DNA of 64,000 bases from positions 124,001 through 188,000 of the forward strand of contig NZ_OBEL01000004.1 of assembly GCF_900215605.1 (NCBI RefSeq), written 5' to 3'. A model generated the notes under the pieces. The model did not search any database, was not told the DNA's origin, and saw only the letters and a program-made list of their open reading frames with translations. Of the stretch, positions 1 to 64,000 are shown piece by piece. Positions within the stretch are counted from its first letter, which is position 1. Every line of letters starts with the position of its first letter. Both the position numbers and the translations under genes were made by a program. The DNA is from Cohaesibacter gelatinilyticus (GTDB lineage: Bacteria > Pseudomonadota > Alphaproteobacteria > Rhizobiales > Cohaesibacteraceae).

Positions 1-204
1 GCCGCTGTGATCGGTGGTGCGCAATTGTTGGGCGGACGCGGTGCCGTTGGCGCGACTGTTGCGGGGGCGTTGGTTCTACAGGCCATTTTCACACTTCTCA
101 ATATGCTCGGATTTCCCAAACCATTGCGCGATGTGGTGCAGGGATTGATCCTGATTTCCGCCGTTGCTTTGGCAACATATCGAAGACGTAAATCCGCCGG
201 GTGA
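1..204 (+). CDS. Sugar ABC transporter permease, C-terminal fragment (cut by window start)
   Basis: Only the last 67 residues are in the window; the reading frame is open from base 1 to the TGA at 202-204. The fragment begins AAVIGGAQLLGGRG, the conserved 'A(A/V)VIGG-SLxGGRG' loop of ribose/RbsC-type permeases (compare the full permease at 43200-44204, which has [16 protein letters not shown]). Two hydrophobic stretches and a short basic tail (RRRKSAG) follow. It would form the membrane channel for the binding protein 41 bases downstream. The substrate is not deducible from the fragment. Confidence 0.85.
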   Translation, partial: AAVIGGAQLLGGRGAVGATVAGALVLQAIFTLLNMLGFPKPLRDVVQGLILISAVALATYRRRKSAG

Positions 205-244
205 TGCCGACCGGTAACAAGAACACGGCACAAGGGAGGAACAT

Positions 245-1375
245 ATGAATTTACTAAAACTCACCACAGCTCTGGTAGGCCTGTCCTTCATTGCAGGGGC
301 CGCTCAGGCGCAAAATTATGATGATCCAAAGGAGTTTGCCAAACAAAAGGCCATGCTATCGGCCAAGGCCAATGGTCCGGCTGATAAGCCTTGGGAGCAG
401 TATTTTGGCGATGTCACGGCTGATACGGCCAAATACAAGAAGGATGGCAAGGCCACCATCTGTTTTTCCAATGCAGGCGTGAACAATCCATGGCGCGTGG
501 TTGGTTGGAACACCATGCAGGCCGAGGTCGATCTGCATAAGGATGAGATCGCGGACTTCGTCGTGACTGATGCAGAAGGGTCCGACGACAAGCAGATTGC
601 CGATATCGATGATCTGTTGGCTGGCGGTAAATGTGACGTTTTGATCGTCTCACCCAACACGACCGCTGCTTTGACACCGGCGGTTGAAAAGGCCTGCGAG
701 AAAGTGCCGGTCGTAGTCTTCGACCGTGGTGTGAACACCACTTGCCCGGTCAGCTTTATCAAGCCAGTCGGTGGTTATGGTTTCGGTATCCAGTCCGGTG
801 ACTATATCGCTCAGAATGCCCCAAAAGGTGGCTCGGTTCTGATGCTGCGTATCCTGCCCGGCGTGGATGTTCTGGAGACCCGTTATTCCGCTGCCAAACG
901 CGTCATGGAAGAAGCTGGCATGAAGATTGTCGGTGCCGAATTCACCGATGGTGATCGTGCCAAGACCAAATCCATCGTCGAGGACTATCTGCAACGCGAA
1001 GGCAAACTGGATGCGGTCTGGATGGATGCGGGGGCGACTTCTGTTGCCGCAATCGAAGCCTTTGAAGATATGGGCATGGATGTTCCGATTGTCACTGGTG
1101 AAGATCAGCAGGATTTCTTGCAAAAGTGGCAGGCACTGGGTCTGAAAACCATCGCTCCGACCTATCCAACCTACCAGTGGCGCACGCCAATCATCGCATC
1201 CCTGAAGATCCTGAAAGGCGAAGCCATTCCGGGACCTGAATGGAACTTGCCGCAACCTGCTATCACAGCAGACAATCTGGCCGATTTTGTCAATCCAGAT
1301 ATGCCACCTCTGCATTATGCAGCCTGCGGCTGCGAAGGCATGCCGGATTATCCAAAGCGCTGGGGTGGCAAATAA
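245..1375 (+). CDS. Periplasmic sugar-binding protein of a ribose-type ABC importer
   Basis: A 376-residue protein with an N-terminal signal peptide (cleavage expected after AAQAQ, about residue 22). AGGGAGGA lies just before the ATG. The body resembles the periplasmic binding protein type 1 / Peripla_BP_4 family: 'ATICFSNAGVNNPWR' at the first lobe, 'DVLIVSPNTTAALTPAVEKA' and 'VPVVVFDRGVNTT' further on. It is longer than RbsB (about 296 residues) and ends in a Cys-containing tail (YAACGCEG). It follows the permease fragment and precedes an isomerase/epimerase and a Gfo/Idh/MocA oxidoreductase, so the imported ligand is probably a sugar or cyclitol oxidised by those enzymes. Confidence 0.85.
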   Translation: MNLLKLTTALVGLSFIAGAAQAQNYDDPKEFAKQKAMLSAKANGPADKPWEQYFGDVTADTAKYKKDGKATICFSNAGVNNPWRVVGWNTMQAEVDLHKDEIADFVVTDAEGSDDKQIADIDDLLAGGKCDVLIVSPNTTAALTPAVEKACEKVPVVVFDRGVNTTCPVSFIKPVGGYGFGIQSGDYIAQNAPKGGSVLMLRILPGVDVLETRYSAAKRVMEEAGMKIVGAEFTDGDRAKTKSIVEDYLQREGKLDAVWMDAGATSVAAIEAFEDMGMDVPIVTGEDQQDFLQKWQALGLKTIAPTYPTYQWRTPIIASLKILKGEAIPGPEWNLPQPAITADNLADFVNPDMPPLHYAACGCEGMPDYPKRWGGK

Positions 1376-1520
1376 GCCCCGGATTTCGCTTTAAAACCCA
1401 AGCCCTGACTTCGACGCCATAACCCCACCACCCATGTTGTCGAGGTCAAACCGGGCGGATCATGTTTGGTCCGTCCGGAACCAATATGTTTCAAGATATT
1501 GATTTCAAGGATCTTTCGCC

Positions 1521-2576
1521 ATGCCGGGAACCATCAAAGGACCAGCAATCTTTCTGGCGCAATTTGCGTCCGACGAAGCACCGTTCAACTCCTTGCCTTC
1601 CATTGCAAAATGGGTGGGAAAGCTTGGCTATAAAGGGGTGCAGGTTCCGGCTTGGGATACGCGCTTTATTGACCTCGATAAGGCGGCGATCAGCAAGGGC
1701 TATTGTGATGAACTGAAAGGCCAATGCGCGGAGCATGGGGTCGAGATTACTGAGCTGGCCTCTCACCTGCTCGGGCAATTGGTTGCCGTGCATCCGGTCT
1801 ATGATGCGCAATTTGATGCGTTTGCTCCATCGCATGTTCATGGAAATCCGCAAGCCCGGCGAGAATGGGCAGAAGATGCTTTGATCAAAACTGCCAAGGC
1901 TTCACGCAATTTCGGGCTCGATGTCAGTGCCTCCTTCACCGGTGCTCTGGCTTTTCCTTTTCTCTATCCTTGGCCACAACGTCCTGAAGGGCTGATTGAA
2001 GAAGCCTTTTCAGAACTCGCTCGTCGGTGGACACCGATCCTTGATGTTTATGAGGATCATGGTGTTGATGTGGCTTATGAGCTGCATCCCGGTGAGGATG
2101 TCTTTGACGGCGCCACCTTTGAGATGTTTCTGGAAGCTCTGGGTGGGCATCCACGTTGCTGTATCAATTATGATCCATCGCATTTCCTGCTTCAGCAGAT
2201 GGATTATCTCGCCTTCATTGATATCTACCACGATCGGATCAAGGCGTTTCACGTTAAGGATGCAGAGTTTAATCCTGACGGACGGCAGGGTGTCTATTCT
2301 GGCTATCAGCCTTGGCTGAACCGGGCCGGGCGTTTCCGCTCGCTTGGCGATGGACAGGTGGATTTCAAAGGTATTTTCTCCCGCCTTGCCACACATGGCT
2401 ATGAGGGTTGGGCCGTGTTGGAATGGGAATGTTGCCTCAAACACCCGGAGGACGGAGCGGCCGAAGGTGCGCCATTCATCGCCGATCACATCATACGTGT
2501 GACCGACAAGGCGTTTGACGATTTTGCAGGTGGAGAAACCGATCCAGCGATGCTCCGTCAATTGCTGGGATTTTGA
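1521..2576 (+). CDS. Sugar phosphate isomerase/epimerase family protein (xylose-isomerase-like TIM barrel)
   Basis: A 351-residue AP-endonuclease-2 / xylose-isomerase-like TIM barrel. Likely metal ligands in the usual spacing are the Glu of VAYELHPGE, the Asp and His of INYDPSHF, the His of FHVKDAE, and the Glu of AVLEWE. No signal peptide, so cytoplasmic. It lies 145 bases after the binding protein and 32 bases before a Gfo/Idh/MocA oxidoreductase; this pairing is common in inositol and rare-sugar catabolic loci. The exact substrate cannot be read from sequence. Confidence 0.8.
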   Translation: MPGTIKGPAIFLAQFASDEAPFNSLPSIAKWVGKLGYKGVQVPAWDTRFIDLDKAAISKGYCDELKGQCAEHGVEITELASHLLGQLVAVHPVYDAQFDAFAPSHVHGNPQARREWAEDALIKTAKASRNFGLDVSASFTGALAFPFLYPWPQRPEGLIEEAFSELARRWTPILDVYEDHGVDVAYELHPGEDVFDGATFEMFLEALGGHPRCCINYDPSHFLLQQMDYLAFIDIYHDRIKAFHVKDAEFNPDGRQGVYSGYQPWLNRAGRFRSLGDGQVDFKGIFSRLATHGYEGWAVLEWECCLKHPEDGAAEGAPFIADHIIRVTDKAFDDFAGGETDPAMLRQLLGF

Positions 2577-2608
2577 ATGGGTGAGAATGGAAGGGGAGAG
2601 ACTAACAA

Positions 2609-3760
2609 ATGAGCGTGATTAATCAGCCAATCAGATTGGGTATGGTCGGTGGTGGTCAAGGAGCCTTTATCGGTGCGGTTCATCGCATAGCATCTCGCAT
2701 GGATGGGCAATATCAGTTGGTTGCTGGTGCTTTGTCATCAAACCCTGATCGCGCTCGTGCTTCTGGTGAAGAACTGGGGTTCGAACCTGATCGCATTTAT
2801 ACCGATTTCAATGAGATGGCTGAGCAAGAAGCCAATCGGCCTGATGGGATTGAAGTCGTTGCGATCGTTACACCCAATCACATGCATTTTGCGCCTGTGA
2901 AAGCTTTCCTTGAAGCTGGTATTCATGTCATTTGCGACAAGCCTCTGACGGCAACATTGGAAGAAGCGCAAGCGCTTGCCCAAATCAAACCAGTCAACAA
3001 TGCCCGCTTTTTGCTGACGCATAATTACACTGGCTATCCGATGATCCGCTTGGCGCGGGAGATGGTCGCTGCGGGAAAGATTGGTAAGATCCGCCTTGTG
3101 CAAGTGGAATATCTGCAAGACTGGTTGGCTGAGGATGTTTCAAATAAACAGGCTGATTGGCGAACAGATCCTGCCCGTTCCGGGGCAGGTGGTGCCATCG
3201 GTGATATCGGCACCCATGCCTATAATCTACTGCGGTTCGTTACCGATCTGATACCTGCTCAGATCAGTGCCGAGTTGGATAACTTCGTCCCGGGTAGAAA
3301 GCTTGATGACAATGCGCAAATGATGTTGCGCTTTGAGGGCGGGGCCAAGGGTATGCTTTGGGCCAGCCAAGTTGCTACGGGGTGTGAGAATGATCTTTCC
3401 ATCCGCATCTATGGCGATAAAGGTGGTTTGGAATGGTCACAAAAAGATTGCAACTCTCTCTGGTTCACAGAGCTCGACCAACCTCGCCAACAACTACGTA
3501 GGGGCGGACCAGCACCAATTGATTTCGAGTGGCCAATCCGTGTCCCCCCCGGCCACCCGGAGGGTTATCTGGAAGCATTTGCCAATCTCTATCAAGATTT
3601 TGCAAGAATCTTATATGGGGAACAAGGCTATACTGTTGTTCCCGGTATGAGCGATGGTCTGGAGGGGCTGATTTTCATTCAAGCAGCCATCAGATCCAGC
3701 CAGAACAATGGAATCTGGCAGGATCTGAATATTCTTGAAGAGCCTTTTACGTCATTTTGA
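2609..3760 (+). CDS. Gfo/Idh/MocA family NAD(P)-dependent oxidoreductase
   Basis: 383 residues. The N-terminal Rossmann fold has the nucleotide motif [12 protein letters not shown] (about residues 11-22). The family's 'EKP'-type motif appears here as CDKPLT (about residue 113), and the catalytic-domain signature [14 protein letters not shown] follows (about residues 195-208). The protein would oxidise or reduce a sugar or cyclitol ring hydroxyl. It is the last gene of the import/catabolic set. Its TGA at 3758-3760 directly abuts the stop codon of the convergent chemoreceptor gene, leaving no intergenic space. Confidence 0.85.
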
Positions 3761-6181
3761 TCATGCACTTCGTTGCAGGCCGATCTGCTTATGCCCCAGG
3801 TCGGAAGTAAAGCCTGCCTGGCCATTTTTGATCCAGACTGTTTTCAAAGTGGCCTGAGTGCCATCGTCCAAGATCATGGTGACGATTTGATCATCTTGCA
3901 AATTGTCGGGAATGTTGGTCAGGCAGAAGCCTGTATCCGTGCGATTGATCATGACACAATCAAATTCACGATTATCAATCAGTAAGGTCACCGGATCATT
4001 GGTCGCTGTGCGCAAGGCTTTTCGGCGTTCTTCGACATCCCTTGACACATCGGACAGGAAGGCTTCTACAGATTTGGAGAGCTTTTCAGCGATTTTCGAC
4101 AGATTGTCCGAGACTGTCTGGACATGTTCTGCCTGTTGGCTGGTCTCATCAATGGCTTGGCCTACGCCCTCAACATTCTCTGATGCTTCGGTACTCCCAT
4201 CGGATGCCAATGAAATGCTTTTTGAAATTTCTTGTGTGGCAGCATCCTGCTGGTCGGCAGAAGCCGCGATACTGGCGGTCATGTCATCGATCTCCGTGAC
4301 CGCCCCGGCAATACCTTCAATTGCTGATACAGCATCCTTTGTGGACATCTGAATGGAACTGATCTGGTTGGCGATTTCTTCCGTTGCCTTGGCCGTTTGG
4401 GTAGAGAGATCTTTTACCTCTGCTGCAACGACGGCAAATCCCTTGCCAGCTTCTCCCGCACGAGCAGCTTCAATGGTGGCATTGAGAGCCAGAAGATTGG
4501 TCTGTTCGGCAATGTCGCGGATCATGCCAACCACAGTACCCACCTGATCGACCGATTGGGCAAGCCCGGATACGTCGCTTTCTGCTTTTTCTGCAGTATT
4601 GCGTAACTTTCCGACAACTTCATAAGTGCGTCCGGACTGTTGAGCAATTTCGCGAATAGAGCCGGACAATTCCTCAGCCGCGCTGGCAACTGTCTGAACG
4701 TTGCTTGAGGCACTTAGCGTTGCGTTGGACGCATTATTGGCTTTCTGGTTGGCTGTCTGTGCCGTGGAATTCAGCGTATCTGCGGTATCCGCCATACGTT
4801 CATTGCCATCACGCATATCGCCTAACACACCGGAAATGGTGCCACGGAAACTATCAACAATATTGCTGATATGGTGCTGACGTCGCTCCTCACGCTGACG
4901 TTCTTCGACGGCTTTGGCCTCGAGTTCCTGACGCTTGATTGTATTGTCGCGGAATATTGACAAGGCGCGTGTCATGTCACCGAGCTCGTCCGTTCTTTCC
5001 ATGCCACCAAGGCTGACATTTGGATCATCTTTGGCGAGTATCTTCATGTCGTCCAGTAACTCTGCCATCGGGCGGGTGATGCCGCGGGCAATAAAGAAAC
5101 CCAAAGTGCCAAGTATGGCAACAAGAGCAACAACGGTAATGAGAATGGCATTGCGCATCGCATAAACCGGTGCCTCGAACTCATCAACACTAACGACCGC
5201 CGCTACAACCCATTTGATGCCATGAAATTGCAGAGGGACGGCAGCAAACTTCATGTCCAGATCGCGATAGATATCGGTGGTTTCCAAGCCGGATTTGCCA
5301 TTGATGGCATTTTTGATAACGGGGGCTTCGATCCGTGTTTGCAGGAAGCTTTTGCCATCGGCGAAAGGAGAGTTGTTGCGTAGGATCAGATCTGAACCAA
5401 TAACAACAAATTCACCAAACTCTCCCAATCCAGCCCGGTCTTCGAGAATTTCCCCGGCAACATTTGGCAATTGGAAAACCAATGCGCCGGCTGCTTTGCC
5501 TTTGTCATCCAGGATCGGAGTGGACATGAAGCTGGCTGGAGCGTCGTTGCTCGGGCCGTATGGACGGAAATCAAAAAAGGAGATGGAGCCGCGTGTGCCA
5601 TTCATTGCTTTTCGATAAGCATTGGCCAAGTCTGTTGTTTTCCAGCGACCGTTCTGCATGTTGGTTGCATAGTCGAGTTCTTTGAAAACGGAATAAACCA
5701 GATTGCCATCTCTATCGATTATGAAGACATCGTAGAAGCCATTTTGTTCGAGAAGATCCCGATACCAAGGATGATAGGTGCCGTGCACCTCGTCATAGCT
5801 GGAGCCGGTGGATGCTTTATCCAGCTTGTCTTTTTGCCCGGTGGGATGCGGATTTTTCGTAATATAAGCTTGTTGCAATTGGTTCTCAACGCCATCGCCC
5901 ATCTCTCTCCAGGCGTTTGAGAATGAACTCAGTGCTTGTCGTGTTTGCGGGCTGTTTGCGGTGAGAGAGAGCGTGCGATCAATCTCTTTCAGGCGATCTT
6001 GAACTCGTTCCTTGCGTTCTTCTGCCATAATGACGAGATCGTCGCTGACCAGACCATGAACGATATCGCTGGTGAATGTGAAGGCCAGAACACCAACCAA
6101 CATTGTTGAGAGGAGGACACTGGCAAAGATTATTGCAGGAATTTTTTTGCTTAATCTGATGTTGAAAATATTTGCAAGCAT
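3761..6181 (-). CDS. Methyl-accepting chemotaxis protein with C-terminal PilZ-like domain
   Basis: 806 residues from the ATG at 6181, chosen over 6211 because GGAAGGTG lies about 6 bases upstream. Order: TM1 ([17 protein letters not shown]), a periplasmic Cache-like sensor region of about 300 residues, TM2 ([17 protein letters not shown]), a HAMP domain, then the cytoplasmic coiled coil with the signalling tip [19 protein letters not shown]. After the coiled coil is a domain of about 90 residues with RKALR (RxxxR) and, about 28 residues later, NRTDTG (matching [D/N]xSxxG with Thr for Ser), the two c-di-GMP-binding motifs of PilZ. It probably feeds CheA/CheW signalling while responding to c-di-GMP. 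Binding by this domain is inferred. Confidence 0.87.
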
Positions 6182-6647
6182 AAGAGTCACCTTCCGATAG
6201 CCTGCGATCATGAGAGTATATCAAGGTTAAAAATTCATTTTGAATATCACTACTTAAAATAAAAGCTGCTCGAATTCTGAGTTTATTTGTCATTTTTATT
6301 TTGACTATATTTGTTCAAAATGAATTTTGCCTATTTGATCTATAAATTAAATTTGAATGTTGGTTGATATCTGCACATTCTCAAGTGTGCAAATTTACAC
6401 TCAATCTTGCATACATTCTGATCGCTCAGCAATGAATTGTCATGCGATAGCCGCGGTCATAGGAAATTCGGACACAATTGTGAAATCAGTGCTTTCCTAT
6501 CAATTTGGAAAGAAACTTCCTTTACCATGTCGATGTGTTCCAATAAGATTGCTCGCCGGGTTTACTGAGTCTGTGTCTCAAAATGGGTGCGAGAGCGGAT
6601 CTTTTGGTGCCAAGTTTCAGTGTGTATTGCTGGACATTGCGCCGGTC
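6182..6647. promoter_or_regulatory. AT-rich divergent intergenic region between chemoreceptor and tamA
   Basis: About 465 bases separate the divergent starts of the chemoreceptor (minus) and tamA (plus). The first 180 bases are strongly AT-rich and probably carry both promoters. A frame continuous with tamA is open from 6357, but its translation up to 6648 is not protein-like (scattered Cys, no motif), so I treat it as leader. I see no convincing operator. Confidence 0.45.
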
Positions 6648-8636
6648 ATGATTGAGTATTTGTGTATGTGGTTCGGGATGCAAGTCTTCGAGAAAAAGAG
6701 AAAAAGCGTGCGGTTTTTGGCCGGGCGGCATTTTCTATTTGCTTCTCTTGCAAGTACATTCCTGATTGGTAGTGTTGCTATTGTTACACCAGCTTCTGCA
6801 TTGGATTTGTTCGGTTACTCCTTTACTGCATCGGGCATTAAAGAAATTGAGGCCAGCAAACCAAGTGAAGATGTTCCAGATCCCACTCCTTATACGGCAA
6901 ATCTGACGGTTTCAGGTCAAGGTGATGTTGAAGCTTTGCGCAAAAACCTTGAAGAAGCTTCGATATTGCTTGGCAAACAAGAGAACCCGCCTTCGGGTAG
7001 TGTTGGTTTGCTGACCAGGGCGAGAGCCGATCGCAAGCGTCTTGTTGGTGCTTTGTTTGGTGCGGCGCATTATGGCGGTGTGGTCGAGATCAAGATAAAT
7101 GGGCACAATCTGGATGAAATTGCTCTGGATGCGGATTTGAAATCCTCTGGTCCTGCTTCCATCAGCATAAATGTGGATACTGGTCCGGTCTTTTCCTTTT
7201 CGCAGCCAAAGGCAGTGACAATGGATGGCGCGCCTATTGCGCTGGATGCATACGATATCCGTGCAGGCGATGCGGCCCGCTCTTCTCTGGTGCTTGAGGC
7301 GGAAGAGGCTATCGTGAAGGATTATCAATCACGCGGTTACCCCTTCGCACGTATTGAGAAACGAACGTTGGAGGCAGATCACAAAATCAATCAACTGGAT
7401 GTGTCTCTGATGCTGGATCCCGGACAGCAAGCACGGTTTGGCCGGGTGACGGTTGAGGGGGCTGAGGAAGTTGACGCCACCTTCATTGCTCAGCAAGCCA
7501 ATATTCCGCAGGGTGAACTTTACAGTCCAGACCAGATTGCCAAAGCCACCAAACGGTTACGGACTCTTGGTGTTTTTGCTAGTGTGATCATTCGTCCGGC
7601 AGAAACCTTGGACGCCGACGGCAGTGTGCCCATGATTATCGAGGTCAAGGAGCGCAAGCATCGTACAATTGGTGCAGGTATTACCGCAGGTAATCTGGAC
7701 GGTGTTGGAATGGAGGGCTTCTGGACAACACGCAATCTGTTTGGTAGGGCCGAAAGCTTGCGTTTTGAAGGATCAGTTTCAAAGATCGGGCAGAATTCCA
7801 TCGACAAGCTCGATTATCATTTGGCTTTGTTGTTTGCAAAGCCCGGTGCTTTTGGGCCATCCAGTGTGTTTGATGCCAAGATTGCCGCAGACATCAACAA
7901 TTCCGATGCATTTGAGAAGCGCGCCATTTCTGGAGAAATGGGTGTCAGCCATCAGTTTTCCGAGCAGATTTCTGGTCGGGCAGGTGTTAAGGTTGAATAT
8001 TCCCGTCTCAAGGAAAGCTCTGGTATCTCAAATAGCCTGCTTGTTTCCACGCCACTGGAACTTTCCTACGATAGTCGAGATAATGTTCTGGATCCAAGCG
8101 AAGGTATTCACCTGCTTCTGAAAACAGAACCAACCATTTCCAATCGCAACAAGGCGAAATTTGTCAAATCGAGTGTGTCACTATCTGCTTATCAGGCATT
8201 GGACGATGCCAAACGCTTTGTGATTGCGGGGCGTGTCGAGGCAGGCACTATATTGGGGGCTTCCAGGGCCGATATTCCAAAAGATCGATTGTTTTTCGCA
8301 GGGGGTGGTAATTCCATCCGTGGCTATGCTCATCAGGCGGCAGGCCCAAGAGGGACAGATGGCAAGCCCTCTGGTGGACGTTCCTTTACCACGGCATCGC
8401 TGGAAGCAAGGGTAAAGATGACTGATACCATTGGCCTTGCTGCGTTTGTTGATACTGGTGGTGCTTTTGATGGCACAAAGCCAGGCAAAAACGGACAATG
8501 GTTCACCGGTGTCGGTGCTGGCGTGCGCTATTTGACGCCGATTGGGCCATTGCGCGCCGATGTTGCCATTCCTTTGAAGAAAATCAAAGGAGAGCCACAA
8601 TATGGTGTTTATTTGGGATTAGGTCAGGCATTTTAG
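6648..8636 (+). CDS. tamA: TamA, outer-membrane component of the translocation and assembly module
   Basis: About 662 residues if translation starts at the ATG at 6648; in-frame ATGs at 6666 and 6678 are equally possible, and none has a strong ribosome site. A signal peptide (ASLASTFLIGSVAIVTPASA) is followed by POTRA-like repeats (about residues 80-330) and a C-terminal 16-strand Omp85 barrel. The barrel carries the lid-lock motif as IRGYAH, and the protein ends GLGQAF with the terminal Phe typical of outer-membrane proteins. TamA inserts autotransporters and other outer-membrane proteins with TamB, encoded next. The stop codon TAG at 8634-8636 falls exactly on the outer edge of an inverted-repeat element. 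Confidence 0.88.
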   Translation: MIEYLCMWFGMQVFEKKRKSVRFLAGRHFLFASLASTFLIGSVAIVTPASALDLFGYSFTASGIKEIEASKPSEDVPDPTPYTANLTVSGQGDVEALRKNLEEASILLGKQENPPSGSVGLLTRARADRKRLVGALFGAAHYGGVVEIKINGHNLDEIALDADLKSSGPASISINVDTGPVFSFSQPKAVTMDGAPIALDAYDIRAGDAARSSLVLEAEEAIVKDYQSRGYPFARIEKRTLEADHKINQLDVSLMLDPGQQARFGRVTVEGAEEVDATFIAQQANIPQGELYSPDQIAKATKRLRTLGVFASVIIRPAETLDADGSVPMIIEVKERKHRTIGAGITAGNLDGVGMEGFWTTRNLFGRAESLRFEGSVSKIGQNSIDKLDYHLALLFAKPGAFGPSSVFDAKIAADINNSDAFEKRAISGEMGVSHQFSEQISGRAGVKVEYSRLKESSGISNSLLVSTPLELSYDSRDNVLDPSEGIHLLLKTEPTISNRNKAKFVKSSVSLSAYQALDDAKRFVIAGRVEAGTILGASRADIPKDRLFFAGGGNSIRGYAHQAAGPRGTDGKPSGGRSFTTASLEARVKMTDTIGLAAFVDTGGAFDGTKPGKNGQWFTGVGAGVRYLTPIGPLRADVAIPLKKIKGEPQYGVYLGLGQAF

Positions 8637-8900
8637 GACGTAGACTCATAAATGCGTTGCATTTGGTAGAGGCAAGTTTTTCCGATCACAAGGAGGAAGG
8701 ATGCAGACAATGTGTTGCATTTTCAAATCCTTGCGACGTGGTGATCGGAAAAAATCGCTCTATCCTTTGGACGACAAAATGGTCAAGATCTGACGCCGGC
8801 AAAGAGCTTGAATGGGCAACAAGCCCATCCTTCCCTCTTTTTCTAGCCATATCAGACCATTTTGGCGCCAAATCCAGCTCATTTATGAGTCTACGTCCTA
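8634..8900. mobile_element. MITE-like element with perfect 21-bp terminal inverted repeats
   Basis: Bases 8634-8654 (beginning TAGGACGTAGACTCA) are the exact reverse complement of 8880-8900. The similarity continues more weakly inward for about 15 bases. Inside is a second perfect inverted pair, TTTTTCCGATCAC (8678-8690) and GTGATCGGAAAAA (8740-8752). There is no transposase-length frame. The 267-bp size and structure fit a non-autonomous miniature element. Each end carries TA, consistent with a TA target duplication, though this cannot be told apart from the repeat itself. It fills most of the tamA-tamB gap. Confidence 0.75.
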
Positions 8901-8964
8901 TACCTTGATTTGCTCCTGATGCATATGGCCGGGACACTAAGCTCCGGCAAGACCGAGAAAAAGC

Positions 8965-11900
8965 ATGACAAGACCCGGCATCTGGCTGACCCGCACACTG
9001 ATAGCGGTTTTCGCAACCATTCTGATGCTCGTTTTGTGTCTTGTTTTGCTGCTGGGTACATCCTTTGGGCGCGATGTGACGTCCAAGCTGGTCAATTCCC
9101 TTGCCTCCAGTGATCATTTCAAAATTGAGCTAAGTGGATTTGATGGTGCTCTTGGTGAGATTGTACTCCAACGCCTGACACTGGCGGATGCGGAGGGCAT
9201 CTGGCTGGAAGCAAAGGATTTGAACGTTGATTATGCGTTTGGGGATTTGTTTTCTGCGCAGATTAGTTCCGAACAGATCAAATTGCAGCAGTTGAATATT
9301 CTGCGAAAACCTCTTCCCTCGCAAGAAACTGATCCCAGTGAACCGGGACCACTAGTTCCTGAAATTCCACTTCTTCGCGCCTCTATAAAAGATATCAGCA
9401 TAGAGCAAATTTCTCTCGGTAGAGACATTCTAGGCATCCGGGCTGAGCTGGCTTTGAAAGCCAATCTCGCACTTGATGATGCACCAATGATGATCAAGGG
9501 AGGGTTTGAAGTTCTACGTCGAGATGGTGCGGCGGGTACAATCAAGGGAAATTGGAATATTCGGCCGGATAAAGACGTTCGGCATCTCTCTTTTCAAATT
9601 AGCGAGCCGCGTGGGGGACTTGCAGCGCGGTTGCTGGATATTGCAGACCTCCCATCCCTTGATTTGTCTATTGAGGGTGACGGGCTTCCTTCTGATTGGG
9701 TCGGAACTCTGGCCCTGCAGTTGGATGGCAATGTTGCGGTTGAAGGTGAGACGAGGCTGGCGCTCGCTGATCAAGCTCAACGCATCCGTGCCTCGTTGGA
9801 TGGACAATTGGCGCCATTGGTACCGTCCTCTGTTCTGCCGCTGGTGGCGGGTAAAAGCGAACTTCGGCTCGATATCGCTCGAAACAACTCTGGTGTTATT
9901 GATGTGAAATTGGCGGAATTCTCATCCGCTCTTAGCCAATTGAGGATACGTGGTAGCATTGATCAGGCGCGTAATGTTGTTGATCTTACTTCGCTTTTCA
10001 TATTGGGAGAAGAAGGAACAGAGATTGCACTTGCTCTGGATGAAGCAGGGCAACCAGCCGTTAGCGCAGGTAGAATTTACCTGACAAGCCAACTGAGCGG
10101 AAAGCTCGATCATGCGGTGCTTTCCAGCCGGCTGGATATTGCTTCGCTACAACAGCAAACTCGCTCGCTGGGCCCTGTTCGCATTGATGTTCAGTCCAGT
10201 GGTTTGAATTTATCTGCTGGAACCGGTCCGCTAAATGTTGTTGTTCAGACCAGCAATGTCGAGACCGGTTCTCCAGCGCTGAATGCCATGCTTGGCTCCA
10301 CACCGAGTTTGACATCCAATCTGGAATTGACTGGTGGCGGTGCGATGACTTTGGAAAGTGTCGAACTTGCCGCGAAAACTCTGGGTGTCAATCTTGCAGG
10401 TAATATCGGCCCGCAACAACTCGCTCTTGATGGCAAGGTTCTTTTGTCAAAGCTGGAGCTTATTGATCCGGCTTTATCGGGTGATTTACTCACTACGCTC
10501 AAGTTCGAAGGAACACCTGCAAAACCAACTCTATCGCTGGACTTGGCTGGCAGGGCATTGAGTGTTGCCCGGATCCCTCTTGAGGATTTGCGCGGCGTGG
10601 TAGAGGCTGATGCCGAGCAAAATGCGCGTGTTCGCTTATCTGCAAATTATGGCGAGGCTCCGTTGAATATTCAACTGGATGCATCTCGTGATGAAAGTGG
10701 CAGTCGTAGGCTCGAGAATATCTCCATTCTTGCACCTGGGAGTGAAATCAAGGGAGCCATCCTGATAAAAGATAATGGATTGGCGACAGGGGATTTGGTG
10801 TTGAATTTTGCCGACCTTGGCAGATTGGGGCCTTTGCTATTACAGCCCGATCTGTCGGGCTCACTGACCGGTAATTTGCAATTGGCAGAGAGCAATCAGG
10901 CGCAGACCATCAAGTTGAAGGTGCGTTCCGATCGATTGACAATGGGCCTTAATCGCATAACCAACCTTTCGCTGGATGCTGATGTAACGGATCCCGCCAA
11001 CCGGGCCAATGTCACGGCCAATCTAACGGTCGGTCAGTTGATTGCTGGAGGTGAAAGTGTCAAGAATTTGGCTTTTCGTGTCAATGGTCAGGAGGGCGTG
11101 TTACCATTCCAACTGAGCGGGCACATGTCGGGCAAGCCATTGCGGGCGTCCGGCACCGTGCGACAAACTCCGACAGCGACCAATATCGAGCTTGCGCAAT
11201 TTGCTGCAAACTGGCGCGGGGTTGCGGCCTCGTTGGTTCAGTCGACAACGGTCCGGTTGCAAAATGGTCAAACTATCCTGACCGACTTCATCACCTCCAT
11301 CGATGGTGGGAGAGTAGGAATCTCCGGTAGTGTCGGTGAGCAATTGGCACTCGATGTGAGTGTCTCCAATCTGCCACTTTCCATTGCCAACAAGTTGGCG
11401 CCAACCGGGCAAGCGGTACAAGGCAGGTTGGATGCATCTGCTCGTATTACTGGTCCATCAAGTGCTCCGAATATAGCCTGGAGTACAAGGATCAATTCTC
11501 TATCTGTCCTTGCTACCCGTCAGCAGGGTTTGCCCGCCTTGGGCATCGAAGCCAACGGCACCTTGAGAGGCGAAAAACTCTCTTTGCAAAGCCGTACCAG
11601 CGGCGGTGGACTAGATCTCAATGTTTCTGGTGATGTCAATCTTGATGGCCCAAGGCTCAATTTGGCGGCCAAAGGCAGGCTTCCATTCACATTGGCAGCC
11701 AAGACGCTAGCTGAATCCGGATTGCAATTGAGTGGTAGCGCAAATTTGGATGCACGCATCACAGGTCTTGCCGGTAAGCCGGATATTTCGGGCTCCATTG
11801 TCACCAAAGGGGCACGCTTTGCGGAGATTTCTTCAGGCCTTGTTATTCGAAATCTTGGTGGAACAATTCGTCTGGCGCGGCAAACTGCGACACTGGAGAA

Positions 11901-12966
11901 TATTCGCGGTAATATCGGCAAGGATGGTGTGCTCTCCATCAAAGGCTCCATCGGAATTGATGCGGAACAGGGACTGCCGGTTGATATCAAGCTTGGCATT
12001 TCGAATGGTACATTCAATCACGAGGATATCCTGACCACGAGCTTTGGAGCAGATATGGCACTGTCAGGTCAGCTGGCTGGCCGTTCGAAAGTTTCTGGTA
12101 TCGTCAATCTGTCCCGCACGGATATTTCCATCCCGGAAAGCCTTCCCGGTTCTGTCTCACCTGTCTCGGTAAAACACAAGAATGCCCAAGGCAGGATTGC
12201 CAAGCAAGCCGAGGATTTCCAGCCCAAATCCGATGCGAACAAAGGATCGGGTGCTGGTCCTTCCATGACATTGGATCTGACCATTGCATCCCCCCGTCGC
12301 ATATATCTACGTGGACGCGGCATTGATGCCGAATTGGGCGGCACTATTCAAATTCGTGGCACCACTTCTGCTCCACATCCGGTTGGGTCCGTATCGCTAT
12401 TGCGTGGACGTATGGATGTTCTTACCAAACGCTTTGACTTCGATCGCGGTTCTGTCGCCTTTTCCGGCACACTCGATCCGGCGCTTGATTTCAGCGCCAG
12501 CATGTCTGATAGCTCTGCCACCTATACAGTGGGTGTTGGGGGATATGCATCTGCGCCGGAAATCATTCTTTCCTCCTCGCCGGATCTGCCGCAGGATGAA
12601 ATCCTTGCCAAGATGTTCTTTGGCAAGGAATTGGCCAATCTGTCACCCGTGCAAATCGCACAACTTGCCAATGCCGTCGCCACCTTGAGCGGTGTGAATT
12701 CCGGTCCCGGTGTTCTTGATAGGCTTCGCAATTTGGCAGGTATTGACAACATCGATGTGAAGTCGGACGAAAATGGCGGTGGAACAAAGGTAGGTGTCGG
12801 ACGTTATCTGAATGATCGGACCTATGTGAATGTTGAAAAGGGTAGCAGTGCGCAAGATGGTAAGGTGACCATTGATCTTGGTATTACCGATAGCTGGAAG
12901 GCGCGTGGTGAAGCGGGTCAGGATGGGAGAACCAAGGCTGGGATTTTCTTCGAAAAAGACTATTGA
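8965..12966 (+). CDS. tamB: TamB, inner-membrane-anchored translocation and assembly module protein
   Basis: 1333 residues, within the usual range for alphaproteobacterial TamB (DUF490). An N-terminal signal anchor (TLIAVFATILMLVLCLVLLLG) precedes a very long repetitive beta-rich periplasmic region, as in AsmA/TamB bridge proteins. The C-terminal DUF490 block includes RIYLRGRGIDAELGGTIQIRG, PSPDLPQDEILAKMFFGK-like sequence and a final FEKDY. It partners with TamA and probably forms a hydrophobic groove across the periplasm for protein or phospholipid transfer. Only 328 bases separate it from tamA, mostly the inverted-repeat element, so it may need its own promoter or read-through. Confidence 0.9.
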   Translation: MTRPGIWLTRTLIAVFATILMLVLCLVLLLGTSFGRDVTSKLVNSLASSDHFKIELSGFDGALGEIVLQRLTLADAEGIWLEAKDLNVDYAFGDLFSAQISSEQIKLQQLNILRKPLPSQETDPSEPGPLVPEIPLLRASIKDISIEQISLGRDILGIRAELALKANLALDDAPMMIKGGFEVLRRDGAAGTIKGNWNIRPDKDVRHLSFQISEPRGGLAARLLDIADLPSLDLSIEGDGLPSDWVGTLALQLDGNVAVEGETRLALADQAQRIRASLDGQLAPLVPSSVLPLVAGKSELRLDIARNNSGVIDVKLAEFSSALSQLRIRGSIDQARNVVDLTSLFILGEEGTEIALALDEAGQPAVSAGRIYLTSQLSGKLDHAVLSSRLDIASLQQQTRSLGPVRIDVQSSGLNLSAGTGPLNVVVQTSNVETGSPALNAMLGSTPSLTSNLELTGGGAMTLESVELAAKTLGVNLAGNIGPQQLALDGKVLLSKLELIDPALSGDLLTTLKFEGTPAKPTLSLDLAGRALSVARIPLEDLRGVVEADAEQNARVRLSANYGEAPLNIQLDASRDESGSRRLENISILAPGSEIKGAILIKDNGLATGDLVLNFADLGRLGPLLLQPDLSGSLTGNLQLAESNQAQTIKLKVRSDRLTMGLNRITNLSLDADVTDPANRANVTANLTVGQLIAGGESVKNLAFRVNGQEGVLPFQLSGHMSGKPLRASGTVRQTPTATNIELAQFAANWRGVAASLVQSTTVRLQNGQTILTDFITSIDGGRVGISGSVGEQLALDVSVSNLPLSIANKLAPTGQAVQGRLDASARITGPSSAPNIAWSTRINSLSVLATRQQGLPALGIEANGTLRGEKLSLQSRTSGGGLDLNVSGDVNLDGPRLNLAAKGRLPFTLAAKTLAESGLQLSGSANLDARITGLAGKPDISGSIVTKGARFAEISSGLVIRNLGGTIRLARQTATLENIRGNIGKDGVLSIKGSIGIDAEQGLPVDIKLGISNGTFNHEDILTTSFGADMALSGQLAGRSKVSGIVNLSRTDISIPESLPGSVSPVSVKHKNAQGRIAKQAEDFQPKSDANKGSGAGPSMTLDLTIASPRRIYLRGRGIDAELGGTIQIRGTTSAPHPVGSVSLLRGRMDVLTKRFDFDRGSVAFSGTLDPALDFSASMSDSSATYTVGVGGYASAPEIILSSSPDLPQDEILAKMFFGKELANLSPVQIAQLANAVATLSGVNSGPGVLDRLRNLAGIDNIDVKSDENGGGTKVGVGRYLNDRTYVNVEKGSSAQDGKVTIDLGITDSWKARGEAGQDGRTKAGIFFEKDY

Positions 12967-13151
12967 AGTTGGTTGTCAACACTGTATGACCAAAAGATGT
13001 ACAAAAAACTCAGGAATTATGATAGGGCTGCTTTGTCGGCTCTGGCTGGCATCTTTGTTTTTAAAAGCAAAATGGAAGAGATCAAGCCGAACATCCTGCA
13101 TTGGATAGCGTTTCTCGGCTTTTCTCCAAAAGTAAAAGAACGGTCCAGCCA

Positions 13152-14210
13152 ATGCTCACTCTTGATCCGATTATCTTCAAGCTCGAAAGCCAGATCCCCT
13201 ATGTTTCACCTGATCAGGCTATTGCGTTGTTCGATGCCGAAGCAAAGGAGCATAATCTTGTTTTGGCTCCTTTGGGAAAAGATCAATACCGGATCGAGAC
13301 ACCGATGGGCATGATTGATTTGCTCACCCATGACGACGCAGTACGGCTCAAAATTTCCTCACCCAATAAGGAAGCGCTTTATCTGCTGAAAGAGGGCGTG
13401 GATGATCATATTGGCCATAGCACCAATCACTCACAGGAGCCGCTTCAATGGCGTGGCGATCTGCCTGCAGGAGAGACACCGCCAAATTTTCGTGAAGTGA
13501 GTGTGACCTCTACTCAGCCGATTGGTCGGACCTTTGTGCGGGTGACCGTGCGAGGCAAAGGGATTGAACGCTTCTTCGATACCGGCATGCATTTCCGTCT
13601 TGTGTTCCCCAAGCAGGCTGGCTCCGTCCCTGTGTGGCCCTATTTGGATGAGGCAGGTCGTACCGTCTGGCCAAAGGGAGAGCAGGAATTGATGCGTCCA
13701 GTTTATACCGTTCGCAAGATCGATAAAGAGATACCGGCCTTTGATTTTGATGTTTTCCTGCACGAAGGTGGCCCAACCGCAGACTGGGCAAGCCAAGCCA
13801 AGGAAGGCGACAAGGTAGGTTTGATGGGTCCATCTGGTGGCTGGATTCCAGAGGCTGATAATATCTTGATCGCAGGGGACGAGACTGCCATTCCCGCCAT
13901 TTCGCGTATTCTGGAGACCATCCCGGTTTCGACAAAAGGCACTGTGTTTCTGAGCATTGAAAAAGAGGGTGACCAGATTCCAGTGACACATTCTCCCTCG
14001 ATTTCGGTCGAATGGGTCATTCGTGATGGGCGGTCCCATGAGTGTTTGCTGGATCAGGCGAAGAAGGCCGAATTACCCGAAGGCAAAGGAGCTTTTGTCT
14101 GGCTTGCCGCCAAGAAGAGTGTTGCGCGCAAGGCCAAGCATTATTTCCGCGATGAAAAGGGCTTCAATACCAAGAACAGCTATATCGCTGGCTATTGGGA
14201 AGAGGTTTGA
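13152..14210 (+). CDS. Siderophore-interacting protein (FAD-dependent ferric-siderophore reductase)
   Basis: 352 residues from the ATG at 13152; a TTG at 13101 would add 17 residues. The N-terminal ~90 residues resemble DUF2218. The FAD-binding domain begins near TQPIGRTFVRVTVRG, with the flavin motif RPVYTVRKID, followed by the NAD(P)H domain (LIAGDETAIPAISRILE) and a C-terminal YIAGYWEE. This SIP/ViuB architecture releases iron from imported ferric siderophores in the cytoplasm. No siderophore transporter is in the window. Confidence 0.87.
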   Translation: MLTLDPIIFKLESQIPYVSPDQAIALFDAEAKEHNLVLAPLGKDQYRIETPMGMIDLLTHDDAVRLKISSPNKEALYLLKEGVDDHIGHSTNHSQEPLQWRGDLPAGETPPNFREVSVTSTQPIGRTFVRVTVRGKGIERFFDTGMHFRLVFPKQAGSVPVWPYLDEAGRTVWPKGEQELMRPVYTVRKIDKEIPAFDFDVFLHEGGPTADWASQAKEGDKVGLMGPSGGWIPEADNILIAGDETAIPAISRILETIPVSTKGTVFLSIEKEGDQIPVTHSPSISVEWVIRDGRSHECLLDQAKKAELPEGKGAFVWLAAKKSVARKAKHYFRDEKGFNTKNSYIAGYWEEV

Positions 14211-14220
14211 GTATTCGATT

Positions 14221-14250
14221 GACCTCCGCTTTTTGGTGGAGGTCTTTGTC
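14221..14250. terminator. Bidirectional terminator between the siderophore-interacting protein and LysR genes
   Basis: GACCTCC (14221-14227) and GGAGGTC (14238-14244) form a stem around a T-rich loop, followed by TTTGTCTTT. It lies between two convergent stop codons. Confidence 0.7.
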
Positions 14251-14251
14251 T

Positions 14252-15133
14252 TTATGTGGCTTCCCCTGCCAACAGGCTCTGGATCCAGTCACGAAAGAGC
14301 GGGATGGATCGGCGTTGCTCATGGCTTTCCGGATAGACGAGATAATAGTTGCGCATACCGGCAACTGAATGATCCAAGACTTGGGTAACGCGTCCGCTTG
14401 CCAGATCATTTTTCAGCAATTGTGGATCCATCAGTGCGATACCCGCGCCCATGAGACAGGCCTCCAATATTTGCGAATTGTTTTGAAATTCCAGCCGGGC
14501 AGAGGAGGGGGTGAATTCATGCCCCAGTTTAGCGAACCATTCCGGCCATTCACTTGGTACTTGAGAGTTATAGAGCAGGCTCGCCTTTTGCAGATCTTGT
14601 AAGGACGATATCTGATCGGCAACGGAAGGCAGAGCCACGGCGATCAATTGCTCCTCCATCAGGAGATGCTGATGCATACCTTCCCAGGAGCCGCCACCAC
14701 GACGGATGACGAGATCAAGGTCTTCCAGATCAAAGTCTGATTTCTGCGTGCTAGTCTGGATTGCCAATTCCCAGCCGGGATGCTGAATCTGAAAGGTCTC
14801 GAGCTTTGGCATCAGCCAACGGGTGGCGAAAAAGGGAACCACGGACATGCGGATTTGCCGGTCTCGCATCGGGTCCATGATCGAGTTTGTCGCTTGAACA
14901 AGGATCTGGATTCCTTGCTGTACATTGTTGAAGTAATACTCACCTTTTTGCGTCAAAATCACCCTCCGCCCTGTGCGGCCAAACAGTTTCACGCCAAGAA
15001 TGTCTTCCAGTTGTCTTATCTGATGTGACACCGCAGAAGCACTAATATGTAGCTCTTCCGCTGCTTTTTGGAAACTTTCATGGCGAGCAGCAGCTTCAAA
15101 AGTGCGTAAAACGTTGAGAGATGGAAAGGCCAT
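14252..15133 (-). CDS. LysR-family transcriptional regulator (GcvA-like)
   Basis: 293 residues. The N-terminal winged HTH carries ESFQKAAEELHISASAVSHQIRQLEDILGVKLF, split across the helix-turn-helix; the 'SAVSHQIRQLE' recognition helix is typical of GcvA-type LysR proteins. A periplasmic-binding-like effector domain follows. It is divergent from the aldehyde dehydrogenase at 15378 and is the obvious candidate to control it. A dyad ATGA-N8-TCAT at 15161-15176, just upstream of its start, could be its operator (weak evidence). Confidence 0.85.
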   Translation of the reverse strand: MAFPSLNVLRTFEAAARHESFQKAAEELHISASAVSHQIRQLEDILGVKLFGRTGRRVILTQKGEYYFNNVQQGIQILVQATNSIMDPMRDRQIRMSVVPFFATRWLMPKLETFQIQHPGWELAIQTSTQKSDFDLEDLDLVIRRGGGSWEGMHQHLLMEEQLIAVALPSVADQISSLQDLQKASLLYNSQVPSEWPEWFAKLGHEFTPSSARLEFQNNSQILEACLMGAGIALMDPQLLKNDLASGRVTQVLDHSVAGMRNYYLVYPESHEQRRSIPLFRDWIQSLLAGEAT

Positions 15134-15317
15134 GGCAGGTTCCGTGATTGAACTCTATTAATGAGTATTTATTCATCTATAGGCATGAATTCCTCTTTTG
15201 TCACTATTGAACAGGATTTCTATGATGGGGCAACTTTCAAACTACCCTTCCAATCCATGTTAAAGCCTTATTGAATGATAATCGGACCATACGAAAGGCT
15301 TTAACACTTTATTTCGA

Positions 15318-15364
15318 AGCGAATTCTTATCCGAAAAGTGCTTCAACTTTTCGGGAACGCGCTT
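15318..15364. repeat. REP-like palindromic repeat
   Basis: CCGAAAAGT (15331-15339) and ACTTTTCGG (15346-15354) form a perfect 9-bp stem within GAATTCTTATCCGAAAAGT...TTTTCGGGAACGCGC. Short palindromes of this form are dispersed in Rhizobiales genomes, from memory. It lies between the LysR/aldehyde dehydrogenase promoter region and the dehydrogenase start, so it would be in the mRNA leader. Confidence 0.5.
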
Positions 15365-15377
15365 TAAGTCAGATAGG

Positions 15378-16979
15378 ATGATGAATATGAGTCTTACCGG
15401 CAAGCAACTGATCAATGGAGCTTGGAAAAGCGACGCCGAAGATGGTGCATTTGCGGCACTGAACCCGGCAACCAACGAGAAACTGCCAACCGAGTTTCAA
15501 AATGCAAATCTGGATGAAGTGAACGAGGCAGTGGCTGCTGCTGATGCGGCATTCCCGATTTTCTCCACCTTGACTGCAGAAGAACGTGCGTCTTTCCTCG
15601 ATGAGATCGCCTCTCAGATGGAAGCGGCAGCTGACGTTATCGTTGAGCGCGGCATGGCTGAAACCGGTCTTCCAGAAATGCGTTTGCGTGGTGAGCTGGG
15701 CCGTACCACCGGTCAGCTGCGTCAATTCTCCAACGTGTTGCGCCGTGGCGACTGGAAGCGTGCTGTTATTGATACCGCTATCCCGGATCGCCAGCCTGTA
15801 CCAAAACCAGACATTCGATTGACCCAGATCGCTCTTGGTCCTGTTGTGGTTTTTGCGGCTTCCAACTTCCCATTGGCATTCTCCACCGCTGGTGGTGATA
15901 CGGCTTCAGCTCTGGCAGCTGGTTGCCCGGTTATCGTCAAAGCCCACTCCGCTCATCCTGGTACGTCCGAGTTGGTTGCTAAGTGTATCAAAAAAGCCAT
16001 CGAAAAATCCGGTGTGCCCGCTGGTACCTTTGGCCTTATCCATGGTCCAGGCCAGACGGTTGGTGCAGCTTTGGTACAGCATCAGGACATCAAGGCAGGT
16101 GGCTTTACCGGTTCTGTTGGTGGCGGTCGTGCGCTGTTCAACCTCGCAAGCCAGCGTCCTGAGCCAATTCCTTTCTTTGGTGAACTGGGTTCTACCAACC
16201 CTGTTTTCCTGCTGGACAAAGCCCTTAACGAGAAAGCGGAAGGCATTGCAGAAGCGTTCGTTGGTGCGATGGTGCTTGGCGCAGGTCAGTTCTGCACCAA
16301 TCCTGGTATTCTGGTGGTCAAAGACGGCAAAGATACCGATGCATTCCTTGGTAAGGCTGCCGAAGGCATTGCCGCGCAGCAGGCACAATGCATGCTGACA
16401 CCGGGCATTAGCAGCTCTTTCAATGATGGCAATAAAAAGCGTCAGGCTTCCAATGGCGTTAGCGTCAAGGCTTTCGGTCCTGAGACTGACGGCAACAATG
16501 CCCAGCCGGTTTTGATGGTGGTTTCAGCTAGTGATTATCTGGCTGATGAAGAGTTGCAGGAAGAGATCTTTGGTCCATCCACGCTCGCGATTGTCTGCGG
16601 ATCTGACGAAGAAATGTTGCAGATTGCTGCCAGCTTCCACGGTCACCTGACCAGCTCCATTTTTGCTGAAAGCGGTGATCTGGTGATGAGCCAGCGCCTG
16701 TCTGCAGTGATACAGAACAAAGTTGGTCGTTTGATCTTCAACGGTTACGGCACTGGCGTGGAAGTGTGTGCTGGCATGTCTCATGGCGGCCCATATCCTT
16801 CAAGCACCAATGTGCAGTCCACTTCCGTTGGTGAGCGTGCCATTGATCGTTTCGTGCGTCCGCTCTGCTACCAGAACACCCCGCAGGAATTGCTGCCACT
16901 TGAACTGAAAGATGAAAATCCGCTGGGTATTCCACGTCTGGTCAATGGTGCCTGGACCACTGATCCGGTTTCTGCTTAA
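15378..16979 (+). CDS. Aldehyde dehydrogenase, alpha-ketoglutaric semialdehyde dehydrogenase type
   Basis: 533 residues; an ATG at 15387 (after AGG at 15375) is an alternative start. The ALDH fold is clear: VFAASNFPLAFSTAGGDTASA at the cofactor region, catalytic Glu in FFGELGSTNPV and nucleophile Cys in AGQFCTNPG. The long C-terminal part and the sequence around 'KAHSAHPGTSELVA' fit the KGSADH subgroup, which oxidises 2-oxoglutarate semialdehyde to 2-oxoglutarate, the last step of arabinose, glucarate or hydroxyproline oxidation. The LysR gene upstream is divergent. No other gene of such a pathway is adjacent, so the substrate remains inferred. Confidence 0.85.
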   Translation: MMNMSLTGKQLINGAWKSDAEDGAFAALNPATNEKLPTEFQNANLDEVNEAVAAADAAFPIFSTLTAEERASFLDEIASQMEAAADVIVERGMAETGLPEMRLRGELGRTTGQLRQFSNVLRRGDWKRAVIDTAIPDRQPVPKPDIRLTQIALGPVVVFAASNFPLAFSTAGGDTASALAAGCPVIVKAHSAHPGTSELVAKCIKKAIEKSGVPAGTFGLIHGPGQTVGAALVQHQDIKAGGFTGSVGGGRALFNLASQRPEPIPFFGELGSTNPVFLLDKALNEKAEGIAEAFVGAMVLGAGQFCTNPGILVVKDGKDTDAFLGKAAEGIAAQQAQCMLTPGISSSFNDGNKKRQASNGVSVKAFGPETDGNNAQPVLMVVSASDYLADEELQEEIFGPSTLAIVCGSDEEMLQIAASFHGHLTSSIFAESGDLVMSQRLSAVIQNKVGRLIFNGYGTGVEVCAGMSHGGPYPSSTNVQSTSVGERAIDRFVRPLCYQNTPQELLPLELKDENPLGIPRLVNGAWTTDPVSA

Positions 16980-16999
16980 GGCATATCCCAAAAATAAAA

Positions 17000-17017
17000 C
17001 GCTTTTGATCAAAAGCG
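17000..17017. repeat. Perfect 18-bp palindrome downstream of the aldehyde dehydrogenase
   Basis: CGCTTTTGATCAAAAGCG is a perfect palindrome 20 bases after the stop codon, followed by CTTTATT. It could be a first weak terminator for the dehydrogenase. Confidence 0.5.
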
Positions 17018-17034
17018 CTTTATTGCAACGATTT

Positions 17035-17082
17035 AAGGCCCTTCTAATGATTTTTTGATCATTGGAAGGGCTTTGTCTTTTC
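17035..17082. terminator. Rho-independent terminator, probably bidirectional
   Basis: GCCCTTCTAATGA (17038-17050) pairs with TCATTGGAAGGGC (17059-17071) over 13 bp with one G-U pair. AAG/CTTT flanks and T-rich sequence follow. It sits between the convergent aldehyde dehydrogenase and ABC ATPase genes. Confidence 0.78.
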
Positions 17083-17109
17083 AGGCTTGTTGGAAGAGGT
17101 TTTGCTCAA

Positions 17110-17844
17110 TCAATGCTTGCGCAAGACGCGGGCAAGGAAGTCTCTGGTGCGCTCTTCCTTGGGGTTGGAGAAGATTTGCTCCGGTATGCCTTGTTCCAAA
17201 ATGCGGCCTTTATCCAGGAAGCAAACACGGTCGGCGACATCCCTTGCAAAGGCCATTTCGTGGGTTGCGAGGACCATGGTCATACCATCATCTTTAAGGG
17301 ACTTGAGCACTTCAAGGATTTCACCTACCAGCTCAGGATCAAGCGCCGATGTAATCTCATCAAACAGCATGATCTCGGGATTCATCGCAAGAGCACGAAC
17401 AATCGCAACCCGCTGCTGCTGTCCCCCGGACAATTGATCTGGATAATGCTGCATGCGATCCAAGAGGCCGAAGCGATTGAACAAAGCCTCGACTTGCGGG
17501 CGAAGTGCATCACGGGACTTTTTGAAAATCCGTCGTGGGGCCAGCATTACATTCTCCTCCGCTGTCATATGCGGGAAGAGATTATAGGATTGGAAGACAA
17601 TGCCTATCTTCTGGCGCACAGGTTGAGGATCAAGTGCAGGATCGCCAATTTCTGCGCCATCGAGCCAGATTTCGCCGTCATCAACGGGTTCGAGCAGGTT
17701 GATACAACGTAGCAATGTGGATTTGCCTGAGCCAGATGCGCCGATCAGGCAGATCATTTCCCCCTGATCCACATTGAGCGAAATACCATTCAAGATTTTA
17801 TTGGTCCCGAAGGCCTTATGCAGATTGATCAGTTTCAGCTTCAT
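17110..17844 (-). CDS. Polar amino-acid ABC transporter ATP-binding protein (GlnQ-type)
   Basis: 244 residues, the standard GlnQ/HisP length. Walker A is GASGSGKST, the signature [15 protein letters not shown], Walker [15 protein letters not shown], with the switch His in [15 protein letters not shown]. It energises the importer formed with the next two genes. Its start overlaps the permease stop by 4 bases, so the three are one operon transcribed leftward. Confidence 0.93.
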
Positions 17845-18671
17845 GAACGGGCTCGGTTTTGCTTGGAAATCAGGTGATCTGCAAGGCGCGTGGCGGGAAT
17901 GGTCACAATGAGGAAAATCGCAGCTGCCACCACGTAAGGAGTGAAGTTGGCCAGCAGAGATTTGAACACACCGGCCTGCCGGAAGATTTCTACCGGTCCG
18001 ATGAAGGACAGCAGAGCCACATCCTTCTGTAGTGCGATCAAGATATTCATTTGTGCCGGAATTACCCGCCTTATGGCCTGTGGCAGCACGACAAACCGCA
18101 TGGAATCAGAAGGCGAAAGCCCTAAAGACAAAGCTGCGTTTCGCTGAGATTGATGGATTGACTCTATGCCTGCCCGGAAAATTTCCGCAACATAGGCCGC
18201 ATAGGTTACAACCAGCGCAACCGTACCCCACAGGTAGGGGGAGTTGAACGGTCTTTGTAGGCCAAGGCCGGGGATGCCAAAGCCAACCAAATAGACCACC
18301 AATACGACCGGCACACCGCGAAAGATATCCGTGTAAAGCGCGCCAAACATGCGCAAGGGATATAGGGCTGGGTTGCGTACATCTCTGGCCAGTGCAATGG
18401 CAAGGCCAAGAGCGGCAATCAGTGGTACCGACCAGGCAAAAATGGCGACATCCATCAAGAAGGCGCTGAGCAGTTTGGGAAAGGTTTTAACCATTACATC
18501 CCAATTGAAAAAGCTCTGTTTTACCTTCTCCCAGCCGGGGGCCATTGGAATGAGCGCCACCAGTGCCAGAAAGACTGCACTGGTGGAGATAGCTGCGAGA
18601 AAAATCGAGCGGCGTTTGAGCTTTTGTTCAAACACCTGACGACGGGTCAAACCCTTCGAATTTACCGACAT
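17841..18671 (-). CDS. Polar amino-acid ABC transporter permease (HisM/GlnP type)
   Basis: 276 residues with about five hydrophobic segments. The cytoplasmic EAA-like loop is [30 protein letters not shown], read in parts, with the usual 'LPQAxRR-xP'. There is a long N-terminal cytoplasmic stretch. A single permease gene is present, so the channel is presumably a homodimer. It overlaps both neighbours by 1-4 bases. Confidence 0.9.
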
Positions 18672-19495
18672 TATTTGATGACCGGAACGCTCGTGGTCTC
18701 AGAAAGCCAAACGGCTTCGAGCTTGGCCAAAGTGCCGTCAGTTGTCAGTGCCTTGATTGCTTCATCAACACATGGTTTGAGCTTGCTGCCTTCTTCCATC
18801 AGCATGCCGAACTGATCTGGATTTTCAGTGCGATCAGCTGGGAACTGGCCAAGAACTACGCCGTTGTCAACAACAACTGCTGCCAGGTAAAGCGCAGTTG
18901 GCAAATCGAAAAGGGCAGCATCAATCTGACCTGCCTGAATTGCGGCGGATACGTCGGCCTGCTCATTGTAAAGCAGTGGATCACTCTCTGGTTCAACAAG
19001 ACCAGTCAGCATGGGAACTGCAGTTGTGTTTGCATCCGCACCCCATTTGAGCTTTTTCAGCGATGCCAGCTCTGGTTTCGCACCGGCTTCAACGACTGAC
19101 TTGGTTGTCAGCACCGCCATGGCAGAGGAATAATATGGCAAGGAGAAATCAACGATCTTGTCACGATCCGCAGAGATGGAGAATTGCTGCAAATTGACGT
19201 CGAAGTTTTTTGGACCTGGTTGAATGGATTCATCAAAACTCGCACGCGCCCAGATAACATCGTCTTTCTCGAAGCCCATTTTTCCGGCGACAGCGTATGC
19301 GACTGCGGCTTCAAAACCTTTTTCGCTTTCTGGGGCATCATCAATCACCCAAGGGAAATAGGCTGGATTGCCTGTGGCGATCGTCAACTTGCCTGCTTCC
19401 AGTGTTTTGCCTGCAGCACATTGTTCAGCCTGAGCTGCATTGCTGAAGGCGGCCAGCGCCAGCGTGCAAACGGTGAGTTTCAGCAAGGATTTCAT
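18671..19495 (-). CDS. Periplasmic polar amino-acid-binding protein of an ABC importer
   Basis: 274 residues from the ATG at 19495, which follows AAAGGA by about 7 bases and opens a clear signal peptide (LLKLTVCTLALAAFSNAAQA). The longer frame reaching 19729 has no such features. The mature part has the type-2 solute-binding fold: LTIATGNPAYFPWVID, ISADRDKIVDFSLPYYSSAMAVL and late GMLMEEGSKLKPCVDEAIKAL. A Cys pair is present (EQCAAG and KPCVD). The ligand is probably a polar amino acid or related compound; identity unknown. Confidence 0.88.
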   Translation of the reverse strand: MKSLLKLTVCTLALAAFSNAAQAEQCAAGKTLEAGKLTIATGNPAYFPWVIDDAPESEKGFEAAVAYAVAGKMGFEKDDVIWARASFDESIQPGPKNFDVNLQQFSISADRDKIVDFSLPYYSSAMAVLTTKSVVEAGAKPELASLKKLKWGADANTTAVPMLTGLVEPESDPLLYNEQADVSAAIQAGQIDAALFDLPTALYLAAVVVDNGVVLGQFPADRTENPDQFGMLMEEGSKLKPCVDEAIKALTTDGTLAKLEAVWLSETTSVPVIK

Positions 19496-19799
19496 GACAA
19501 TGTCCTTTGATAGTTCTGTCGCTATCGGGCTAGTGGCTGTTGAGAGCATCAAACAAAAATAGTCTGATATAGCCCGGGTGGGAAATTTCAGCATGATCGG
19601 AAAAAAACGGTCAATGCAAGTTGACCCTAGAAGATACAAATCAGCCCCTTCTGTCCAGTCTTGGGTTGATATTTTGTCACCACGATCGCCAGCATTGTGC
19701 ATAGTCGGAACGCGATAAATATGTGACACTCTTCAACGCTGACATAAAAGTCAGCGCTAGCTGGTTGCCAGCAAACCGCGAAGCGCGTAAGAGGGATTC
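19496..19799. promoter_or_regulatory. Divergent promoter region between amino-acid importer and small exported protein
   Basis: 304 bases with no credible gene. It should contain the leftward importer promoter and a rightward promoter. The small hairpin GCTGAC-ATAAAA-GTCAGC (19738-19755) is the only structure I can see. Confidence 0.4.
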
Positions 19800-20180
19800 A
19801 TGCGTTGGATTGCTCACATATTAACTGTCTTTGCCGTGATTGGCTGTCTGGTTGGTGCCGGACAGGCACGGGCTGACTATGTGACGCATACCGAATGTAA
19901 GAATTCTCAAAGCACCAGCACTGCCGAATATGTTTCTGCCGCTTTGGCGCCTATCGTGGTGGGTGTAGATCGTGTATCGATACAACAGCCCTCTGATCAG
20001 ACTTCAGAGAGCGAGTTGAGCAAAGCCAAACATTGCTCCTATTGCTGGGCCAATCTTCCTTTGCCAGTCGGGGGTGTTATACCGCCTGAGGAAGTATCCT
20101 TGCTGGACTGGACGGACCATCGTAGCGACAGCTTGCCTGTTGCTGGGCTCGACCGCCCTCCCAAGCTTCTGCATATTTGA
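19800..20180 (+). CDS. Small exported protein of unknown function
   Basis: 126 residues. A signal peptide (IAHILTVFAVIGCLVGAGQARA) precedes a mature part of about 100 residues without further membrane segments. It holds a CSYC pair (KHCSYCWANLPLP) and a C-terminal DRPPK. The Cys pair followed by a Pro-rich stretch faintly recalls DUF2946-type small exported proteins, but I do not claim membership. It lies 111 bases before an L,D-transpeptidase, on the same strand. Confidence 0.6.
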   Translation: MRWIAHILTVFAVIGCLVGAGQARADYVTHTECKNSQSTSTAEYVSAALAPIVVGVDRVSIQQPSDQTSESELSKAKHCSYCWANLPLPVGGVIPPEEVSLLDWTDHRSDSLPVAGLDRPPKLLHI

Positions 20181-20291
20181 TCCTTTTTCATGCATTCTGA
20201 AATCATGAATCTTCTCGCTTGTTTGGGCTTGAAAAGACTTGATCCATGAATTCGGGGTGATTGATGTGGCTTAAATGCAGATCTTTTCTTC

Positions 20292-20996
20292 ATGACGAAC
20301 TTTACAAAATTTAAAAATGGGCTGAATAGAGGCCCGATCTCCCTGTCTCGTCGTTCTTTTCTTTGCGGAGCGATGGCACTTGGCCTTGGTGGTTGTCAGA
20401 GTACGCGAACAGCACCACTGAAAACAGCAAAGCTTTCCGTGCCTGATATGTATCAGGCGCGTCCAAAGGAGCGCTTTCCACTTCCCGCCGTCAAACCTGG
20501 CGACGTGCCGCGCAAATTCTGGCGCAAGCTGGTGGATGATCCGACCGGCGAGCGTCCTGGTACTCTGGTGGTCGATACACCTCACAAATATCTCTATTGG
20601 GTGATGGAAGATGGCAAGGCCATGCGCTATGGCATTGGCGTTGGTCGACAGGGTTTTTCCTGGGCGGGGCGAGCCAATGTCGCCTGGAAACGTGCCTGGC
20701 CAACCTGGACACCACCTTCCGAGATGATTGATCGGCAACCGGAGCTGAAAAAATGGCGTAAAGGTATGCCACCTGGTCTTGGAAACCCGTTAGGTGCGCG
20801 CGCGCTTTATATTTTCTCGGGCGGGAAGGATACCCTCTATCGATTGCATGGCACCAATGAGCCACGCTCTATTGGTAAGGCGGTGTCTTCGGGCTGCATC
20901 CGTTTGCTTAATCAAGACATTATCGATCTCTATAATCGAGTGCCGAAAAACACCCCGATTGTTGTGATCCCTGATCCTAAAACCAAGATCGCGTAA
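20292..20996 (+). CDS. L,D-transpeptidase (YkuD family), Tat-type lipoprotein
   Basis: 234 residues. The N-terminus has a twin-arginine motif SRRSFL and a lipobox LGGC, so the protein is probably folded, exported by Tat and lipid-anchored. The YkuD catalytic domain occupies about residues 85-230: HGTNEPRSIGKAVSSGCIRLLNQD holds the conserved HG...SxGCIR(M/L) catalytic His and Cys. It would make 3-3 or lipoprotein cross-links in peptidoglycan. A strong hairpin follows the stop codon. Confidence 0.9.
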   Translation: MTNFTKFKNGLNRGPISLSRRSFLCGAMALGLGGCQSTRTAPLKTAKLSVPDMYQARPKERFPLPAVKPGDVPRKFWRKLVDDPTGERPGTLVVDTPHKYLYWVMEDGKAMRYGIGVGRQGFSWAGRANVAWKRAWPTWTPPSEMIDRQPELKKWRKGMPPGLGNPLGARALYIFSGGKDTLYRLHGTNEPRSIGKAVSSGCIRLLNQDIIDLYNRVPKNTPIVVIPDPKTKIA

Positions 20997-21007
20997 GATA
21001 AAGGAGA

Positions 21008-21030
21008 GGGGAGCCCATGGGCTCCCCTTC
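21008..21030 (+). terminator. Terminator-like hairpin after the L,D-transpeptidase
   Basis: GGGGAGCCCATGGGCTCCCC (21008-21027) is a perfect 20-bp palindrome followed by TTCT. It ends 8 bases before the next start codon, so it may also shape the leader of dsbB. Confidence 0.65.
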
Positions 21031-21035
21031 TATCC

Positions 21036-21503
21036 ATGACACAAGACGAACCGGGCAACAAAACGTCCGCATTACCAAATGATCAATGGGGGTTGCTTGC
21101 GCTTGCAGCACTTGTGGCGTTGATCTCCACTTTGTCAGCCCTCTTCATCGGCGAGATCATGGGGCAGATGCCATGTCTGCTGTGCTGGTACCAGCGCATT
21201 TTCATGTTTCCTCTGGCAATCATCCTGATCATCGCGCTTTATCGCTCTGATGTTGGTATCTGGCTCTATGGGTTGCCTATGGCGATCGGCGGTTTGGGTT
21301 TTGCGCTCTATCACAGTGGCCTCTATGGTGGATTGATCCCAAAACCCATTGTTCCATGTTCTCAAGATGGTCCATCTTGTATGGATGCAAATATGACCAT
21401 TTTCTCCTTGCCACTTCCCTATCTATCAGTACTGGCTTTCCTGATCATTGTCGTAGCTCTCGGACTTCTGGCAATCAAAACCCGCGAAGGAAATGCCTCA
21501 TGA
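21036..21503 (+). CDS. Disulfide bond formation protein B (DsbB/BdbC family)
   Basis: 155 residues with four hydrophobic segments. The first periplasmic redox pair is CLLC in MPCLLCWYQRIFMFP, and the second pair is in PIVPCSQDGPSC, both in their usual positions. It would re-oxidise the thioredoxin-like partner and pass electrons to quinone. Its TGA overlaps the next gene's ATG (ATGA), so the two are translated together. Confidence 0.9.
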   Translation: MTQDEPGNKTSALPNDQWGLLALAALVALISTLSALFIGEIMGQMPCLLCWYQRIFMFPLAIILIIALYRSDVGIWLYGLPMAIGGLGFALYHSGLYGGLIPKPIVPCSQDGPSCMDANMTIFSLPLPYLSVLAFLIIVVALGLLAIKTREGNAS

Positions 21504-22153
21504 CCCGTAAAAGTCTGGTTCTTATTGTCCTCATCGCCTTCGCCGCCATATTTGCGGTTGGTGGTTATCTATATAAAATCAATCAGGGTGAGCTGACTGC
21601 TTCTCCCCAGATTGCACAAGTGAGCAAGGATGCTCAGTTGGAGCGCGATTATTCTCCTACCTATGGACCAGAAAAGGCCAAGGTCACGATCGTTGAGTTT
21701 CTCGATCCCGCTTGCGAAGCTTGTCGTGCATTTTTTCCATTTGTGAAGCAGATCCTGGCTGCCAAGCCAGATGAGATCCGCCTTGTTGTACGCTATGCCG
21801 CATTCCACAAGGGCTCAGATGCCGTAGTTCGGCTGATGGAAGCAGCTCGTTTGCAACGAAAATTCAAGGAAGTGACCGCAGCTCTCTTTGCAGATCAGGC
21901 CAAATGGGCCATCAATCATCAGGCTGATCTGGAAGAAGCGATGAAGATAGCCGCATCGGTTGGCTTGGATATCGACAAAGCGCGCAAAGATATGATGATA
22001 CCGGAAATCACGACACGTATTAATCAGGATGCAGCAGATGTTGAGGCTTTTGGCGTCAACAAGACTCCGACTTTCTTTGTGAATGGCAGGCCTTTGCCAA
22101 GCTTTGGCAGTCAGCAATTGGTGGATCTGGTGGCTACTGAGTTGCAAAAGTGA
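21500..22153 (+). CDS. Membrane-anchored DsbA-like thiol:disulfide oxidoreductase
   Basis: 217 residues from the ATG at 21500, which overlaps the dsbB stop. The longer frame from 21356 would lie inside dsbB and lacks features. An N-terminal anchor (LVLIVLIAFAAIFAVGGYLY) is followed by a thioredoxin domain with active site CEAC (FLDPACEACRAFF), a helical insert, and the cis-Pro loop KTPTFFVNGRPL. This is the DsbA/BdbD arrangement. Operon position directly after DsbB supports a dedicated redox pair in the cell envelope. Confidence 0.9.
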   Translation: MTRKSLVLIVLIAFAAIFAVGGYLYKINQGELTASPQIAQVSKDAQLERDYSPTYGPEKAKVTIVEFLDPACEACRAFFPFVKQILAAKPDEIRLVVRYAAFHKGSDAVVRLMEAARLQRKFKEVTAALFADQAKWAINHQADLEEAMKIAASVGLDIDKARKDMMIPEITTRINQDAADVEAFGVNKTPTFFVNGRPLPSFGSQQLVDLVATELQK

Positions 22154-22201
22154 TGACCTTGGCAGCCGTGTGCCTAGGTTCATGGATCGAACTTTGATAG
22201 G

Positions 22202-22230
22202 TGGGGTGACACTTTATGAATGCCACCCCA
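22202..22230. terminator. Possible terminator hairpin between convergent genes
   Basis: TGGGGTG (22202-22208) pairs with CACCCCA (22224-22230) around a 15-base loop. There is no clear T run, so this is modest evidence only. Confidence 0.4.
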
Positions 22231-22247
22231 AGTATCGCTCACCAAAG

Positions 22248-23066
22248 CTATTTATCAAATTGAATTGAGGCTAGACCGTTATCCTGATCTCGAAGGATCA
22301 CGGTCGAAAATTCCGGCGTTGCGGAATAGATGACCAAATGGCGGCCGATTATATAGGCATCGCAATGGATGGCCCATGGTCCCATGTGGATGGCATAACC
22401 AAATGGGATCTGGAAAGCAGAGACACGATTGATGCCATCATCACCACACATGCCGACGATCAGATAACCGCCGCAGTCTTTATCCAATGGCATGTGAAAG
22501 TGGGGTCGGTCATGAACTTCGAGATAAGCACCACCGCCAAGATCTTCCTTGAGCAGATAATTCTCGGGATAATCTTCACCAACGGACGTGATAGTGACCG
22601 GCAGATTGCCTGTGCTGTCAAAGCGTATCAGGTCGCCTGATTTTACCAGATAGCTTCCGTAATAGGCCAGATGTTCCGGCGTGGTTTCTGCTATGGGGAT
22701 AGTGATGTGGTTTTCCCCATTGGGTACGACATATCGACCATTGCCACCCAGGATATTCGAGTCATCGTTGGTATAGTCGATTTTTGTTTCCCATTTGCCG
22801 CTCAGGACCAGATGGGGAGGTTCAACAGGGGCCGCCAATTTGATTGGTTCACCGCTGGTGGGAACAAAACCCTTGTCGAGGCTTACTTGATAGACTGTGT
22901 CCGGTTCACAATGACCGATGAAATTCTCGGTTCGCATATAGGATGTCTCGGTGGAACCAAGACGATTGACCATCAGAACCGGGATGCCATCAATCAGGTC
23001 TTGCGGCATGGCGCGGGTAAATTGCAAAGCATCGTAGGTGATTGCCAAAGACGATTTGGTGGGCAT
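22248..23066 (-). CDS. Uncharacterised protein, possibly with a cupin-like C-terminal domain
   Basis: 272 residues, preceded by AGGAAAATTCC then ATG. I do not recognise the family. There is no signal peptide or membrane segment. The C-terminal third has HDRPHFHMPLD, later GYLIVG, and GYAIHMGPWAIHCDA. The His pattern and short beta-strand spacing resemble a metal-binding cupin barrel of the ureidoglycolate-lyase type, but this is only a resemblance. It is transcribed leftward 69 bases after nhaC and may share its message. Confidence 0.65.
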   Translation of the reverse strand: MPTKSSLAITYDALQFTRAMPQDLIDGIPVLMVNRLGSTETSYMRTENFIGHCEPDTVYQVSLDKGFVPTSGEPIKLAAPVEPPHLVLSGKWETKIDYTNDDSNILGGNGRYVVPNGENHITIPIAETTPEHLAYYGSYLVKSGDLIRFDSTGNLPVTITSVGEDYPENYLLKEDLGGGAYLEVHDRPHFHMPLDKDCGGYLIVGMCGDDGINRVSAFQIPFGYAIHMGPWAIHCDAYIIGRHLVIYSATPEFSTVILRDQDNGLASIQFDK

Positions 23067-23095
23067 GGAATTTTCCTGATCAAAATGAGTTTGGA

Positions 23096-23126
23096 GCCGG
23101 GCTATTCATGAGTGGAGCAGCCCGGC
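23096..23126. terminator. Hairpin between nhaC and the downstream unknown gene
   Basis: GCCGGGCT (23096-23103) and AGCCCGGC (23119-23126) form a perfect 8-bp stem, followed by TTTTT on the plus strand. For the leftward genes the T run is on the wrong side, so it may only partly terminate. Confidence 0.5.
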
Positions 23127-23135
23127 TTTTTGAAG

Positions 23136-24572
23136 TTAACCAGCAGAGGCAGGTACGGCTTTGGCTGTTGTTGTTTCCTCTTTTTTGGGCTTGGCCTTGA
23201 AAATGAACAGGCCAAACAGAGCAAAGAGGATCGCAATGATCGGGTTCATCCAGTTCAGCAAAGCCCATGGTGCATAATCCAGAACGTTGACGCCCAGTGT
23301 GGCAGCGAAGAATGCACCGCCTGTTGTCCATGGGATCAATACGGTGGTGAGGGTTGCCCCTTCTTCAAGACTGCGGGACATGACGGAGCGGTCGATGCCT
23401 TTTTCATCATATGCAGTGCCAAAGAGCTGACCTCCCAGAATGATGGACATATAGGCTTCGCCCATGGTCATGTTGCCGACCAGACAGGTGACAATAGTGG
23501 AGGTGACCAGGCTGAATGCGGATTTGATGCGGATCAGAACCACAGAGATCAATGATTGCAGGAAGCCAAAACCATAAAGAATGCCGCCGAGTGCCAGCGC
23601 CATTAGAGCCAGAGACAAGGTCCACATCATGGAAGAAATGCCCCCGCGACCAAGCAAGCCATCAAGGGCTTCGATACCAGTGGAGCCTTTGCCACCTCCG
23701 CTATAAAGTGCATTCATCACAGCCACCGGATCAGCTCCTTGCATGAAAATTGCGAGTATGACTGCGGTTGCTGCTGCTGCGACCATGGCAGGTTCTGCCG
23801 AGACCTTTGCAGCGGTCAGAGCAATCATCACGATGAAGGGCAACAGGCAGAACAGATTGATGGCATAAGTATTGTCCAGCGCCTCAATCATTGCATTGAC
23901 ACGGTCTACGGACATTGCGTTGTCGGCAAACTGCATGCCGATCACGGCATAGATTACCAAGACAATCAAAAAGGTCGGACCAGTTGTATAAGTCATGGAG
24001 CGGATATGCTTGTACAGATCCACTTCCGAGGACATGGCAGCCAGATTGGTGGTATCGGAAACCGGTGACATCTTATCGCCAAAGCAAGCACCAGACACCA
24101 CGACACCGGCGACTATCGCCAAGGGAATATCCATGGCGCCTCCCATACCAATAAGGACGACGCCAGCGGTACCCACTGTTCCCCAACTTGTACCGGTGGC
24201 AACTGACATGAAGGCACAAAGGATCAGTCCGGCAGGCAAGAAGACAGCAGGTGAGATGAATTCAAGGCCATAATAGATCAGGGTGGCAACAGTGCCAGAC
24301 TGAATGAAGGCGGCGACCAAAACCCCGATGAGAATGAAGATATAAATGGCGCCAAAGGCACGAGAGATTCCATCATTCATGGCGTTGCGTATGGATGTGA
24401 AGTCGCCCCCGGCCAATCGCCATGCGCTGAATGTCGCAATGACGAGACAAACCAGCATCAGGCTATGCAAGCTAATTTTGAGAATGAACAGTCCGATTCC
24501 GATGGTTGCTACAATCAGACCAAAGGTCAGCGCAGACTGCGCAAAAGATGGGCTTGTTTTGTTATTTTCCAC
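23136..24572 (-). CDS. nhaC: Na+/H+ antiporter, NhaC family
   Basis: 478 residues from the GTG at 24572, chosen because GGGGAGG lies 7 bases upstream; a TTG 18 bases further out has no such site. About eleven hydrophobic segments. NhaC landmarks include ATGTSWGTVGTAGV and GACFGDKMSPVSDTTNLAA, and a late GEAYMSIILGGQLFGTAY. It exchanges sodium for protons or acts as a malate/lactate-type antiporter, as some NhaC proteins do. It is divergent from a LysR gene 98 bases away, a likely regulator. Confidence 0.9.
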   Translation of the reverse strand: MENNKTSPSFAQSALTFGLIVATIGIGLFILKISLHSLMLVCLVIATFSAWRLAGGDFTSIRNAMNDGISRAFGAIYIFILIGVLVAAFIQSGTVATLIYYGLEFISPAVFLPAGLILCAFMSVATGTSWGTVGTAGVVLIGMGGAMDIPLAIVAGVVVSGACFGDKMSPVSDTTNLAAMSSEVDLYKHIRSMTYTTGPTFLIVLVIYAVIGMQFADNAMSVDRVNAMIEALDNTYAINLFCLLPFIVMIALTAAKVSAEPAMVAAAATAVILAIFMQGADPVAVMNALYSGGGKGSTGIEALDGLLGRGGISSMMWTLSLALMALALGGILYGFGFLQSLISVVLIRIKSAFSLVTSTIVTCLVGNMTMGEAYMSIILGGQLFGTAYDEKGIDRSVMSRSLEEGATLTTVLIPWTTGGAFFAATLGVNVLDYAPWALLNWMNPIIAILFALFGLFIFKAKPKKEETTTAKAVPASAG

Positions 24573-24670
24573 GTTAGTCCTCCCCGGCAAGTGGTAATAA
24601 CCCGTAGACCTATCAGTGTTTATTGGTTAGAAAAATACAAAGTTAGTAATTTTACTATTAGGATTTTCTA

Positions 24671-25609
24671 ATGTCTATTTGGTCGCTGCCATCAGAAAAA
24701 GTGTTTCGGGTTTTTGAAACTTGCGGGACATATCAAAGCTTTACGGCCGCAGCCAATGCCTTGGGTGTGACGCAAAGTGCAGTGAGCCAACAAATCAAGA
24801 TGTTGGAAGAAACTCTGGGTATTACTCTGTTTAAAAGGCAAGGGCGACAAATTGTTTTGACGCCATCGGGCAAAAAATTGATGGATGCGCAGAAGCGTGC
24901 ATTTGGTGAAATGCGTGAAGTGATACTGGCTGAGCGTAACAAGAAAGAAAGTCTGGATGTCTCGGTAGAGGTCTTTCCCGGCTTCTCTGTGCGCTGGTTG
25001 TTACCACGCCTCTCTCTTTTTTTTGCGGCGCATCCGGAAGTCAATCTTAAGATTCTTACGTTACCCGGTGATGGGCCGGAGGTCGCAGGTGATGCAGATT
25101 TGACCATCCTCTACACCAAGCAAAATTCCGAGAATTGGTTGACACAAGATTGTCTGTTTCCCGTCGCCTCGCCGGACTTTGTGAAAATGCATCATCTGGT
25201 CGATTGTTCCGATGAGGAATTACCCGAGAAATTTATGTCGCTTCCCCTTCTCGGGGATACATTTTCCGGTGCAGATGATATCTGGGCAGAATGGTTGAAG
25301 GGGAGTGGTCATGGTCCGACGCCACACGGGATCTGTCGTTATCCTCAATCCAACATGAGTTTATTGCTGGCAGAGCTTGGACAGGGTGTTGCCATGGGGC
25401 GGACCATTCTGGTGCAAGATGCACTGAAAAGTGGTGCACTGGTTCGATTGGGAACAATCGAAAAACCATCTCCGGCCAATTATGTCATCAGAAAAAACGA
25501 AATGCGACCCATGAGCAAGGGCAGCAGGATATTTTCCAGCTGGCTAGCAAAAGCTCTGATTGATTGTGCAGACGGAACAATTAGCCAGAATTGCTCTTTC
25601 ATTCGATAG
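24671..25609 (+). CDS. LysR-family transcriptional regulator (GcvA-like)
   Basis: 312 residues. The HTH has SFTAAANALGVTQSAVSQQIKMLEETLGITLFKRQGR in its N-terminal 60 residues (seen in parts), followed by a substrate-binding-like domain. The intergenic region to nhaC (24573-24670) is AT-rich and must hold both promoters. Control of nhaC and the unknown gene behind it is inferred from divergence only. Confidence 0.87.
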   Translation: MSIWSLPSEKVFRVFETCGTYQSFTAAANALGVTQSAVSQQIKMLEETLGITLFKRQGRQIVLTPSGKKLMDAQKRAFGEMREVILAERNKKESLDVSVEVFPGFSVRWLLPRLSLFFAAHPEVNLKILTLPGDGPEVAGDADLTILYTKQNSENWLTQDCLFPVASPDFVKMHHLVDCSDEELPEKFMSLPLLGDTFSGADDIWAEWLKGSGHGPTPHGICRYPQSNMSLLLAELGQGVAMGRTILVQDALKSGALVRLGTIEKPSPANYVIRKNEMRPMSKGSRIFSSWLAKALIDCADGTISQNCSFIR

Positions 25610-25644
25610 TGACAATTGCTTGTCCGGAAATCCAAATGGAGAAT

Positions 25645-26874
25645 TCAACCGAGCATACGGGCAGATTTGCGTCTGCTTTTGCTGGCTTCGCTATAATAGC
25701 GAGATGCCTGAATGACTGATTTGTGACGGGATTGCAGCATGGCATCCTGTAACGGGATATCGCGATTTGCGGCTTCGGTCAGAAAGCCCGAACGCAAGCC
25801 ATGGGCGCTATAGTCATCCGGATTCAATCCGGCCTTTTTGATACGGCCCTTGATAATGAGATTGATGCTTTGGGCACTCAAGGGACGTTCGCTCAAATGT
25901 CCCCATTGATTAATGGCCCGAAAAATAGTGCCATTCTTCACTTTGGCCACTTTCAACCAATCTTGCAGGGCATGCACCGGACGCCCGATCAGCACGACAT
26001 CGTTATCATCTTGGCCATCTTCGGTTTTGGTTCGGCCAAGACTAAGTGTGAGGCAGGGGAGCAACTCGCTGTCTGTATCATTGGGATCTGCCAAAACAGG
26101 GTCTTCAAACTGGATTTGCGACAAACGCAAACCAGCCAGCTCGGACCGGCGGCGCCCACCGGAAGCAAAGCCAAGCATCAGGATGGCCGCATCTCGATGA
26201 TCGCGTAAACTGGGGCGCATAGGTGGTTCGCCCAGACAGGTTTTCAGGATTTCTTCCAGAATATCAGCCGTGATCGGTTTCTTGCTTTTTCGTTTGCGCG
26301 GGCGGTCCGCGACACGCACGGCCAATCGTATGGCTGCGCGAATGGCGGGGGAAGAAAAAGGTCCTTCCAAGGAACGCCAACGATGCAAGGTTGACCAACT
26401 GGCCAAACGCCGTTGGACAGTGCCCGGTGAATGTGGCCCGGATGTGCGAAGAAGGCCCTCTTGCCGTAAATGATCGCCCACATATTTTGGCATGCCATGA
26501 TCGGGGTTTTGGGCTTTCTCTTCCTCGGACCAGAGATGATGAGCTATGAATTTCAACACTAGATCTTGCGGCGCTGGCCAGGTGAGGGAATAGCCGGTGG
26601 CCACTCGACACCAGGCTTGTAAATAGCCAAAATCTGATGCTAGCGCGCGTAGACTGTTCGCCCCCATGCCTTCATGGGCGAGATGGCGCAAGGTGGCGAC
26701 ATCCTCATCTTCCAACAGATGGGCCAGTGTTTCATTGCGCCCTTGCGGCAGGATGGCAGCAAAGGAATCCAGCTCTTCCAGACGTTGGTCAAAACCCTCT
26801 TTACCAGCCTTGGTAAGGTCTTTCTGAGAGGGATCTGGTCTGTCTTGATGCATGAAAGCCGCTTCTCTTCTCAT
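25645..26874 (-). CDS. Tyrosine recombinase / site-specific integrase
   Basis: 409 residues (ATG at 26853 is an alternative start). An N-terminal SAM-like core-binding domain (about residues 60-200) precedes the catalytic domain with the family tetrad: Arg in SGGRRRSELAGLRL, His-x-x-Arg in SAHGLRSGF, His in QSRHKSV and the nucleophile Tyr in ASRYYSEAS. There is no tRNA gene, excisionase or phage gene nearby and no obvious attachment repeat, so it looks like a lone chromosomal recombinase rather than the end of an island. It is convergent with the LysR gene. Confidence 0.85.
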   Translation of the reverse strand: MRREAAFMHQDRPDPSQKDLTKAGKEGFDQRLEELDSFAAILPQGRNETLAHLLEDEDVATLRHLAHEGMGANSLRALASDFGYLQAWCRVATGYSLTWPAPQDLVLKFIAHHLWSEEEKAQNPDHGMPKYVGDHLRQEGLLRTSGPHSPGTVQRRLASWSTLHRWRSLEGPFSSPAIRAAIRLAVRVADRPRKRKSKKPITADILEEILKTCLGEPPMRPSLRDHRDAAILMLGFASGGRRRSELAGLRLSQIQFEDPVLADPNDTDSELLPCLTLSLGRTKTEDGQDDNDVVLIGRPVHALQDWLKVAKVKNGTIFRAINQWGHLSERPLSAQSINLIIKGRIKKAGLNPDDYSAHGLRSGFLTEAANRDIPLQDAMLQSRHKSVIQASRYYSEASKSRRKSARMLG

Positions 26875-26921
26875 CTTATCCGTGAGGAATCACTTCTCAT
26901 CAGGATAAAGGAGGATTTTCC

Positions 26922-27722
26922 TCAAGAGAAGGGAATTGATGGGCTGGCTGGTGCAACCGGAATCTGAATGCTCTGAAAACCATCGCGATAGTCATGCAAG
27001 AGCATGCCACCATTTTCAATGGTAAAGCTGTAGGGTACATCCTCGCGCAACTCCAGCGTCACTCCGTGCGAGACGCCGGGAGCAATGATCAAATCAGCTT
27101 CGGCAAAGCGGCTGGTCACCAGTTGATGCACATGGCCACAGCAAATTTTGCACGGGCCTTTATAGGAGGCAACCAAGGTCTTGAAGCGTTCAGCCTCAAT
27201 CAGGTTGATATCATCCATCGGGCGAATACCCATGCGGATGGGCGGATGATGCAATATGATCATCAAGGGTTTGCCATTCAGTCGTTGCATGGTTTCAGAC
27301 AAAAAGGCAAGGCCAGCCTTAGTCAACTGACCATGAGGAGCATCCGTTACAGACGTATCCAATCCAACAAGACAAAAATCCTCAAATTCTCGAACCCATT
27401 GGATAGGACCATCCTCTGGCATCCAGTCCTGATCGGCAAAAGACTTGCGCATGGTTTCCCGGCAATCGTGATTACCAGGCAAGGCGAGATAGGGAAGCTT
27501 CAAATCCGCCATGGTGGCTTTGAAAGCCGCATATTCTTCGGGTTTGCCATGTTCAACCAGATCGCCGGAGACGATGACGTAATCGATTGGCCCAATACGT
27601 TCAAGATCATGGTTGATCCTCTCAATTGCCATTCTTAGGGCCGCTCTTGTATCGACCTTTCCATAATAAAGGGAGCCGGGAGCCACGATATGCGTGTCGG
27701 AAATTTGTAAAATGCGTGTCAT
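26922..27722 (-). CDS. Calcineurin-like phosphodiesterase (GpdQ/CpdA class)
   Basis: 266 residues from ATG at 27722 (10 more from 27752). All metallophosphoesterase motifs are present in order: D-x-H in QISDTHI, GDLVEHG, GNHD, HHPP and GHVH. GpdQ-class enzymes hydrolyse glycerophosphodiesters or 3',5'-cAMP. The gene is the last of a leftward set after a Ugp-like importer, which favours glycerophosphodiester hydrolysis to sn-glycerol-3-phosphate in the cytoplasm. The substrate is inferred from context. Confidence 0.82.
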   Translation of the reverse strand: MTRILQISDTHIVAPGSLYYGKVDTRAALRMAIERINHDLERIGPIDYVIVSGDLVEHGKPEEYAAFKATMADLKLPYLALPGNHDCRETMRKSFADQDWMPEDGPIQWVREFEDFCLVGLDTSVTDAPHGQLTKAGLAFLSETMQRLNGKPLMIILHHPPIRMGIRPMDDINLIEAERFKTLVASYKGPCKICCGHVHQLVTSRFAEADLIIAPGVSHGVTLELREDVPYSFTIENGGMLLHDYRDGFQSIQIPVAPASPSIPFS

Positions 27723-27802
27723 TTTATGCAACTTGAAATGCTTTGCTCTCATTGGGCGAGATCTGTGAAGAGGCGCGTTTGCGCACGCCTCTTTAAACGG
27801 GG

Positions 27803-28603
27803 CTATTTGATGCCTGCAGTCAAAAAGGCCTGAACAAAGCGGCGTTGGAAGACCAGGAAAAGGATCAGGAGCGGGGCAATCACCATCACGGTTGCAGCGG
27901 AAATTACCGAGATATCAACGCCATTTTCCGGAGCACCGAACAAGGACAGGCCAACTGTCAGCGGGCGGGTGCTCTCGGAGTTGGTGACAATCAAAGGCCA
28001 GAGGAAATTGTTCCAGTGGGTGGAGACAGACACCAGGGCATAGGCGATATAAGTGGGGCGCGCCGCCGGGATATAAACCCGCCAAAGAACTCCCAGCAGA
28101 CCGCAACCTTCAACGCGAGCTGCTTCATCCAGCTCTTTTGGGACCGATTTGAAGGCCTGCCGCATCAGGAAAATGCCAAAAGCTGAAGCCATATAAGGCG
28201 CTCCGATACCGAGGATTGTGTCAAACAGGCCAAGTGTGGCAGCTACGCGGTAGTTCTCAACGATCAAGACTTCGGGCAGAATGAAGAGCTGCAACAGGAC
28301 AAGAATGAACAGAACTTCCCGGCCTTTGAACTGAACTTGTGCAAATGCATAGCCAGCAAGTGTGGTCAGGAAGAATTGTCCGATCAGAATCATGGTCACC
28401 AGAAGGAAACTATTGAGGAAATAGCGTAGCCATGGCGTGCCGTTCCATGCAGTGACGAAATTGTCCAGGGTCAGAGGTGCCAACAGGCGGAAATTCACGG
28501 CGTCTGAGACATCATGCAGGGCCGCCCAGAGGGCAAAGAGCAGCGGAGAAATCCAAAGAATAGCCAGAACTATGGCCAAAAAGGGTTCTAGATAGCGCAT
28601 CAT
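27803..28603 (-). CDS. ABC transporter permease, UgpE-type
   Basis: 266 residues with six hydrophobic segments. The cytoplasmic EAA loop is DEAARVEGCGLLGVLWRVYIP, just over the motif core, typical of the MalG/UgpE family. It overlaps the upstream permease by 4 bases (ATGA). Its partner is the UgpA-type gene. The imported compound is probably glycerol-3-phosphate or a glycerophosphodiester, by context. Confidence 0.85.
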   Translation of the reverse strand: MMRYLEPFLAIVLAILWISPLLFALWAALHDVSDAVNFRLLAPLTLDNFVTAWNGTPWLRYFLNSFLLVTMILIGQFFLTTLAGYAFAQVQFKGREVLFILVLLQLFILPEVLIVENYRVAATLGLFDTILGIGAPYMASAFGIFLMRQAFKSVPKELDEAARVEGCGLLGVLWRVYIPAARPTYIAYALVSVSTHWNNFLWPLIVTNSESTRPLTVGLSLFGAPENGVDISVISAATVMVIAPLLILFLVFQRRFVQAFLTAGIK

Positions 28604-29493
28604 CTGTAGTGAGCCCTCCGGTCAAGGAATGTGAACTGGATGGCTGCCATTACGCCAAGGAGCAGAAGAACCATAACGGTCATGGCTGCTGCGCTCGGAC
28701 GATCAAAATAGGCGAAGGCATTTTCCCAGATATAATAGAGGATCAGCTTGGTGCTATCGGATGGTCCACCCTTGGTCAGAATGAAGAGATGATCGATCAG
28801 CTTGACCGAGTTGATCATGGCATTGACCAGAATGAATAGAGTGGTTGGCATCAGGAGCGGCAACACAATGCGGCGTGTATAGGTCCAGCGAGATGCGCCC
28901 TCGATATCGGCCGCTTCCTTCAGATCAGGTGGAATGGTTTGAAGGGCAGCCAGATAGAAGATCATGAAGAATCCGGCTTCTTTCCAGATGGTGACCATGC
29001 ACACGGCCCAAAGCGCGGTCTCTGGCTCCCCAAGCCAATTGACAGAATCCATACCAAACAGGCTGCCAATCTGGTTGAGAATTCCAAAGCTTGGCGTATA
29101 GAAGAACAGCCATAGATTGGCTGCAGCAATCATCGGCAAGACAGTGGGCGTGAAATAAGCGGTGCGCACAAAGGAGCGGGCCGGGATCTTGCTATTTGCC
29201 CAGAGCGCCATGATCAGCGCAAAGATGATCGAGGCTGGAATGGTTACTCCGGCATAGAAAAGATTGTTCTTGGCTACCAGCCAAAAGGTCGGATCACCAA
29301 ACAGCGTCTGATAATTTTCCAACCCCACAAATTCAGAAGGGTTCCGCCGTGTTCCGCGCGAAAACAGCGAAGTCCAGAGCGAGGAGATGGACGGAATGAA
29401 GGCAAAGGCGGAGAGCATCACGAAAGCAGGTGTGATGAGGAGCCAGCCATGGATCGTACTTCGAGTGGGGGAGAAAATTGACGCGCGTTGCAT
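28600..29493 (-). CDS. ABC transporter permease, UgpA-type
   Basis: 297 residues from the ATG at 29493; a GTG at 29523 would add ten. Six transmembrane segments and the EAA loop LKEAADIEGASRWTYTRRIVLP identify a MalF/UgpA-family permease. It is translationally coupled to the UgpE-type gene and lies 62 bases after the binding-protein gene. Confidence 0.85.
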   Translation of the reverse strand: MQRASIFSPTRSTIHGWLLITPAFVMLSAFAFIPSISSLWTSLFSRGTRRNPSEFVGLENYQTLFGDPTFWLVAKNNLFYAGVTIPASIIFALIMALWANSKIPARSFVRTAYFTPTVLPMIAAANLWLFFYTPSFGILNQIGSLFGMDSVNWLGEPETALWAVCMVTIWKEAGFFMIFYLAALQTIPPDLKEAADIEGASRWTYTRRIVLPLLMPTTLFILVNAMINSVKLIDHLFILTKGGPSDSTKLILYYIWENAFAYFDRPSAAAMTVMVLLLLGVMAAIQFTFLDRRAHYR

Positions 29494-29555
29494 GAGCCTG
29501 CCATGTTGGAGGGGGAGGGGCACTACCTGGAGAGTAGCAGCGCCCCATGGGAGGA

Positions 29556-30815
29556 TTACTTGTAAGCCTTCAGTGCCTTTTCAGCCGCTTTCTGTGCTTC
29601 ATCCAGTGCAGCCTTTGGTTCTTTTTCGCCGGTCAGGGCAGACTGGATGGCCTTGTTCAAACCGTCACGCACACGAGCGGTCTCAAAAGTGGAGAATTCT
29701 GCAACTGCATGCTCCAGCTGGTCACGCGCTACCAGTGCAGGAGGGAAGGAGGCTGTATATTCCTTCAGCTCTTTGGTCTCATAAGCGGCAGGGGAAACAC
29801 CCATATAGCCGGTTGCGATGGACCATTTGGCAGCCTGCTCGGGAGATGTCATGAATTTGATCAGCTCCAGCGCAGCCTGCTTCTCTTCATCCGTGGATTT
29901 TTTGAAGAGATAGAAGTTGCCGCCACCGGTTGGTGAGCCGAGACGAACCTTGCCTGGCAGTTTGGCAACACCGAAATCGAACTTGGCATTGTTTTTAACC
30001 GCTGTCAGGTTGCCGGTGGAGTGCCACATCATGGCAGTCTTGCCTTCGAGGAAAGCCTGACGCAGGGTGCCCCATTCGACGGTGCCTTCTGGCATGATGC
30101 CATGCTCGGAAGACAGGGATTTCCAGAACTTCAGGGTATCGACAACGCTGTCATCGTTGAAGTAAGTGGTGGTGCCATCGTTGGACATCACTTCCTTGCC
30201 GTTCTGAATGGCAAGGGCCTGGAACATCCAGTAAGGATAGCCGGTGGATGGGATCATTAGACCAGAAGTGCCATCCTTGGTCAGCTTCTTGCCCATTTCG
30301 ATGAGCTCGTCCCAGCTGGTCGGCGCTTTTTCAGGATCCAAGCCAGCTTCGCGGAATTTATCCTTGTTGTAATAAGCAACAATGGTGGAACGCTGGAATG
30401 GTACGCCCCAGGTTTTACCTTCGATCTTGCCGTTGGCCATCAGCGCCGGGTAGAAGCTATTCAACCAGTTGCCTTCTGCTTCGCCTTCAATCACGTCTTC
30501 AAATGGAACGATCAGATCCTGTTCGATTAGATCATAGGCATCAATGGAGAACATCACGGCCAATTGGGCTGGCTGACCGGAATTCAGAGCAGACAAAGCT
30601 TTGATGCGGGTGTCATCATAGTTGCCGGCATAAATGGCATTGACCTTGATATCGGGGTTCTGCTTCTGGAAGTCGGCAACAATCCCGTCGACCACTTGGG
30701 TCAGTTTGCCACCAACGGCAATCGGGTAATACATGGTCAGTTCGGTTTCGGCCGCAGCCGGGTTGACAAGAACACTTGTCGCGAGCATAGCTGCTAGTGC
30801 AGTGATACGGGTCAT
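29556..30815 (-). CDS. ABC transporter substrate-binding protein, UgpB-like
   Basis: 419 residues with a signal peptide (ALAAMLATSVLVNPAAAE). It is a type-1 family extracellular solute-binding protein. 'GGKLTQVVDGIVADFQKQNPD' followed by 'YAGNYDDT' resembles the UgpB N-lobe ('KGNY'), and SPTGGGNFYLFK occurs late. With UgpA/UgpE/UgpC-type partners and a phosphodiesterase, the likely ligand is glycerol-3-phosphate or glycerophosphocholine-like diesters. The match to UgpB is moderate; a sugar ligand is not excluded. Confidence 0.82.
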   Translation of the reverse strand: MTRITALAAMLATSVLVNPAAAETELTMYYPIAVGGKLTQVVDGIVADFQKQNPDIKVNAIYAGNYDDTRIKALSALNSGQPAQLAVMFSIDAYDLIEQDLIVPFEDVIEGEAEGNWLNSFYPALMANGKIEGKTWGVPFQRSTIVAYYNKDKFREAGLDPEKAPTSWDELIEMGKKLTKDGTSGLMIPSTGYPYWMFQALAIQNGKEVMSNDGTTTYFNDDSVVDTLKFWKSLSSEHGIMPEGTVEWGTLRQAFLEGKTAMMWHSTGNLTAVKNNAKFDFGVAKLPGKVRLGSPTGGGNFYLFKKSTDEEKQAALELIKFMTSPEQAAKWSIATGYMGVSPAAYETKELKEYTASFPPALVARDQLEHAVAEFSTFETARVRDGLNKAIQSALTGEKEPKAALDEAQKAAEKALKAYK

Positions 30816-30870
30816 TTTAAGGGCCTTTTTGGTGATGAAACATTCTCTTCGTTAAGGTGCCTTTCGGCCA

Positions 30871-31935
30871 TCACGAGACGGTGGTTTGGCGACTGTCGGT
30901 CTCGTAATTCTGCGTGGGCTCCTTTTTGATTTTGCCGCTCGCGGCGTCGAAAAGGAGCCTTTTATTCTCGGGTAGGGAAATATGAACCTGCTCACCCATG
31001 GCAATGGTTGCTTCGCCTGGGGCGGTCACAGTTAGCCCCTTGGTAGAAGGCAGGTCCAGATTATAGCGGGTGCCGCTTCCCAAAAATTCAATATCGGTGA
31101 CTTGTGCGCTGACATCTGCTGATCTGGCGTCCGCCTCCATCGAGATGAACTCAGGGCGAATGCCGACGCGGATCTGATCATTCAAACCCAGTAGTTCACC
31201 AGCCAGATGCGCCATTGGTGGCTCACCAATAAACTCGGCGGCGAAAAGGCTGGCAGGTTTGTTGTAAAGTTCGGCCGGTGTGCCGATTTGTTCCAGATGG
31301 CCGCCATTCATAAGTGCTACCTGATCTGACAGGCTCATGGCTTCACTCTGATCATGGGTCACATAAACAACAGTAAGGCCAAGACGACGTTGCAGGGCCT
31401 TGATATCCCGGCGCACGGAATGGCGCAGTTTTGCATCAAGGTTGGAGAGCGGTTCATCCATCAGACACAGCGGATGACCGGAGACCGAAGCACGAGCGAG
31501 TGCAACGCGCTGGCGCTGTCCGCCGGATAGCTCAGCTGGTTTGCGCAACTCCAACCCTTTGAGACCAGTCATTTCTACCGCTTCTGCGACCCGTTCGGCT
31601 CGTTCCGTCTTGGAGACTTTGCGGACTTTCAGGCCGAACTGGATATTCTCGGTAACATTGAGATGCGGAAAGAGCGCATAGGACTGAAACACCATGGAAA
31701 GATGACGCTCGGAGGCATTTTGCTCGGTCACATCCTGACCGTCCATGATGATGGAGCCGGTTTGCGGGTGTTCGAGGCCTGCAATCAAACGCAGGAGTGT
31801 GGACTTACCACAGCCAGAGGGGCCAAGAATTGACAGGAAAGCGCCTTTTTCGACATCCAGGGAAACATTGACGACACCACCTTCACCGTCCCATTGACGA
31901 GTGATGGATTGAAGCGACAGAAATGCTGACATCAT
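30871..31935 (-). CDS. ABC transporter ATP-binding protein, UgpC/MalK-type
   Basis: 354 residues. Walker A is GPSGCGKST, the signature LSGGQRQRVALARA, Walker B PLCLMDEPLSNLDAKLR, then the switch His in VTHDQSEAM. A C-terminal TOBE regulatory domain of about 110 residues includes RVGIRPEFI. Its ATG overlaps the stop of the DeoR gene. It energises the UgpAE-type permeases encoded downstream. Confidence 0.9.
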   Translation of the reverse strand: MMSAFLSLQSITRQWDGEGGVVNVSLDVEKGAFLSILGPSGCGKSTLLRLIAGLEHPQTGSIIMDGQDVTEQNASERHLSMVFQSYALFPHLNVTENIQFGLKVRKVSKTERAERVAEAVEMTGLKGLELRKPAELSGGQRQRVALARASVSGHPLCLMDEPLSNLDAKLRHSVRRDIKALQRRLGLTVVYVTHDQSEAMSLSDQVALMNGGHLEQIGTPAELYNKPASLFAAEFIGEPPMAHLAGELLGLNDQIRVGIRPEFISMEADARSADVSAQVTDIEFLGSGTRYNLDLPSTKGLTVTAPGEATIAMGEQVHISLPENKRLLFDAASGKIKKEPTQNYETDSRQTTVS

Positions 31936-32693
31936 GCTTCCTCCCTTGCTACGATCAACTGACCGGAATAGTCGTCCAATTGGTTCGAGAAATCGCCTTC
32001 GGGTCTGTCATCTATGACCATAAAATCCGCCTCGTTCAGGTGGCCGCCGACGGCTGCTGCCCGCCGACCAAATTTTGTTTTATCCGCAACCAGAATGGAT
32101 TGATGGGCATTGCCATGGATCTGCTGACGGATCTGCACTTCTTCTTCGTGAAAATCCAGCAGACTGCCATCGGGATCGATGCCGCCCACGCCATAAATAC
32201 CAAAATCGGCGCGATAGCCTTCAAACAGGCGAATAGCAGCCAGATTGATCATATCCCGGTCTGGCAGACGCAGCTCACCGCCGGGCAGGATGATGCGATG
32301 GGTGGTATTTTGGGCCACAGCCATCGCGGCATTGAGATTGTTGGTGATTACCGTCAGGCCGTTCTTGTCTGCAAGTTCGGCTGCCACCATTGCCGGAGTC
32401 GTGCCGATGGATATGAAGACCGTTGCCTCGTCTGGAATCAGGCTGGCAACTTTGGTGGCAATTGCCGTTTTGGCATTGGCATTGAGAATGGCTCGCATGG
32501 CATAAGGCAAATTGGCACTACCATCGATAAACTCTGCTCCCCCATGCAAACGGCGTAACTTGGCCTGCTCGCAAAGGACATTGATGTCGCGGCGAATGGT
32601 ATGTGTCGATACGCCAAATTCCTGCGCCAGGTCGTCTACCATGACGCGACCCGTTCTTTGCGCTTTTTCCAGAATTAGCGATCTGCGATCCAT
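31932..32693 (-). CDS. DeoR/GlpR-family transcriptional regulator
   Basis: 253 residues from the ATG at 32693, which follows AGGAGAG by about 6 bases. The N-terminal HTH is VDDLAQEFGVSTHTIRRDINVL with the DeoR signature 'RR-LHGGA'. The C-terminal sugar-phosphate-sensing (isomerase-like) domain has VFISIGTTPAMVAAEL. It leads the import operon, so it probably represses it and responds to a phosphorylated ligand such as glycerol-3-phosphate (as GlpR does). An 11-bp inverted repeat lies upstream. Confidence 0.88.
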   Translation of the reverse strand: MDRRSLILEKAQRTGRVMVDDLAQEFGVSTHTIRRDINVLCEQAKLRRLHGGAEFIDGSANLPYAMRAILNANAKTAIATKVASLIPDEATVFISIGTTPAMVAAELADKNGLTVITNNLNAAMAVAQNTTHRIILPGGELRLPDRDMINLAAIRLFEGYRADFGIYGVGGIDPDGSLLDFHEEEVQIRQQIHGNAHQSILVADKTKFGRRAAAVGGHLNEADFMVIDDRPEGDFSNQLDDYSGQLIVAREEA

Positions 32694-32757
32694 GCTCGTC
32701 TCTCCTCTTATTTGCTCAAATAGGCTAGTTTTATGACAATGATATGTCAATTTTTGT

Positions 32758-32788
32758 CCATATGAGCACATATATGCTGCTCATATGG
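32758..32788. promoter_or_regulatory. Candidate DeoR-family operator
   Basis: CCATATGAGCA (32758-32768) and TGCTCATATGG (32778-32788) are perfect inverted repeats 9 bases apart, 65 bases upstream of the DeoR start. A third half-site-like TGCTCAAATAGG starts at about 32713. The repeated TGCTCA core fits autoregulation of the operon. Confidence 0.55.
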
Positions 32789-33142
32789 ATATTTTATGTG
32801 CATTGCGTCTAAATATGCAGCAATCAAAATCGGTGCATTTTCAAAGGAAAAGCCTATGAAGGGAAATTGTGGGGGCAAGTTCGTTCGCATATGCGATATG
32901 GGGATATCTACTGAGCATCGAGTCTGCGGCCTGCACATTCTGGCAGGGAAGAAATGAGCAAGTGAGCAACAGAATGCGTGAAAAGGTGCCGATATACTCC
33001 ACTCAGGCATTTCAAATTGTGCTCTGTTGATAGCCCCTTTTTGATTGATCGACTCATTCGGTTGCGGAATAGAAGCCTCCAGATACAAGTTTGTCTCACG
33101 GAAAAATGATGCAAATCGATGTGAAGACTTGGAGAGTTGCTC
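32789..33142. other. Non-coding stretch with nothing recognised
   Basis: About 350 bases between the leftward Ugp-like operon and the tandem small-protein genes. Short open frames on both strands lack codon bias or motifs. The palindromic-looking CGCATATGCG near 32885 is the only local structure noticed. Confidence 0.4.
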
Positions 33143-33200
33143 GCACTCCAACGTGAGAGTAGTTTACTGGACCAATCGGTTCCAAAGAATTAGCTTTTCC
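33143..33200 (+). promoter_or_regulatory. Conserved upstream block, copy 1
   Basis: Starts GCACTCCAACGTGAGAG and includes AGTTTACTGGACCAAT and ATTAGCTTTT. The same block occurs at 33719 and 34281, each about 35-90 bases before a paralogous start codon. TTTACT, then 17 bases, then an AATATT-like box is a plausible -35/-10 pair shared by all three copies. Confidence 0.6.
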
Positions 33201-33232
33201 TTATCGCAACAACCCGAGAAAGGGATTTAAAG

Positions 33233-33532
33233 ATGAAGAAACTAGCTCTTACACTTTCAATGCTTGTCGCCGTCTCAGTTGCCTCTGGTGCGCAGGCCAT
33301 GACCTCAAACAAGGTCGACAGCTCACAGCATTCAAGCTCGCAGCTTCAACAGATGATCAAGGAACATGGCAGCCTCATTTTGCAAACCGGCCCTGGTCTT
33401 TTTGATCGCTATGTTTCCAGCCGGGCCCAATGTAGCAGCCATGAAGACACCAGAGCTGCTTATGTCGCGACGATCGATTCCGACAATGCGTTCGTTGGCT
33501 ATCGCTGCGTGATTGATAGTGACGAAGGCTAA
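33233..33532 (+). CDS. Small secreted Cys-pair protein, paralog 1
   Basis: 99 residues. A signal peptide (MKKLALTLSMLVAVSVASGAQA) leaves a mature protein of about 77 residues with exactly two Cys, at RAQC and YRC. The signature is TGPGLFDRYVSSRAQC followed by DNAFVGYRC. I recognise this pattern from small uncharacterised exported proteins of Rhizobiales, from memory; the function is unknown. The two Cys probably form a disulfide. AAAGGGATTTAAAG precedes the ATG. It has its own promoter block and terminator. Confidence 0.8.
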   Translation: MKKLALTLSMLVAVSVASGAQAMTSNKVDSSQHSSSQLQQMIKEHGSLILQTGPGLFDRYVSSRAQCSSHEDTRAAYVATIDSDNAFVGYRCVIDSDEG

Positions 33533-33560
33533 ATAATAAAGCCGATAAATCAAGTCTGGT

Positions 33561-33644
33561 GAGCTGAACTTCAGCTCCTTCAAAGCTCTCCACCATTGCT
33601 TTTGATGCATTCATTTGTGCAAAGCATTGGTGGGAGCTTTTTTT
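33561..33644 (+). terminator. Terminator of paralog 1
   Basis: A small hairpin GAGCTGA-ACT-TCAGCTC (33561-33577) is followed by a long stem: AAAGCTCTCCACCATTGCT (33582-33600) with AGCATTGGTGGGAGC and a seven-base T run. Nearly the same structure follows paralog 2. Confidence 0.75.
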
Positions 33645-33718
33645 GTTTTCAAGGTATATTTCAATCTGCCTCACGTCGATGTGTTTCAAATTCAAGTGAT
33701 TGAATTTACAATATAAAT

Positions 33719-33775
33719 GCACCTCTATGTGAAAGCAGTTTACTGGACCAATCAGGTCGGAATGATTAGCTTTGG
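33719..33775 (+). promoter_or_regulatory. Conserved upstream block, copy 2
   Basis: GCACCTCTATGTGAAAG, then CAGTTTACTGGACCAAT, then GATTAGCTTT. It lies 576 bases after copy 1, showing the duplicated unit includes gene, promoter and terminator. Confidence 0.6.
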
Positions 33776-33807
33776 TTCATCGAAAACTGAACATAAAGGA
33801 TTTGAAA

Positions 33808-34101
33808 ATGAAAACTTTCGCCCTCTCTCTTCTGCTTGCAGCTTCTGTTGCTTCTGGTGCACAAGCCATGACCTCCAGCACGATTGATAGCTCCCAGCAT
33901 TCTACCTCCCAGCTACAGCGCATTGTTCAACAACAGGGTAGCGTCATCTTGAGCACAGGTCCTGGTTTGTTTGACCGTTATGTTGCCAACCGTTCGCATT
34001 GTGGTCTTGGCCAGGAAACTCGTTCGGCTTTCGTACCGACTACTGATTCCAACAACGGCTTTGTTGGCTATCGTTGTGTGAGCGATAGCGATGAAGGCTG
34101 A
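33808..34101 (+). CDS. Small secreted Cys-pair protein, paralog 2
   Basis: 97 residues from the ATG at 33808 (AAAGGATTTGAAA upstream); the frame extends back to 33772 but the alignment with paralogs 1 and 3 fixes this start. Signal peptide MKTFALSLLLAASVASGAQA. The mature part has STGPGLFDRYVANRSHC and NNGFVGYRC, ending SDSDEG as in paralog 1. Two Cys in the mature part. Function unknown. Confidence 0.8.
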   Translation: MKTFALSLLLAASVASGAQAMTSSTIDSSQHSTSQLQRIVQQQGSVILSTGPGLFDRYVANRSHCGLGQETRSAFVPTTDSNNGFVGYRCVSDSDEG

Positions 34102-34142
34102 TAACAACAAATGACAACTGGTGAGCTGATATCCAGCTCTTC

Positions 34143-34205
34143 AAAGCTCTCCACCACTGCATTTGGCAAGATCACTTGTTCAAGGCTTTGGTGGGAGCTT
34201 TTTTG
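34143..34205 (+). terminator. Terminator of paralog 2
   Basis: AAAGCTCTCCACCACTGC pairs imperfectly with GGCTTTGGTGGGAGC, followed by TTTTTT. It is homologous to the terminator of paralog 1, including the preceding GAGCTGATATCCAGCTC hairpin. Confidence 0.75.
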
Positions 34206-34280
34206 TTTTGAAAGCAGCATCGTCATGTAGGTTCACACTGAGCTGCATCACATATGGGTGAGGGGCTTGATGAGTGATAT

Positions 34281-34337
34281 GCACTTCAATGTGAGAGTAG
34301 TTTACTAGACCAATTGGTATGAAAATATTAGCTTTTC
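34281..34337 (+). promoter_or_regulatory. Conserved upstream block, copy 3
   Basis: GCACTTCAATGTGAGAG, AGTTTACTAGACCAATT and ATATTAGCTTTT, 562 bases after copy 2. The GTGAGAGTAGTTTACT core is identical to copy 1. Confidence 0.6.
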
Positions 34338-34370
34338 TTCACCGACAAATTTATCCGAAAGGACAGTGTT

Positions 34371-34667
34371 ATGAAGAAATGTGCCCTCGCGCTCTCTGCG
34401 CTGATTGCTGCTTTTGTTGCTTCTGGTACGCAGGCCATGAGTCCCAAAAAAATCGATAGCACCAAGCACACAACCGCAAAATTGCAGGATATTATCAAGC
34501 AGCAGGGTAGCGTTATCTTGAACACTGGCCCGGGTGTTTTTGATCGCTATGTTTCCAATAGTGGTCAATGTGGTCAGGGACAATTTGCCCGTGCCGCTTA
34601 TGCACCAACTGCAGATTCTTCCAGTGCTTTTGTCGGCTATCGATGCATATCCGGCAGTGATATGTAG
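34371..34667 (+). CDS. Small secreted Cys-pair protein, paralog 3
   Basis: 98 residues, the most diverged copy. Signal peptide MKKCALALSALIAAFVASGTQA, then mature NTGPGVFDRYVSNSGQC and SSAFVGYRC, ending SGSDM instead of SDSDEG. An extra Cys lies in the signal peptide; the mature part again has two. AAAGGACAGTGTT precedes the ATG. An inverted-repeat element lies between its stop codon and a terminator. Confidence 0.8.
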   Translation: MKKCALALSALIAAFVASGTQAMSPKKIDSTKHTTAKLQDIIKQQGSVILNTGPGVFDRYVSNSGQCGQGQFARAAYAPTADSSSAFVGYRCISGSDM

Positions 34668-34699
34668 AAATTACGAACTTACGTCACTCCCTGTTAAGA

Positions 34700-34834
34700 G
34701 CCTGATTTAAAAGTCTTGGCCGAGCCCTCTCCCCCTCCCAAACCATCCGATATGGTACCCTCGTAGGCGGTTTGGGAGGGGAGAGGGCTGGCGATGCAGC
34801 TTAAAAGTTTCGATTAGAGGCTTTTAAATCGGGC
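34700..34834. repeat. Imperfect inverted-repeat element (about 135 bp)
   Basis: Outer arms GCCTGATTTAAAAG (34700-34713) and CTTTTAAATCGGGC (34821-34834) match in 13 of 14 positions. Inner arms 34724-34744 and 34769-34788 form a long GC-rich stem (CCCTCTCCCCCTCCC against GGGAGGGGAGAGGG with a one-base bulge). It has no coding capacity and resembles a small mobile palindrome or BIME-like element. It separates paralog 3 from its probable terminator. Confidence 0.65.
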
Positions 34835-34849
34835 ACTAAGACTTGAGAT

Positions 34850-34907
34850 CTTCCATTACAGCCCCTTGCTTCCTTCCTCCAGCAAGTGGCTGTGGCGGAA
34901 GTTTTTT
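34850..34907. terminator. Terminator after the paralog array
   Basis: 34850-34870 (CTTCCATTACAGCCCCTTGCT without its last base as stem) pairs with 34881-34901 with few mismatches, followed by TTTTTT at 34902-34907. It sits between convergent genes. Confidence 0.75.
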
Positions 34908-34917
34908 CATTTCTGAC

Positions 34918-36036
34918 TTAGAGGAGATCTCGAGCGGCCAGATTGCGCATCAGGGCGGTTGCGCCAAAGATCCATGGGTCGCATATTGTTGATAGCTGAA
35001 CTCGATTGGTCAGTGATCCAAGCTCTGGGCAGGAAATGGTGACGACGTCGCCAATCTTGTGAGTGAAGCCCTGACCCGGTGTGTCACGATCCTTGGTCGG
35101 CGCAAAGAGAGTGCCGAGGAACAACATCAGACCATCTGGATATTGATGATGCCGTCCAATGGTTTGACGCACCAGATCTGCCGGATCGCGACTGATCTGG
35201 CTCATGGAGCTATGCCCTTCCAGCACAAAGCCGTCTTCTCCCTCGACGCGTAGATCCAGTTCAGCTTTTCTCACGTCTTCCAGCGAGAAACTGTCATCGA
35301 ATAAACGGATCATCGGACCAATGGAGCAAGAGGCATTATTATCCTTGGCTTTGGAGAGAAGTAGTGCCGATCGTCCTTCCACATCACGCAAATTGACATC
35401 ATTGCCCAAGGTAGCGCCCTTGATTTTGCCTTTGGAAGTGACCGCAAGCACCACTTCTGGCTCCGGGTTGTTCCATGTAGAGATTGGATGCAGGCCGACA
35501 TCGCCGCCAAAGCCGACGGAAGAAAGAACTTGTGCCTTGGAAAAGACCTCTGCATCCGGCCCTATGCCGACTTCCAGATATTGTGACCAAAGGCCTTCTG
35601 ATATCAGCGCTTGTTTTACCTGTTCGGCTTCTGCTGATCCTGGAGTGATATTGGAAAGACTGTCGCCAATTTTGGCACCTACGCGCTTGCGAATGCTATC
35701 TGCCTTATCCGGATCACCTGCTGCTTGCTCTTCAATGACCCGCTCGACCATGGAACCGGCAAAGGTTACGCCGCAGGCCTTGATGGCTTGAAAATCGCAA
35801 GGAGCCAGCCAGCTTAATCCGTCAGGCAAGGCAACAACCGGACCAAGTTGTGTGCCAGATGCATTTATTACATAAGAAGCGGTATCCTCTCGCTCCAATA
35901 TATCCCGCACCGTCGGCGCTTCTCGGCATGTGATGTCCACTAATTGCCCCTTGCGAAGAGTTACGACAGATGGGCCAATACCAGCGCGTTGGATACGACC
36001 AAGCCAGAGGCCATCGTGGGAAAGATTGAGAGTCAT
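34918..36036 (-). CDS. Fumarylacetoacetate hydrolase (FAH) family protein, long form
   Basis: 372 residues. The C-terminal FAH fold has EPEVVLAVTSKGKIKGATLGNDVNLRD, read in parts, with metal-binding acidic residues at the 'NPEPEV' and 'DVNLRD' positions, and a late GDVVTISCPELG. The N-terminal ~150 residues are longer than in classic FAH hydrolases. It is last in a leftward operon with fucose-type oxidative genes. It may hydrolyse or dehydrate a 2-keto-3-deoxy acid; a second, shorter FAH protein (45318) is the better candidate for the final hydrolase. Confidence 0.78.
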   Translation of the reverse strand: MTLNLSHDGLWLGRIQRAGIGPSVVTLRKGQLVDITCREAPTVRDILEREDTASYVINASGTQLGPVVALPDGLSWLAPCDFQAIKACGVTFAGSMVERVIEEQAAGDPDKADSIRKRVGAKIGDSLSNITPGSAEAEQVKQALISEGLWSQYLEVGIGPDAEVFSKAQVLSSVGFGGDVGLHPISTWNNPEPEVVLAVTSKGKIKGATLGNDVNLRDVEGRSALLLSKAKDNNASCSIGPMIRLFDDSFSLEDVRKAELDLRVEGEDGFVLEGHSSMSQISRDPADLVRQTIGRHHQYPDGLMLFLGTLFAPTKDRDTPGQGFTHKIGDVVTISCPELGSLTNRVQLSTICDPWIFGATALMRNLAARDLL

Positions 36037-36048
36037 GTTTGCGTCTCG

Positions 36049-36885
36049 CTACAGGGAATAGGCTTTGAAGGCATTGCCGCCAAGGATTTGATTGCGCTCT
36101 TCATCGGAACACTCGATGAGCAGGGCATCAGTGGTTTCCAGCCAGCGTTCATAGGAACTGGTCAATGTGCAGACGGGCCAATCACTCCCCCAAATCAACC
36201 GAGAGGGGCCGAAGGAGGAGAGTAAATGCTCCACATAGGGGCGTAGATCCTCAATGGTCCAATCTGCAGAGGCTTCGGTGACAAGACCGGAGAGCTTGCA
36301 ATAGGCCTTGGATCCATTGGCAATTTCATTCATTTGCTGTGCCCACTTTTTGATTGAACCACTGGCAATGTCAGGCTTGGAACCATGATCAATCACCACG
36401 CGCATTCCGGGATAAAGGTCCAGCAATTGCCGTAGATATACAAGATGTTTGGGTAAGGTGAGTGCATCGAAGGTAAGACCGTTCTGGATCAAAGCTGTGA
36501 AAGATGATGCCAGCTTTGGTTCAAGCATCCAGTCAGCCTGCTCAATGTCCTGAATCATGGGGCGAAGGCCTACCAGTTTGGGATGACTTGCAAGCTTGGA
36601 AATTTGTTCTGGCGCTGTCTCATCTTCAAAATCTACCCAGCCGACAACGCCCTTGATGAAGGTATGATTCTCGGCAAGCGAAAGCATATATTCGGTTTCG
36701 GCCAAAGTTGGTGCGGCTTGTACAAGGATGGTCGCCTCAATGCCAGCGTTTTTCAGGATGGGGGAGAGATCATCTGGCAGAAAATCACGATAGATTGGGA
36801 CAAGGTCAGGTGTGAGCCAGCCATAATCGTCTCGTGCCAGTGACCAGAAATGCTGATGAGCATCCAGGCGCATTGGTTTGCTCAT
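36049..36885 (-). CDS. Amidohydrolase family lactonase, probable L-fuconolactonase
   Basis: 278 residues of the COG3618 amidohydrolase-2 type. Metal-site motifs are DAHQHFW near the N-terminus, VIDHGSKPD in the middle and LIWGSDWPVC near the C-terminus. This family hydrolyses sugar lactones such as L-fucono-1,5-lactone. The neighbours, a FucU-like mutarotase (4-base overlap) and an aldo/keto reductase, support the assignment. Confidence 0.82.
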   Translation of the reverse strand: MSKPMRLDAHQHFWSLARDDYGWLTPDLVPIYRDFLPDDLSPILKNAGIEATILVQAAPTLAETEYMLSLAENHTFIKGVVGWVDFEDETAPEQISKLASHPKLVGLRPMIQDIEQADWMLEPKLASSFTALIQNGLTFDALTLPKHLVYLRQLLDLYPGMRVVIDHGSKPDIASGSIKKWAQQMNEIANGSKAYCKLSGLVTEASADWTIEDLRPYVEHLLSSFGPSRLIWGSDWPVCTLTSSYERWLETTDALLIECSDEERNQILGGNAFKAYSL

Positions 36886-37313
36886 GGAGCGACCACTCCC
36901 TTTTTGACAATGATATTGCCATACAGACGCTGCTCACCTGTTTGCACGACGGCAAAGGCGGACTTGGCACGCTGATAAAAAGCAAAGCGCTCAAGGCTTT
37001 GTATTTGCGCCGGGTGATCGGCGACATCGTTGATGATGTCTTGAAACATTAGAACAATTGGTGGTGTTGCACTCGGATCTTCCACCATTTGCATGGTTAG
37101 AGCTGGATCAGAGACAAAATTATCCAGCGGCATAACGCTCAAGACTGCTTGAAGTACTTGAGTTGCCTCCAGCCCATCCAACCGGGTGATACGTTGGCCG
37201 GTGGAAGTAGCGGGAAAATTAGCGTCAGCAATCACCAGCTCATCTCCATGGCCCATGGCGCGTAGGATATGAAGGAGATCGGGTGAAAGGATCGGATCTA
37301 TATCACGTAACAT
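36882..37313 (-). CDS. RbsD/FucU-family sugar mutarotase
   Basis: 143 residues, the usual FucU length. The catalytic His is in MGHGDELVIADANFPA near the N-terminus, and the C-terminal RLYGNIIVKKG is typical. The family interconverts anomers of L-fucose (FucU) or ribose (RbsD). It directly abuts the aldo/keto reductase gene. Confidence 0.87.
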   Translation of the reverse strand: MLRDIDPILSPDLLHILRAMGHGDELVIADANFPATSTGQRITRLDGLEATQVLQAVLSVMPLDNFVSDPALTMQMVEDPSATPPIVLMFQDIINDVADHPAQIQSLERFAFYQRAKSAFAVVQTGEQRLYGNIIVKKGVVAP

Positions 37314-38372
37314 CTAAGATACCTCACTCACTTTTTTCTCTCCGGGAAGAGGAGCATCAGAGCGGATCAAACCTTCGATGCGGAGATCTGACCAAAGGCC
37401 TTGCGGGATAGGGGTTTGCATCAGCTCTACATTGGCTTTCACTTCGGCTGAACTGACAGCGCCTGGGACCACGGTTTTGACAGCGGGATGACCGAGCACG
37501 AATTGCAGGGCAGCTGCGATCAGGCGAGTGTCATGGGCTTTGCAGACCGCCTCGATTTTGTTCACACGCTCCAGAACATCATCTGGTGCTTGTGCATAAT
37601 TATATTTGGCGCCTTCAATCGCACCAGTTGCCAGAATACCGGAATTGTAGGGTCCGCCAAGAATGATGCCGACATCGCGCTTCTCGCACAGAGGCAGGAA
37701 AGAATTGAGCGCTTCCTGTTCCAGCAATGTGTAACGCCCGGCCAGCAGGAAGCCGTCAAAATCGCCAAGGCCAAGCAGTTTCTCGCAAACCTGCCATTCG
37801 TTGACGCCTGCACCAATAGCGGCAATCTCGCCGGAATTGCGAAGCTCCGTGAGTGCACGATAGCCACCTTGATCAAACAACTCCCGAACACGTTTATCGC
37901 TCATCTCTTGAGAGCCCTGCGAAAAGACACAGACATCATGGATCAAGAGAATATCAGCATTGCTGACCTCTAGGCGTTCCTTGCTAGCCTCATAGGATCG
38001 CATGACCCCATCATAACTATAATCGAACACGATGCGTTTTTGTGGAACATCAACAAAGGCTTCAGGGGTGACTTCATGAGGCTCGCAATCGACAAGCAGC
38101 CGACCAATCTTGGTGGAAAGTTGCACATTATCGCGCCCAAATCGTTTCAAGGCCTTGCCAAATCGCATCTCGGACCGGCCAAGACCATATTGCGGGGCGG
38201 TATCGAAATAGCGGATACCCGCATCAAAAGCAGCTTGCAGAGAGGCTTGCGCATCTTCGTCGCTCACTTTGCGATAGAGATTTCCCAAAGGCGCGCCACC
38301 AAAACCCATTCGAGTGAGCGGAACGGGACGTTTGGTGCGATGATTGAGCAAGTTGGTTGTCGATATGTCCAT
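37314..38372 (-). CDS. Aldo/keto reductase, probable L-fucose (D-threo-aldose) 1-dehydrogenase
   Basis: 352 residues. The AKR tetrad is visible: Asp and Tyr in YFDTAPQYGLGRSE, Lys in LSTKIGR and His in ILLIHDV. This subgroup includes NAD(P)-dependent L-fucose/D-threo-aldose dehydrogenases that make the 1,5-lactone for the lactonase gene two places on. It is first in the leftward catabolic operon behind the GntR gene. Confidence 0.82.
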   Translation of the reverse strand: MDISTTNLLNHRTKRPVPLTRMGFGGAPLGNLYRKVSDEDAQASLQAAFDAGIRYFDTAPQYGLGRSEMRFGKALKRFGRDNVQLSTKIGRLLVDCEPHEVTPEAFVDVPQKRIVFDYSYDGVMRSYEASKERLEVSNADILLIHDVCVFSQGSQEMSDKRVRELFDQGGYRALTELRNSGEIAAIGAGVNEWQVCEKLLGLGDFDGFLLAGRYTLLEQEALNSFLPLCEKRDVGIILGGPYNSGILATGAIEGAKYNYAQAPDDVLERVNKIEAVCKAHDTRLIAAALQFVLGHPAVKTVVPGAVSSAEVKANVELMQTPIPQGLWSDLRIEGLIRSDAPLPGEKKVSEVS

Positions 38373-38482
38373 GTCAGGTCCCTAAAGGTGAGGGGTGGAG
38401 TGCGGGTGAGAGGTGAAATCTCGAACCAAACCACGCGCTTTGGGTTGGCGGCGGCAAAGTGCCAGCAAATAAAGTATGACCT

Positions 38483-39193
38483 CTATTGTTTGAAATAGTC
38501 AGGGCGTTCTGCTTCCAAAGGCTTGAGACGTTCGACCAATTGGCTGAGATGTTTTTTCATGGCTGTGCGTGCTGCCTCGGGATCGTGGTTGCGAATGGCA
38601 TCAACAATGGTGGCATGCTCTTCATAGGAGCGACGGACATTCCCTGGTGTTGGTAGCAAGAGCTGACGGGCGCGATCCACCTGCAGCCATGCGACACTGG
38701 CAACGGATACCACGCGGCTATAACCGGTAAAACTCATGATCAGTCGATGCATCTCGTCATCTTCCTGATAGAAGCCTGTATAATCCTTGTCTTCCAGCAG
38801 CATCTTTTGCAGGCGTAGATTGCGGGTTAGCTGGCTGAGTTGCTGCTCCGTGCAGTCGTGCGCTACCTTGGCCACAGCCGCCAGCTCCAAGGCTTCCCGC
38901 AAGAAAGCTCCTTCCTCGATTTCTTCCATCGAAAAGCGTGAGACCCGTGTGCCGGATTGGGGCACGATATCCACAAGTCCTTCGGATGCCAGTCTCGCCA
39001 ATGCCTCGGAGGCCGGAGAACGGGAGACGCCAAGCTGCTCGCAAATCATCGCTTTTCGCAGAACGGCACCGGGTGGAAGGTCGAATTTCAAGATTGCTTC
39101 CTTGATAGATTCATAGACCCGGCTGGCCAATGAGCCCGGTAAATCACTGATATCGCGCAGTGTGAAGTCGATTTCTTTCTCGGTTTGATTCAT
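38483..39193 (-). CDS. GntR-family regulator, FadR (FCD) subfamily
   Basis: 236 residues from the ATG at 39193 (39211 would add six). The winged HTH has FDLPPGAVLRKAMICEQLGVSRSPASEALARLASEGLV, seen in parts. An all-helical FCD ligand domain follows, with the metal-type pattern DDEMHRLIMSFTG and late EEHATIVDAIRNHD. It lies between the two arms of the sugar pathway and 110 bases before the aldo/keto reductase. A perfect palindrome sits 19 bases upstream of its start. Confidence 0.88.
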   Translation of the reverse strand: MNQTEKEIDFTLRDISDLPGSLASRVYESIKEAILKFDLPPGAVLRKAMICEQLGVSRSPASEALARLASEGLVDIVPQSGTRVSRFSMEEIEEGAFLREALELAAVAKVAHDCTEQQLSQLTRNLRLQKMLLEDKDYTGFYQEDDEMHRLIMSFTGYSRVVSVASVAWLQVDRARQLLLPTPGNVRRSYEEHATIVDAIRNHDPEAARTAMKKHLSQLVERLKPLEAERPDYFKQ

Positions 39194-39211
39194 AAAATCC
39201 CGCCTTTGCAT

Positions 39212-39225
39212 ACTAACATGTTAGT
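39212..39225. promoter_or_regulatory. Candidate GntR/FadR-family operator
   Basis: ACTAACATGTTAGT is a perfect 14-bp palindrome between the divergent GntR and UxaA-type genes. FadR-subfamily regulators bind short palindromes of this size. Its position would let one protein control both directions. Confidence 0.6.
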
Positions 39226-39304
39226 TGACATAGAATGCAAGTCAAGCTAAAACACTCATGACTTGAACAGCTCTTAGTCAATTTTTCGGACCAAAGGAAC
39301 CTGC

Positions 39305-40831
39305 ATGACGGACCAAAGATCAAAGACCCTCCGCCTGCAGGAAAGTGACAACGTCGTGATTGCGCTTGAAGACATGAAAGCCGGGGAACAACCAGAAGGT
39401 TTGCCTTGCGGTCTGAAGCAGGACGTTGCTCGTGGTCACAAGATTGCAGCTTGCTCTATTGCGAAGGGTGATGCGGTTCGTCGGTATGGTCAGATTATTG
39501 GTGTTGCCAAAGCAGATATTTCGATTGGTGAGCATGTTCATAGTCATAATCTTGGTATGGGCAACCATGTGCAGGATTATGGCTTCGCCAGCGAGTATGA
39601 GCCCCTTCCGGCCATTCATTCCGACCGTACATTCATGGGCTATCATCGTGAGGATGGCCGCGTCGGTACGCGCAACTATATCGGTATCCTGACATCGGTG
39701 AACTGCTCTGGTTCTGTCGCCCGGTTCATAACAGAGGCTGCCGAGAAATCCGGTTTGCTAGATGGCTTTGACAATGTTGATGGATTTGTGCCGATCGCTC
39801 ATGGCACCGGTTGTGGCATGGCGGCGAGTGGTGAGGGGTATGAGACGTTGTTCCGTACGCTTTCTGGCTATGCTCAGCATCCCAATTTCGCCGCTATTCT
39901 GTTGGTTGGCCTTGGCTGTGAAGTGATGCAGATCTCCAATCTGGTGGGCGGTCGGCAGATCCGTGCTGATGGCAATGTGCGTTTCATGACCATCCAGCAG
40001 GCCGGTGGCACACGGGCTACCATTGAGGCAGGTTTGGCTGAACTAAATGAGTTGGCGGCTATCGCCAATAAATGTGAACGTAAGCCTGCGAGTGTTTCTC
40101 ATCTGACTATCGGGATGCAATGTGGCGGCTCGGACGGTTATTCCGGCATCACCGCTAACCCTGCCCTTGGGATTGCTTCGGATCTTCTGGTCCGTCATGG
40201 CGGTACCACCATCCTATCCGAGACATCTGAGGTCTATGGAGCCGAGCATCTGCTGACCCGTCGTGCAGCGAGTGTGGAAGTTGGTGAAAAGCTGATTGAT
40301 CGGATCCATTGGTGGGAAGACTATTGCGCACGCAATGGCGGCGAGATGGATAACAATCCATCGCCAGGAAACAAACGTGGCGGCTTGACCACCATACTGG
40401 AAAAATCTCTGGGTGCAGTAGCCAAAGCCGGTAGTGCGCCTTTGACGGAATTCTATAAATTTGCAGAGCCAATCGACACAAATGGATTGGTTTTCATGGA
40501 CAGTCCTGGTTTTGATCCTTGCTCGGTGACGGGGCAAGTAGCGTCTGGAGCCAATCTGATCGTCTTTACCACTGGGCGCGGCTCAGTCTCTGGTTATAAG
40601 CCGACACCTTGCATCAAGCTGGCCACCAATAGCGAGATGTATGTCCGTCTCTCAGAGGATATGGACATCAATTGCGGCGATATCGTCAGCGATGGTGTGT
40701 CTCTGGAGGCGAAGGGCGAGGAAATTTTTGAAACATTCATTCGGGTCGCTTCTGGTGAGCAAACCAAAAGTGAAGAGCTTGGCTTTGGAGGAGCCGAGTT
40801 TGTGCCCTGGCAAATTGGAGCTGTGATGTAG
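39305..40831 (+). CDS. UxaA-family (altronate-type) sugar-acid dehydratase, probable L-fuconate dehydratase
   Basis: 508 residues. An N-terminal SAF-like domain (about residues 1-90, with HVHSHNLGMG) precedes the large UxaA/GarD catalytic region: YHREDGRVGTRNYIG, VPIAHGTGCGM, GLGCEVMQI and TIGMQCGGSDGYSGITANPA. Cys and His residues in these motifs bind iron. AAAGGAACC precedes the ATG. Family members dehydrate altronate or galactarate; here the neighbours imply a six-carbon deoxy sugar acid such as L-fuconate. The substrate is inferred. Confidence 0.83.
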   Translation: MTDQRSKTLRLQESDNVVIALEDMKAGEQPEGLPCGLKQDVARGHKIAACSIAKGDAVRRYGQIIGVAKADISIGEHVHSHNLGMGNHVQDYGFASEYEPLPAIHSDRTFMGYHREDGRVGTRNYIGILTSVNCSGSVARFITEAAEKSGLLDGFDNVDGFVPIAHGTGCGMAASGEGYETLFRTLSGYAQHPNFAAILLVGLGCEVMQISNLVGGRQIRADGNVRFMTIQQAGGTRATIEAGLAELNELAAIANKCERKPASVSHLTIGMQCGGSDGYSGITANPALGIASDLLVRHGGTTILSETSEVYGAEHLLTRRAASVEVGEKLIDRIHWWEDYCARNGGEMDNNPSPGNKRGGLTTILEKSLGAVAKAGSAPLTEFYKFAEPIDTNGLVFMDSPGFDPCSVTGQVASGANLIVFTTGRGSVSGYKPTPCIKLATNSEMYVRLSEDMDINCGDIVSDGVSLEAKGEEIFETFIRVASGEQTKSEELGFGGAEFVPWQIGAVM

Positions 40832-40927
40832 AGCTGCGAGGCGGCTTACACAGAATTGGGAGATTGGGCAGCTGAGCTGCCCGACAAAAACGTCCGATGC
40901 AAATGCATTGGAACGGGAGGAAAGACA

Positions 40928-41677
40928 ATGGATCTGAATGGCAAGACTATTCTGATCACTGCGGCCGGACAGGGCATGGGGCGTGCATCCGCACTTGCGT
41001 GTGCAGCGCGCGGGGCCAGCGTCATCGCTACTGACATCAATGATGAAGCGCTTGCGAGTCTGAAGGCTGAGAATGCCTCAATCGATGTGTGCCATCTCAA
41101 TGTCTGCGATCCACAGGCCATTTTGGAATTGGCTGCAAATGTAGGGCCGGTTGATGGTCTCTTCAACTGCGCCGGTTTTGTTCATAATGGCACCCTCCTC
41201 GACATCAGTGACGACGACTGGGCTTTCAGTATGAACCTGAATGTAACGTCCATGGTCCGCATGGCCCGTGCTTTCCTACCAGGTATGATTGAACGGGCCA
41301 AGGAAACGGGCAGCAGCTCCATCTTGAATATGGCTTCCATGGCTTCGAGCATAAAAGGCTTTCCAATGCGCACCGCTTATGGTGCGACCAAGGCTGCTGT
41401 CATTGGCCTGACCAAAGGCATTGCGGCAGATTTTGTGAAAGATGGCATTCGCTGTAACGCACTATGTCCTGGGACGGTTGATACACCTTCCTTGCGCGGA
41501 CGTATTGAAGCAGCACCTGATCCTGTGCAGGCGGAGAAAGACTTCATCGCTCGCCAGCCCATGGGGCGCTTGGCAACCGTCGATGATCTGACTCCGATGA
41601 TCCTGTATTTGCTGTCTGATGACAGCCGGTTCGTGACAGGGCAGGCCTTGCTAGTCGATGGGGGAGTAACGATCTGA
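40928..41677 (+). CDS. SDR dehydrogenase, probable 2-keto-3-deoxy-L-fuconate dehydrogenase
   Basis: 249 residues from the ATG at 40928, with GGGAGGAAAGACA upstream; the frame open from 40856 is leader. Classical SDR motifs: [10 protein letters not shown] for the cofactor, NCAG, catalytic Ser in [15 protein letters not shown] with Tyr and Lys. This subgroup oxidises the C4 hydroxyl of 2-keto-3-deoxy sugar acids. It overlaps the next gene by one base. Confidence 0.83.
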
Positions 41678-43203
41678 TGACCGTTCTTGTCGACATGAAG
41701 GCCATCGAAAAGCGCTTTCCTGGTGTTCATGCACTAAAAAGCGTGCATTTCAATCTGCGAGCCGGCGAAGTGCATGCCCTGATGGGCGAGAATGGAGCTG
41801 GTAAGTCCACGCTCATGAAGATCCTCTCTGGCATCTACGGAAAAGATGGTGGTGAGATGCTGATCAACGGCAAGGTTGCCAATCCGGAAGGGCCGCGCGA
41901 AGCGCAAGATCTGGGAGTTGGCATCATTCATCAGGAACTGAGCCTGATGAATGATCTGACGGCTGCGCAGAATATCTTCATCGGACGTGAGCCGCGTCTT
42001 TCCTTCGGGCGACTGGATGAAAAGGCCTTGAATGCGCAGGCGCAGGAAATTTTCGATAGCATGAATCTTGGACTTGACCCCAAGGCGATTGTCGGAGATA
42101 TGACCATTGCAAAACAGCAGATGGTCGAGATTGCCAAGGCGCTGTCTTATCGCAGTCAGATCCTGATCATGGATGAGCCAACCGCAGCCCTGAATGATGC
42201 GGAAATTGCCGAATTGTTTGTCATCATTCGCCGTCTGAAAACCGAAGGTGTCGGCATCATCTATATCAGCCATAAAATGGATGAGCTGAAACAGATCGCT
42301 GATCGTGTGACCGTGATGCGTGATGGTGAATATGTCGGCACAGTGGAGGCGGCAGACACCCCCATCAGTAAGATCATTGCCATGATGGTAGGACGCGAGC
42401 TGGAAAGCGAAGAGGTTGTCATTCCTGATCTCTCCAACGCCGAGACTGCTTTGGAGGTTCTGGGACTTAAGCGTGGCAAGGAAATTCGCGATGTCAGCTT
42501 CTCCGTCAAAAAAGGTGAGATCCTTGGTTTTGCTGGATTGATGGGTGCTGGACGCACCGAGGTTGCTCGCGCCATCTTTGGTGCAGATCCGCTGGATTCA
42601 GGTGAAATATCGGTTCATGGCAATGTCTGCAAAATCGGCTCTCCGTCTGATGCGGTTGCCCACGGCATTGGTTATCTGTCGGAAGACCGTAAGCATTTTG
42701 GTCTTGCTACGGGTATGGATGTCCGTGCCAATGTGGTGATGGCCTCGCTGTCTGAATTTACCGACAAGCTTGGGCGGCTTGACCAGGCTGCGATGAAAGA
42801 AGTGACGCAGGATTATATCCGCCAGCTCGATATCCGTACGCCGTCTGATATTCAGGAAGTGCGGCTTCTATCTGGTGGCAACCAGCAAAAAGTGGTTATC
42901 GCCAAATGGCTGTTACGCGATTGCGACATTCTCATTTTTGACGAACCAACCCGCGGCATTGATGTTGGAGCCAAATCCGAGATCTATAAGCTGCTGAATA
43001 CCTTGGCTGAGCAGGGACGCGCCATCATCGTTATTTCTTCGGAACTACCCGAGGTGATGCGCCTGTCTCATCGAATTGCAGTGATGTGTGAAGGTCGCTT
43101 GACCGGCATTCTGTCTGGCGGCTCCAAAACAACTCAAGAAGATATCATGCACCTTGCCACCCAGCGCGAGGCAGCCATGCAACCAGTGGGAGAGGCCCCA
43201 TGA
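41677..43203 (+). CDS. Sugar ABC transporter ATP-binding protein (RbsA/MglA-type)
   Basis: 508 residues with two nucleotide-binding domains. The first has a complete Walker A (GENGAGKST), Q-loop HQELSLM and Walker [12 protein letters not shown]. The second has the degenerate Walker [10 protein letters not shown] normal for this family, with [15 protein letters not shown] and DEPTRGID. It powers import of the pathway's sugar and overlaps both neighbours by 1-4 bases. Confidence 0.93.
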
Positions 43204-44204
43204 CTGCAGTTAATGCAACCAAACGACCAAGCATCTTCTCTCATCTGATTGATACTGGAGCGCATCAAAAGATGCTTGCCTTTGCCAGTCTGGTGCTTTT
43301 GCTGGTGGGTTTCTCCATTGCATCACCAAACTTCATGCAAATGTCCAATATGCTGGCGATTTTGCAGGCAACGTCCGTGAATGGTGTGTTGGCCGTTGCA
43401 GCAACATTGGTGATCATCACCGGCGGGATTGATCTATCGGTTGGAACGCTGATGACCTTTTGTGCTGTGATTGCCGGGGTTATCCTGACCAAAGCGGGTT
43501 TGCCGCTGCCTTTGGGACTGATTGGGGCTATCGGGGCTGGTGCTTTATGTGGCCTGACGTCTGGCACTTTGGTCGCCAAGGCCAAGATCCCACCTTTCAT
43601 TGCGACTCTTGGCATGATGCTGGTGCTCAAAGGCCTGTCATTGGTTATATCCGGCACTCGCCCGATCTATTTCAACGACACGCCGGGCTTTGATCAGATC
43701 GCCCGTGGTTCGCTGATTGGTGAAATTTTCCCGGCCTTTCCAGTACCAAATGGCGTGTTGATCCTGTTTCTGATTGCTGGCGCTGCTGCTTATATTCTCA
43801 GCCGTACCGTTCTTGGACGCTATACTTTTGCTCTTGGTTCCAACGAGGAATCCGTACGCCTCTCTGGCGTCAATACCGAAGCCTGGAAAATGGGTATCTA
43901 TGCTCTGGCCGGAGGTATCTGTGGCGTGGCAGGTATCCTGATTGCCTCTCGCTTGAATTCCGCTCAGCCAGCTCTTGGTCTTGGCTATGAGCTGGAAGCC
44001 ATCGCTGCTGTCGTGATCGGTGGCACATCACTTGCCGGTGGTCGTGGCACCATCATGGGAACCTTGATTGGTGCACTGATCATGGCGGTGCTGACCAACG
44101 GTCTGCGCGTGCTGTCAGTTGCCCAGGAATGGCAGACAGTGGTGACCGGCGTCATCATAATTCTGGCTGTCTATGCCGACATGGTGCGTAAAGGAAAGAC
44201 CTGA
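43200..44204 (+). CDS. Sugar ABC transporter permease (RbsC-type)
   Basis: 334 residues with about ten hydrophobic segments. The family motifs [13 protein letters not shown] and [20 protein letters not shown] are present. It is translationally coupled to the ATPase and forms the channel. Confidence 0.92.
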
Positions 44205-44309
44205 TCCAACATCGAACTTGAAACAATACGAGAGCGGTTCACGTTCCAAGAAGATCATTCAATTCAATGAGAAACAATAAAACCAACCTATCCATTCTGG
44301 AGGAAACCC

Positions 44310-45257
44310 ATGCTAAATAGACGTACACTGATCGGTGCCGTTGCAGCGACTGCCATTCTGGCAAGCAGCAGCTTCGCTTCAGCTGCTGACAAGATGTATA
44401 TCCCGCTGATTTCAAAAGGCTTCCAGCATCAGTTCTGGCAAGCCGTGAAGGCAGGTGCTGACAAGGCTGCAGATGAGTTTGGTGTCGAGATCACTTTTGA
44501 AGGTCCTGATAACGAGACCATGGTGGATCGCCAGATCGATATGCTTGCAGCAGCTCTTGCGAAAAAGCCGACAGCTATCGGGTTTGCAGCTCTCGACAGT
44601 CAGGCAGCCATTCCACTTTTGCGTCAGGCGAAGGAAGCAGGCATCCCGGTGATTGCCTTTGATTCCGGCGTTGATAGCGATATCCCGCTTGCTACTGCGT
44701 CGACCGATAATGTTGCTGCTGCTGCACTGGCCGCTGACAAAATGGCTGAGCTGATTGGTGGTAAAGGTCAGGTTGCCGTTGTTGCCCATGATCAGACAAG
44801 TCGTACCGGGATCGACCGCCGTGATGGCTTCCTCAACCAGATCAAGGCCAAGCATCCGGGCATTGAAGTTGTGACCGTGCAATATGGTGGTGGTGACCAT
44901 CTGAAGTCTACAGAATTGACCAAGGCGATCCTCACTGCCAATCCGGATCTTAAGGGTATTTTTGGTACCAATGAAGGTTCTGCTATCGGTGTTGCCAATG
45001 GCGTGCAGGAAATGGGTGCCAAGGGCATAACCATCATTGGCTATGATTCCGGTAAAGCTCAGAAAGAAGCCATTCGCTCCGGCCTGATGGCTGGTGCCAT
45101 TACCCAGAACCCGGTCGGTATTGGCTATGAAACTGTCAAGGCTGCGATTGAAGCGTCCAAAGGCAAGAAGGTACCTTCTGCGATTGATACCGGTTTCTAT
45201 TATTACGATGCCAAGAATATGGACAATCCAGAGATCTCTGCCGTTCTCTATGATTGA
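44310..45257 (+). CDS. Periplasmic sugar-binding protein (RbsB-type)
   Basis: 315 residues with a signal peptide (RRTLIGAVAATAILASSSFASA). Peripla_BP_4 features: ISKGFQHQFWQAVKAGADKAA near the start, VIAFDSGVDSD and GIFGTNEGSAIGVANGV, seen in parts. CTGGAGGAAACCC precedes the ATG. A strong terminator follows, so binding protein and channel genes may be expressed more than the gene behind. Confidence 0.9.
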   Translation: MLNRRTLIGAVAATAILASSSFASAADKMYIPLISKGFQHQFWQAVKAGADKAADEFGVEITFEGPDNETMVDRQIDMLAAALAKKPTAIGFAALDSQAAIPLLRQAKEAGIPVIAFDSGVDSDIPLATASTDNVAAAALAADKMAELIGGKGQVAVVAHDQTSRTGIDRRDGFLNQIKAKHPGIEVVTVQYGGGDHLKSTELTKAILTANPDLKGIFGTNEGSAIGVANGVQEMGAKGITIIGYDSGKAQKEAIRSGLMAGAITQNPVGIGYETVKAAIEASKGKKVPSAIDTGFYYYDAKNMDNPEISAVLYD

Positions 45258-45267
45258 TCCACAACAG

Positions 45268-45300
45268 CTGACCCGATATTGCTGATCGGGTCAGCTTTTT
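45268..45300 (+). terminator. Terminator after the sugar-binding protein gene
   Basis: GCTGACCCGAT (45268-45278) and ATCGGGTCAGC (45285-45295) form a perfect 11-bp stem with a 6-base loop and TTTTT. It lies inside the operon, so it may attenuate expression of the following hydrolase. Confidence 0.85.
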
Positions 45301-45317
45301 ATCAGGACAAGATATTC

Positions 45318-46172
45318 ATGAAACTTCTTCGCTATGGGCCAGCAGGCCAGGAAAAGCCCGGTCTTCTAGATGCTAACGGGCAGGTGCGTGATCTCTCCGA
45401 ACATATTGCGGATCTGGCTGGCGATGCTCTTCTTCCCGGCTCGATTGAGAAACTAGGTTTGATCAATCCGGACAGTTTGCCACTGGTCGCGGGCGAAGCG
45501 CAGAAAGATCTGCGCCTTGGGCCTTGCGTTGGCAATGTCGGAAAATTTATTTGTATCGGCCTCAATTATGCGGACCATGCAGCTGAAGCAGGTATGGATA
45601 TTCCGTCAGAGCCTGTGATCTTCAATAAATGGACATCTGCGATTGTTGGTCCTGATGATGATATTCAAGTGCCGCGAAATTCCAGAAAAACTGATTGGGA
45701 AGTTGAGCTTGGTGTGATTATTGGCCAGGGGGGCAGTTATATCGAAGAAGCGGACGCGCTGTCTCATATTGCTGGCTTCTGCGTCGTCAATGATGTGTCC
45801 GAGCGTGAGTTTCAGATCGAGCGAGCGGGTACTTGGGACAAGGGCAAGGGGTGCGATACCTTCGGTCCAATCGGTCCATGGCTTGTAACCCCTGATGAAG
45901 TGGGTGATTTTGATGATCTTAAGATGTGGCTTGATGTGGATGGTAAACGCTATCAGGATGGCTCGACGGCCACCATGGTTTACAAGATCCCGCATCTGAT
46001 TGCCTATTGCAGCCAGTTCATGAGCTTGCAGCCGGGGGATGTGATCTCCACTGGTACGCCTCCAGGCGTAGGTATGGGCCAGAACCCGCAGGTCTATCTG
46101 CATGGTGGTGAAGTGGTGAAACTGGGCATCGAAGGTCTGGGAATCCAGACTCAAAATGTCCAAGGTGGCTAA
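45318..46172 (+). CDS. FAH-family hydrolase, probable L-2,4-diketo-3-deoxyfuconate hydrolase
   Basis: 284 residues from the ATG at 45318 (AGGA upstream). Typical bacterial FAH features: FICIGLNYADHAAE, PVIFNKWTSAIVGPDD, metal-binding acids in DWEVELGVIIG and FCVVNDVSERE, and late GDVISTGTPPGVG. In the known non-phosphorylating fucose route such an enzyme splits 2,4-diketo-3-deoxy-L-fuconate to pyruvate and L-lactate. It closes the rightward arm of the cluster. Confidence 0.85.
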   Translation: MKLLRYGPAGQEKPGLLDANGQVRDLSEHIADLAGDALLPGSIEKLGLINPDSLPLVAGEAQKDLRLGPCVGNVGKFICIGLNYADHAAEAGMDIPSEPVIFNKWTSAIVGPDDDIQVPRNSRKTDWEVELGVIIGQGGSYIEEADALSHIAGFCVVNDVSEREFQIERAGTWDKGKGCDTFGPIGPWLVTPDEVGDFDDLKMWLDVDGKRYQDGSTATMVYKIPHLIAYCSQFMSLQPGDVISTGTPPGVGMGQNPQVYLHGGEVVKLGIEGLGIQTQNVQGG

Positions 46173-46201
46173 GGCGCTCCGATCACTTTCAGATATCAGA
46201 T

Positions 46202-46228
46202 GGCGAGCTTAATGCTCGCCGCTTTTTG
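46202..46228 (+). terminator. Terminator after the FAH hydrolase
   Basis: GGCGAG (46202-46207) and CTCGCC (46215-46220) with loop CTTAATG, then GCTTTTTG. It lies between convergent genes. Confidence 0.75.
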
Positions 46229-46243
46229 TTTGAGGAGATCAGC

Positions 46244-47650
46244 TCAAACAATCATATTCATCAGAGCTGGTTCCTCTTTGAGGAAGTCGGTGATGATCTG
46301 CAAGCTGCGTTTCAAATCCTCATGATTGTGAGGTGCACCAAAGCCAAGCCGAACGGCTTCTGGTTGATGATTATCGGAAAAAGCGTCGCTTCCTACAACA
46401 CTGACGCCAGCATTGCGCAATTGTTGGATAAAGGCACTCCGTGTCCACGGAACTGGCAATTTGAGCCAGGCATGAAATCCTTCACTATCGGTGGTAACGA
46501 GTTCCTTTGGCAAATAGTCCTTTGCGATCCGTTGACGGATCTCGCTTTCCTGCCTGATGGCATTCAGGACTGCGTCTGCTGTTCCATCTTCAATCCAGTT
46601 TGTTGCGATAGCTGTTGTCAATGGAGACGCCATACAAGCGGTTGCTCGCAATGTTCCTACAATACGATTGGCAATCCGAATGTCTGGTGCAACCAGATAG
46701 GCAATGCGCAGGGCTGGTGACAGACATTTTGATAGCGAGGAAACATGATATGTCAATTCTGGTGCAAGCTCAGCCAAGGGCTTTGGTGATTGCTTGGGAA
46801 GGGCGCCATAGGCGTCATCTTCTATGATGGGCACATGATAGCGTCTGGCGATGTTGGCAATAGCCTGCCGCCGCTCCAATGGAAGTGTGATGGTTGTTGG
46901 ATTATGCAGAGTGGGTGTGAGATAAAGTGCGGCGGGTTTCCGTTTGACGCAAATTTCCTCAAAGGATGCCGGGAGTATGCCAGCTTCGTCCATGGCAATG
47001 GGAGCAAGGATGATGCCTAATTGGGTAGCCAGCGAACGAAAGCCGGGGTAAGTCAACTCTTCAGCGCAGATCACCTCACCGGGGGATGAAAGGAAATTGA
47101 CGAGAGCAAGCAATGCGCTTTGTGCTCCCGGGCAAACGATCAGGCGATCACGGGTCAGGAGACTGATGCGGGAGGAGAGCCAATGGACACCTGCCTCTCG
47201 ATCTGGTTCAGTACCGCCAGCGATCTGATATGTGAAGAGAAAGTTGTGGGGCTTGTCATTCTGAGCGGCAATCATGCCGTTCTTCATACGCCGCGCAAGA
47301 GTGGCATCATCAAAACAAGGTGGTTGATTCATGGCCATGTCGACGATGCCGGGTGTAACGGGTGCAGATGATTTGGCTTCTATTCCCCTGACATAAGTCC
47401 CTTGTCCTACTTTGCCTTCAACCAACCCGCGCTTGCTGGCTTCATTATAGGCGCGACTGATCGTCGTGAAATCCAGCGCCAAAAAACGTGCCAATGCGCG
47501 TTGAGGTGGCAGGCGAGTGCCTGACATCAGCGTACCTGCATGAATGTCTGCTTCCAATGCATTTGCAATGGCAAGATAGGCGGGTCCTTCCGCTTTGCGA
47601 ATGACTGGTTTCCAGCTGATTTCAAACTCGTTGTCACTCATATCTGCCAT
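46244..47650 (-). CDS. MocR-type regulator: GntR HTH fused to a PLP aminotransferase fold
   Basis: 468 residues. The N-terminal GntR winged helix (LEADIHAGTLMSGTRLPPQRALARFLALDFTTISRAY, in parts) is followed by a fold-type-I aminotransferase domain. Its PLP lysine lies in HVSSLSKCLSPALR and its Asp in IIEDDAYGAL. MocR proteins use PLP to sense amines or amino acids. Its target is not evident; the adjacent genes are ccoG downstream and the convergent fucose arm. Confidence 0.9.
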   Translation of the reverse strand: MADMSDNEFEISWKPVIRKAEGPAYLAIANALEADIHAGTLMSGTRLPPQRALARFLALDFTTISRAYNEASKRGLVEGKVGQGTYVRGIEAKSSAPVTPGIVDMAMNQPPCFDDATLARRMKNGMIAAQNDKPHNFLFTYQIAGGTEPDREAGVHWLSSRISLLTRDRLIVCPGAQSALLALVNFLSSPGEVICAEELTYPGFRSLATQLGIILAPIAMDEAGILPASFEEICVKRKPAALYLTPTLHNPTTITLPLERRQAIANIARRYHVPIIEDDAYGALPKQSPKPLAELAPELTYHVSSLSKCLSPALRIAYLVAPDIRIANRIVGTLRATACMASPLTTAIATNWIEDGTADAVLNAIRQESEIRQRIAKDYLPKELVTTDSEGFHAWLKLPVPWTRSAFIQQLRNAGVSVVGSDAFSDNHQPEAVRLGFGAPHNHEDLKRSLQIITDFLKEEPALMNMIV

Positions 47651-47714
47651 CCTTGTCGATACTCTGCCTATAGGGAGCAGAGTTTAATCAATTTATTTTC
47701 GCATATATGAATTT

Positions 47715-49163
47715 TTATCGTGATCGGAAGAAGTTTTGAACCTCATCGGTCTCGCCATTTGTTTTGTTGGTGATGCGGAAGACAATATCTTCTGACGGTG
47801 CACGATTATTGTCTTTTGGTGCGAGGATTGAGAGGCGAAACTCCTTGGTAGTGTCGCGTTTGACCGGGATTGTGAAACTTAGGGGATCTGCACTTTTGAA
47901 ACCGGTGGGTGTCAAGGTCAGGCCTTCGGGAGCCTTTATCAGTGCAATTTCGAAGGTGGCAGCTTCTGCCTTGTTGCCAAGACGCAAAGTGTAGTCATTT
48001 CGGATGGAGCCATCGGACAACATGACAAAGATCGGATTTCTGTCATGGGTAATACCTGCCTCAACGGTTGACCGGTTGAGGAGGGCATAGAGCATGATGA
48101 GGCTGATGCCGATGATCATGGCCACATAGATGAGGGTACGAGGACGAATGACCTTGTAGATACTTTCCTTGCCTTCAAGATGGCGCTGGATATTGATGTC
48201 GGTGTCATAGTCGATGAGACCACGTGGCTTGCCGATTTTTTCCATCACGGTATCGCAGGCATCAATGCAGAGACCACATTGGATGCAGCCCATTTGTGAG
48301 CCTTTGCGAATATCCACCCCAGTTGGGCAAACAGCAACGCATTGATTGCAATCGATGCAATCGCCTGCTGGCTCTCCCTGTTGCAAGCGGGTGCGCATTT
48401 TCTTCAGTGATCCACGTGGTTCGCCACGATCAACCCGATAGGCGACGTTGAGGGCCCATTCGTCAGTCAGGGCTGCCTGAATACGTGGCCAGGGGCACAT
48501 ATAGAGACAGACCTGTTCGCACATGTGACCGGCGAGAATGTAGGTGGTGGAGGTCAGAATGGCGATCCAGACATAGGCTACCATCGGCGCGTCACCGGTA
48601 AAGATACTCATGGTTAGGGTGGGCGCGTCAGCAAAATAAAGGATCCATGCTCCACCGGTCATGCAACCAATCACGATCCACAAGACATGTTTCAAGGTCT
48701 TTTGCGCAATGAGCTTTAAGGTGAGGGGCTGTTTGCTATTCTTCATTCGTACGCGGCGATCACCCTCTATCCATCTCTCGACAGCAAAAAACAGATCGGT
48801 CCAGACTGTTTGGGGGCACATGTAACCGCACCAGACACGACCTGCCAGCGCATTCATCAGGAATAGCGCCAGAGAGGCGATGATCAGAAGCCCTGTGAGA
48901 TAGTAGAATTCAGTCGGCCAGATTTCGATGAAGAAGAAATAGAAACGACTGGAGGGGAAATCGATGAGAACGGCCTGATCGGGAACGCCTGGACCACGAT
49001 CCCAACGAATGAAAGGTAGGCCATAGTAAAGCCCCAAGGCAAAAATCATGAAGGCCCATTTGATGGATCGAAATCGCCCTTTGACACTCTGCGGATAGAT
49101 TTTGGGCGCCGCTTCATAGAGGATTTCTGAGCTGGTCTGGGCTCCATGGGTCTCGGCCGTCAT
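47715..49163 (-). CDS. ccoG: Cytochrome c oxidase accessory protein CcoG (RdxA/FixG)
   Basis: 482 residues from the ATG at 49163, chosen because AGGAGACC lies about 7 bases upstream. Several N-terminal membrane segments with a CPQTVW motif are followed by two 4Fe-4S clusters (CIDCNQCVAVCP and CIQCGLCIDAC) and a C-terminal Ig-like FixG domain. It assists copper delivery or reduction during cbb3 oxidase assembly. The ccoNOPQ genes normally beside it are not in the window, and I found no clear FNR box upstream. Confidence 0.92.
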   Translation of the reverse strand: MTAETHGAQTSSEILYEAAPKIYPQSVKGRFRSIKWAFMIFALGLYYGLPFIRWDRGPGVPDQAVLIDFPSSRFYFFFIEIWPTEFYYLTGLLIIASLALFLMNALAGRVWCGYMCPQTVWTDLFFAVERWIEGDRRVRMKNSKQPLTLKLIAQKTLKHVLWIVIGCMTGGAWILYFADAPTLTMSIFTGDAPMVAYVWIAILTSTTYILAGHMCEQVCLYMCPWPRIQAALTDEWALNVAYRVDRGEPRGSLKKMRTRLQQGEPAGDCIDCNQCVAVCPTGVDIRKGSQMGCIQCGLCIDACDTVMEKIGKPRGLIDYDTDINIQRHLEGKESIYKVIRPRTLIYVAMIIGISLIMLYALLNRSTVEAGITHDRNPIFVMLSDGSIRNDYTLRLGNKAEAATFEIALIKAPEGLTLTPTGFKSADPLSFTIPVKRDTTKEFRLSILAPKDNNRAPSEDIVFRITNKTNGETDEVQNFFRSR

Positions 49164-49391
49164 CGCTGGTCTCCTGACATCGGGCTCTTGAACTGCATCA
49201 TTCTCACATAACGAATGTATATACGAGTGATGCATACAATATGAATCAATATACGATCAATGATATATATTGTGCTAAAGTGACGCAGGATAATTGAGTG
49301 AAATTAGATTTCTATGATGGAAAATTTATAAATAACCATCAGAATTATAAGGGAAAATTTTGATTCTTCTCAGGTTATTTTGTTAATTTCA

Positions 49392-49428
49392 TCAATATGC
49401 ATTCAATGAAATATTGAATGCATATTGA
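49392..49428. repeat. Strong 16-bp palindromic hairpin in AT-rich DNA
   Basis: TCAATATGCATTCAAT (49392-49407) and ATTGAATGCATATTGA (49413-49428) are perfect inverted repeats with a 5-base spacer. It lies 24 bases beyond the stop of the leftward dehydrogenase and 229 bases before ccoG. Terminator or operator are both possible. Confidence 0.6.
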
Positions 49429-49451
49429 CTAAATCTAACGTGCATCATACT

Positions 49452-50465
49452 TCAGAGAAGCACCAGAATGTCTTCATGCAATTGTTTTGGAATGGTGACT
49501 GTACCAGCTTCCAGATTGCGGGCACGTGCTGCATAGCGTCGTTGCGATGGTAGACGTGCGCCCTGCTCCGAGATCGATGCGAAGAGGGCTTCGGCCAATC
49601 TGGTATTGGTGGCAGTATCCGTGCCACCCAAAAGCTTGGGGTCAAAAGCTATGATCACCTCTCCATGCAATGGTGTGCCGCCTTGGTTTCCATCCTTTTC
49701 AAGGGAGGCAAGGCTGGTGAGATCTCCAATCATTGGGCCAGCCATCAGCTCGATCATGGTGGAAAGGGCAGAGCCTTTGTAACCACCAAAGGTCAGCATT
49801 GCGCCTTTCAGGGCTTCATTGGGATCTATCGTCGGCTTGCCATGCTCGTCAATAGCGGCGCCTTCTGGAAGCGGATGTCCAGCTCGTTTTGCGAGCTCAA
49901 TTTCGCCACGTGCAATGGCACTTGTGGCAAAGTCGAACGTATAGGGATTTTTCTCGCCACGCGGCCAGGAAAAGGCGAGTGGATTGGTGCCAAGGCTTCC
50001 CTTTGTCCCACCAGAAGGTGCGACCCAGGCATGGCTTGGAACCATAGCCATCGCGGCAAGACCTGCCTCGGACAGCTTCTCTACTTCCGGCCATAAGGCA
50101 GAGAAATGAAAACAATTGTTGATGGCCATCAGGCCGACGCCATTCTTTTTTGTTTTCTCAATCAGATGAGGAAGACCGGTCTCAAACGCCAAAAGAGAAT
50201 ATCCATTCTTTGCATCCACGCGGATTGAAGCAGGACTCGGTTCGCTTATTTCCACGCTCTCGTTCCCATCGACAAGGCCCGCTCGGACGGTATTGACACA
50301 AATCAGGAGACGATAGAGGCCGTGAGAGTGGCAGTCATCCAATTGACAGCGATAGATAACGTCCATGATCGATCTAGCGTGGGCTTCGTTGAAGCCATTA
50401 GCGCGCAAGACCTTAAGACCAAGCTCCTGTGCTTCTTCAAGGTCGAGGGCGATTTGATCGCTCAT
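49452..50465 (-). CDS. Malate/L-lactate dehydrogenase family NAD(P)-dependent oxidoreductase (Ldh_2)
   Basis: 337 residues of the AllD/DlgD/ComC type, which does not use a Rossmann fold. Visible landmarks: catalytic-region DDCHSHGLYRL, AINNCFHFSALW, GSLGTNPLAFSWPRG, and GGYKGSALSTMIELMAG. Members act on ureidoglycolate, 2,3-diketogulonate, sulfolactate, malate or cyclic imino acids; the substrate cannot be told here. It is divergent from the glycerate kinase gene 218 bases away. Confidence 0.85.
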   Translation of the reverse strand: MSDQIALDLEEAQELGLKVLRANGFNEAHARSIMDVIYRCQLDDCHSHGLYRLLICVNTVRAGLVDGNESVEISEPSPASIRVDAKNGYSLLAFETGLPHLIEKTKKNGVGLMAINNCFHFSALWPEVEKLSEAGLAAMAMVPSHAWVAPSGGTKGSLGTNPLAFSWPRGEKNPYTFDFATSAIARGEIELAKRAGHPLPEGAAIDEHGKPTIDPNEALKGAMLTFGGYKGSALSTMIELMAGPMIGDLTSLASLEKDGNQGGTPLHGEVIIAFDPKLLGGTDTATNTRLAEALFASISEQGARLPSQRRYAARARNLEAGTVTIPKQLHEDILVLL

Positions 50466-50683
50466 GGTCTCTCTCCAGTTTGCTGTCTCGGTAAATTGGT
50501 AAACAGCTAATCTATCTATTTGTATGTATTTTTGGATACAATATACTTTTCTTGCGCTTTTTCAAATCTCAAATCGCTTGGTAAACTTGCATTTCTTCTC
50601 CGCACACAATGTTAGCAATTGAGCGTCGGGCAAGATCCGATAAAGTGGACTTCCCGTTTGATGAGATCGGAAAGCAATAAGAA

Positions 50684-51985
50684 ATGACAACTAAGATCGA
50701 AACAATGCGTCAGCAGGTACGTGAAATCTTTTTGGCTGGTGTTGCTGCTGCCGACCCGCGAAATTCGGTCCTTTCTCATTTGAACGATAGTCCGTTGAAT
50801 TTGGCGGATAACGGCAAGCTTTTCATTGTAGCAATTGGTAAAGCAGCGCTTGGCATGGCGGAATCAGCTCTGGATCATTTTGAAAGCCATCCTGATGTGA
50901 CGGCAATTGCTGTCACCAATTATGAAAATCACGAGGCCTTGCAGCAGAAACTCAAAAACGGCCGGTCAGGTTTTTCAGGGACTTGCTATGCGGCGGGACA
51001 TCCTGTCCCCGATGCAAATGGATTGATTGCAGCAAAATCAGTGAAGGAGTTGGTGGAAAATGCTGATGAGAAGGATTTCGTATTGTTCCTGATCAGTGGT
51101 GGTGGTTCGGCTTTGTTGCCGCTGCCAGCCATTGGTCTCAGCCTTGAAGACAAGATGGACGTCAATACCCGACTGTTGGCATCGGGGGCTGATATCACCC
51201 AAATGAATTTGGTGCGGCAGACCCTTTCCGCAATCAAAGGTGGGCGTTTGGCAGCTTGCGCCAGGCCAGCGCGCATGCGCAGTCTCATTCTTTCTGATGT
51301 GATTGGTGATGATCTGAGAGTGATTGCCAGTGGCCCGACCATTGCACCGATCGGAAACAATCGACAGGCCCGACAAATTCTGGAAGATCTCGATCTGTTT
51401 GATCAATTGCCGATGCATGTCCAGGCGCATCTGCAACAAGATGATGATCACGATGGAGCGGCAATATCAGAAAACAAGAGTGAAGCAGTGCTCGTAGGCA
51501 GCAATGCCGGCTCTGTTGAAGCGATGATGAAACATTGTAAAGGCGTGGCCAAGAGGATCGAGATCCCCTTGGATGGGACGGTTGATGAGGCGGCACTCTT
51601 CATCATGCAACAGGTCGAGGATGCCAAACCCGGTGTCCCATTGCTTTTTGGCGGTGAAACCACCGTACATCTCAAGGGAGACGGGCTTGGCGGGCGCAAT
51701 CAGGAACTTGCACTTCGTGTTGCGATGTTAATGGAACAGGCAGACTATCAGGGAGATTGGATTTTCCTGAGTGGTGGCACAGATGGTCGAGACGGACCAA
51801 CTGATGCAGCAGGTGCGATTGTTGATGGCGGCACGCTTTCGCGTATTCGAGAGGCCGGAGGAAATCCGCAAGCCTTGCTTGACAACAATGATAGCTACCA
51901 CGCACTTTCCATGGCCAATGATCTGTTGCTTACTGGTGCAACAGGAACCAATGTCGCTGATCTGCAGATTTTCCTGATCTCATGA
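50684..51985 (+). CDS. Glycerate 2-kinase, MOFRL (GckA/TtuD) family
   Basis: 433 residues. Two-domain DUF4147-MOFRL architecture: VAIGKAALGMAESAL near residue 50, FLISGGGSALLPLP, LVRQTLSAIKGGRLA with a conserved Lys, VGDDLRVIASGPT-like, and the C-terminal MOFRL block GLGGRNQELALRVA and GTDGRDGPTDAAGAIVD. It phosphorylates the 2-hydroxyl of D-glycerate to 2-phosphoglycerate, the last step of glyoxylate or tartronate routes. It ends 112 bases before the RutR-like gene, convergent. Confidence 0.9.
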   Translation: MTTKIETMRQQVREIFLAGVAAADPRNSVLSHLNDSPLNLADNGKLFIVAIGKAALGMAESALDHFESHPDVTAIAVTNYENHEALQQKLKNGRSGFSGTCYAAGHPVPDANGLIAAKSVKELVENADEKDFVLFLISGGGSALLPLPAIGLSLEDKMDVNTRLLASGADITQMNLVRQTLSAIKGGRLAACARPARMRSLILSDVIGDDLRVIASGPTIAPIGNNRQARQILEDLDLFDQLPMHVQAHLQQDDDHDGAAISENKSEAVLVGSNAGSVEAMMKHCKGVAKRIEIPLDGTVDEAALFIMQQVEDAKPGVPLLFGGETTVHLKGDGLGGRNQELALRVAMLMEQADYQGDWIFLSGGTDGRDGPTDAAGAIVDGGTLSRIREAGGNPQALLDNNDSYHALSMANDLLLTGATGTNVADLQIFLIS

Positions 51986-52096
51986 ATGAGAGATTGTCTC
52001 GTAATTGGAGACCTTGTTGTTTTTCTACTACTTTCTGGCACAGATCATTTTGAAGAAACCACTCTGAATGTATCGGCAGATATAGGGATTGGTATT

Positions 52097-52726
52097 TCAT
52101 GATCGAGGGGTGAGAGCACTTCTGAACAGAAAATCCAGATATTTGGATGCATCTTCGAATCTGTCTTTGGCTTTTGGGCCAGTCAGTGTGCGTACCTGCA
52201 CATCAAAGTCGGCATAATGCTGTGTTGTGGACCAGATTGAAAAGAGCAGATGATGAGGATCTACATCATTGATTTTGCCTGTTGCAACCCAATTGGCAAT
52301 GACAGAGACCTTTTCATCAACCATCAGCTTCAAGGTGCCTGATATCAGAGTATCGATACGTGGGGCGCCTTGCAGGATTTCGTTTGCAAAAAGGCGGCTC
52401 TCACGCGGATAATCGCGTGCCATCTCAAGCTTGCGTTGAACATAGGCACAGATTTCTTCTACAGGCTCACCCTCTTCATTGAGCTGGTTCAGAGGATCCA
52501 GCCAGATATAGAGAAGACGCTTGATCAACTCTGCATGGACAGCTTCTTTATTGTCGAAATAATAGAGAAGGTTTGGTTTGGAGATCCCGGCTTTTTCCGC
52601 CACCTGATCAATTGTTGCTCCACGAAAACCATAGGCAGAGAAAATATCCAGCGCAGCAGAAAGAATCTGCTCTGTTTTTTCCTTCTGGATACGCGTTTTG
52701 CCTTTGGAATTTGAGGCTCTTGCCAT
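52097..52726 (-). CDS. rutR: TetR-family regulator, RutR-like
   Basis: 209 residues from the ATG at 52726 (AGAGAGATC upstream). The TetR HTH is ATIDQVAEKAGISKPNLLYYFDNKEA. The ligand domain keeps blocks that I recall from E. coli RutR: ARDYPRESRLFANEILQGAP, and DPHHLLFSIWSTTQHYADF. RutR senses uracil and controls pyrimidine catabolism. It lies beyond the end of the F420 operon on the same strand, separated by a hairpin. Sequences close to the RutR box occur in three promoters of this region. Confidence 0.85.
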   Translation of the reverse strand: MARASNSKGKTRIQKEKTEQILSAALDIFSAYGFRGATIDQVAEKAGISKPNLLYYFDNKEAVHAELIKRLLYIWLDPLNQLNEEGEPVEEICAYVQRKLEMARDYPRESRLFANEILQGAPRIDTLISGTLKLMVDEKVSVIANWVATGKINDVDPHHLLFSIWSTTQHYADFDVQVRTLTGPKAKDRFEDASKYLDFLFRSALTPRS

Positions 52727-52978
52727 TGTGTGAAGATCTCTCTTTTGAAATTTGCCCACGAGAAACTCGCAATGCATGTCTCTATTGCACTTTCCAGTCT
52801 TCAACCATAGGGAAAGCACGGAGCACACGCAATTATACGAAATTTTCTATCTGCTGGTTTTCTTCAATAGTTAAGTCCATTGCGAAATCGGTGTTGCCAA
52901 TAGCAGATAAAGCACAGAATTCAAAGTATCCAAATCACAGAAAAGTTGAATATGGCAGTTTGCTCCCTGGATTGTGAT

Positions 52979-53006
52979 AAGGCCGGGTGTTGAGAGACCC
53001 GGCCTT
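52979..53006. terminator. Hairpin at the end of the F420 operon
   Basis: AAGGCCGGGT (52979-52988) and ACCCGGCCTT (52997-53006) form a perfect 10-bp stem, 31 bases after the oxidoreductase stop. The T run on the minus strand is short, so termination may be partial. Confidence 0.65.
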
Positions 53007-53036
53007 GATCATGAGTGAAATTCGGTAAAGAGGAAA

Positions 53037-54038
53037 TCATGCAAAAGCGGGAATGATTTTCTCACCGTAATCGGCGATGATTTTCTCTTCGTTTCCACTA
53101 TCCAGATAGATATTGAACTGGGTTACACCCGCTTTTTCCAACTCGTTTAGTTTGGAAATATGCTCATCTGTTTCACCCAATACGCAGAAGCTGTCGATGA
53201 CATCATCAGTGATGAAGTCGAGATATGGGTTTGAACTCTGACCGTGCTTGGAATAGTCGTAGCCCTTGCGATCCTTGATATAGGACGTCAGGGAAGATGG
53301 AATATCTTCACGTTCGGTGCCATATTTTTCGACAATATCCGCGACATGATTGCCGACCATGGCAGGGAACCATTTGGTCGCCGCGCGGCCTTCCTCACGG
53401 GAACCAGTCCAGGCTGGTGCTGCCGCCTGAATACGGAAATTGGACATATCGCGTCCTTCGGCTTCACCTGCTGCCTTTGCCTGGTTACCCAGCCATTTAC
53501 AAATTGCTGGCTCAGCAATCTGCAGGATCAAACCATCGCCTACACGACCAGCAGAAGAAAGAGCTTTCGGACCATAGGCTGCCACCCAGACAGGGAGCTC
53601 ATATCCGTCGGCCCAAGGGAATTTTACCGGCTCCGGGCATTCGCCATATTGCGCTTCTTCGCCACGAATAAGAGCTTTTACCACATGGGTGAATTCTTCC
53701 AGACGTTTCAATGGCGCTGGCTTCTTCCCCATGACACGAACCGCACTATCACCACGACCAAGGCCAATATCAAAACGACCATTGGATTGTTTGGCGAGGG
53801 AGCCGAACAAGCTGGCTGCATGAGACCAGTCACGGGTGTTGGGGTTGGTTACACAAGGACCGAAGCGCATGGTCTTGGTGTGTTCCATGCACATGGCCAT
53901 TGCCACATAGCTCTCGCGCCACAGAATGTGACTGTCATAAAACCAGCAATAGGCAAAGCCAGCATTCTCTGCCTGGCGAACCAATGCCCGGGCGCGATCT
54001 GGCTCAACGAAGCCTTTAAAACAAATTCCAAATTCCAT
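53037..54038 (-). CDS. LLM-class F420-dependent oxidoreductase (TIGR03842-like)
   Basis: 333 residues, luciferase-like TIM barrel. MEFGICFKGFVEPDRARAL at the start, FGPCVTNPNTRDWSHAAS, GRFDIGLGRGDSAVR (the F420/flavin-phosphate loop region) and PVWVAAYGPKAL are typical of LLM F420 enzymes; the sequence fits the CPS_4087-type group as I remember it. AGGAGGATCTC precedes the ATG. It is the last gene of the F420 operon, 75 bases after npdG, so it is the likely consumer of F420H2. Its substrate is unknown. Confidence 0.85.
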   Translation of the reverse strand: MEFGICFKGFVEPDRARALVRQAENAGFAYCWFYDSHILWRESYVAMAMCMEHTKTMRFGPCVTNPNTRDWSHAASLFGSLAKQSNGRFDIGLGRGDSAVRVMGKKPAPLKRLEEFTHVVKALIRGEEAQYGECPEPVKFPWADGYELPVWVAAYGPKALSSAGRVGDGLILQIAEPAICKWLGNQAKAAGEAEGRDMSNFRIQAAAPAWTGSREEGRAATKWFPAMVGNHVADIVEKYGTEREDIPSSLTSYIKDRKGYDYSKHGQSSNPYLDFITDDVIDSFCVLGETDEHISKLNELEKAGVTQFNIYLDSGNEEKIIADYGEKIIPAFA

Positions 54039-54113
54039 GAGATCCTCCTGTCGGTATGTCTGTGCCCCCGTTCAGGGTGCGAATTGATGTAAGATGATTG
54101 TTTGAATGAGGGA

Positions 54114-54782
54114 TCAATGATCCGGAGCCCAGATCTTGATGCCAGCATGTGTGAAGGGAACGGCCTTGGAGATATTCTGACGGATCAGAATGGGTGTTAT
54201 GGCCTCGATGCAGCGTGCAGCTTGCGCATTGCCTGCGTTATAGGTCTGCACATCCAGCTTGGAGACAAGCGCCATGACCTTCTTGCGGGCTTCTAACGAG
54301 TTGCCACAAATCAGAATGTCGCAATTGATTGGCCAATCCAGATTGTTGAGGGTCGTGGCAGACACGTTATGCAGAGCGCCTATCACAGGGATATCGCTGC
54401 CAAGCAACGCTTGAGCTGCCTCAGTTGCAGATCCTTCCGGTGGCATCTCCACCAGTTTTGGATCGTTAGCTGCGAGAGGCACAACGATATCGACCAGAAT
54501 TTTGCCGGCAAGGTGTGGCCTCAGGCTTTCCAATGTCACATTGTGAGCAGAGAAAGGGACCGCCAGAACCACCATTTCGTCGGCTGCCTGTGTTGCAGCG
54601 ATATTATCGATGCCGATAATATCTGCTGATCCTTCTGGCAATTTCTTCATCAGAGAGGCCGCGATTTCCGCGCCGCGTATACCATCGCGTGAGCCAAGGG
54701 CGACGCGAACGCCTGCACGGGCAAAACGTAGGGCAAGGCCTTGTCCTTGCGGACCTGTGCCGCCAATGATTGCTATCGTCAT
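54114..54782 (-). CDS. npdG: NADPH-dependent F420 reductase
   Basis: 222 residues. The N-terminal nucleotide motif is [19 protein letters not shown] with SRD for the NADP phosphate. [22 protein letters not shown] and a central VGALHN-like '[10 protein letters not shown]' follow. It moves hydride between NADPH and F420 and so supplies F420H2. It overlaps cofE by 4 bases. Confidence 0.9.
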
Positions 54783-55603
54783 TTGAACATATTCTCCTTA
54801 TTGGGGCGCAACAGGTCTTGCGCTGCACTTTCAGTTTTCTGCCAATCCAGCCCACGGAACAGCACCACAGGTGTTTGGGCGGACTTGCGAATGACAAGTC
54901 CCGATGCTGCTGCCAGTTCATCGGCAAAAGCAGGCTCGGTTACACTGAGAAGACGACCATGGGCGTCGAGGTTGCCTTGCTCGCGAATGGTTGCGGGAAG
55001 GTCGGCCAAACCGACTGCGACATTCACTTGTCCGATGCGCCAAGGGCGGCCAAAGGTGTCGGTGATTGCAAATCCGATACGGGCGTTGAAGTGCCGGGAA
55101 AGGTAATCGCAGACTGCCTTTGCGCTGGCATCAGGATTGTGTGGCAGAAGGATGAGGCTTCCATCCTCACCGGTATTGGATTCATCAACTGCGGCATTGG
55201 CCGAAATGAAGCCAAGGCGGTGCTCGCAAATCATCGTGCCCTCATTTTGCTCAGGACGCTTGAAAGAGCGAATGACGCGCTTGCTTTGGGAGAGAATGAC
55301 TTCGATCTTGCGAGGGTCCTTGTTCAGTTCCTCCGCGTAGCGCATGGCTTCCTGACCCGGTGTTACATCGGCCATATTGACGACGGCGCCTTCGGCCTTG
55401 GAGAAAATTTTGTGAGCTGAGGTGAGAATGTCACCGTCAGTCAAGGATAGCTGAGCATTCTCCAGACACTTTGCGATGATCACTCCAAGATCGTCGCCTT
55501 CCGAAATCTCAGGGATATTGGGGATAGGTGCAATCTGCAGTGAGAAGGGGGACGAAGACAGGTTGGTAAGGCTGTCCAATGGTCTTGAATGAGCAAGTGT
55601 CAT
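54779..55603 (-). CDS. cofE: Coenzyme F420-0:L-glutamate ligase
   Basis: 274 residues, the size of the single-domain archaeal type. Visible family blocks: [49 protein letters not shown], and [19 protein letters not shown]. It adds glutamate to F420-0. It lacks the C-terminal nitroreductase-like domain found in actinobacterial FbiB. It overlaps cofC and npdG by 4 bases each. Confidence 0.92.
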
Positions 55604-56280
55604 GAGCGGGCCTCCTGAATGCGGAAAGAGCGCGTTTTCAACAGGTTGCGAATGGCAGAGGAAACAGGACGAGCCAAATCATTGGCGCTGTCGATATCGT
55701 GAGAAATACCTTCAAGTGGCAAGATTACAGCAAGAAGACCCACGTGCTCTGCCTCTTCCAGATGACGATGAAATGACTGTGCGCCATAGCAGAAGGGCAA
55801 GGCGTTCGGCGGGGTGATCATCAGTGCATTCGTACCTTGGTCTTGCGAGGGGCAAATGATGATGGAGCGATCAGTCCGTGCGCAACTTAGAAGACGAAGG
55901 TACTCTTTGCTGTCATGATCGGCGAGATCTGCGGGAAGAATGCAGACAGAGCGATAGTCATGGGCTGTTGCCCAGTCACATCCGGCGGCAACGGCTGCAT
56001 TGAGGCCGCCTTCATCGCTCTGCTGCAAAGTTCCCACACCAAAATCGCTGGCCAAATTGGTGATAGGCTGAGAATTCGTGACGACGAGAATGCCGAAATC
56101 ACATCCGGCTTGTTTCGAAAGACCGGTAAGAAAAGTCAAAGTCTGCCGATAAAGGGTCAATGCCAGACGTTGGCGTGTTCCATCTGTCAAGACATTGGAG
56201 AGGCGGCTTTTGGCACGTTTCGGATCCTTCATTGGTACGATGAAGAGTAGATCCTTAGGAGATTTTTCCTGATGTTTCAT
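55600..56280 (-). CDS. cofC: 2-phospho-L-lactate (or analogous) guanylyltransferase
   Basis: 226 residues, nucleotidyltransferase fold. Motifs: FIVPMKDPKRAKSRLSNVL for GTP binding, VCILPADLADHD, QDQGTNALMI and ISHDIDSANDL. It activates 2-phospholactate, phosphoenolpyruvate or 3-phosphoglycerate depending on the lineage. Which it uses here cannot be read from the sequence. Overlaps both neighbours by 4 bases. Confidence 0.9.
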   Translation of the reverse strand: MKHQEKSPKDLLFIVPMKDPKRAKSRLSNVLTDGTRQRLALTLYRQTLTFLTGLSKQAGCDFGILVVTNSQPITNLASDFGVGTLQQSDEGGLNAAVAAGCDWATAHDYRSVCILPADLADHDSKEYLRLLSCARTDRSIIICPSQDQGTNALMITPPNALPFCYGAQSFHRHLEEAEHVGLLAVILPLEGISHDIDSANDLARPVSSAIRNLLKTRSFRIQEARS

Positions 56281-57260
56281 TGGGCGGCCTCCGATGAGAC
56301 GAAACCATTGAATGACACATGATTGGCAAGGATCGACCGGGCCAGACGAACCTTGTCCGCCTGATCACGCATGGAAATATCATCAAGACCACAGGCAATC
56401 CCCATGTCTTCAATTTCAGCTGTCGCTTCACAATCCTGATCATCAATCACAATCTGGTCGATCAAATCGCGATAATGATTGGCAACCCCTATGGCGGATG
56501 CTTCCAGGCCCAGAGATGCCATGACCTTGTCGGCAGGGCCCTTGAATGGTTTTCCGGCAATCAAAGGGCTGACTGCAAGGATGGAAGCTTTGGAAGATTG
56601 GAGCGCATCTTTTAAGCCCGGAATGGACAGAATGGGCTCGATGCTGAGAATAGGATTGGACGGCGCAATGATGATCAGATCAGCTTGCTCAATTGCTGTC
56701 AGTGCTTGCGATGTAGGCTTGGCTTGTTCCGCGCCTTCAAAGCGAATGTCCAGCACATCTGGCGCGCATCTTTGGCGCACAAAATAGTCCTGAAACAGGA
56801 TCCAGCCTTCATTTGTTTTCAGTCTGGTCTGAACAACATCGTCGGTTGGCAAGATCAAAGGGACTTTGACGCCCAGAGATTGAGCAATTTCGCTGGCAAT
56901 TTCTGATCGGCTGTAACCCTGCCTTAGGCGGTTGGATCGATGGATATGAAGACCGAAGTCCTTGTCACCCAAAAACATCCAGGTGTCATTGCCAAGGATT
57001 TTGAGCATCTCAAGCGCTTTTGAGCCTTCATCTGCAAGGCCCCAGCCCTGATCACGATTGACCAATCCGGACAGGCTATAAGTCAGGGTGTCTATGTCAG
57101 GCGAGACCCACAGGCCGTGGAAGATTTCATCGTCGGCAATATTTCCGATGATTGAGAGACTGATCCCTTCCATTGCGGCCAGGCCTTCTGCCAGTTTTGC
57201 TCCACCCACGCCACCAGCAAGCAACAGGATATTGGGTTTGTTCACTTTAAACTGTGTCAT
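56277..57260 (-). CDS. cofD: 2-phospho-L-lactate transferase (F420-0 synthase)
   Basis: 327 residues from the ATG at 57260, which overlaps the cofH stop (TAATG); the frame back to 57317 is inside cofH. Motifs: LLAGGVGGAKLAEGLAAM, NIADDEIFHGLWVSPDIDTLTY, IIIAPSNPILSIEPIL, and the late FKGPADKVM. It joins the activated side chain to FO. Confidence 0.92.
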   Translation of the reverse strand: MTQFKVNKPNILLLAGGVGGAKLAEGLAAMEGISLSIIGNIADDEIFHGLWVSPDIDTLTYSLSGLVNRDQGWGLADEGSKALEMLKILGNDTWMFLGDKDFGLHIHRSNRLRQGYSRSEIASEIAQSLGVKVPLILPTDDVVQTRLKTNEGWILFQDYFVRQRCAPDVLDIRFEGAEQAKPTSQALTAIEQADLIIIAPSNPILSIEPILSIPGLKDALQSSKASILAVSPLIAGKPFKGPADKVMASLGLEASAIGVANHYRDLIDQIVIDDQDCEATAEIEDMGIACGLDDISMRDQADKVRLARSILANHVSFNGFVSSEAAQ

Positions 57261-58654
57261 TAGCTCGCTCCCCCATTTGCCGCATTTTTGCTTGCGCTTT
57301 GCCGCCCCCCAACCCAAAGCGATTGGCTTGGTTCGAGATGTCCTCTCTCACCAGCGCCAGCTTGCTCACGAACATCAGGGAACATGCGCAGGAAGCTGAG
57401 ATTCTGATCGACACTGCGCTCAACCAATGGCGCTTGCTCTTCAGGGTCGCTGTTGGCGTAGCAAGCCTTGGTCTCATAGATGGTGTTGCGTTGATAGGGG
57501 ACCCGTCCTGCCCCTCGAATGATCTGAACCATTTCATGGGGGGTAATTTCCTGGCCGAAGTCCGATCCGGCAGAACGGGAAATGCTTTCATTCATCAATG
57601 TGCCACCAAGGTCATTCACCCCGGCTTGCAACATCTGCCTTGCTCTATCTGGTCCCAGCTTTGTCCAGGAGACCTGAATATTGTCGATCCATCCGTGCAA
57701 CATAAGACGAGCGACTGCATGCATCTTGTCGACCTCCATTGAAGTCGGACCTGGGCGCACCTTGTCAGGATTTTGCGTGTAAAGCGGACTGTCAGAATGA
57801 ACGAAACTGAGGGGCACCAGCTCGGTAAAGCCACCGGTATCTTTTTGAATATCTCGCAACAGAGCGAGATGCGCTGCCCAATGCTCAGGTCCATCAATAT
57901 GGCCATACATGATAGTGGCGGTGGTCGGCAGTCCGACTTCATGAGCGGCCCGAATGATCTCAACCCATTTTTCTGTGCTGAGTTTGTTTTTGGTGAGCTG
58001 TTGGCGGATCTCGGTGTCGAGAATTTCGGCAGCTGTGCCCGGCATGGAACCAAGGCCTGCTTCCATCAAATCAGAGATGAAGTCGTGGTAGGACATGCGG
58101 CTCTTGGCTGCGCCATACCAGATCTCATAGGGTGAGAAGGCATGAATATGCATGTCTGGTAGGGCTGCTTTTATAGCCTTGCAAAGATCCCGATAATAGG
58201 TGCCTTCCAGCTTGGGGTGAAGTCCACCCTGAATGCAAACTTCCGTTGCTCCGCGATCCCAGGCTTCCTGAGCCCGGGCGACTACCTGATCAAATGACAG
58301 GAATTCCGCGCCTTTGTCTTCAGAGCGTTTGGCGAATCCGCAGAATTTGCAGCCCATGTAACAGATGTTGGTGAAGTTGATGTTGCGATTGACCACAAAG
58401 CCAACGCGATCGCCATGGACCTGATGACACAGATGGCTGGCTGTCCGTTTCAACGCATCCAGATCAGCTCCTTCGCATTCAAACAGTGTAATGCCTTCAG
58501 CAATGCTGATTTCCTCGCGAGCCAGTGCTTTGGCCAAAATCAGCCGAATTTGTTCGCTCAATGCACTGATCTCAAGGTTCAGGTCTCTTAAGGAGCGCAA
58601 TCCGGAGAAGGCAATCCGCTCTGCTGATGAGGAGAGTGAATTCGTAGGTGTCAT
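57260..58654 (-). CDS. cofH: FO synthase subunit 2 (radical SAM)
   Basis: 464 residues. The radical SAM cluster motif is CYMGCKFCGF (CxxxCxxC) about residue 100. HAFSPYEIWYGA, LPTTATIMYGHIDGPEHWAAHLALLR and DLGGTLMNESISRSAG are family blocks. A C-terminal tail of about 35 residues (REQAGAGERGHLEPSQ onward) extends beyond the core. It couples tyrosine to the diaminouracil. It is separate from CofG, not fused as in FbiC. Confidence 0.92.
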   Translation of the reverse strand: MTPTNSLSSSAERIAFSGLRSLRDLNLEISALSEQIRLILAKALAREEISIAEGITLFECEGADLDALKRTASHLCHQVHGDRVGFVVNRNINFTNICYMGCKFCGFAKRSEDKGAEFLSFDQVVARAQEAWDRGATEVCIQGGLHPKLEGTYYRDLCKAIKAALPDMHIHAFSPYEIWYGAAKSRMSYHDFISDLMEAGLGSMPGTAAEILDTEIRQQLTKNKLSTEKWVEIIRAAHEVGLPTTATIMYGHIDGPEHWAAHLALLRDIQKDTGGFTELVPLSFVHSDSPLYTQNPDKVRPGPTSMEVDKMHAVARLMLHGWIDNIQVSWTKLGPDRARQMLQAGVNDLGGTLMNESISRSAGSDFGQEITPHEMVQIIRGAGRVPYQRNTIYETKACYANSDPEEQAPLVERSVDQNLSFLRMFPDVREQAGAGERGHLEPSQSLWVGGRQSASKNAANGGAS

Positions 58655-59790
58655 ACCAAATCTCCTGAAACTTGATGTTTGGCCAGCCCATCGGTACGAG
58701 CCATGGCACTGGCGCGAGCAACGAGGGCGGGATCCATAAAGACATCGTGATTGCGAAGGAAGCGCGGATAGATGGTCAGGCGCTCTTGCAGGGTCAGGCC
58801 TGCTTTGGATGTAGAGGCGGCAAGGGCATCAATCTCTGGCCAGCTATGCTGCGGATTGATGAAGTCGATGGTTACAGGGGAAATGCCGCCCCAATCATTG
58901 ATACCGGCTGCCAGATAATCGGCGTGGCGCACATGCAGGTTTGGCGGAGCTTGCAGGCTGATTTCTGGAGACAGCATCAGGCGGGCAACGGCGAGTGTCC
59001 GCAACATGTCATCCAGACTTGGTTCTGGATGATTGGCCATTGCAATGTCTGGCTTTGTCTGGAAATTCTGAATGATCACTTCCTGAATGTGACCATGACG
59101 TCTATGTGCCTCATTGATGGCTGCGAGTGCTTCCACACGCTCTTCCCATGTTTCGCCAATACCAATCAGCAGACCTGTGGTGAAGGGAACCTGCTTCTGC
59201 CCGGTTCTCTCCAGAGTGCGCAGGCGTTGAACGGGAACCTTGTCCGGGCAGGCATAATGCGCTTGCCCTTTTTGGGTCAAGCGGCGGCTGATGGTCTCCA
59301 GCATCATACCCATGGAGGCGCTATATGGACGGAGCTGGTCGATCTCATCGTCAGACAATGTGCCAGCATTCACATGGGGTAGGAGAGAGGTCTCGTCGAG
59401 AACCAACTGACACATGTCTGCCAGATAGGCGACCATGCTGTCATAGCCCAGCTGGTTCAAAGCTGCGCGCGCTTTTTCATAGCGTAGCTCGGGCTTCTCA
59501 CCCAGACTGAAGAGCAATTCCTTGCATCCCTGATCTTCACCGCGTCTTGCCGTGGCAAGAACTTGCTCAGGAGACATGATGTTGGCGTCCGGATGATCGG
59601 GATGTTTGACGAAGGTGCAATAGGAGCAGGTATCCCTGCACATGTTGGTGAGAGGTACGAATACTTTGCGGGAATATGTGACCACATTCCCCCAGTGCTT
59701 TTCCCGGACATCCGATGCTGCTTGCATCAGATCTGCGAGCTCAGTTTCGCTGATATTTCCGAGTGTTAGAGCAGTCTCAAGTGAAAGCAT
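58651..59790 (-). CDS. cofG: FO synthase subunit 1 (radical SAM)
   Basis: 379 residues from the ATG at 59790, with GGGAGG 7 bases upstream; 59820 would add ten. The cluster motif is CRDTCSYCTF (CxxxCxxC). VNAGTLSDDEIDQLRPYSASMGMMLE, GETWEERVEALAAI and DWGGISPVTIDFINP are family blocks. It is first in the cof operon and overlaps cofH by 4 bases. Confidence 0.93.
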   Translation of the reverse strand: MLSLETALTLGNISETELADLMQAASDVREKHWGNVVTYSRKVFVPLTNMCRDTCSYCTFVKHPDHPDANIMSPEQVLATARRGEDQGCKELLFSLGEKPELRYEKARAALNQLGYDSMVAYLADMCQLVLDETSLLPHVNAGTLSDDEIDQLRPYSASMGMMLETISRRLTQKGQAHYACPDKVPVQRLRTLERTGQKQVPFTTGLLIGIGETWEERVEALAAINEAHRRHGHIQEVIIQNFQTKPDIAMANHPEPSLDDMLRTLAVARLMLSPEISLQAPPNLHVRHADYLAAGINDWGGISPVTIDFINPQHSWPEIDALAASTSKAGLTLQERLTIYPRFLRNHDVFMDPALVARASAMARTDGLAKHQVSGDLV

Positions 59791-59812
59791 GTTTTTACCT
59801 CCCGATAAAATT

Positions 59813-59828
59813 TTTATCAAAAGGTAAA
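59813..59828. promoter_or_regulatory. RutR-box-like site in the cofG promoter
   Basis: TTTATCAAAAGGTAAA matches the 16-mer at 63482 in 14 of 16 positions. On the minus strand a -35 TTGACC (59838-59833), 17 bases and a -10-like TAAAAA (59815-59810) make a promoter, which this site overlaps. Confidence 0.55.
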
Positions 59829-60088
59829 ATTGAGGTCAATGGATCAAGTGTGAAGTGCAAAGTTCGATGAATCTGAAAATAGCACTCAGAAACAGGAAGG
59901 GGGAATTTGCTTGGATTGTTTTCATATTATTGATTTATATATATTTATTTCGAAAATTGAAGTGGACTCGCGCCTTGTTTTGGCATGTATATGCATGTTT
60001 GGCGACTTCAGCGTTTATCACAGGGCTTAAGAAAAATTTAGCATATAGATTTCATGGAGTTAATCGAACTTTGAAATTTATTTATTTT
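59829..60088. other. AT-rich divergent intergenic region between cofG and pntA
   Basis: Very AT-rich DNA with an 81-codon open frame (59855-60100) that runs into the pntA promoter and has no recognisable features. I regard the region as regulatory rather than coding. Confidence 0.5.
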
Positions 60089-60104
60089 TTGACCATTTGA
60101 TAAA
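60089..60104. promoter_or_regulatory. RutR-box-like site in the pntA promoter
   Basis: TTGACCATTTGATAAA is the exact reverse complement of the site at 63482-63497 and matches 12 of 14 fixed positions of TTGACCAnnTGGTCAA. It overlaps the -35 of a likely promoter: TTGATA (60097-60102), 17 bases, TATCCT (60120-60125). Confidence 0.65.
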
Positions 60105-60216
60105 TTTATTTTTCTTATCTATCCTAGCCTCAATAATAATGAGCCATAGGAGCATATGTTCCTGGGCCAGCCATCAACAATACGGGCTCGCTCTGTTCGT
60201 TGAAGGAGGAACAAAA

Positions 60217-61788
60217 TTGAAGATAGGAACACCTAGAGAGGTGTTTGGTGGGGAGGCTCGTGTTGGAATGACGCCTTCAGTTGCCAAGCATTTACAGAAG
60301 CTGGGCTATGAGTGTGCGATTGAGATTGGTGCGGGTCAGGCAGCGGGTTTTTCGGATGCGGACTATGAAGCGGCGGGCGTTGAGATCATTGCAACGGCAG
60401 CGGCTTTGTGGAAGGCTTCTGACATCATCGCCAAGGTCCGTCAGCCAAATGTGACCGAGACCAAACGCCTGAACAAGAACAAGACGCTGATCAGCTTCTT
60501 CAACCCGGCCGGGAATGAGGAAGGCATGGAGATTGCGAAGTCCAAGGGCGCCAATGTGATTGCGATGGAAATGGTCCCTCGTATCTCACGTGCCCAGAAG
60601 ATGGATGCTCTGTCCTCCATGGCCAATATTGCCGGCTATCGTGCGGTGATTGAGGCTGGCAACAATTTCGGACGCTTCTTCACCGGTCAGATCACGGCAG
60701 CGGGCAAGGTTCCGCCAGCCAAGGTCCTGGTGATTGGAGCAGGCGTTGCAGGTCTGGCAGCGATTGGCACCTCTACCTCTCTTGGTGCCATCACTTATGC
60801 CTTTGACGTGCGCCCTGAAGTGGCCGAGCAGGTTGAATCCATGGGCGCGGAATTCGTCTATCTGGATTTTGAGGAAGAACAGCAGGATGGTGCTGCCACA
60901 GGCGGCTATGCAGCTGTCTCCTCTCCGGAGTTCCGCGAAGCCCAGCTGGCCAAGTTCCGTGAACTGGCACCAGAGATTGATATCGTCATCACCACCGCCC
61001 TGATCCCGAACCGTGAAGCACCGGAGCTGTGGACCGAGGATATGGTTGCCTCCATGAAGACCGGATCCGTGATCGTGGATCTGGCAGCGGAAAAGGGTGG
61101 CAATTGCAAGCTGACCGTGGCTGATGAGAAGATCGTGACCGAGAATGGTGTGACCATCATCGGCTATACCGATTTCCCATCCCGCATGGCCAATCAATCT
61201 TCCGAGCTTTATGCCTCCAATATCCGTCACATGCTGACCGATCTGACCCCTGAGAAGGATGGCCAGGTTGTCCATGATATGGAAGATGATGTGATCCGTG
61301 GTGCGACCGTCACCTATCAGGGTGAGATCACCTTCCCGCCTCCTCCTCCAAAGATTGCAGCCATTGCGGCTCAGCCGAAGAAGGAAGTGAAGGAGCTGAC
61401 GCCGGAAGAGAAGAGAGCGGCCGAGGTTGCCGAGTTCAAGGCCCAGACCAGGAGCCAGGTGACCCTGCTTGGCGTTGGTACGGCTCTTATGTTGCTCGTC
61501 GGTGCTGTGGCGCCTGCCAGCTTCATGCAGCATTTCATTGTGTTTGTGCTGGCCTGTTTCGTGGGCTTCCAGGTCATCTGGAATGTCTCTCACAGCCTGC
61601 ATACGCCTTTGATGGCGGTGACCAACGCCATTTCATCCATCATCATTCTGGGGGCCCTGATGCAGATCGGCTCCGGTTCCTGGCTGGTGATCATCCTGGC
61701 GGCCCTGTCCGTCTTCATGGCCGGCATCAACATCTTTGGTGGGTTCCTGGTCACCCGGCGCATGCTCGCCATGTTCCAGAAGTCATAA
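60217..61788 (+). CDS. pntA: NAD(P) transhydrogenase subunit alpha (fused alpha1-alpha2)
   Basis: 523 residues from the TTG at 60217, chosen because AAGGAGG lies 7 bases upstream and the protein then begins [19 protein letters not shown] as expected. The NAD domain has [17 protein letters not shown]. About three C-terminal membrane segments follow, so alpha1 and alpha2 are fused as in E. coli PntA rather than split. It uses the proton gradient to make NADPH from NADH. Confidence 0.92.
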
Positions 61789-61798
61789 GGAGGGCGAC

Positions 61799-63232
61799 AT
61801 GGATTTTGGTTTTACCACTGCCGCCTATGTGGTTGCGGCTGTTCTTTTCATTCTTAGCCTTGGCGGTCTGTCCGGTCAGGAAAGCGCCAAGCGCGCTGTC
61901 TGGTATGGCATTGCCGGTATGGCTCTGGCGGTTCTCGCCACCCTGATTGGTCCGGGCTCCGGCCTGTGGCTGCTCTCGCTCCTGCTGATTGCCGGTGGCG
62001 GTGCCATTGGCTATCAGGTGGCGCAAAAGGTTCAGATGACCGAGATGCCACAGCTTGTGGCTGCGATGCACTCTCTCGTTGGTCTGGCGGCTGTCTTTGT
62101 CGGCTTCAATGCCGATATCGAACTGAGCCGTGTTCTGGCCATGGACGAGAGTGCCCGCAAGGGTCTGGAAGGCTTTGCTGCTCTGCTGGCCAAGAAGTCC
62201 AGCGCCGAGCTGTCCATCCTCAAGGTTGAAGTCTTCCTTGGCATCTTCATTGGTGCTGTGACCTTCACCGGCTCTGTCATTGCCTTTGGCAAGCTGGCAG
62301 GCAAGGTGACTTCCGCTGCAGAAAAACTGCCCGGTGGTCATGCCCTCAATGCCGGTGCAGCCATTGGCTCCCTGATCCTCGGCATCATGTATTTCAATGA
62401 CGCTGGTATCTGGACCCTTGTGGTCATGACCCTGCTGGCCTTCTTCATTGGCTATCACCTGATCATGGGCATTGGTGGCGCGGATATGCCGGTTGTTGTG
62501 TCCATGCTCAACTCCTATTCCGGTTGGGCGGCAGCGGCCATTGGTTTCTCCCTTGGCAATGACCTTCTTATCGTGGTCGGTGCGCTTGTTGGCTCCTCCG
62601 GTGCGATCCTGTCCTACATCATGTGCAAGGCCATGAACCGCAACTTTGTCTCTGTGATCCTTGGCGGCTTTGGTGGCACCGGTGGTCCTGCGATGGAAGT
62701 GTCTGGTGAGATGATTGCCATCGAGTCTGATGGGGTTGTTGCAGCGTTGGAAGAGGCTGACAGTGTCATCATCATTCCAGGCTATGGCATGGCTGTGGCG
62801 CAGGCTCAGCAGTCCGTATCCGAGTTGACCAAGCGTCTGCGTGCCAAGGGCAAGAATGTCCGCTTTGCCATCCATCCGGTGGCTGGCCGTCTTCCCGGTC
62901 ACATGAATGTTCTGCTGGCTGAAGCCAAGGTTCCTTATGACATCGTTCTGGAAATGGACGAGATCAATGAGGACTTCCCGGAAACCGATGTGGCCATCGT
63001 CATTGGCTCCAATGACATCGTCAATCCGGCGGCACAGGATGATCCGAACAGCCCAATCGCTGGCATGCCCGTCCTTGAATGCTGGAAGGCCAAGCAGGTC
63101 TTCGTTTCCAAGCGCGGACAAGGCACCGGTTATTCCGGCATCGAAAACCCGCTCTTCTACAAGGAAAATACCCGCATGTTCTACGGAGACGCTAAAGCAT
63201 CTCTAGATAGCCTATTGGGATCAATTTCATGA
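61799..63232 (+). CDS. pntB: NAD(P) transhydrogenase subunit beta
   Basis: 477 residues from the ATG at 61799 (AAGGAGGGCGAC upstream). The N-terminal half has about eight membrane segments; the C-terminal NADP domain has [17 protein letters not shown] and [18 protein letters not shown], read in parts, ending [10 protein letters not shown]. It starts 10 bases after pntA. pntAB codons look more GC-rich than the flanking DNA. Confidence 0.94.
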
Positions 63233-63263
63233 GATTTGTCCAGAGGAAGAATTGAGCAAAAAG

Positions 63264-63279
63264 AGAACCAAATGGTCAA
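63264..63279. promoter_or_regulatory. Possible second RutR-box-like site downstream of pntB
   Basis: AGAACCAAATGGTCAA has a full right half TGGTCAA and a partial left half (ACCA). 11 of 14 fixed positions match the RutR box. It lies 32 bases after the pntB stop. Confidence 0.4.
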
Positions 63280-63332
63280 AAAATAAACAAAAGAATTCGG
63301 AATTTTTGACATAAATACTCTGTTTTCTACTC

Positions 63333-63348
63333 TGGACCATTTCTAAAA
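63333..63348. promoter_or_regulatory. Weak RutR-half-site
   Basis: TGGACCATTTCTAAAA keeps a good left half (6 of 7) but a poor right half (3 of 7). It lies just after a TTGACA (63306-63311) that could be a -35. Confidence 0.25.
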
Positions 63349-63452
63349 CAAGGTCTAACAGACTGAGAGAAAAGGCTAAAAGTAGGGAAAAGTCGTCAAC
63401 TTTGCCTTTTGTGGTCGATTTTTTCAACAACAGAACAAAATTAAATTCAAGA

Positions 63453-63497
63453 TTGACTGTCTGATTAAAATATTCTTAAATTTTATCAAATGGTCAA
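63453..63497 (+). promoter_or_regulatory. Promoter and RutR-box-like operator of the aminotransferase gene
   Basis: TTGACT (63453-63458), 17 bases, TTAAAT (63476-63481) form a good -35/-10 pair. The 16-mer TTTATCAAATGGTCAA (63482-63497) follows immediately and covers the expected transcription start. It matches 12 of 14 fixed positions of the RutR box and is identical, inverted, to the pntA site. Confidence 0.7.
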
Positions 63498-63516
63498 ATT
63501 TGAGATGGAGATCAAG

Positions 63517-64000
63517 ATGAACGTCGCTACCTCAGCAGTGCCGAATGACCTAAATGCCTTCTGGATGCCATTCACATCCAATCGCCAGTTCAAAAAGTCG
63601 CCGCGCATGTTTGTCGCTGCAGACGGCATGTATTATACCACCTCGGACGGCCGTCAGGTTCTGGATGGAACCGCAGGGCTGTGGTGTGTCAATGCTGGCC
63701 ATAAGCAGCCTAAGATTGTTGAAGCAGTCAAGAACCAGATTGAAGAGCTGGATTATGCGCCCGCATTTCAGATGGGCCATCCAAAGGCATTTGAGCTGGC
63801 CAATCGTCTGGCAGATCTTGCTCCGGGTGATCTCAACCATGTTTTCTACACCAATTCCGGGTCTGAATCCGTTGAAACTGCTCTGAAACTGGCCATTGCC
63901 TATCATCGTGCCAAAGGGCAGGGGACACGCACTCGCCTGATTGGTCGCGAACGCGGCTATCATGGTGTGAATTTTGGCGGTATCTCTGTTGGTGGTATCG
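63517..64000 (+). CDS. Omega-amino acid (beta-alanine):pyruvate aminotransferase, N-terminal part
   Basis: 161 residues before the window ends. NAFWMPFTSNRQFKKSPRM, LWCVNAGHKQPKIVEAV, DYAPAFQMGHP, HVFYTNSGSESVETALK and RERGYHGVNFGGISVGG match class-III omega-amino acid:pyruvate transaminases, in which the PLP lysine lies further on. The enzyme would convert beta-alanine to malonate semialdehyde, the last step of reductive pyrimidine breakdown. GAGATGGAGATCAAG precedes the ATG. Confidence 0.85.
   Translation, partial: MNVATSAVPNDLNAFWMPFTSNRQFKKSPRMFVAADGMYYTTSDGRQVLDGTAGLWCVNAGHKQPKIVEAVKNQIEELDYAPAFQMGHPKAFELANRLADLAPGDLNHVFYTNSGSESVETALKLAIAYHRAKGQGTRTRLIGRERGYHGVNFGGISVGGI

Follow-up and report, generated by a model that had tools for sequence, protein, structure and literature searches.

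It is quite likely that Cohaesibacter gelatinilyticus places its F420 genes under the control of uracil and that an F420-dependent luciferase-like (LLM) enzyme replaces PreTA for uracil reduction in this organism. The window, that is, the whole stretch of DNA analysed here, is 64,000 nucleotides in length (GCF_900215605.1, contig NZ_OBEL01000004.1, positions 124,001-188,000 of the forward strand), and the 5.2 Mb genome to which it belongs (99.55% complete) was also searched. The relevant features of the window are as follows.

52097-52726, minus strand: RutR/PydR-like TetR-family regulator; best NCBIfam matches are RutR models, below cut-off
53037-54038, minus strand: TIGR03842 LLM F420 oxidoreductase, proposed F420H2-dependent uracil (dihydropyrimidine) reductase; 503 bits, cut-off 295
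54114-54782, minus strand: fno/npdG, NADPH-dependent F420 reductase; 183 bits, cut-off 150
54779-55603, minus strand: cofE, F420-0:glutamate ligase; 226 bits, cut-off 181
55600-56280, minus strand: cofC; 143 bits, cut-off 105
56277-57260, minus strand: cofD; 293 bits, cut-off 257
57260-58654, minus strand: cofH; 499 bits, cut-off 374
58651-59790, minus strand: cofG, first gene of the F420 operon; 467 bits, cut-off 213
59792-59811, no strand: possible second box, abutting, over the cofG ribosome-binding site; matrix score 18.8
59811-59830, no strand: RutR-like box at cofG (16-mer 59813-59828); matrix score 24.5
60087-60106, no strand: RutR-like box upstream of pntA (16-mer 60089-60104); matrix score 22.7
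60217-61788, plus strand: pntA, transhydrogenase alpha subunit; 807 bits; TTG start chosen by eye
61799-63232, plus strand: pntB, transhydrogenase beta subunit; 659 bits, just below the curated 689
63480-63499, no strand: RutR-like box at the pyrimidine-catabolism operon (16-mer 63482-63497); matrix score 25.0
63517-64000, plus strand, cut by the window end: aptA, omega-aminotransferase (beta-alanine); AptA model, 765 bits, cut-off 500

The earlier note had claimed that one 16-mer is shared by three promoters, and this was confirmed. The sequence TTTATCAAATGGTCAA lies on the plus strand before aptA, its exact reverse complement lies before pntA, and a copy with two mismatches lies at cofG. The two exact copies each differ at two positions from the established RutR box TTGACCAnnTGGTCAA, and the cofG copy differs at four (counted by eye), in agreement with the likeness that had been pointed out. 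The placement of the boxes on core promoters is plausible only, as the -35/-10 elements match at 9 of 12 positions, which is not clearly above shuffled sequences (3 versus 1.8 and 2 versus 1.1). With up to three mismatches, the window has 4 matches to TTTATCAAATGGTCAA against 0.91 expected, and four or more were found in none of 100 shuffles. The fourth match (21071-21086) has three mismatches. With up to two mismatches, the whole genome has 12 matches, while the reversed control gave 1. Two of them (C4:89975 and C4:90253), about 34 kb ahead of the window, directly precede a gene for cytosine deaminase. Seven other genome matches consist of six within reading frames, which were dropped for that reason, and one (C4:378529) that is intergenic and downstream of a frame.

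Since the strict E. coli box was not useful as a genome-wide search word (62 places versus 33 with the reversed control), a lineage motif was derived. It takes the form of a palindromic matrix built from cofG promoters, and the only further site in the window that scores above 12 is 59792-59811, which may be a by-product of the cofG ribosome-binding site. Conservation at orthologous promoters, a check set beforehand by the earlier note, was then assessed, and the motif was found to be conserved: 41 of the 50 cofG promoters in a de-duplicated set are above the 99% shuffle level. Seven of the nine promoters lacking the box belong to Cohaesibacter relatives. In the nine other loci sharing the cofG-pntA arrangement, the gap always has at least two boxes (score above 10). 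A box scoring above 13 precedes preT in all eight PreTA loci fetched, and several related genomes have a box before carbamoylase or aminotransferase genes with an adjoining RutR-like gene. In the PreTA locus L208, the box lies within the longest frame yet upstream of the likely true start. No box scoring above 13 was found in loci L203-L207, L213, L214, and L179, and none with up to three mismatches in the LLM-first loci L178, L184, L187, L191, and L195.

The regulator encoded at 52097-52726 has RutR models as its best NCBIfam matches, as expected from the earlier note, with 235 bits against a cut-off of 368 for TIGR03613 and 212 against 230 for NF011584. Because these equivalog cut-offs are not reached, the protein is called RutR-like here rather than a formal RutR. 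The nearest solved structures are those of E. coli RutR (193 bits). All five uracil-contact residues (W77, Y97, W167, Q171, and Q179, taken from the available part of PMC10891134) are kept in the window regulator. They are also kept in 37 of 37 relatives, a set defined as frames from the window and loci L109-L218 that match E. coli RutR with E values of 1e-20 or lower, although this filter missed some RutR-like genes detected by tblastn. RutR-like genes lie inside 31 of the 80 loci of the cluster. At the level of sequence, the box conservation, these RutR-like genes, and the intact pocket support the suggestion that a single uracil-responsive regulator serves F420 synthesis, the transhydrogenase, and pyrimidine catabolism.

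Could three AT-rich 16-mers simply be alike by chance? The third copy matches at only 14 of 16 positions and the promoters are AT-rich. However, the genome count against the reversed control, the conserved cofG promoters, and the near-chance level of the box at internal genes of the same F420 operons leave practically no room for this reading. The shuffles of the window speak against it as well, and it was rejected. Single permuted-palindrome control words reached counts of up to 10 upstream of cofH and 19 upstream of fno, where the upstream region is coding sequence in both cases, and of 2 at most upstream of cofG. It is also very improbable that the boxes belong to a different TetR-type regulator and that the uracil link is accidental. 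The scores below the RutR cut-offs would fit such a regulator, but the uracil pocket is intact, and the box resembles the RutR box and is likewise found before preT; several related genomes have it ahead of carbamoylase or aminotransferase genes, beside a RutR-like gene. A RutR-like regulator is preferred. According to the available part of PMC10891134, RutR-type regulators are TetR proteins with a uracil pocket that bind a palindrome of about 16 bp and control pyrimidine catabolism. The proposed system would resemble E. coli RutR and Pseudomonas putida PydR in all these respects. PydR reportedly represses the dihydropyrimidine dehydrogenase gene. In contrast to both regulons, the one proposed here has no dihydropyrimidine dehydrogenase and would extend to F420 synthesis, Fno, PntAB, and a reductase of the F420 type.

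Why would F420 and pyrimidine genes be joined? The earlier note gave no reason for this. It was found that aptA opens a reductive pyrimidine operon, in which a carbamoylase, a dihydropyrimidinase, and an NCS1 permease follow outside the window (locus L028), so that dihydropyrimidinase, carbamoylase, and beta-alanine aminotransferase occur together. The dihydropyrimidinase scores 593 bits (cut-off 393). The carbamoylase best fits an allantoate-amidohydrolase subfamily model (702 bits, cut-off 452), and thus its substrate is assigned by inference. PreA, the first enzyme of the pathway, was not found in this 99.55% complete genome (top match 35 bits, cut-off 335), nor was RutA. Thus, aptA heads a reductive pathway without PreA, and the last gene of the F420 operon encodes a reductase of the F420 type that may be able to replace PreA. 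I propose, from distribution, sequence, and predicted fold, that 53037-54038 best fills this gap as the first-step enzyme. Its sequence is nearest to Mer, the F420-dependent methylene-H4MPT reductase (130 bits), and the best 17 PDB matches of its predicted fold are all F420 enzymes, with a TM score of about 0.8 for Mer. In contrast to Mer, it is linked to pyrimidine genes, and with 26-27% identity to the best Mer matches it is distant from any tested enzyme. The later steps (dihydropyrimidinase, beta-ureidopropionase, and beta-alanine aminotransferase) are those of the Pyd pathway with PreTA/PydA, whereas the proposed first enzyme would have a luciferase-like fold and use F420H2, and bears no relation to PreA, which resembles dihydroorotate dehydrogenase. 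The first Pyd enzyme is known to vary in its electron donor, as in Clostridium chromiireducens, where PydAc depends on ferredoxin (PMC7332683, in the part available). A similar idea exists in purine breakdown: uric-acid clusters of Chloroflexota encode a yanthine reductase, putatively an F420-dependent member of the luciferase family, which is predicted to stand in for YgfK/UacX (PMC12507026, in the part available). It is likened here by its description, and belongs to another pathway and another phylum.

The distribution of the enzyme was then surveyed. Since only 2 of 240 genomes exceeded the TIGR03842 cut-off at the class level, the order level was used, where the enzyme occurs in 15 of 199 genomes; 11 of the 15 have CofG, all have dihydropyrimidinase, and none has PreA. 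A strong dihydropyrimidinase, by an E-value threshold chosen after seeing the data, is present in 82 of the order-level genomes, of which 62 have PreA, 15 have the enzyme, none has both, and 5 have neither. With looser thresholds, "neither" rises to as many as 37 of 117, and "both" is still zero. A swap is seen within one genus, as one genome (G325) has the enzyme and cofG, while its siblings (G289, G359, G388, and G413) have PreA and lack the enzyme and cofG. Five further genomes from the genus of the window have a co-directional run that includes an aldehyde dehydrogenase (5/5), an aminotransferase (3/5), carbamoylase, dihydropyrimidinase, an ABC importer, the cof genes, and the enzyme. In locus L179, the enzyme lies immediately before carbamoylase, dihydropyrimidinase, and an importer. 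On the other hand, of the 27 named genomes surveyed for the enzyme (hand-chosen from the 80 loci, mostly isolates), 13 encode PreA as well. Species of Leisingera and Ruegeria have both modules. Thus, the enzyme does not always replace PreA, and a strict replacement everywhere was rejected. RutA was found alongside the enzyme in a single genome (G244). In all six double genomes examined, PreTA is on a different contig from the enzyme, with its own carbamoylase and dihydropyrimidinase in five.

These patterns bear on what the enzyme acts on. RutA is also a luciferase-family enzyme under RutR control, and 53037-54038 might accordingly be an FMN-dependent, RutA-like oxidative ring opener with F420 as a mere neighbour. 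This is highly unlikely, since the enzyme is closest to F420 enzymes in both sequence and fold and CofE is encoded inside 70 of the 80 loci (among the remaining 10 genomes, 7 exceed the cut-off elsewhere, 1 has a partial match, and 2 have none). Moreover, oxidative opening would need no dihydropyrimidinase, yet this gene is present in all 15 order-level genomes. It is less improbable, but still unlikely, that the regulon is the same and that the enzyme has a different substrate derived from pyrimidines (a modified base, thymine, or an intermediate further down the pathway) while an unrecognised enzyme reduces uracil. The TIGR03842 family has no assigned substrate, and the 13 named genomes that keep PreA would fit such a role. 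Against it, PreA is absent from the other 14 of the 27 and from all 15 order-level enzyme genomes with their dihydropyrimidinases, the enzyme in locus L179 occupies the place of PreA in related operons, and in three of the six double genomes (L133, L141, and L167) the enzyme cluster includes its own, second set of carbamoylase and dihydropyrimidinase genes.

Under the preferred reading, uracil reduction with F420H2, the RutR/PydR-like repressor would bind the palindromic boxes of 16-20 bp that precede cofG, pntA, and aptA as well as those at the cytosine deaminase operon outside the window, and would leave them upon binding uracil. Pyrimidine uptake and deamination, dihydropyrimidinase, beta-ureidopropionase, and beta-alanine aminotransferase would then be induced jointly with the F420 pathway, Fno, PntAB, and the luciferase-like enzyme. 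The latter may replace the iron-sulfur flavoenzyme PreTA and use F420H2 to convert uracil (perhaps also thymine) to its dihydro form. Electrons might flow from NADH via PntAB to NADPH, via Fno to F420H2, and finally to uracil.

More broadly, it is likely that many Alphaproteobacteria make F420 mainly for pyrimidine degradation. TIGR03842 would then be an F420H2-dependent uracil/thymine reductase, a second and unrelated solution to dihydropyrimidine dehydrogenase; F420 would be made on demand under a uracil sensor and fed by a co-regulated transhydrogenase, and some lineages would import an F420 precursor. One genus with the enzyme lacks cofG but has CofE in 3 of 3 genomes, and an F420-0-type importer adjoins the enzyme in both genomes examined. 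In the order-level survey, 10 of 21 genomes with CofG lack the enzyme, and thus F420 has other uses.

No description of an F420-dependent uracil reductase or of an F420/RutR regulon was found among the matches listed in the open-licence PMC literature. In the available part of a 2021 review (PMC8498797), the reason why Proteobacteria make F420 is listed as unanswered, and no more than traces of F420 are reported for Paracoccus denitrificans and Oligotropha carboxidovorans. Induction of the F420 pathway by uracil, if true, would explain such traces in ordinary media. It would also mean that the substrate of a single reaction turns on an entire cofactor pathway, and would add a uracil-reducing enzyme unrelated to dihydropyrimidine dehydrogenase, which clears 5-fluorouracil in people. 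The genome of Paracoccus denitrificans, in which PreA was not found, has an F420/LLM cluster with two boxes (locus L164).

The three RutR-like boxes lie exactly where the earlier note had put them, at cofG (59813-59828), pntA (60089-60104) and aptA (63482-63497). The genes behind them, in a host genome of 5.2 Mb (99.55% complete; window G000:C4:124001-188000), are as follows.

cofG, cofH, cofD, cofC, cofE, fno, a luciferase-like F420 oxidoreductase gene (LLM, TIGR03842; 53037-54038) and a RutR-like regulator gene (52097-52726): minus strand, a single run in that order
pntAB: divergent from cofG, with the aminotransferase gene next after it
aptA: AptA omega-aminotransferase (765 bits), first gene of an operon running past the window end
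carbamoylase/amidohydrolase: next after aptA, outside the window
dihydropyrimidinase (593 bits vs. a cut-off of 393): after the carbamoylase, outside the window
NCS1 nucleobase symporter: after the dihydropyrimidinase, outside the window

The Cof, Fno and LLM proteins pass their NCBIfam family cut-offs, and the RutR-like regulator falls below its own. A MAG titled Cohaesibacter sp. (L123) has the same gene order with an LLM 97% identical. Judging from its predicted products, the aptA operon is the reductive pyrimidine pathway minus the first enzyme. The host genome, at this completeness, lacks PreA (best match 35 bits vs. a cut-off of 335), and RutA was not found there. I propose that this regulon senses uracil and that its F420 pathway would exist to serve LLM as an F420H2-dependent uracil reductase. 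This proposal goes beyond the regulatory reading of the earlier note.

Among 199 genomes of the order, LLM was found in 15, CofG in 21, PreA in 67, dihydropyrimidinase in 117, and RutA in 7. None of the 15 LLM genomes has PreA (Fisher p 0.003), 11 have CofG (p 1e-9), and all 15 have dihydropyrimidinase; these genomes represent five genera, and the p-values ignore kinship. A strong dihydropyrimidinase occurs in 82 genomes; PreA accompanies it in 62, LLM in 15, neither in five, and both together in none. Within one genus, G325 has LLM and cofG while its four sampled siblings have PreA (one of them 75% complete). A box scoring over 13 on the palindromic matrix trained on cofG promoters precedes preT (so named for its position next to PreA) in all eight PreTA loci (G282, from another genus of the window's family, and seven others); in L208 the longest frame covers it, but the gene probably starts downstream of it. 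Thus, the regulator keeps its slot while the enzyme in the slot changes. PreA is also present in 13 of 27 named LLM genomes, these 13 being twelve Roseobacter-group members and one Roseibium. In the six of these examined, PreTA is always on a contig other than that of LLM, with a box before preT (6/6) and, in five, with carbamoylase and dihydropyrimidinase genes; the LLM clusters of three (L133, L141, and L167) have a second such pair. Such double genomes would use the F420 route as an isoenzyme or as a specialist. Another LLM genome carries four tandem RutA-like genes (510-525 bits; G244:C34:29794-34320).

F420 use by LLM is likely, because a profile search of the PDB returned Mer first (130 bits) and the first 17 Foldseek matches of its AlphaFold2 model (mean pLDDT 84.6), with Mer the best, are all F420-dependent enzymes. 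Fno and PntAB, co-regulated, would form a consistent electron path. Four genomes of the order have LLM without CofG, namely G371 and three of one genus. In G371 (78% complete), cofD, cofC, cofE, and fno adjoin LLM. All three of the genus have CofE; in G391 it lies beside LLM (212 vs. a cut-off of 181) with an importer binding protein just under its cut-off (388 vs. 392). CofE and an importer near LLM fit salvage of the cofactor precursor. Putative F420-0 ABC importer parts and CofE also lie beside a boxed LLM in the cofG-less genomes of L114 (11641-15447, with an F420-dependent G6P dehydrogenase) and L121 (5984-9676), where cofactor salvage for pyrimidine catabolism is likely. Ten named loci have no CofE close by; their genomes encode it elsewhere over the cut-off in seven cases and in part in one, and it was not found in the other two (2.0 and 2.6 Mb). 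In L161, L165, L172, L176, L183, and L194, a second, divergent F420 cluster type (its genes 31-59% identical to those of the window, with fno not seen in the vicinity) adjoins LLM; apparently, both cluster types came to join this enzyme independently.

The literature matches listed (open-licence PMC papers) contained no report linking F420 to pyrimidine breakdown. Excerpts of PMC12507026 mention an F420 luciferase-family reductase predicted for a purine pathway, and those of PMC8498797 count why F420 occurs in Proteobacteria among the open questions.

Is the box conserved in relatives? An alignment covered the LLM proteins from 17 loci, and the best 80 of 447 loci of named genomes were taken, which are not independent (several are from Pseudovibrio, Leisingera, and Limimaricola). 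With the window and L109-L122, and near-duplicates removed, these gave 50 cofG promoters. The E. coli-type consensus (up to 3 mismatches) matches 33 of them, vs. 0.9 expected from shuffles; none of 60 permuted palindromes matches more than 2. Matches precede pntA in 5/9 (0.3 expected), aptA in 2/6 (0.1), carbamoylase in 4/20 (0.2), and LLM in 12/69 (1.1), and are low at the internal genes cofH (2/48; 0.4), cofD (2/53; 1.1), cofE (0/65; 0.4), fno (2/55; 1.2), and dihydropyrimidinase (0/20; 0.7). A 20 bp palindromic matrix (WTTTKACCWNNWGGTMAAAW) places 41/50 cofG promoters above the 99% shuffle level in leave-one-out scoring. The cofG-pntA gap carries two or more boxes (score over 10) in all nine other loci with this gene arrangement, the pntA-side one being weak (12-14) in six. 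Where LLM heads its own transcript, a box (up to 3 mismatches) lies upstream in nine loci (L114, L121, L122, L161, L165, L172, L176, L183, and L194); that of the Roseibium loci L161 and L172 is the window's own 16-mer. The window's LLM-regulator gap (52727-53036, about 310 bp) has no box above matrix score 8.

The regulator itself retains all five residues that contact uracil in E. coli RutR (W77, Y97, W167, Q171, and Q179', according to the excerpted PMC10891134), and so does every one of the 37 RutR-like frames that the window and L109-L218 yielded; RutR-like genes lie within 31 of the best 80 of 447 loci. With the conserved boxes and this intact predicted uracil pocket, the suggestion that the F420 genes, pntA, and the aminotransferase gene share one uracil-responsive regulon holds. 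Portions of PMC5343134 report RutR regulons reconstructed across 68 proteobacterial genomes, the motif changing from taxon to taxon, and a title cited by PMC7332683 names the RutR-like PydR of P. putida as repressing the dihydropyrimidine dehydrogenase gene.

Nine of the 50 cofG promoters have no box: L109-L113, L137, and L139 (Cohaesibacter-type), L157, and L197. Five Cohaesibacter-genus genomes embed cofG in a long co-directional run that opens with aldehyde dehydrogenase (by eye), the aminotransferase standing ahead in three, and goes on with carbamoylase, dihydropyrimidinase, and an ABC importer. The RutR-like protein adjoining these runs differs in its recognition helix (PKSNVVYYF or PKSNIVYYF vs. 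SKPNLLYYF). Their loci L203-L207 showed no box above 13, and neither did L213, L214, and L179. Matches with up to 3 mismatches are absent from the LLM-first loci L178, L184, L187, L191, and L195.

Further regulon members are indicated elsewhere in the host genome: C4:89975 repeats the cofG-site word exactly, and another box lies 278 bp on (C4:90253), both preceding a cytosine deaminase gene (766 bits). Genes reading as an ABC transporter follow (by eye), whose binding protein matches a BMP-type model at 77 bits, under the cut-off. A relaxed lineage motif occurs at 14 places genome-wide vs. 6 for the reversed control, and the perfect ones are only those at cofG, aptA, and cytosine deaminase.

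In L203-L212 and L215-L218, an ABC importer regularly follows dihydropyrimidinase (ATPase, permeases, and in most a binding protein, labelled by eye) and is probably a pyrimidine importer. A record titled Nocardioides marinus (L143) holds a cluster of alphaproteobacterial type, its LLM sharing 83% identity with that of the window; the assembly is probably mislabelled or contaminated.
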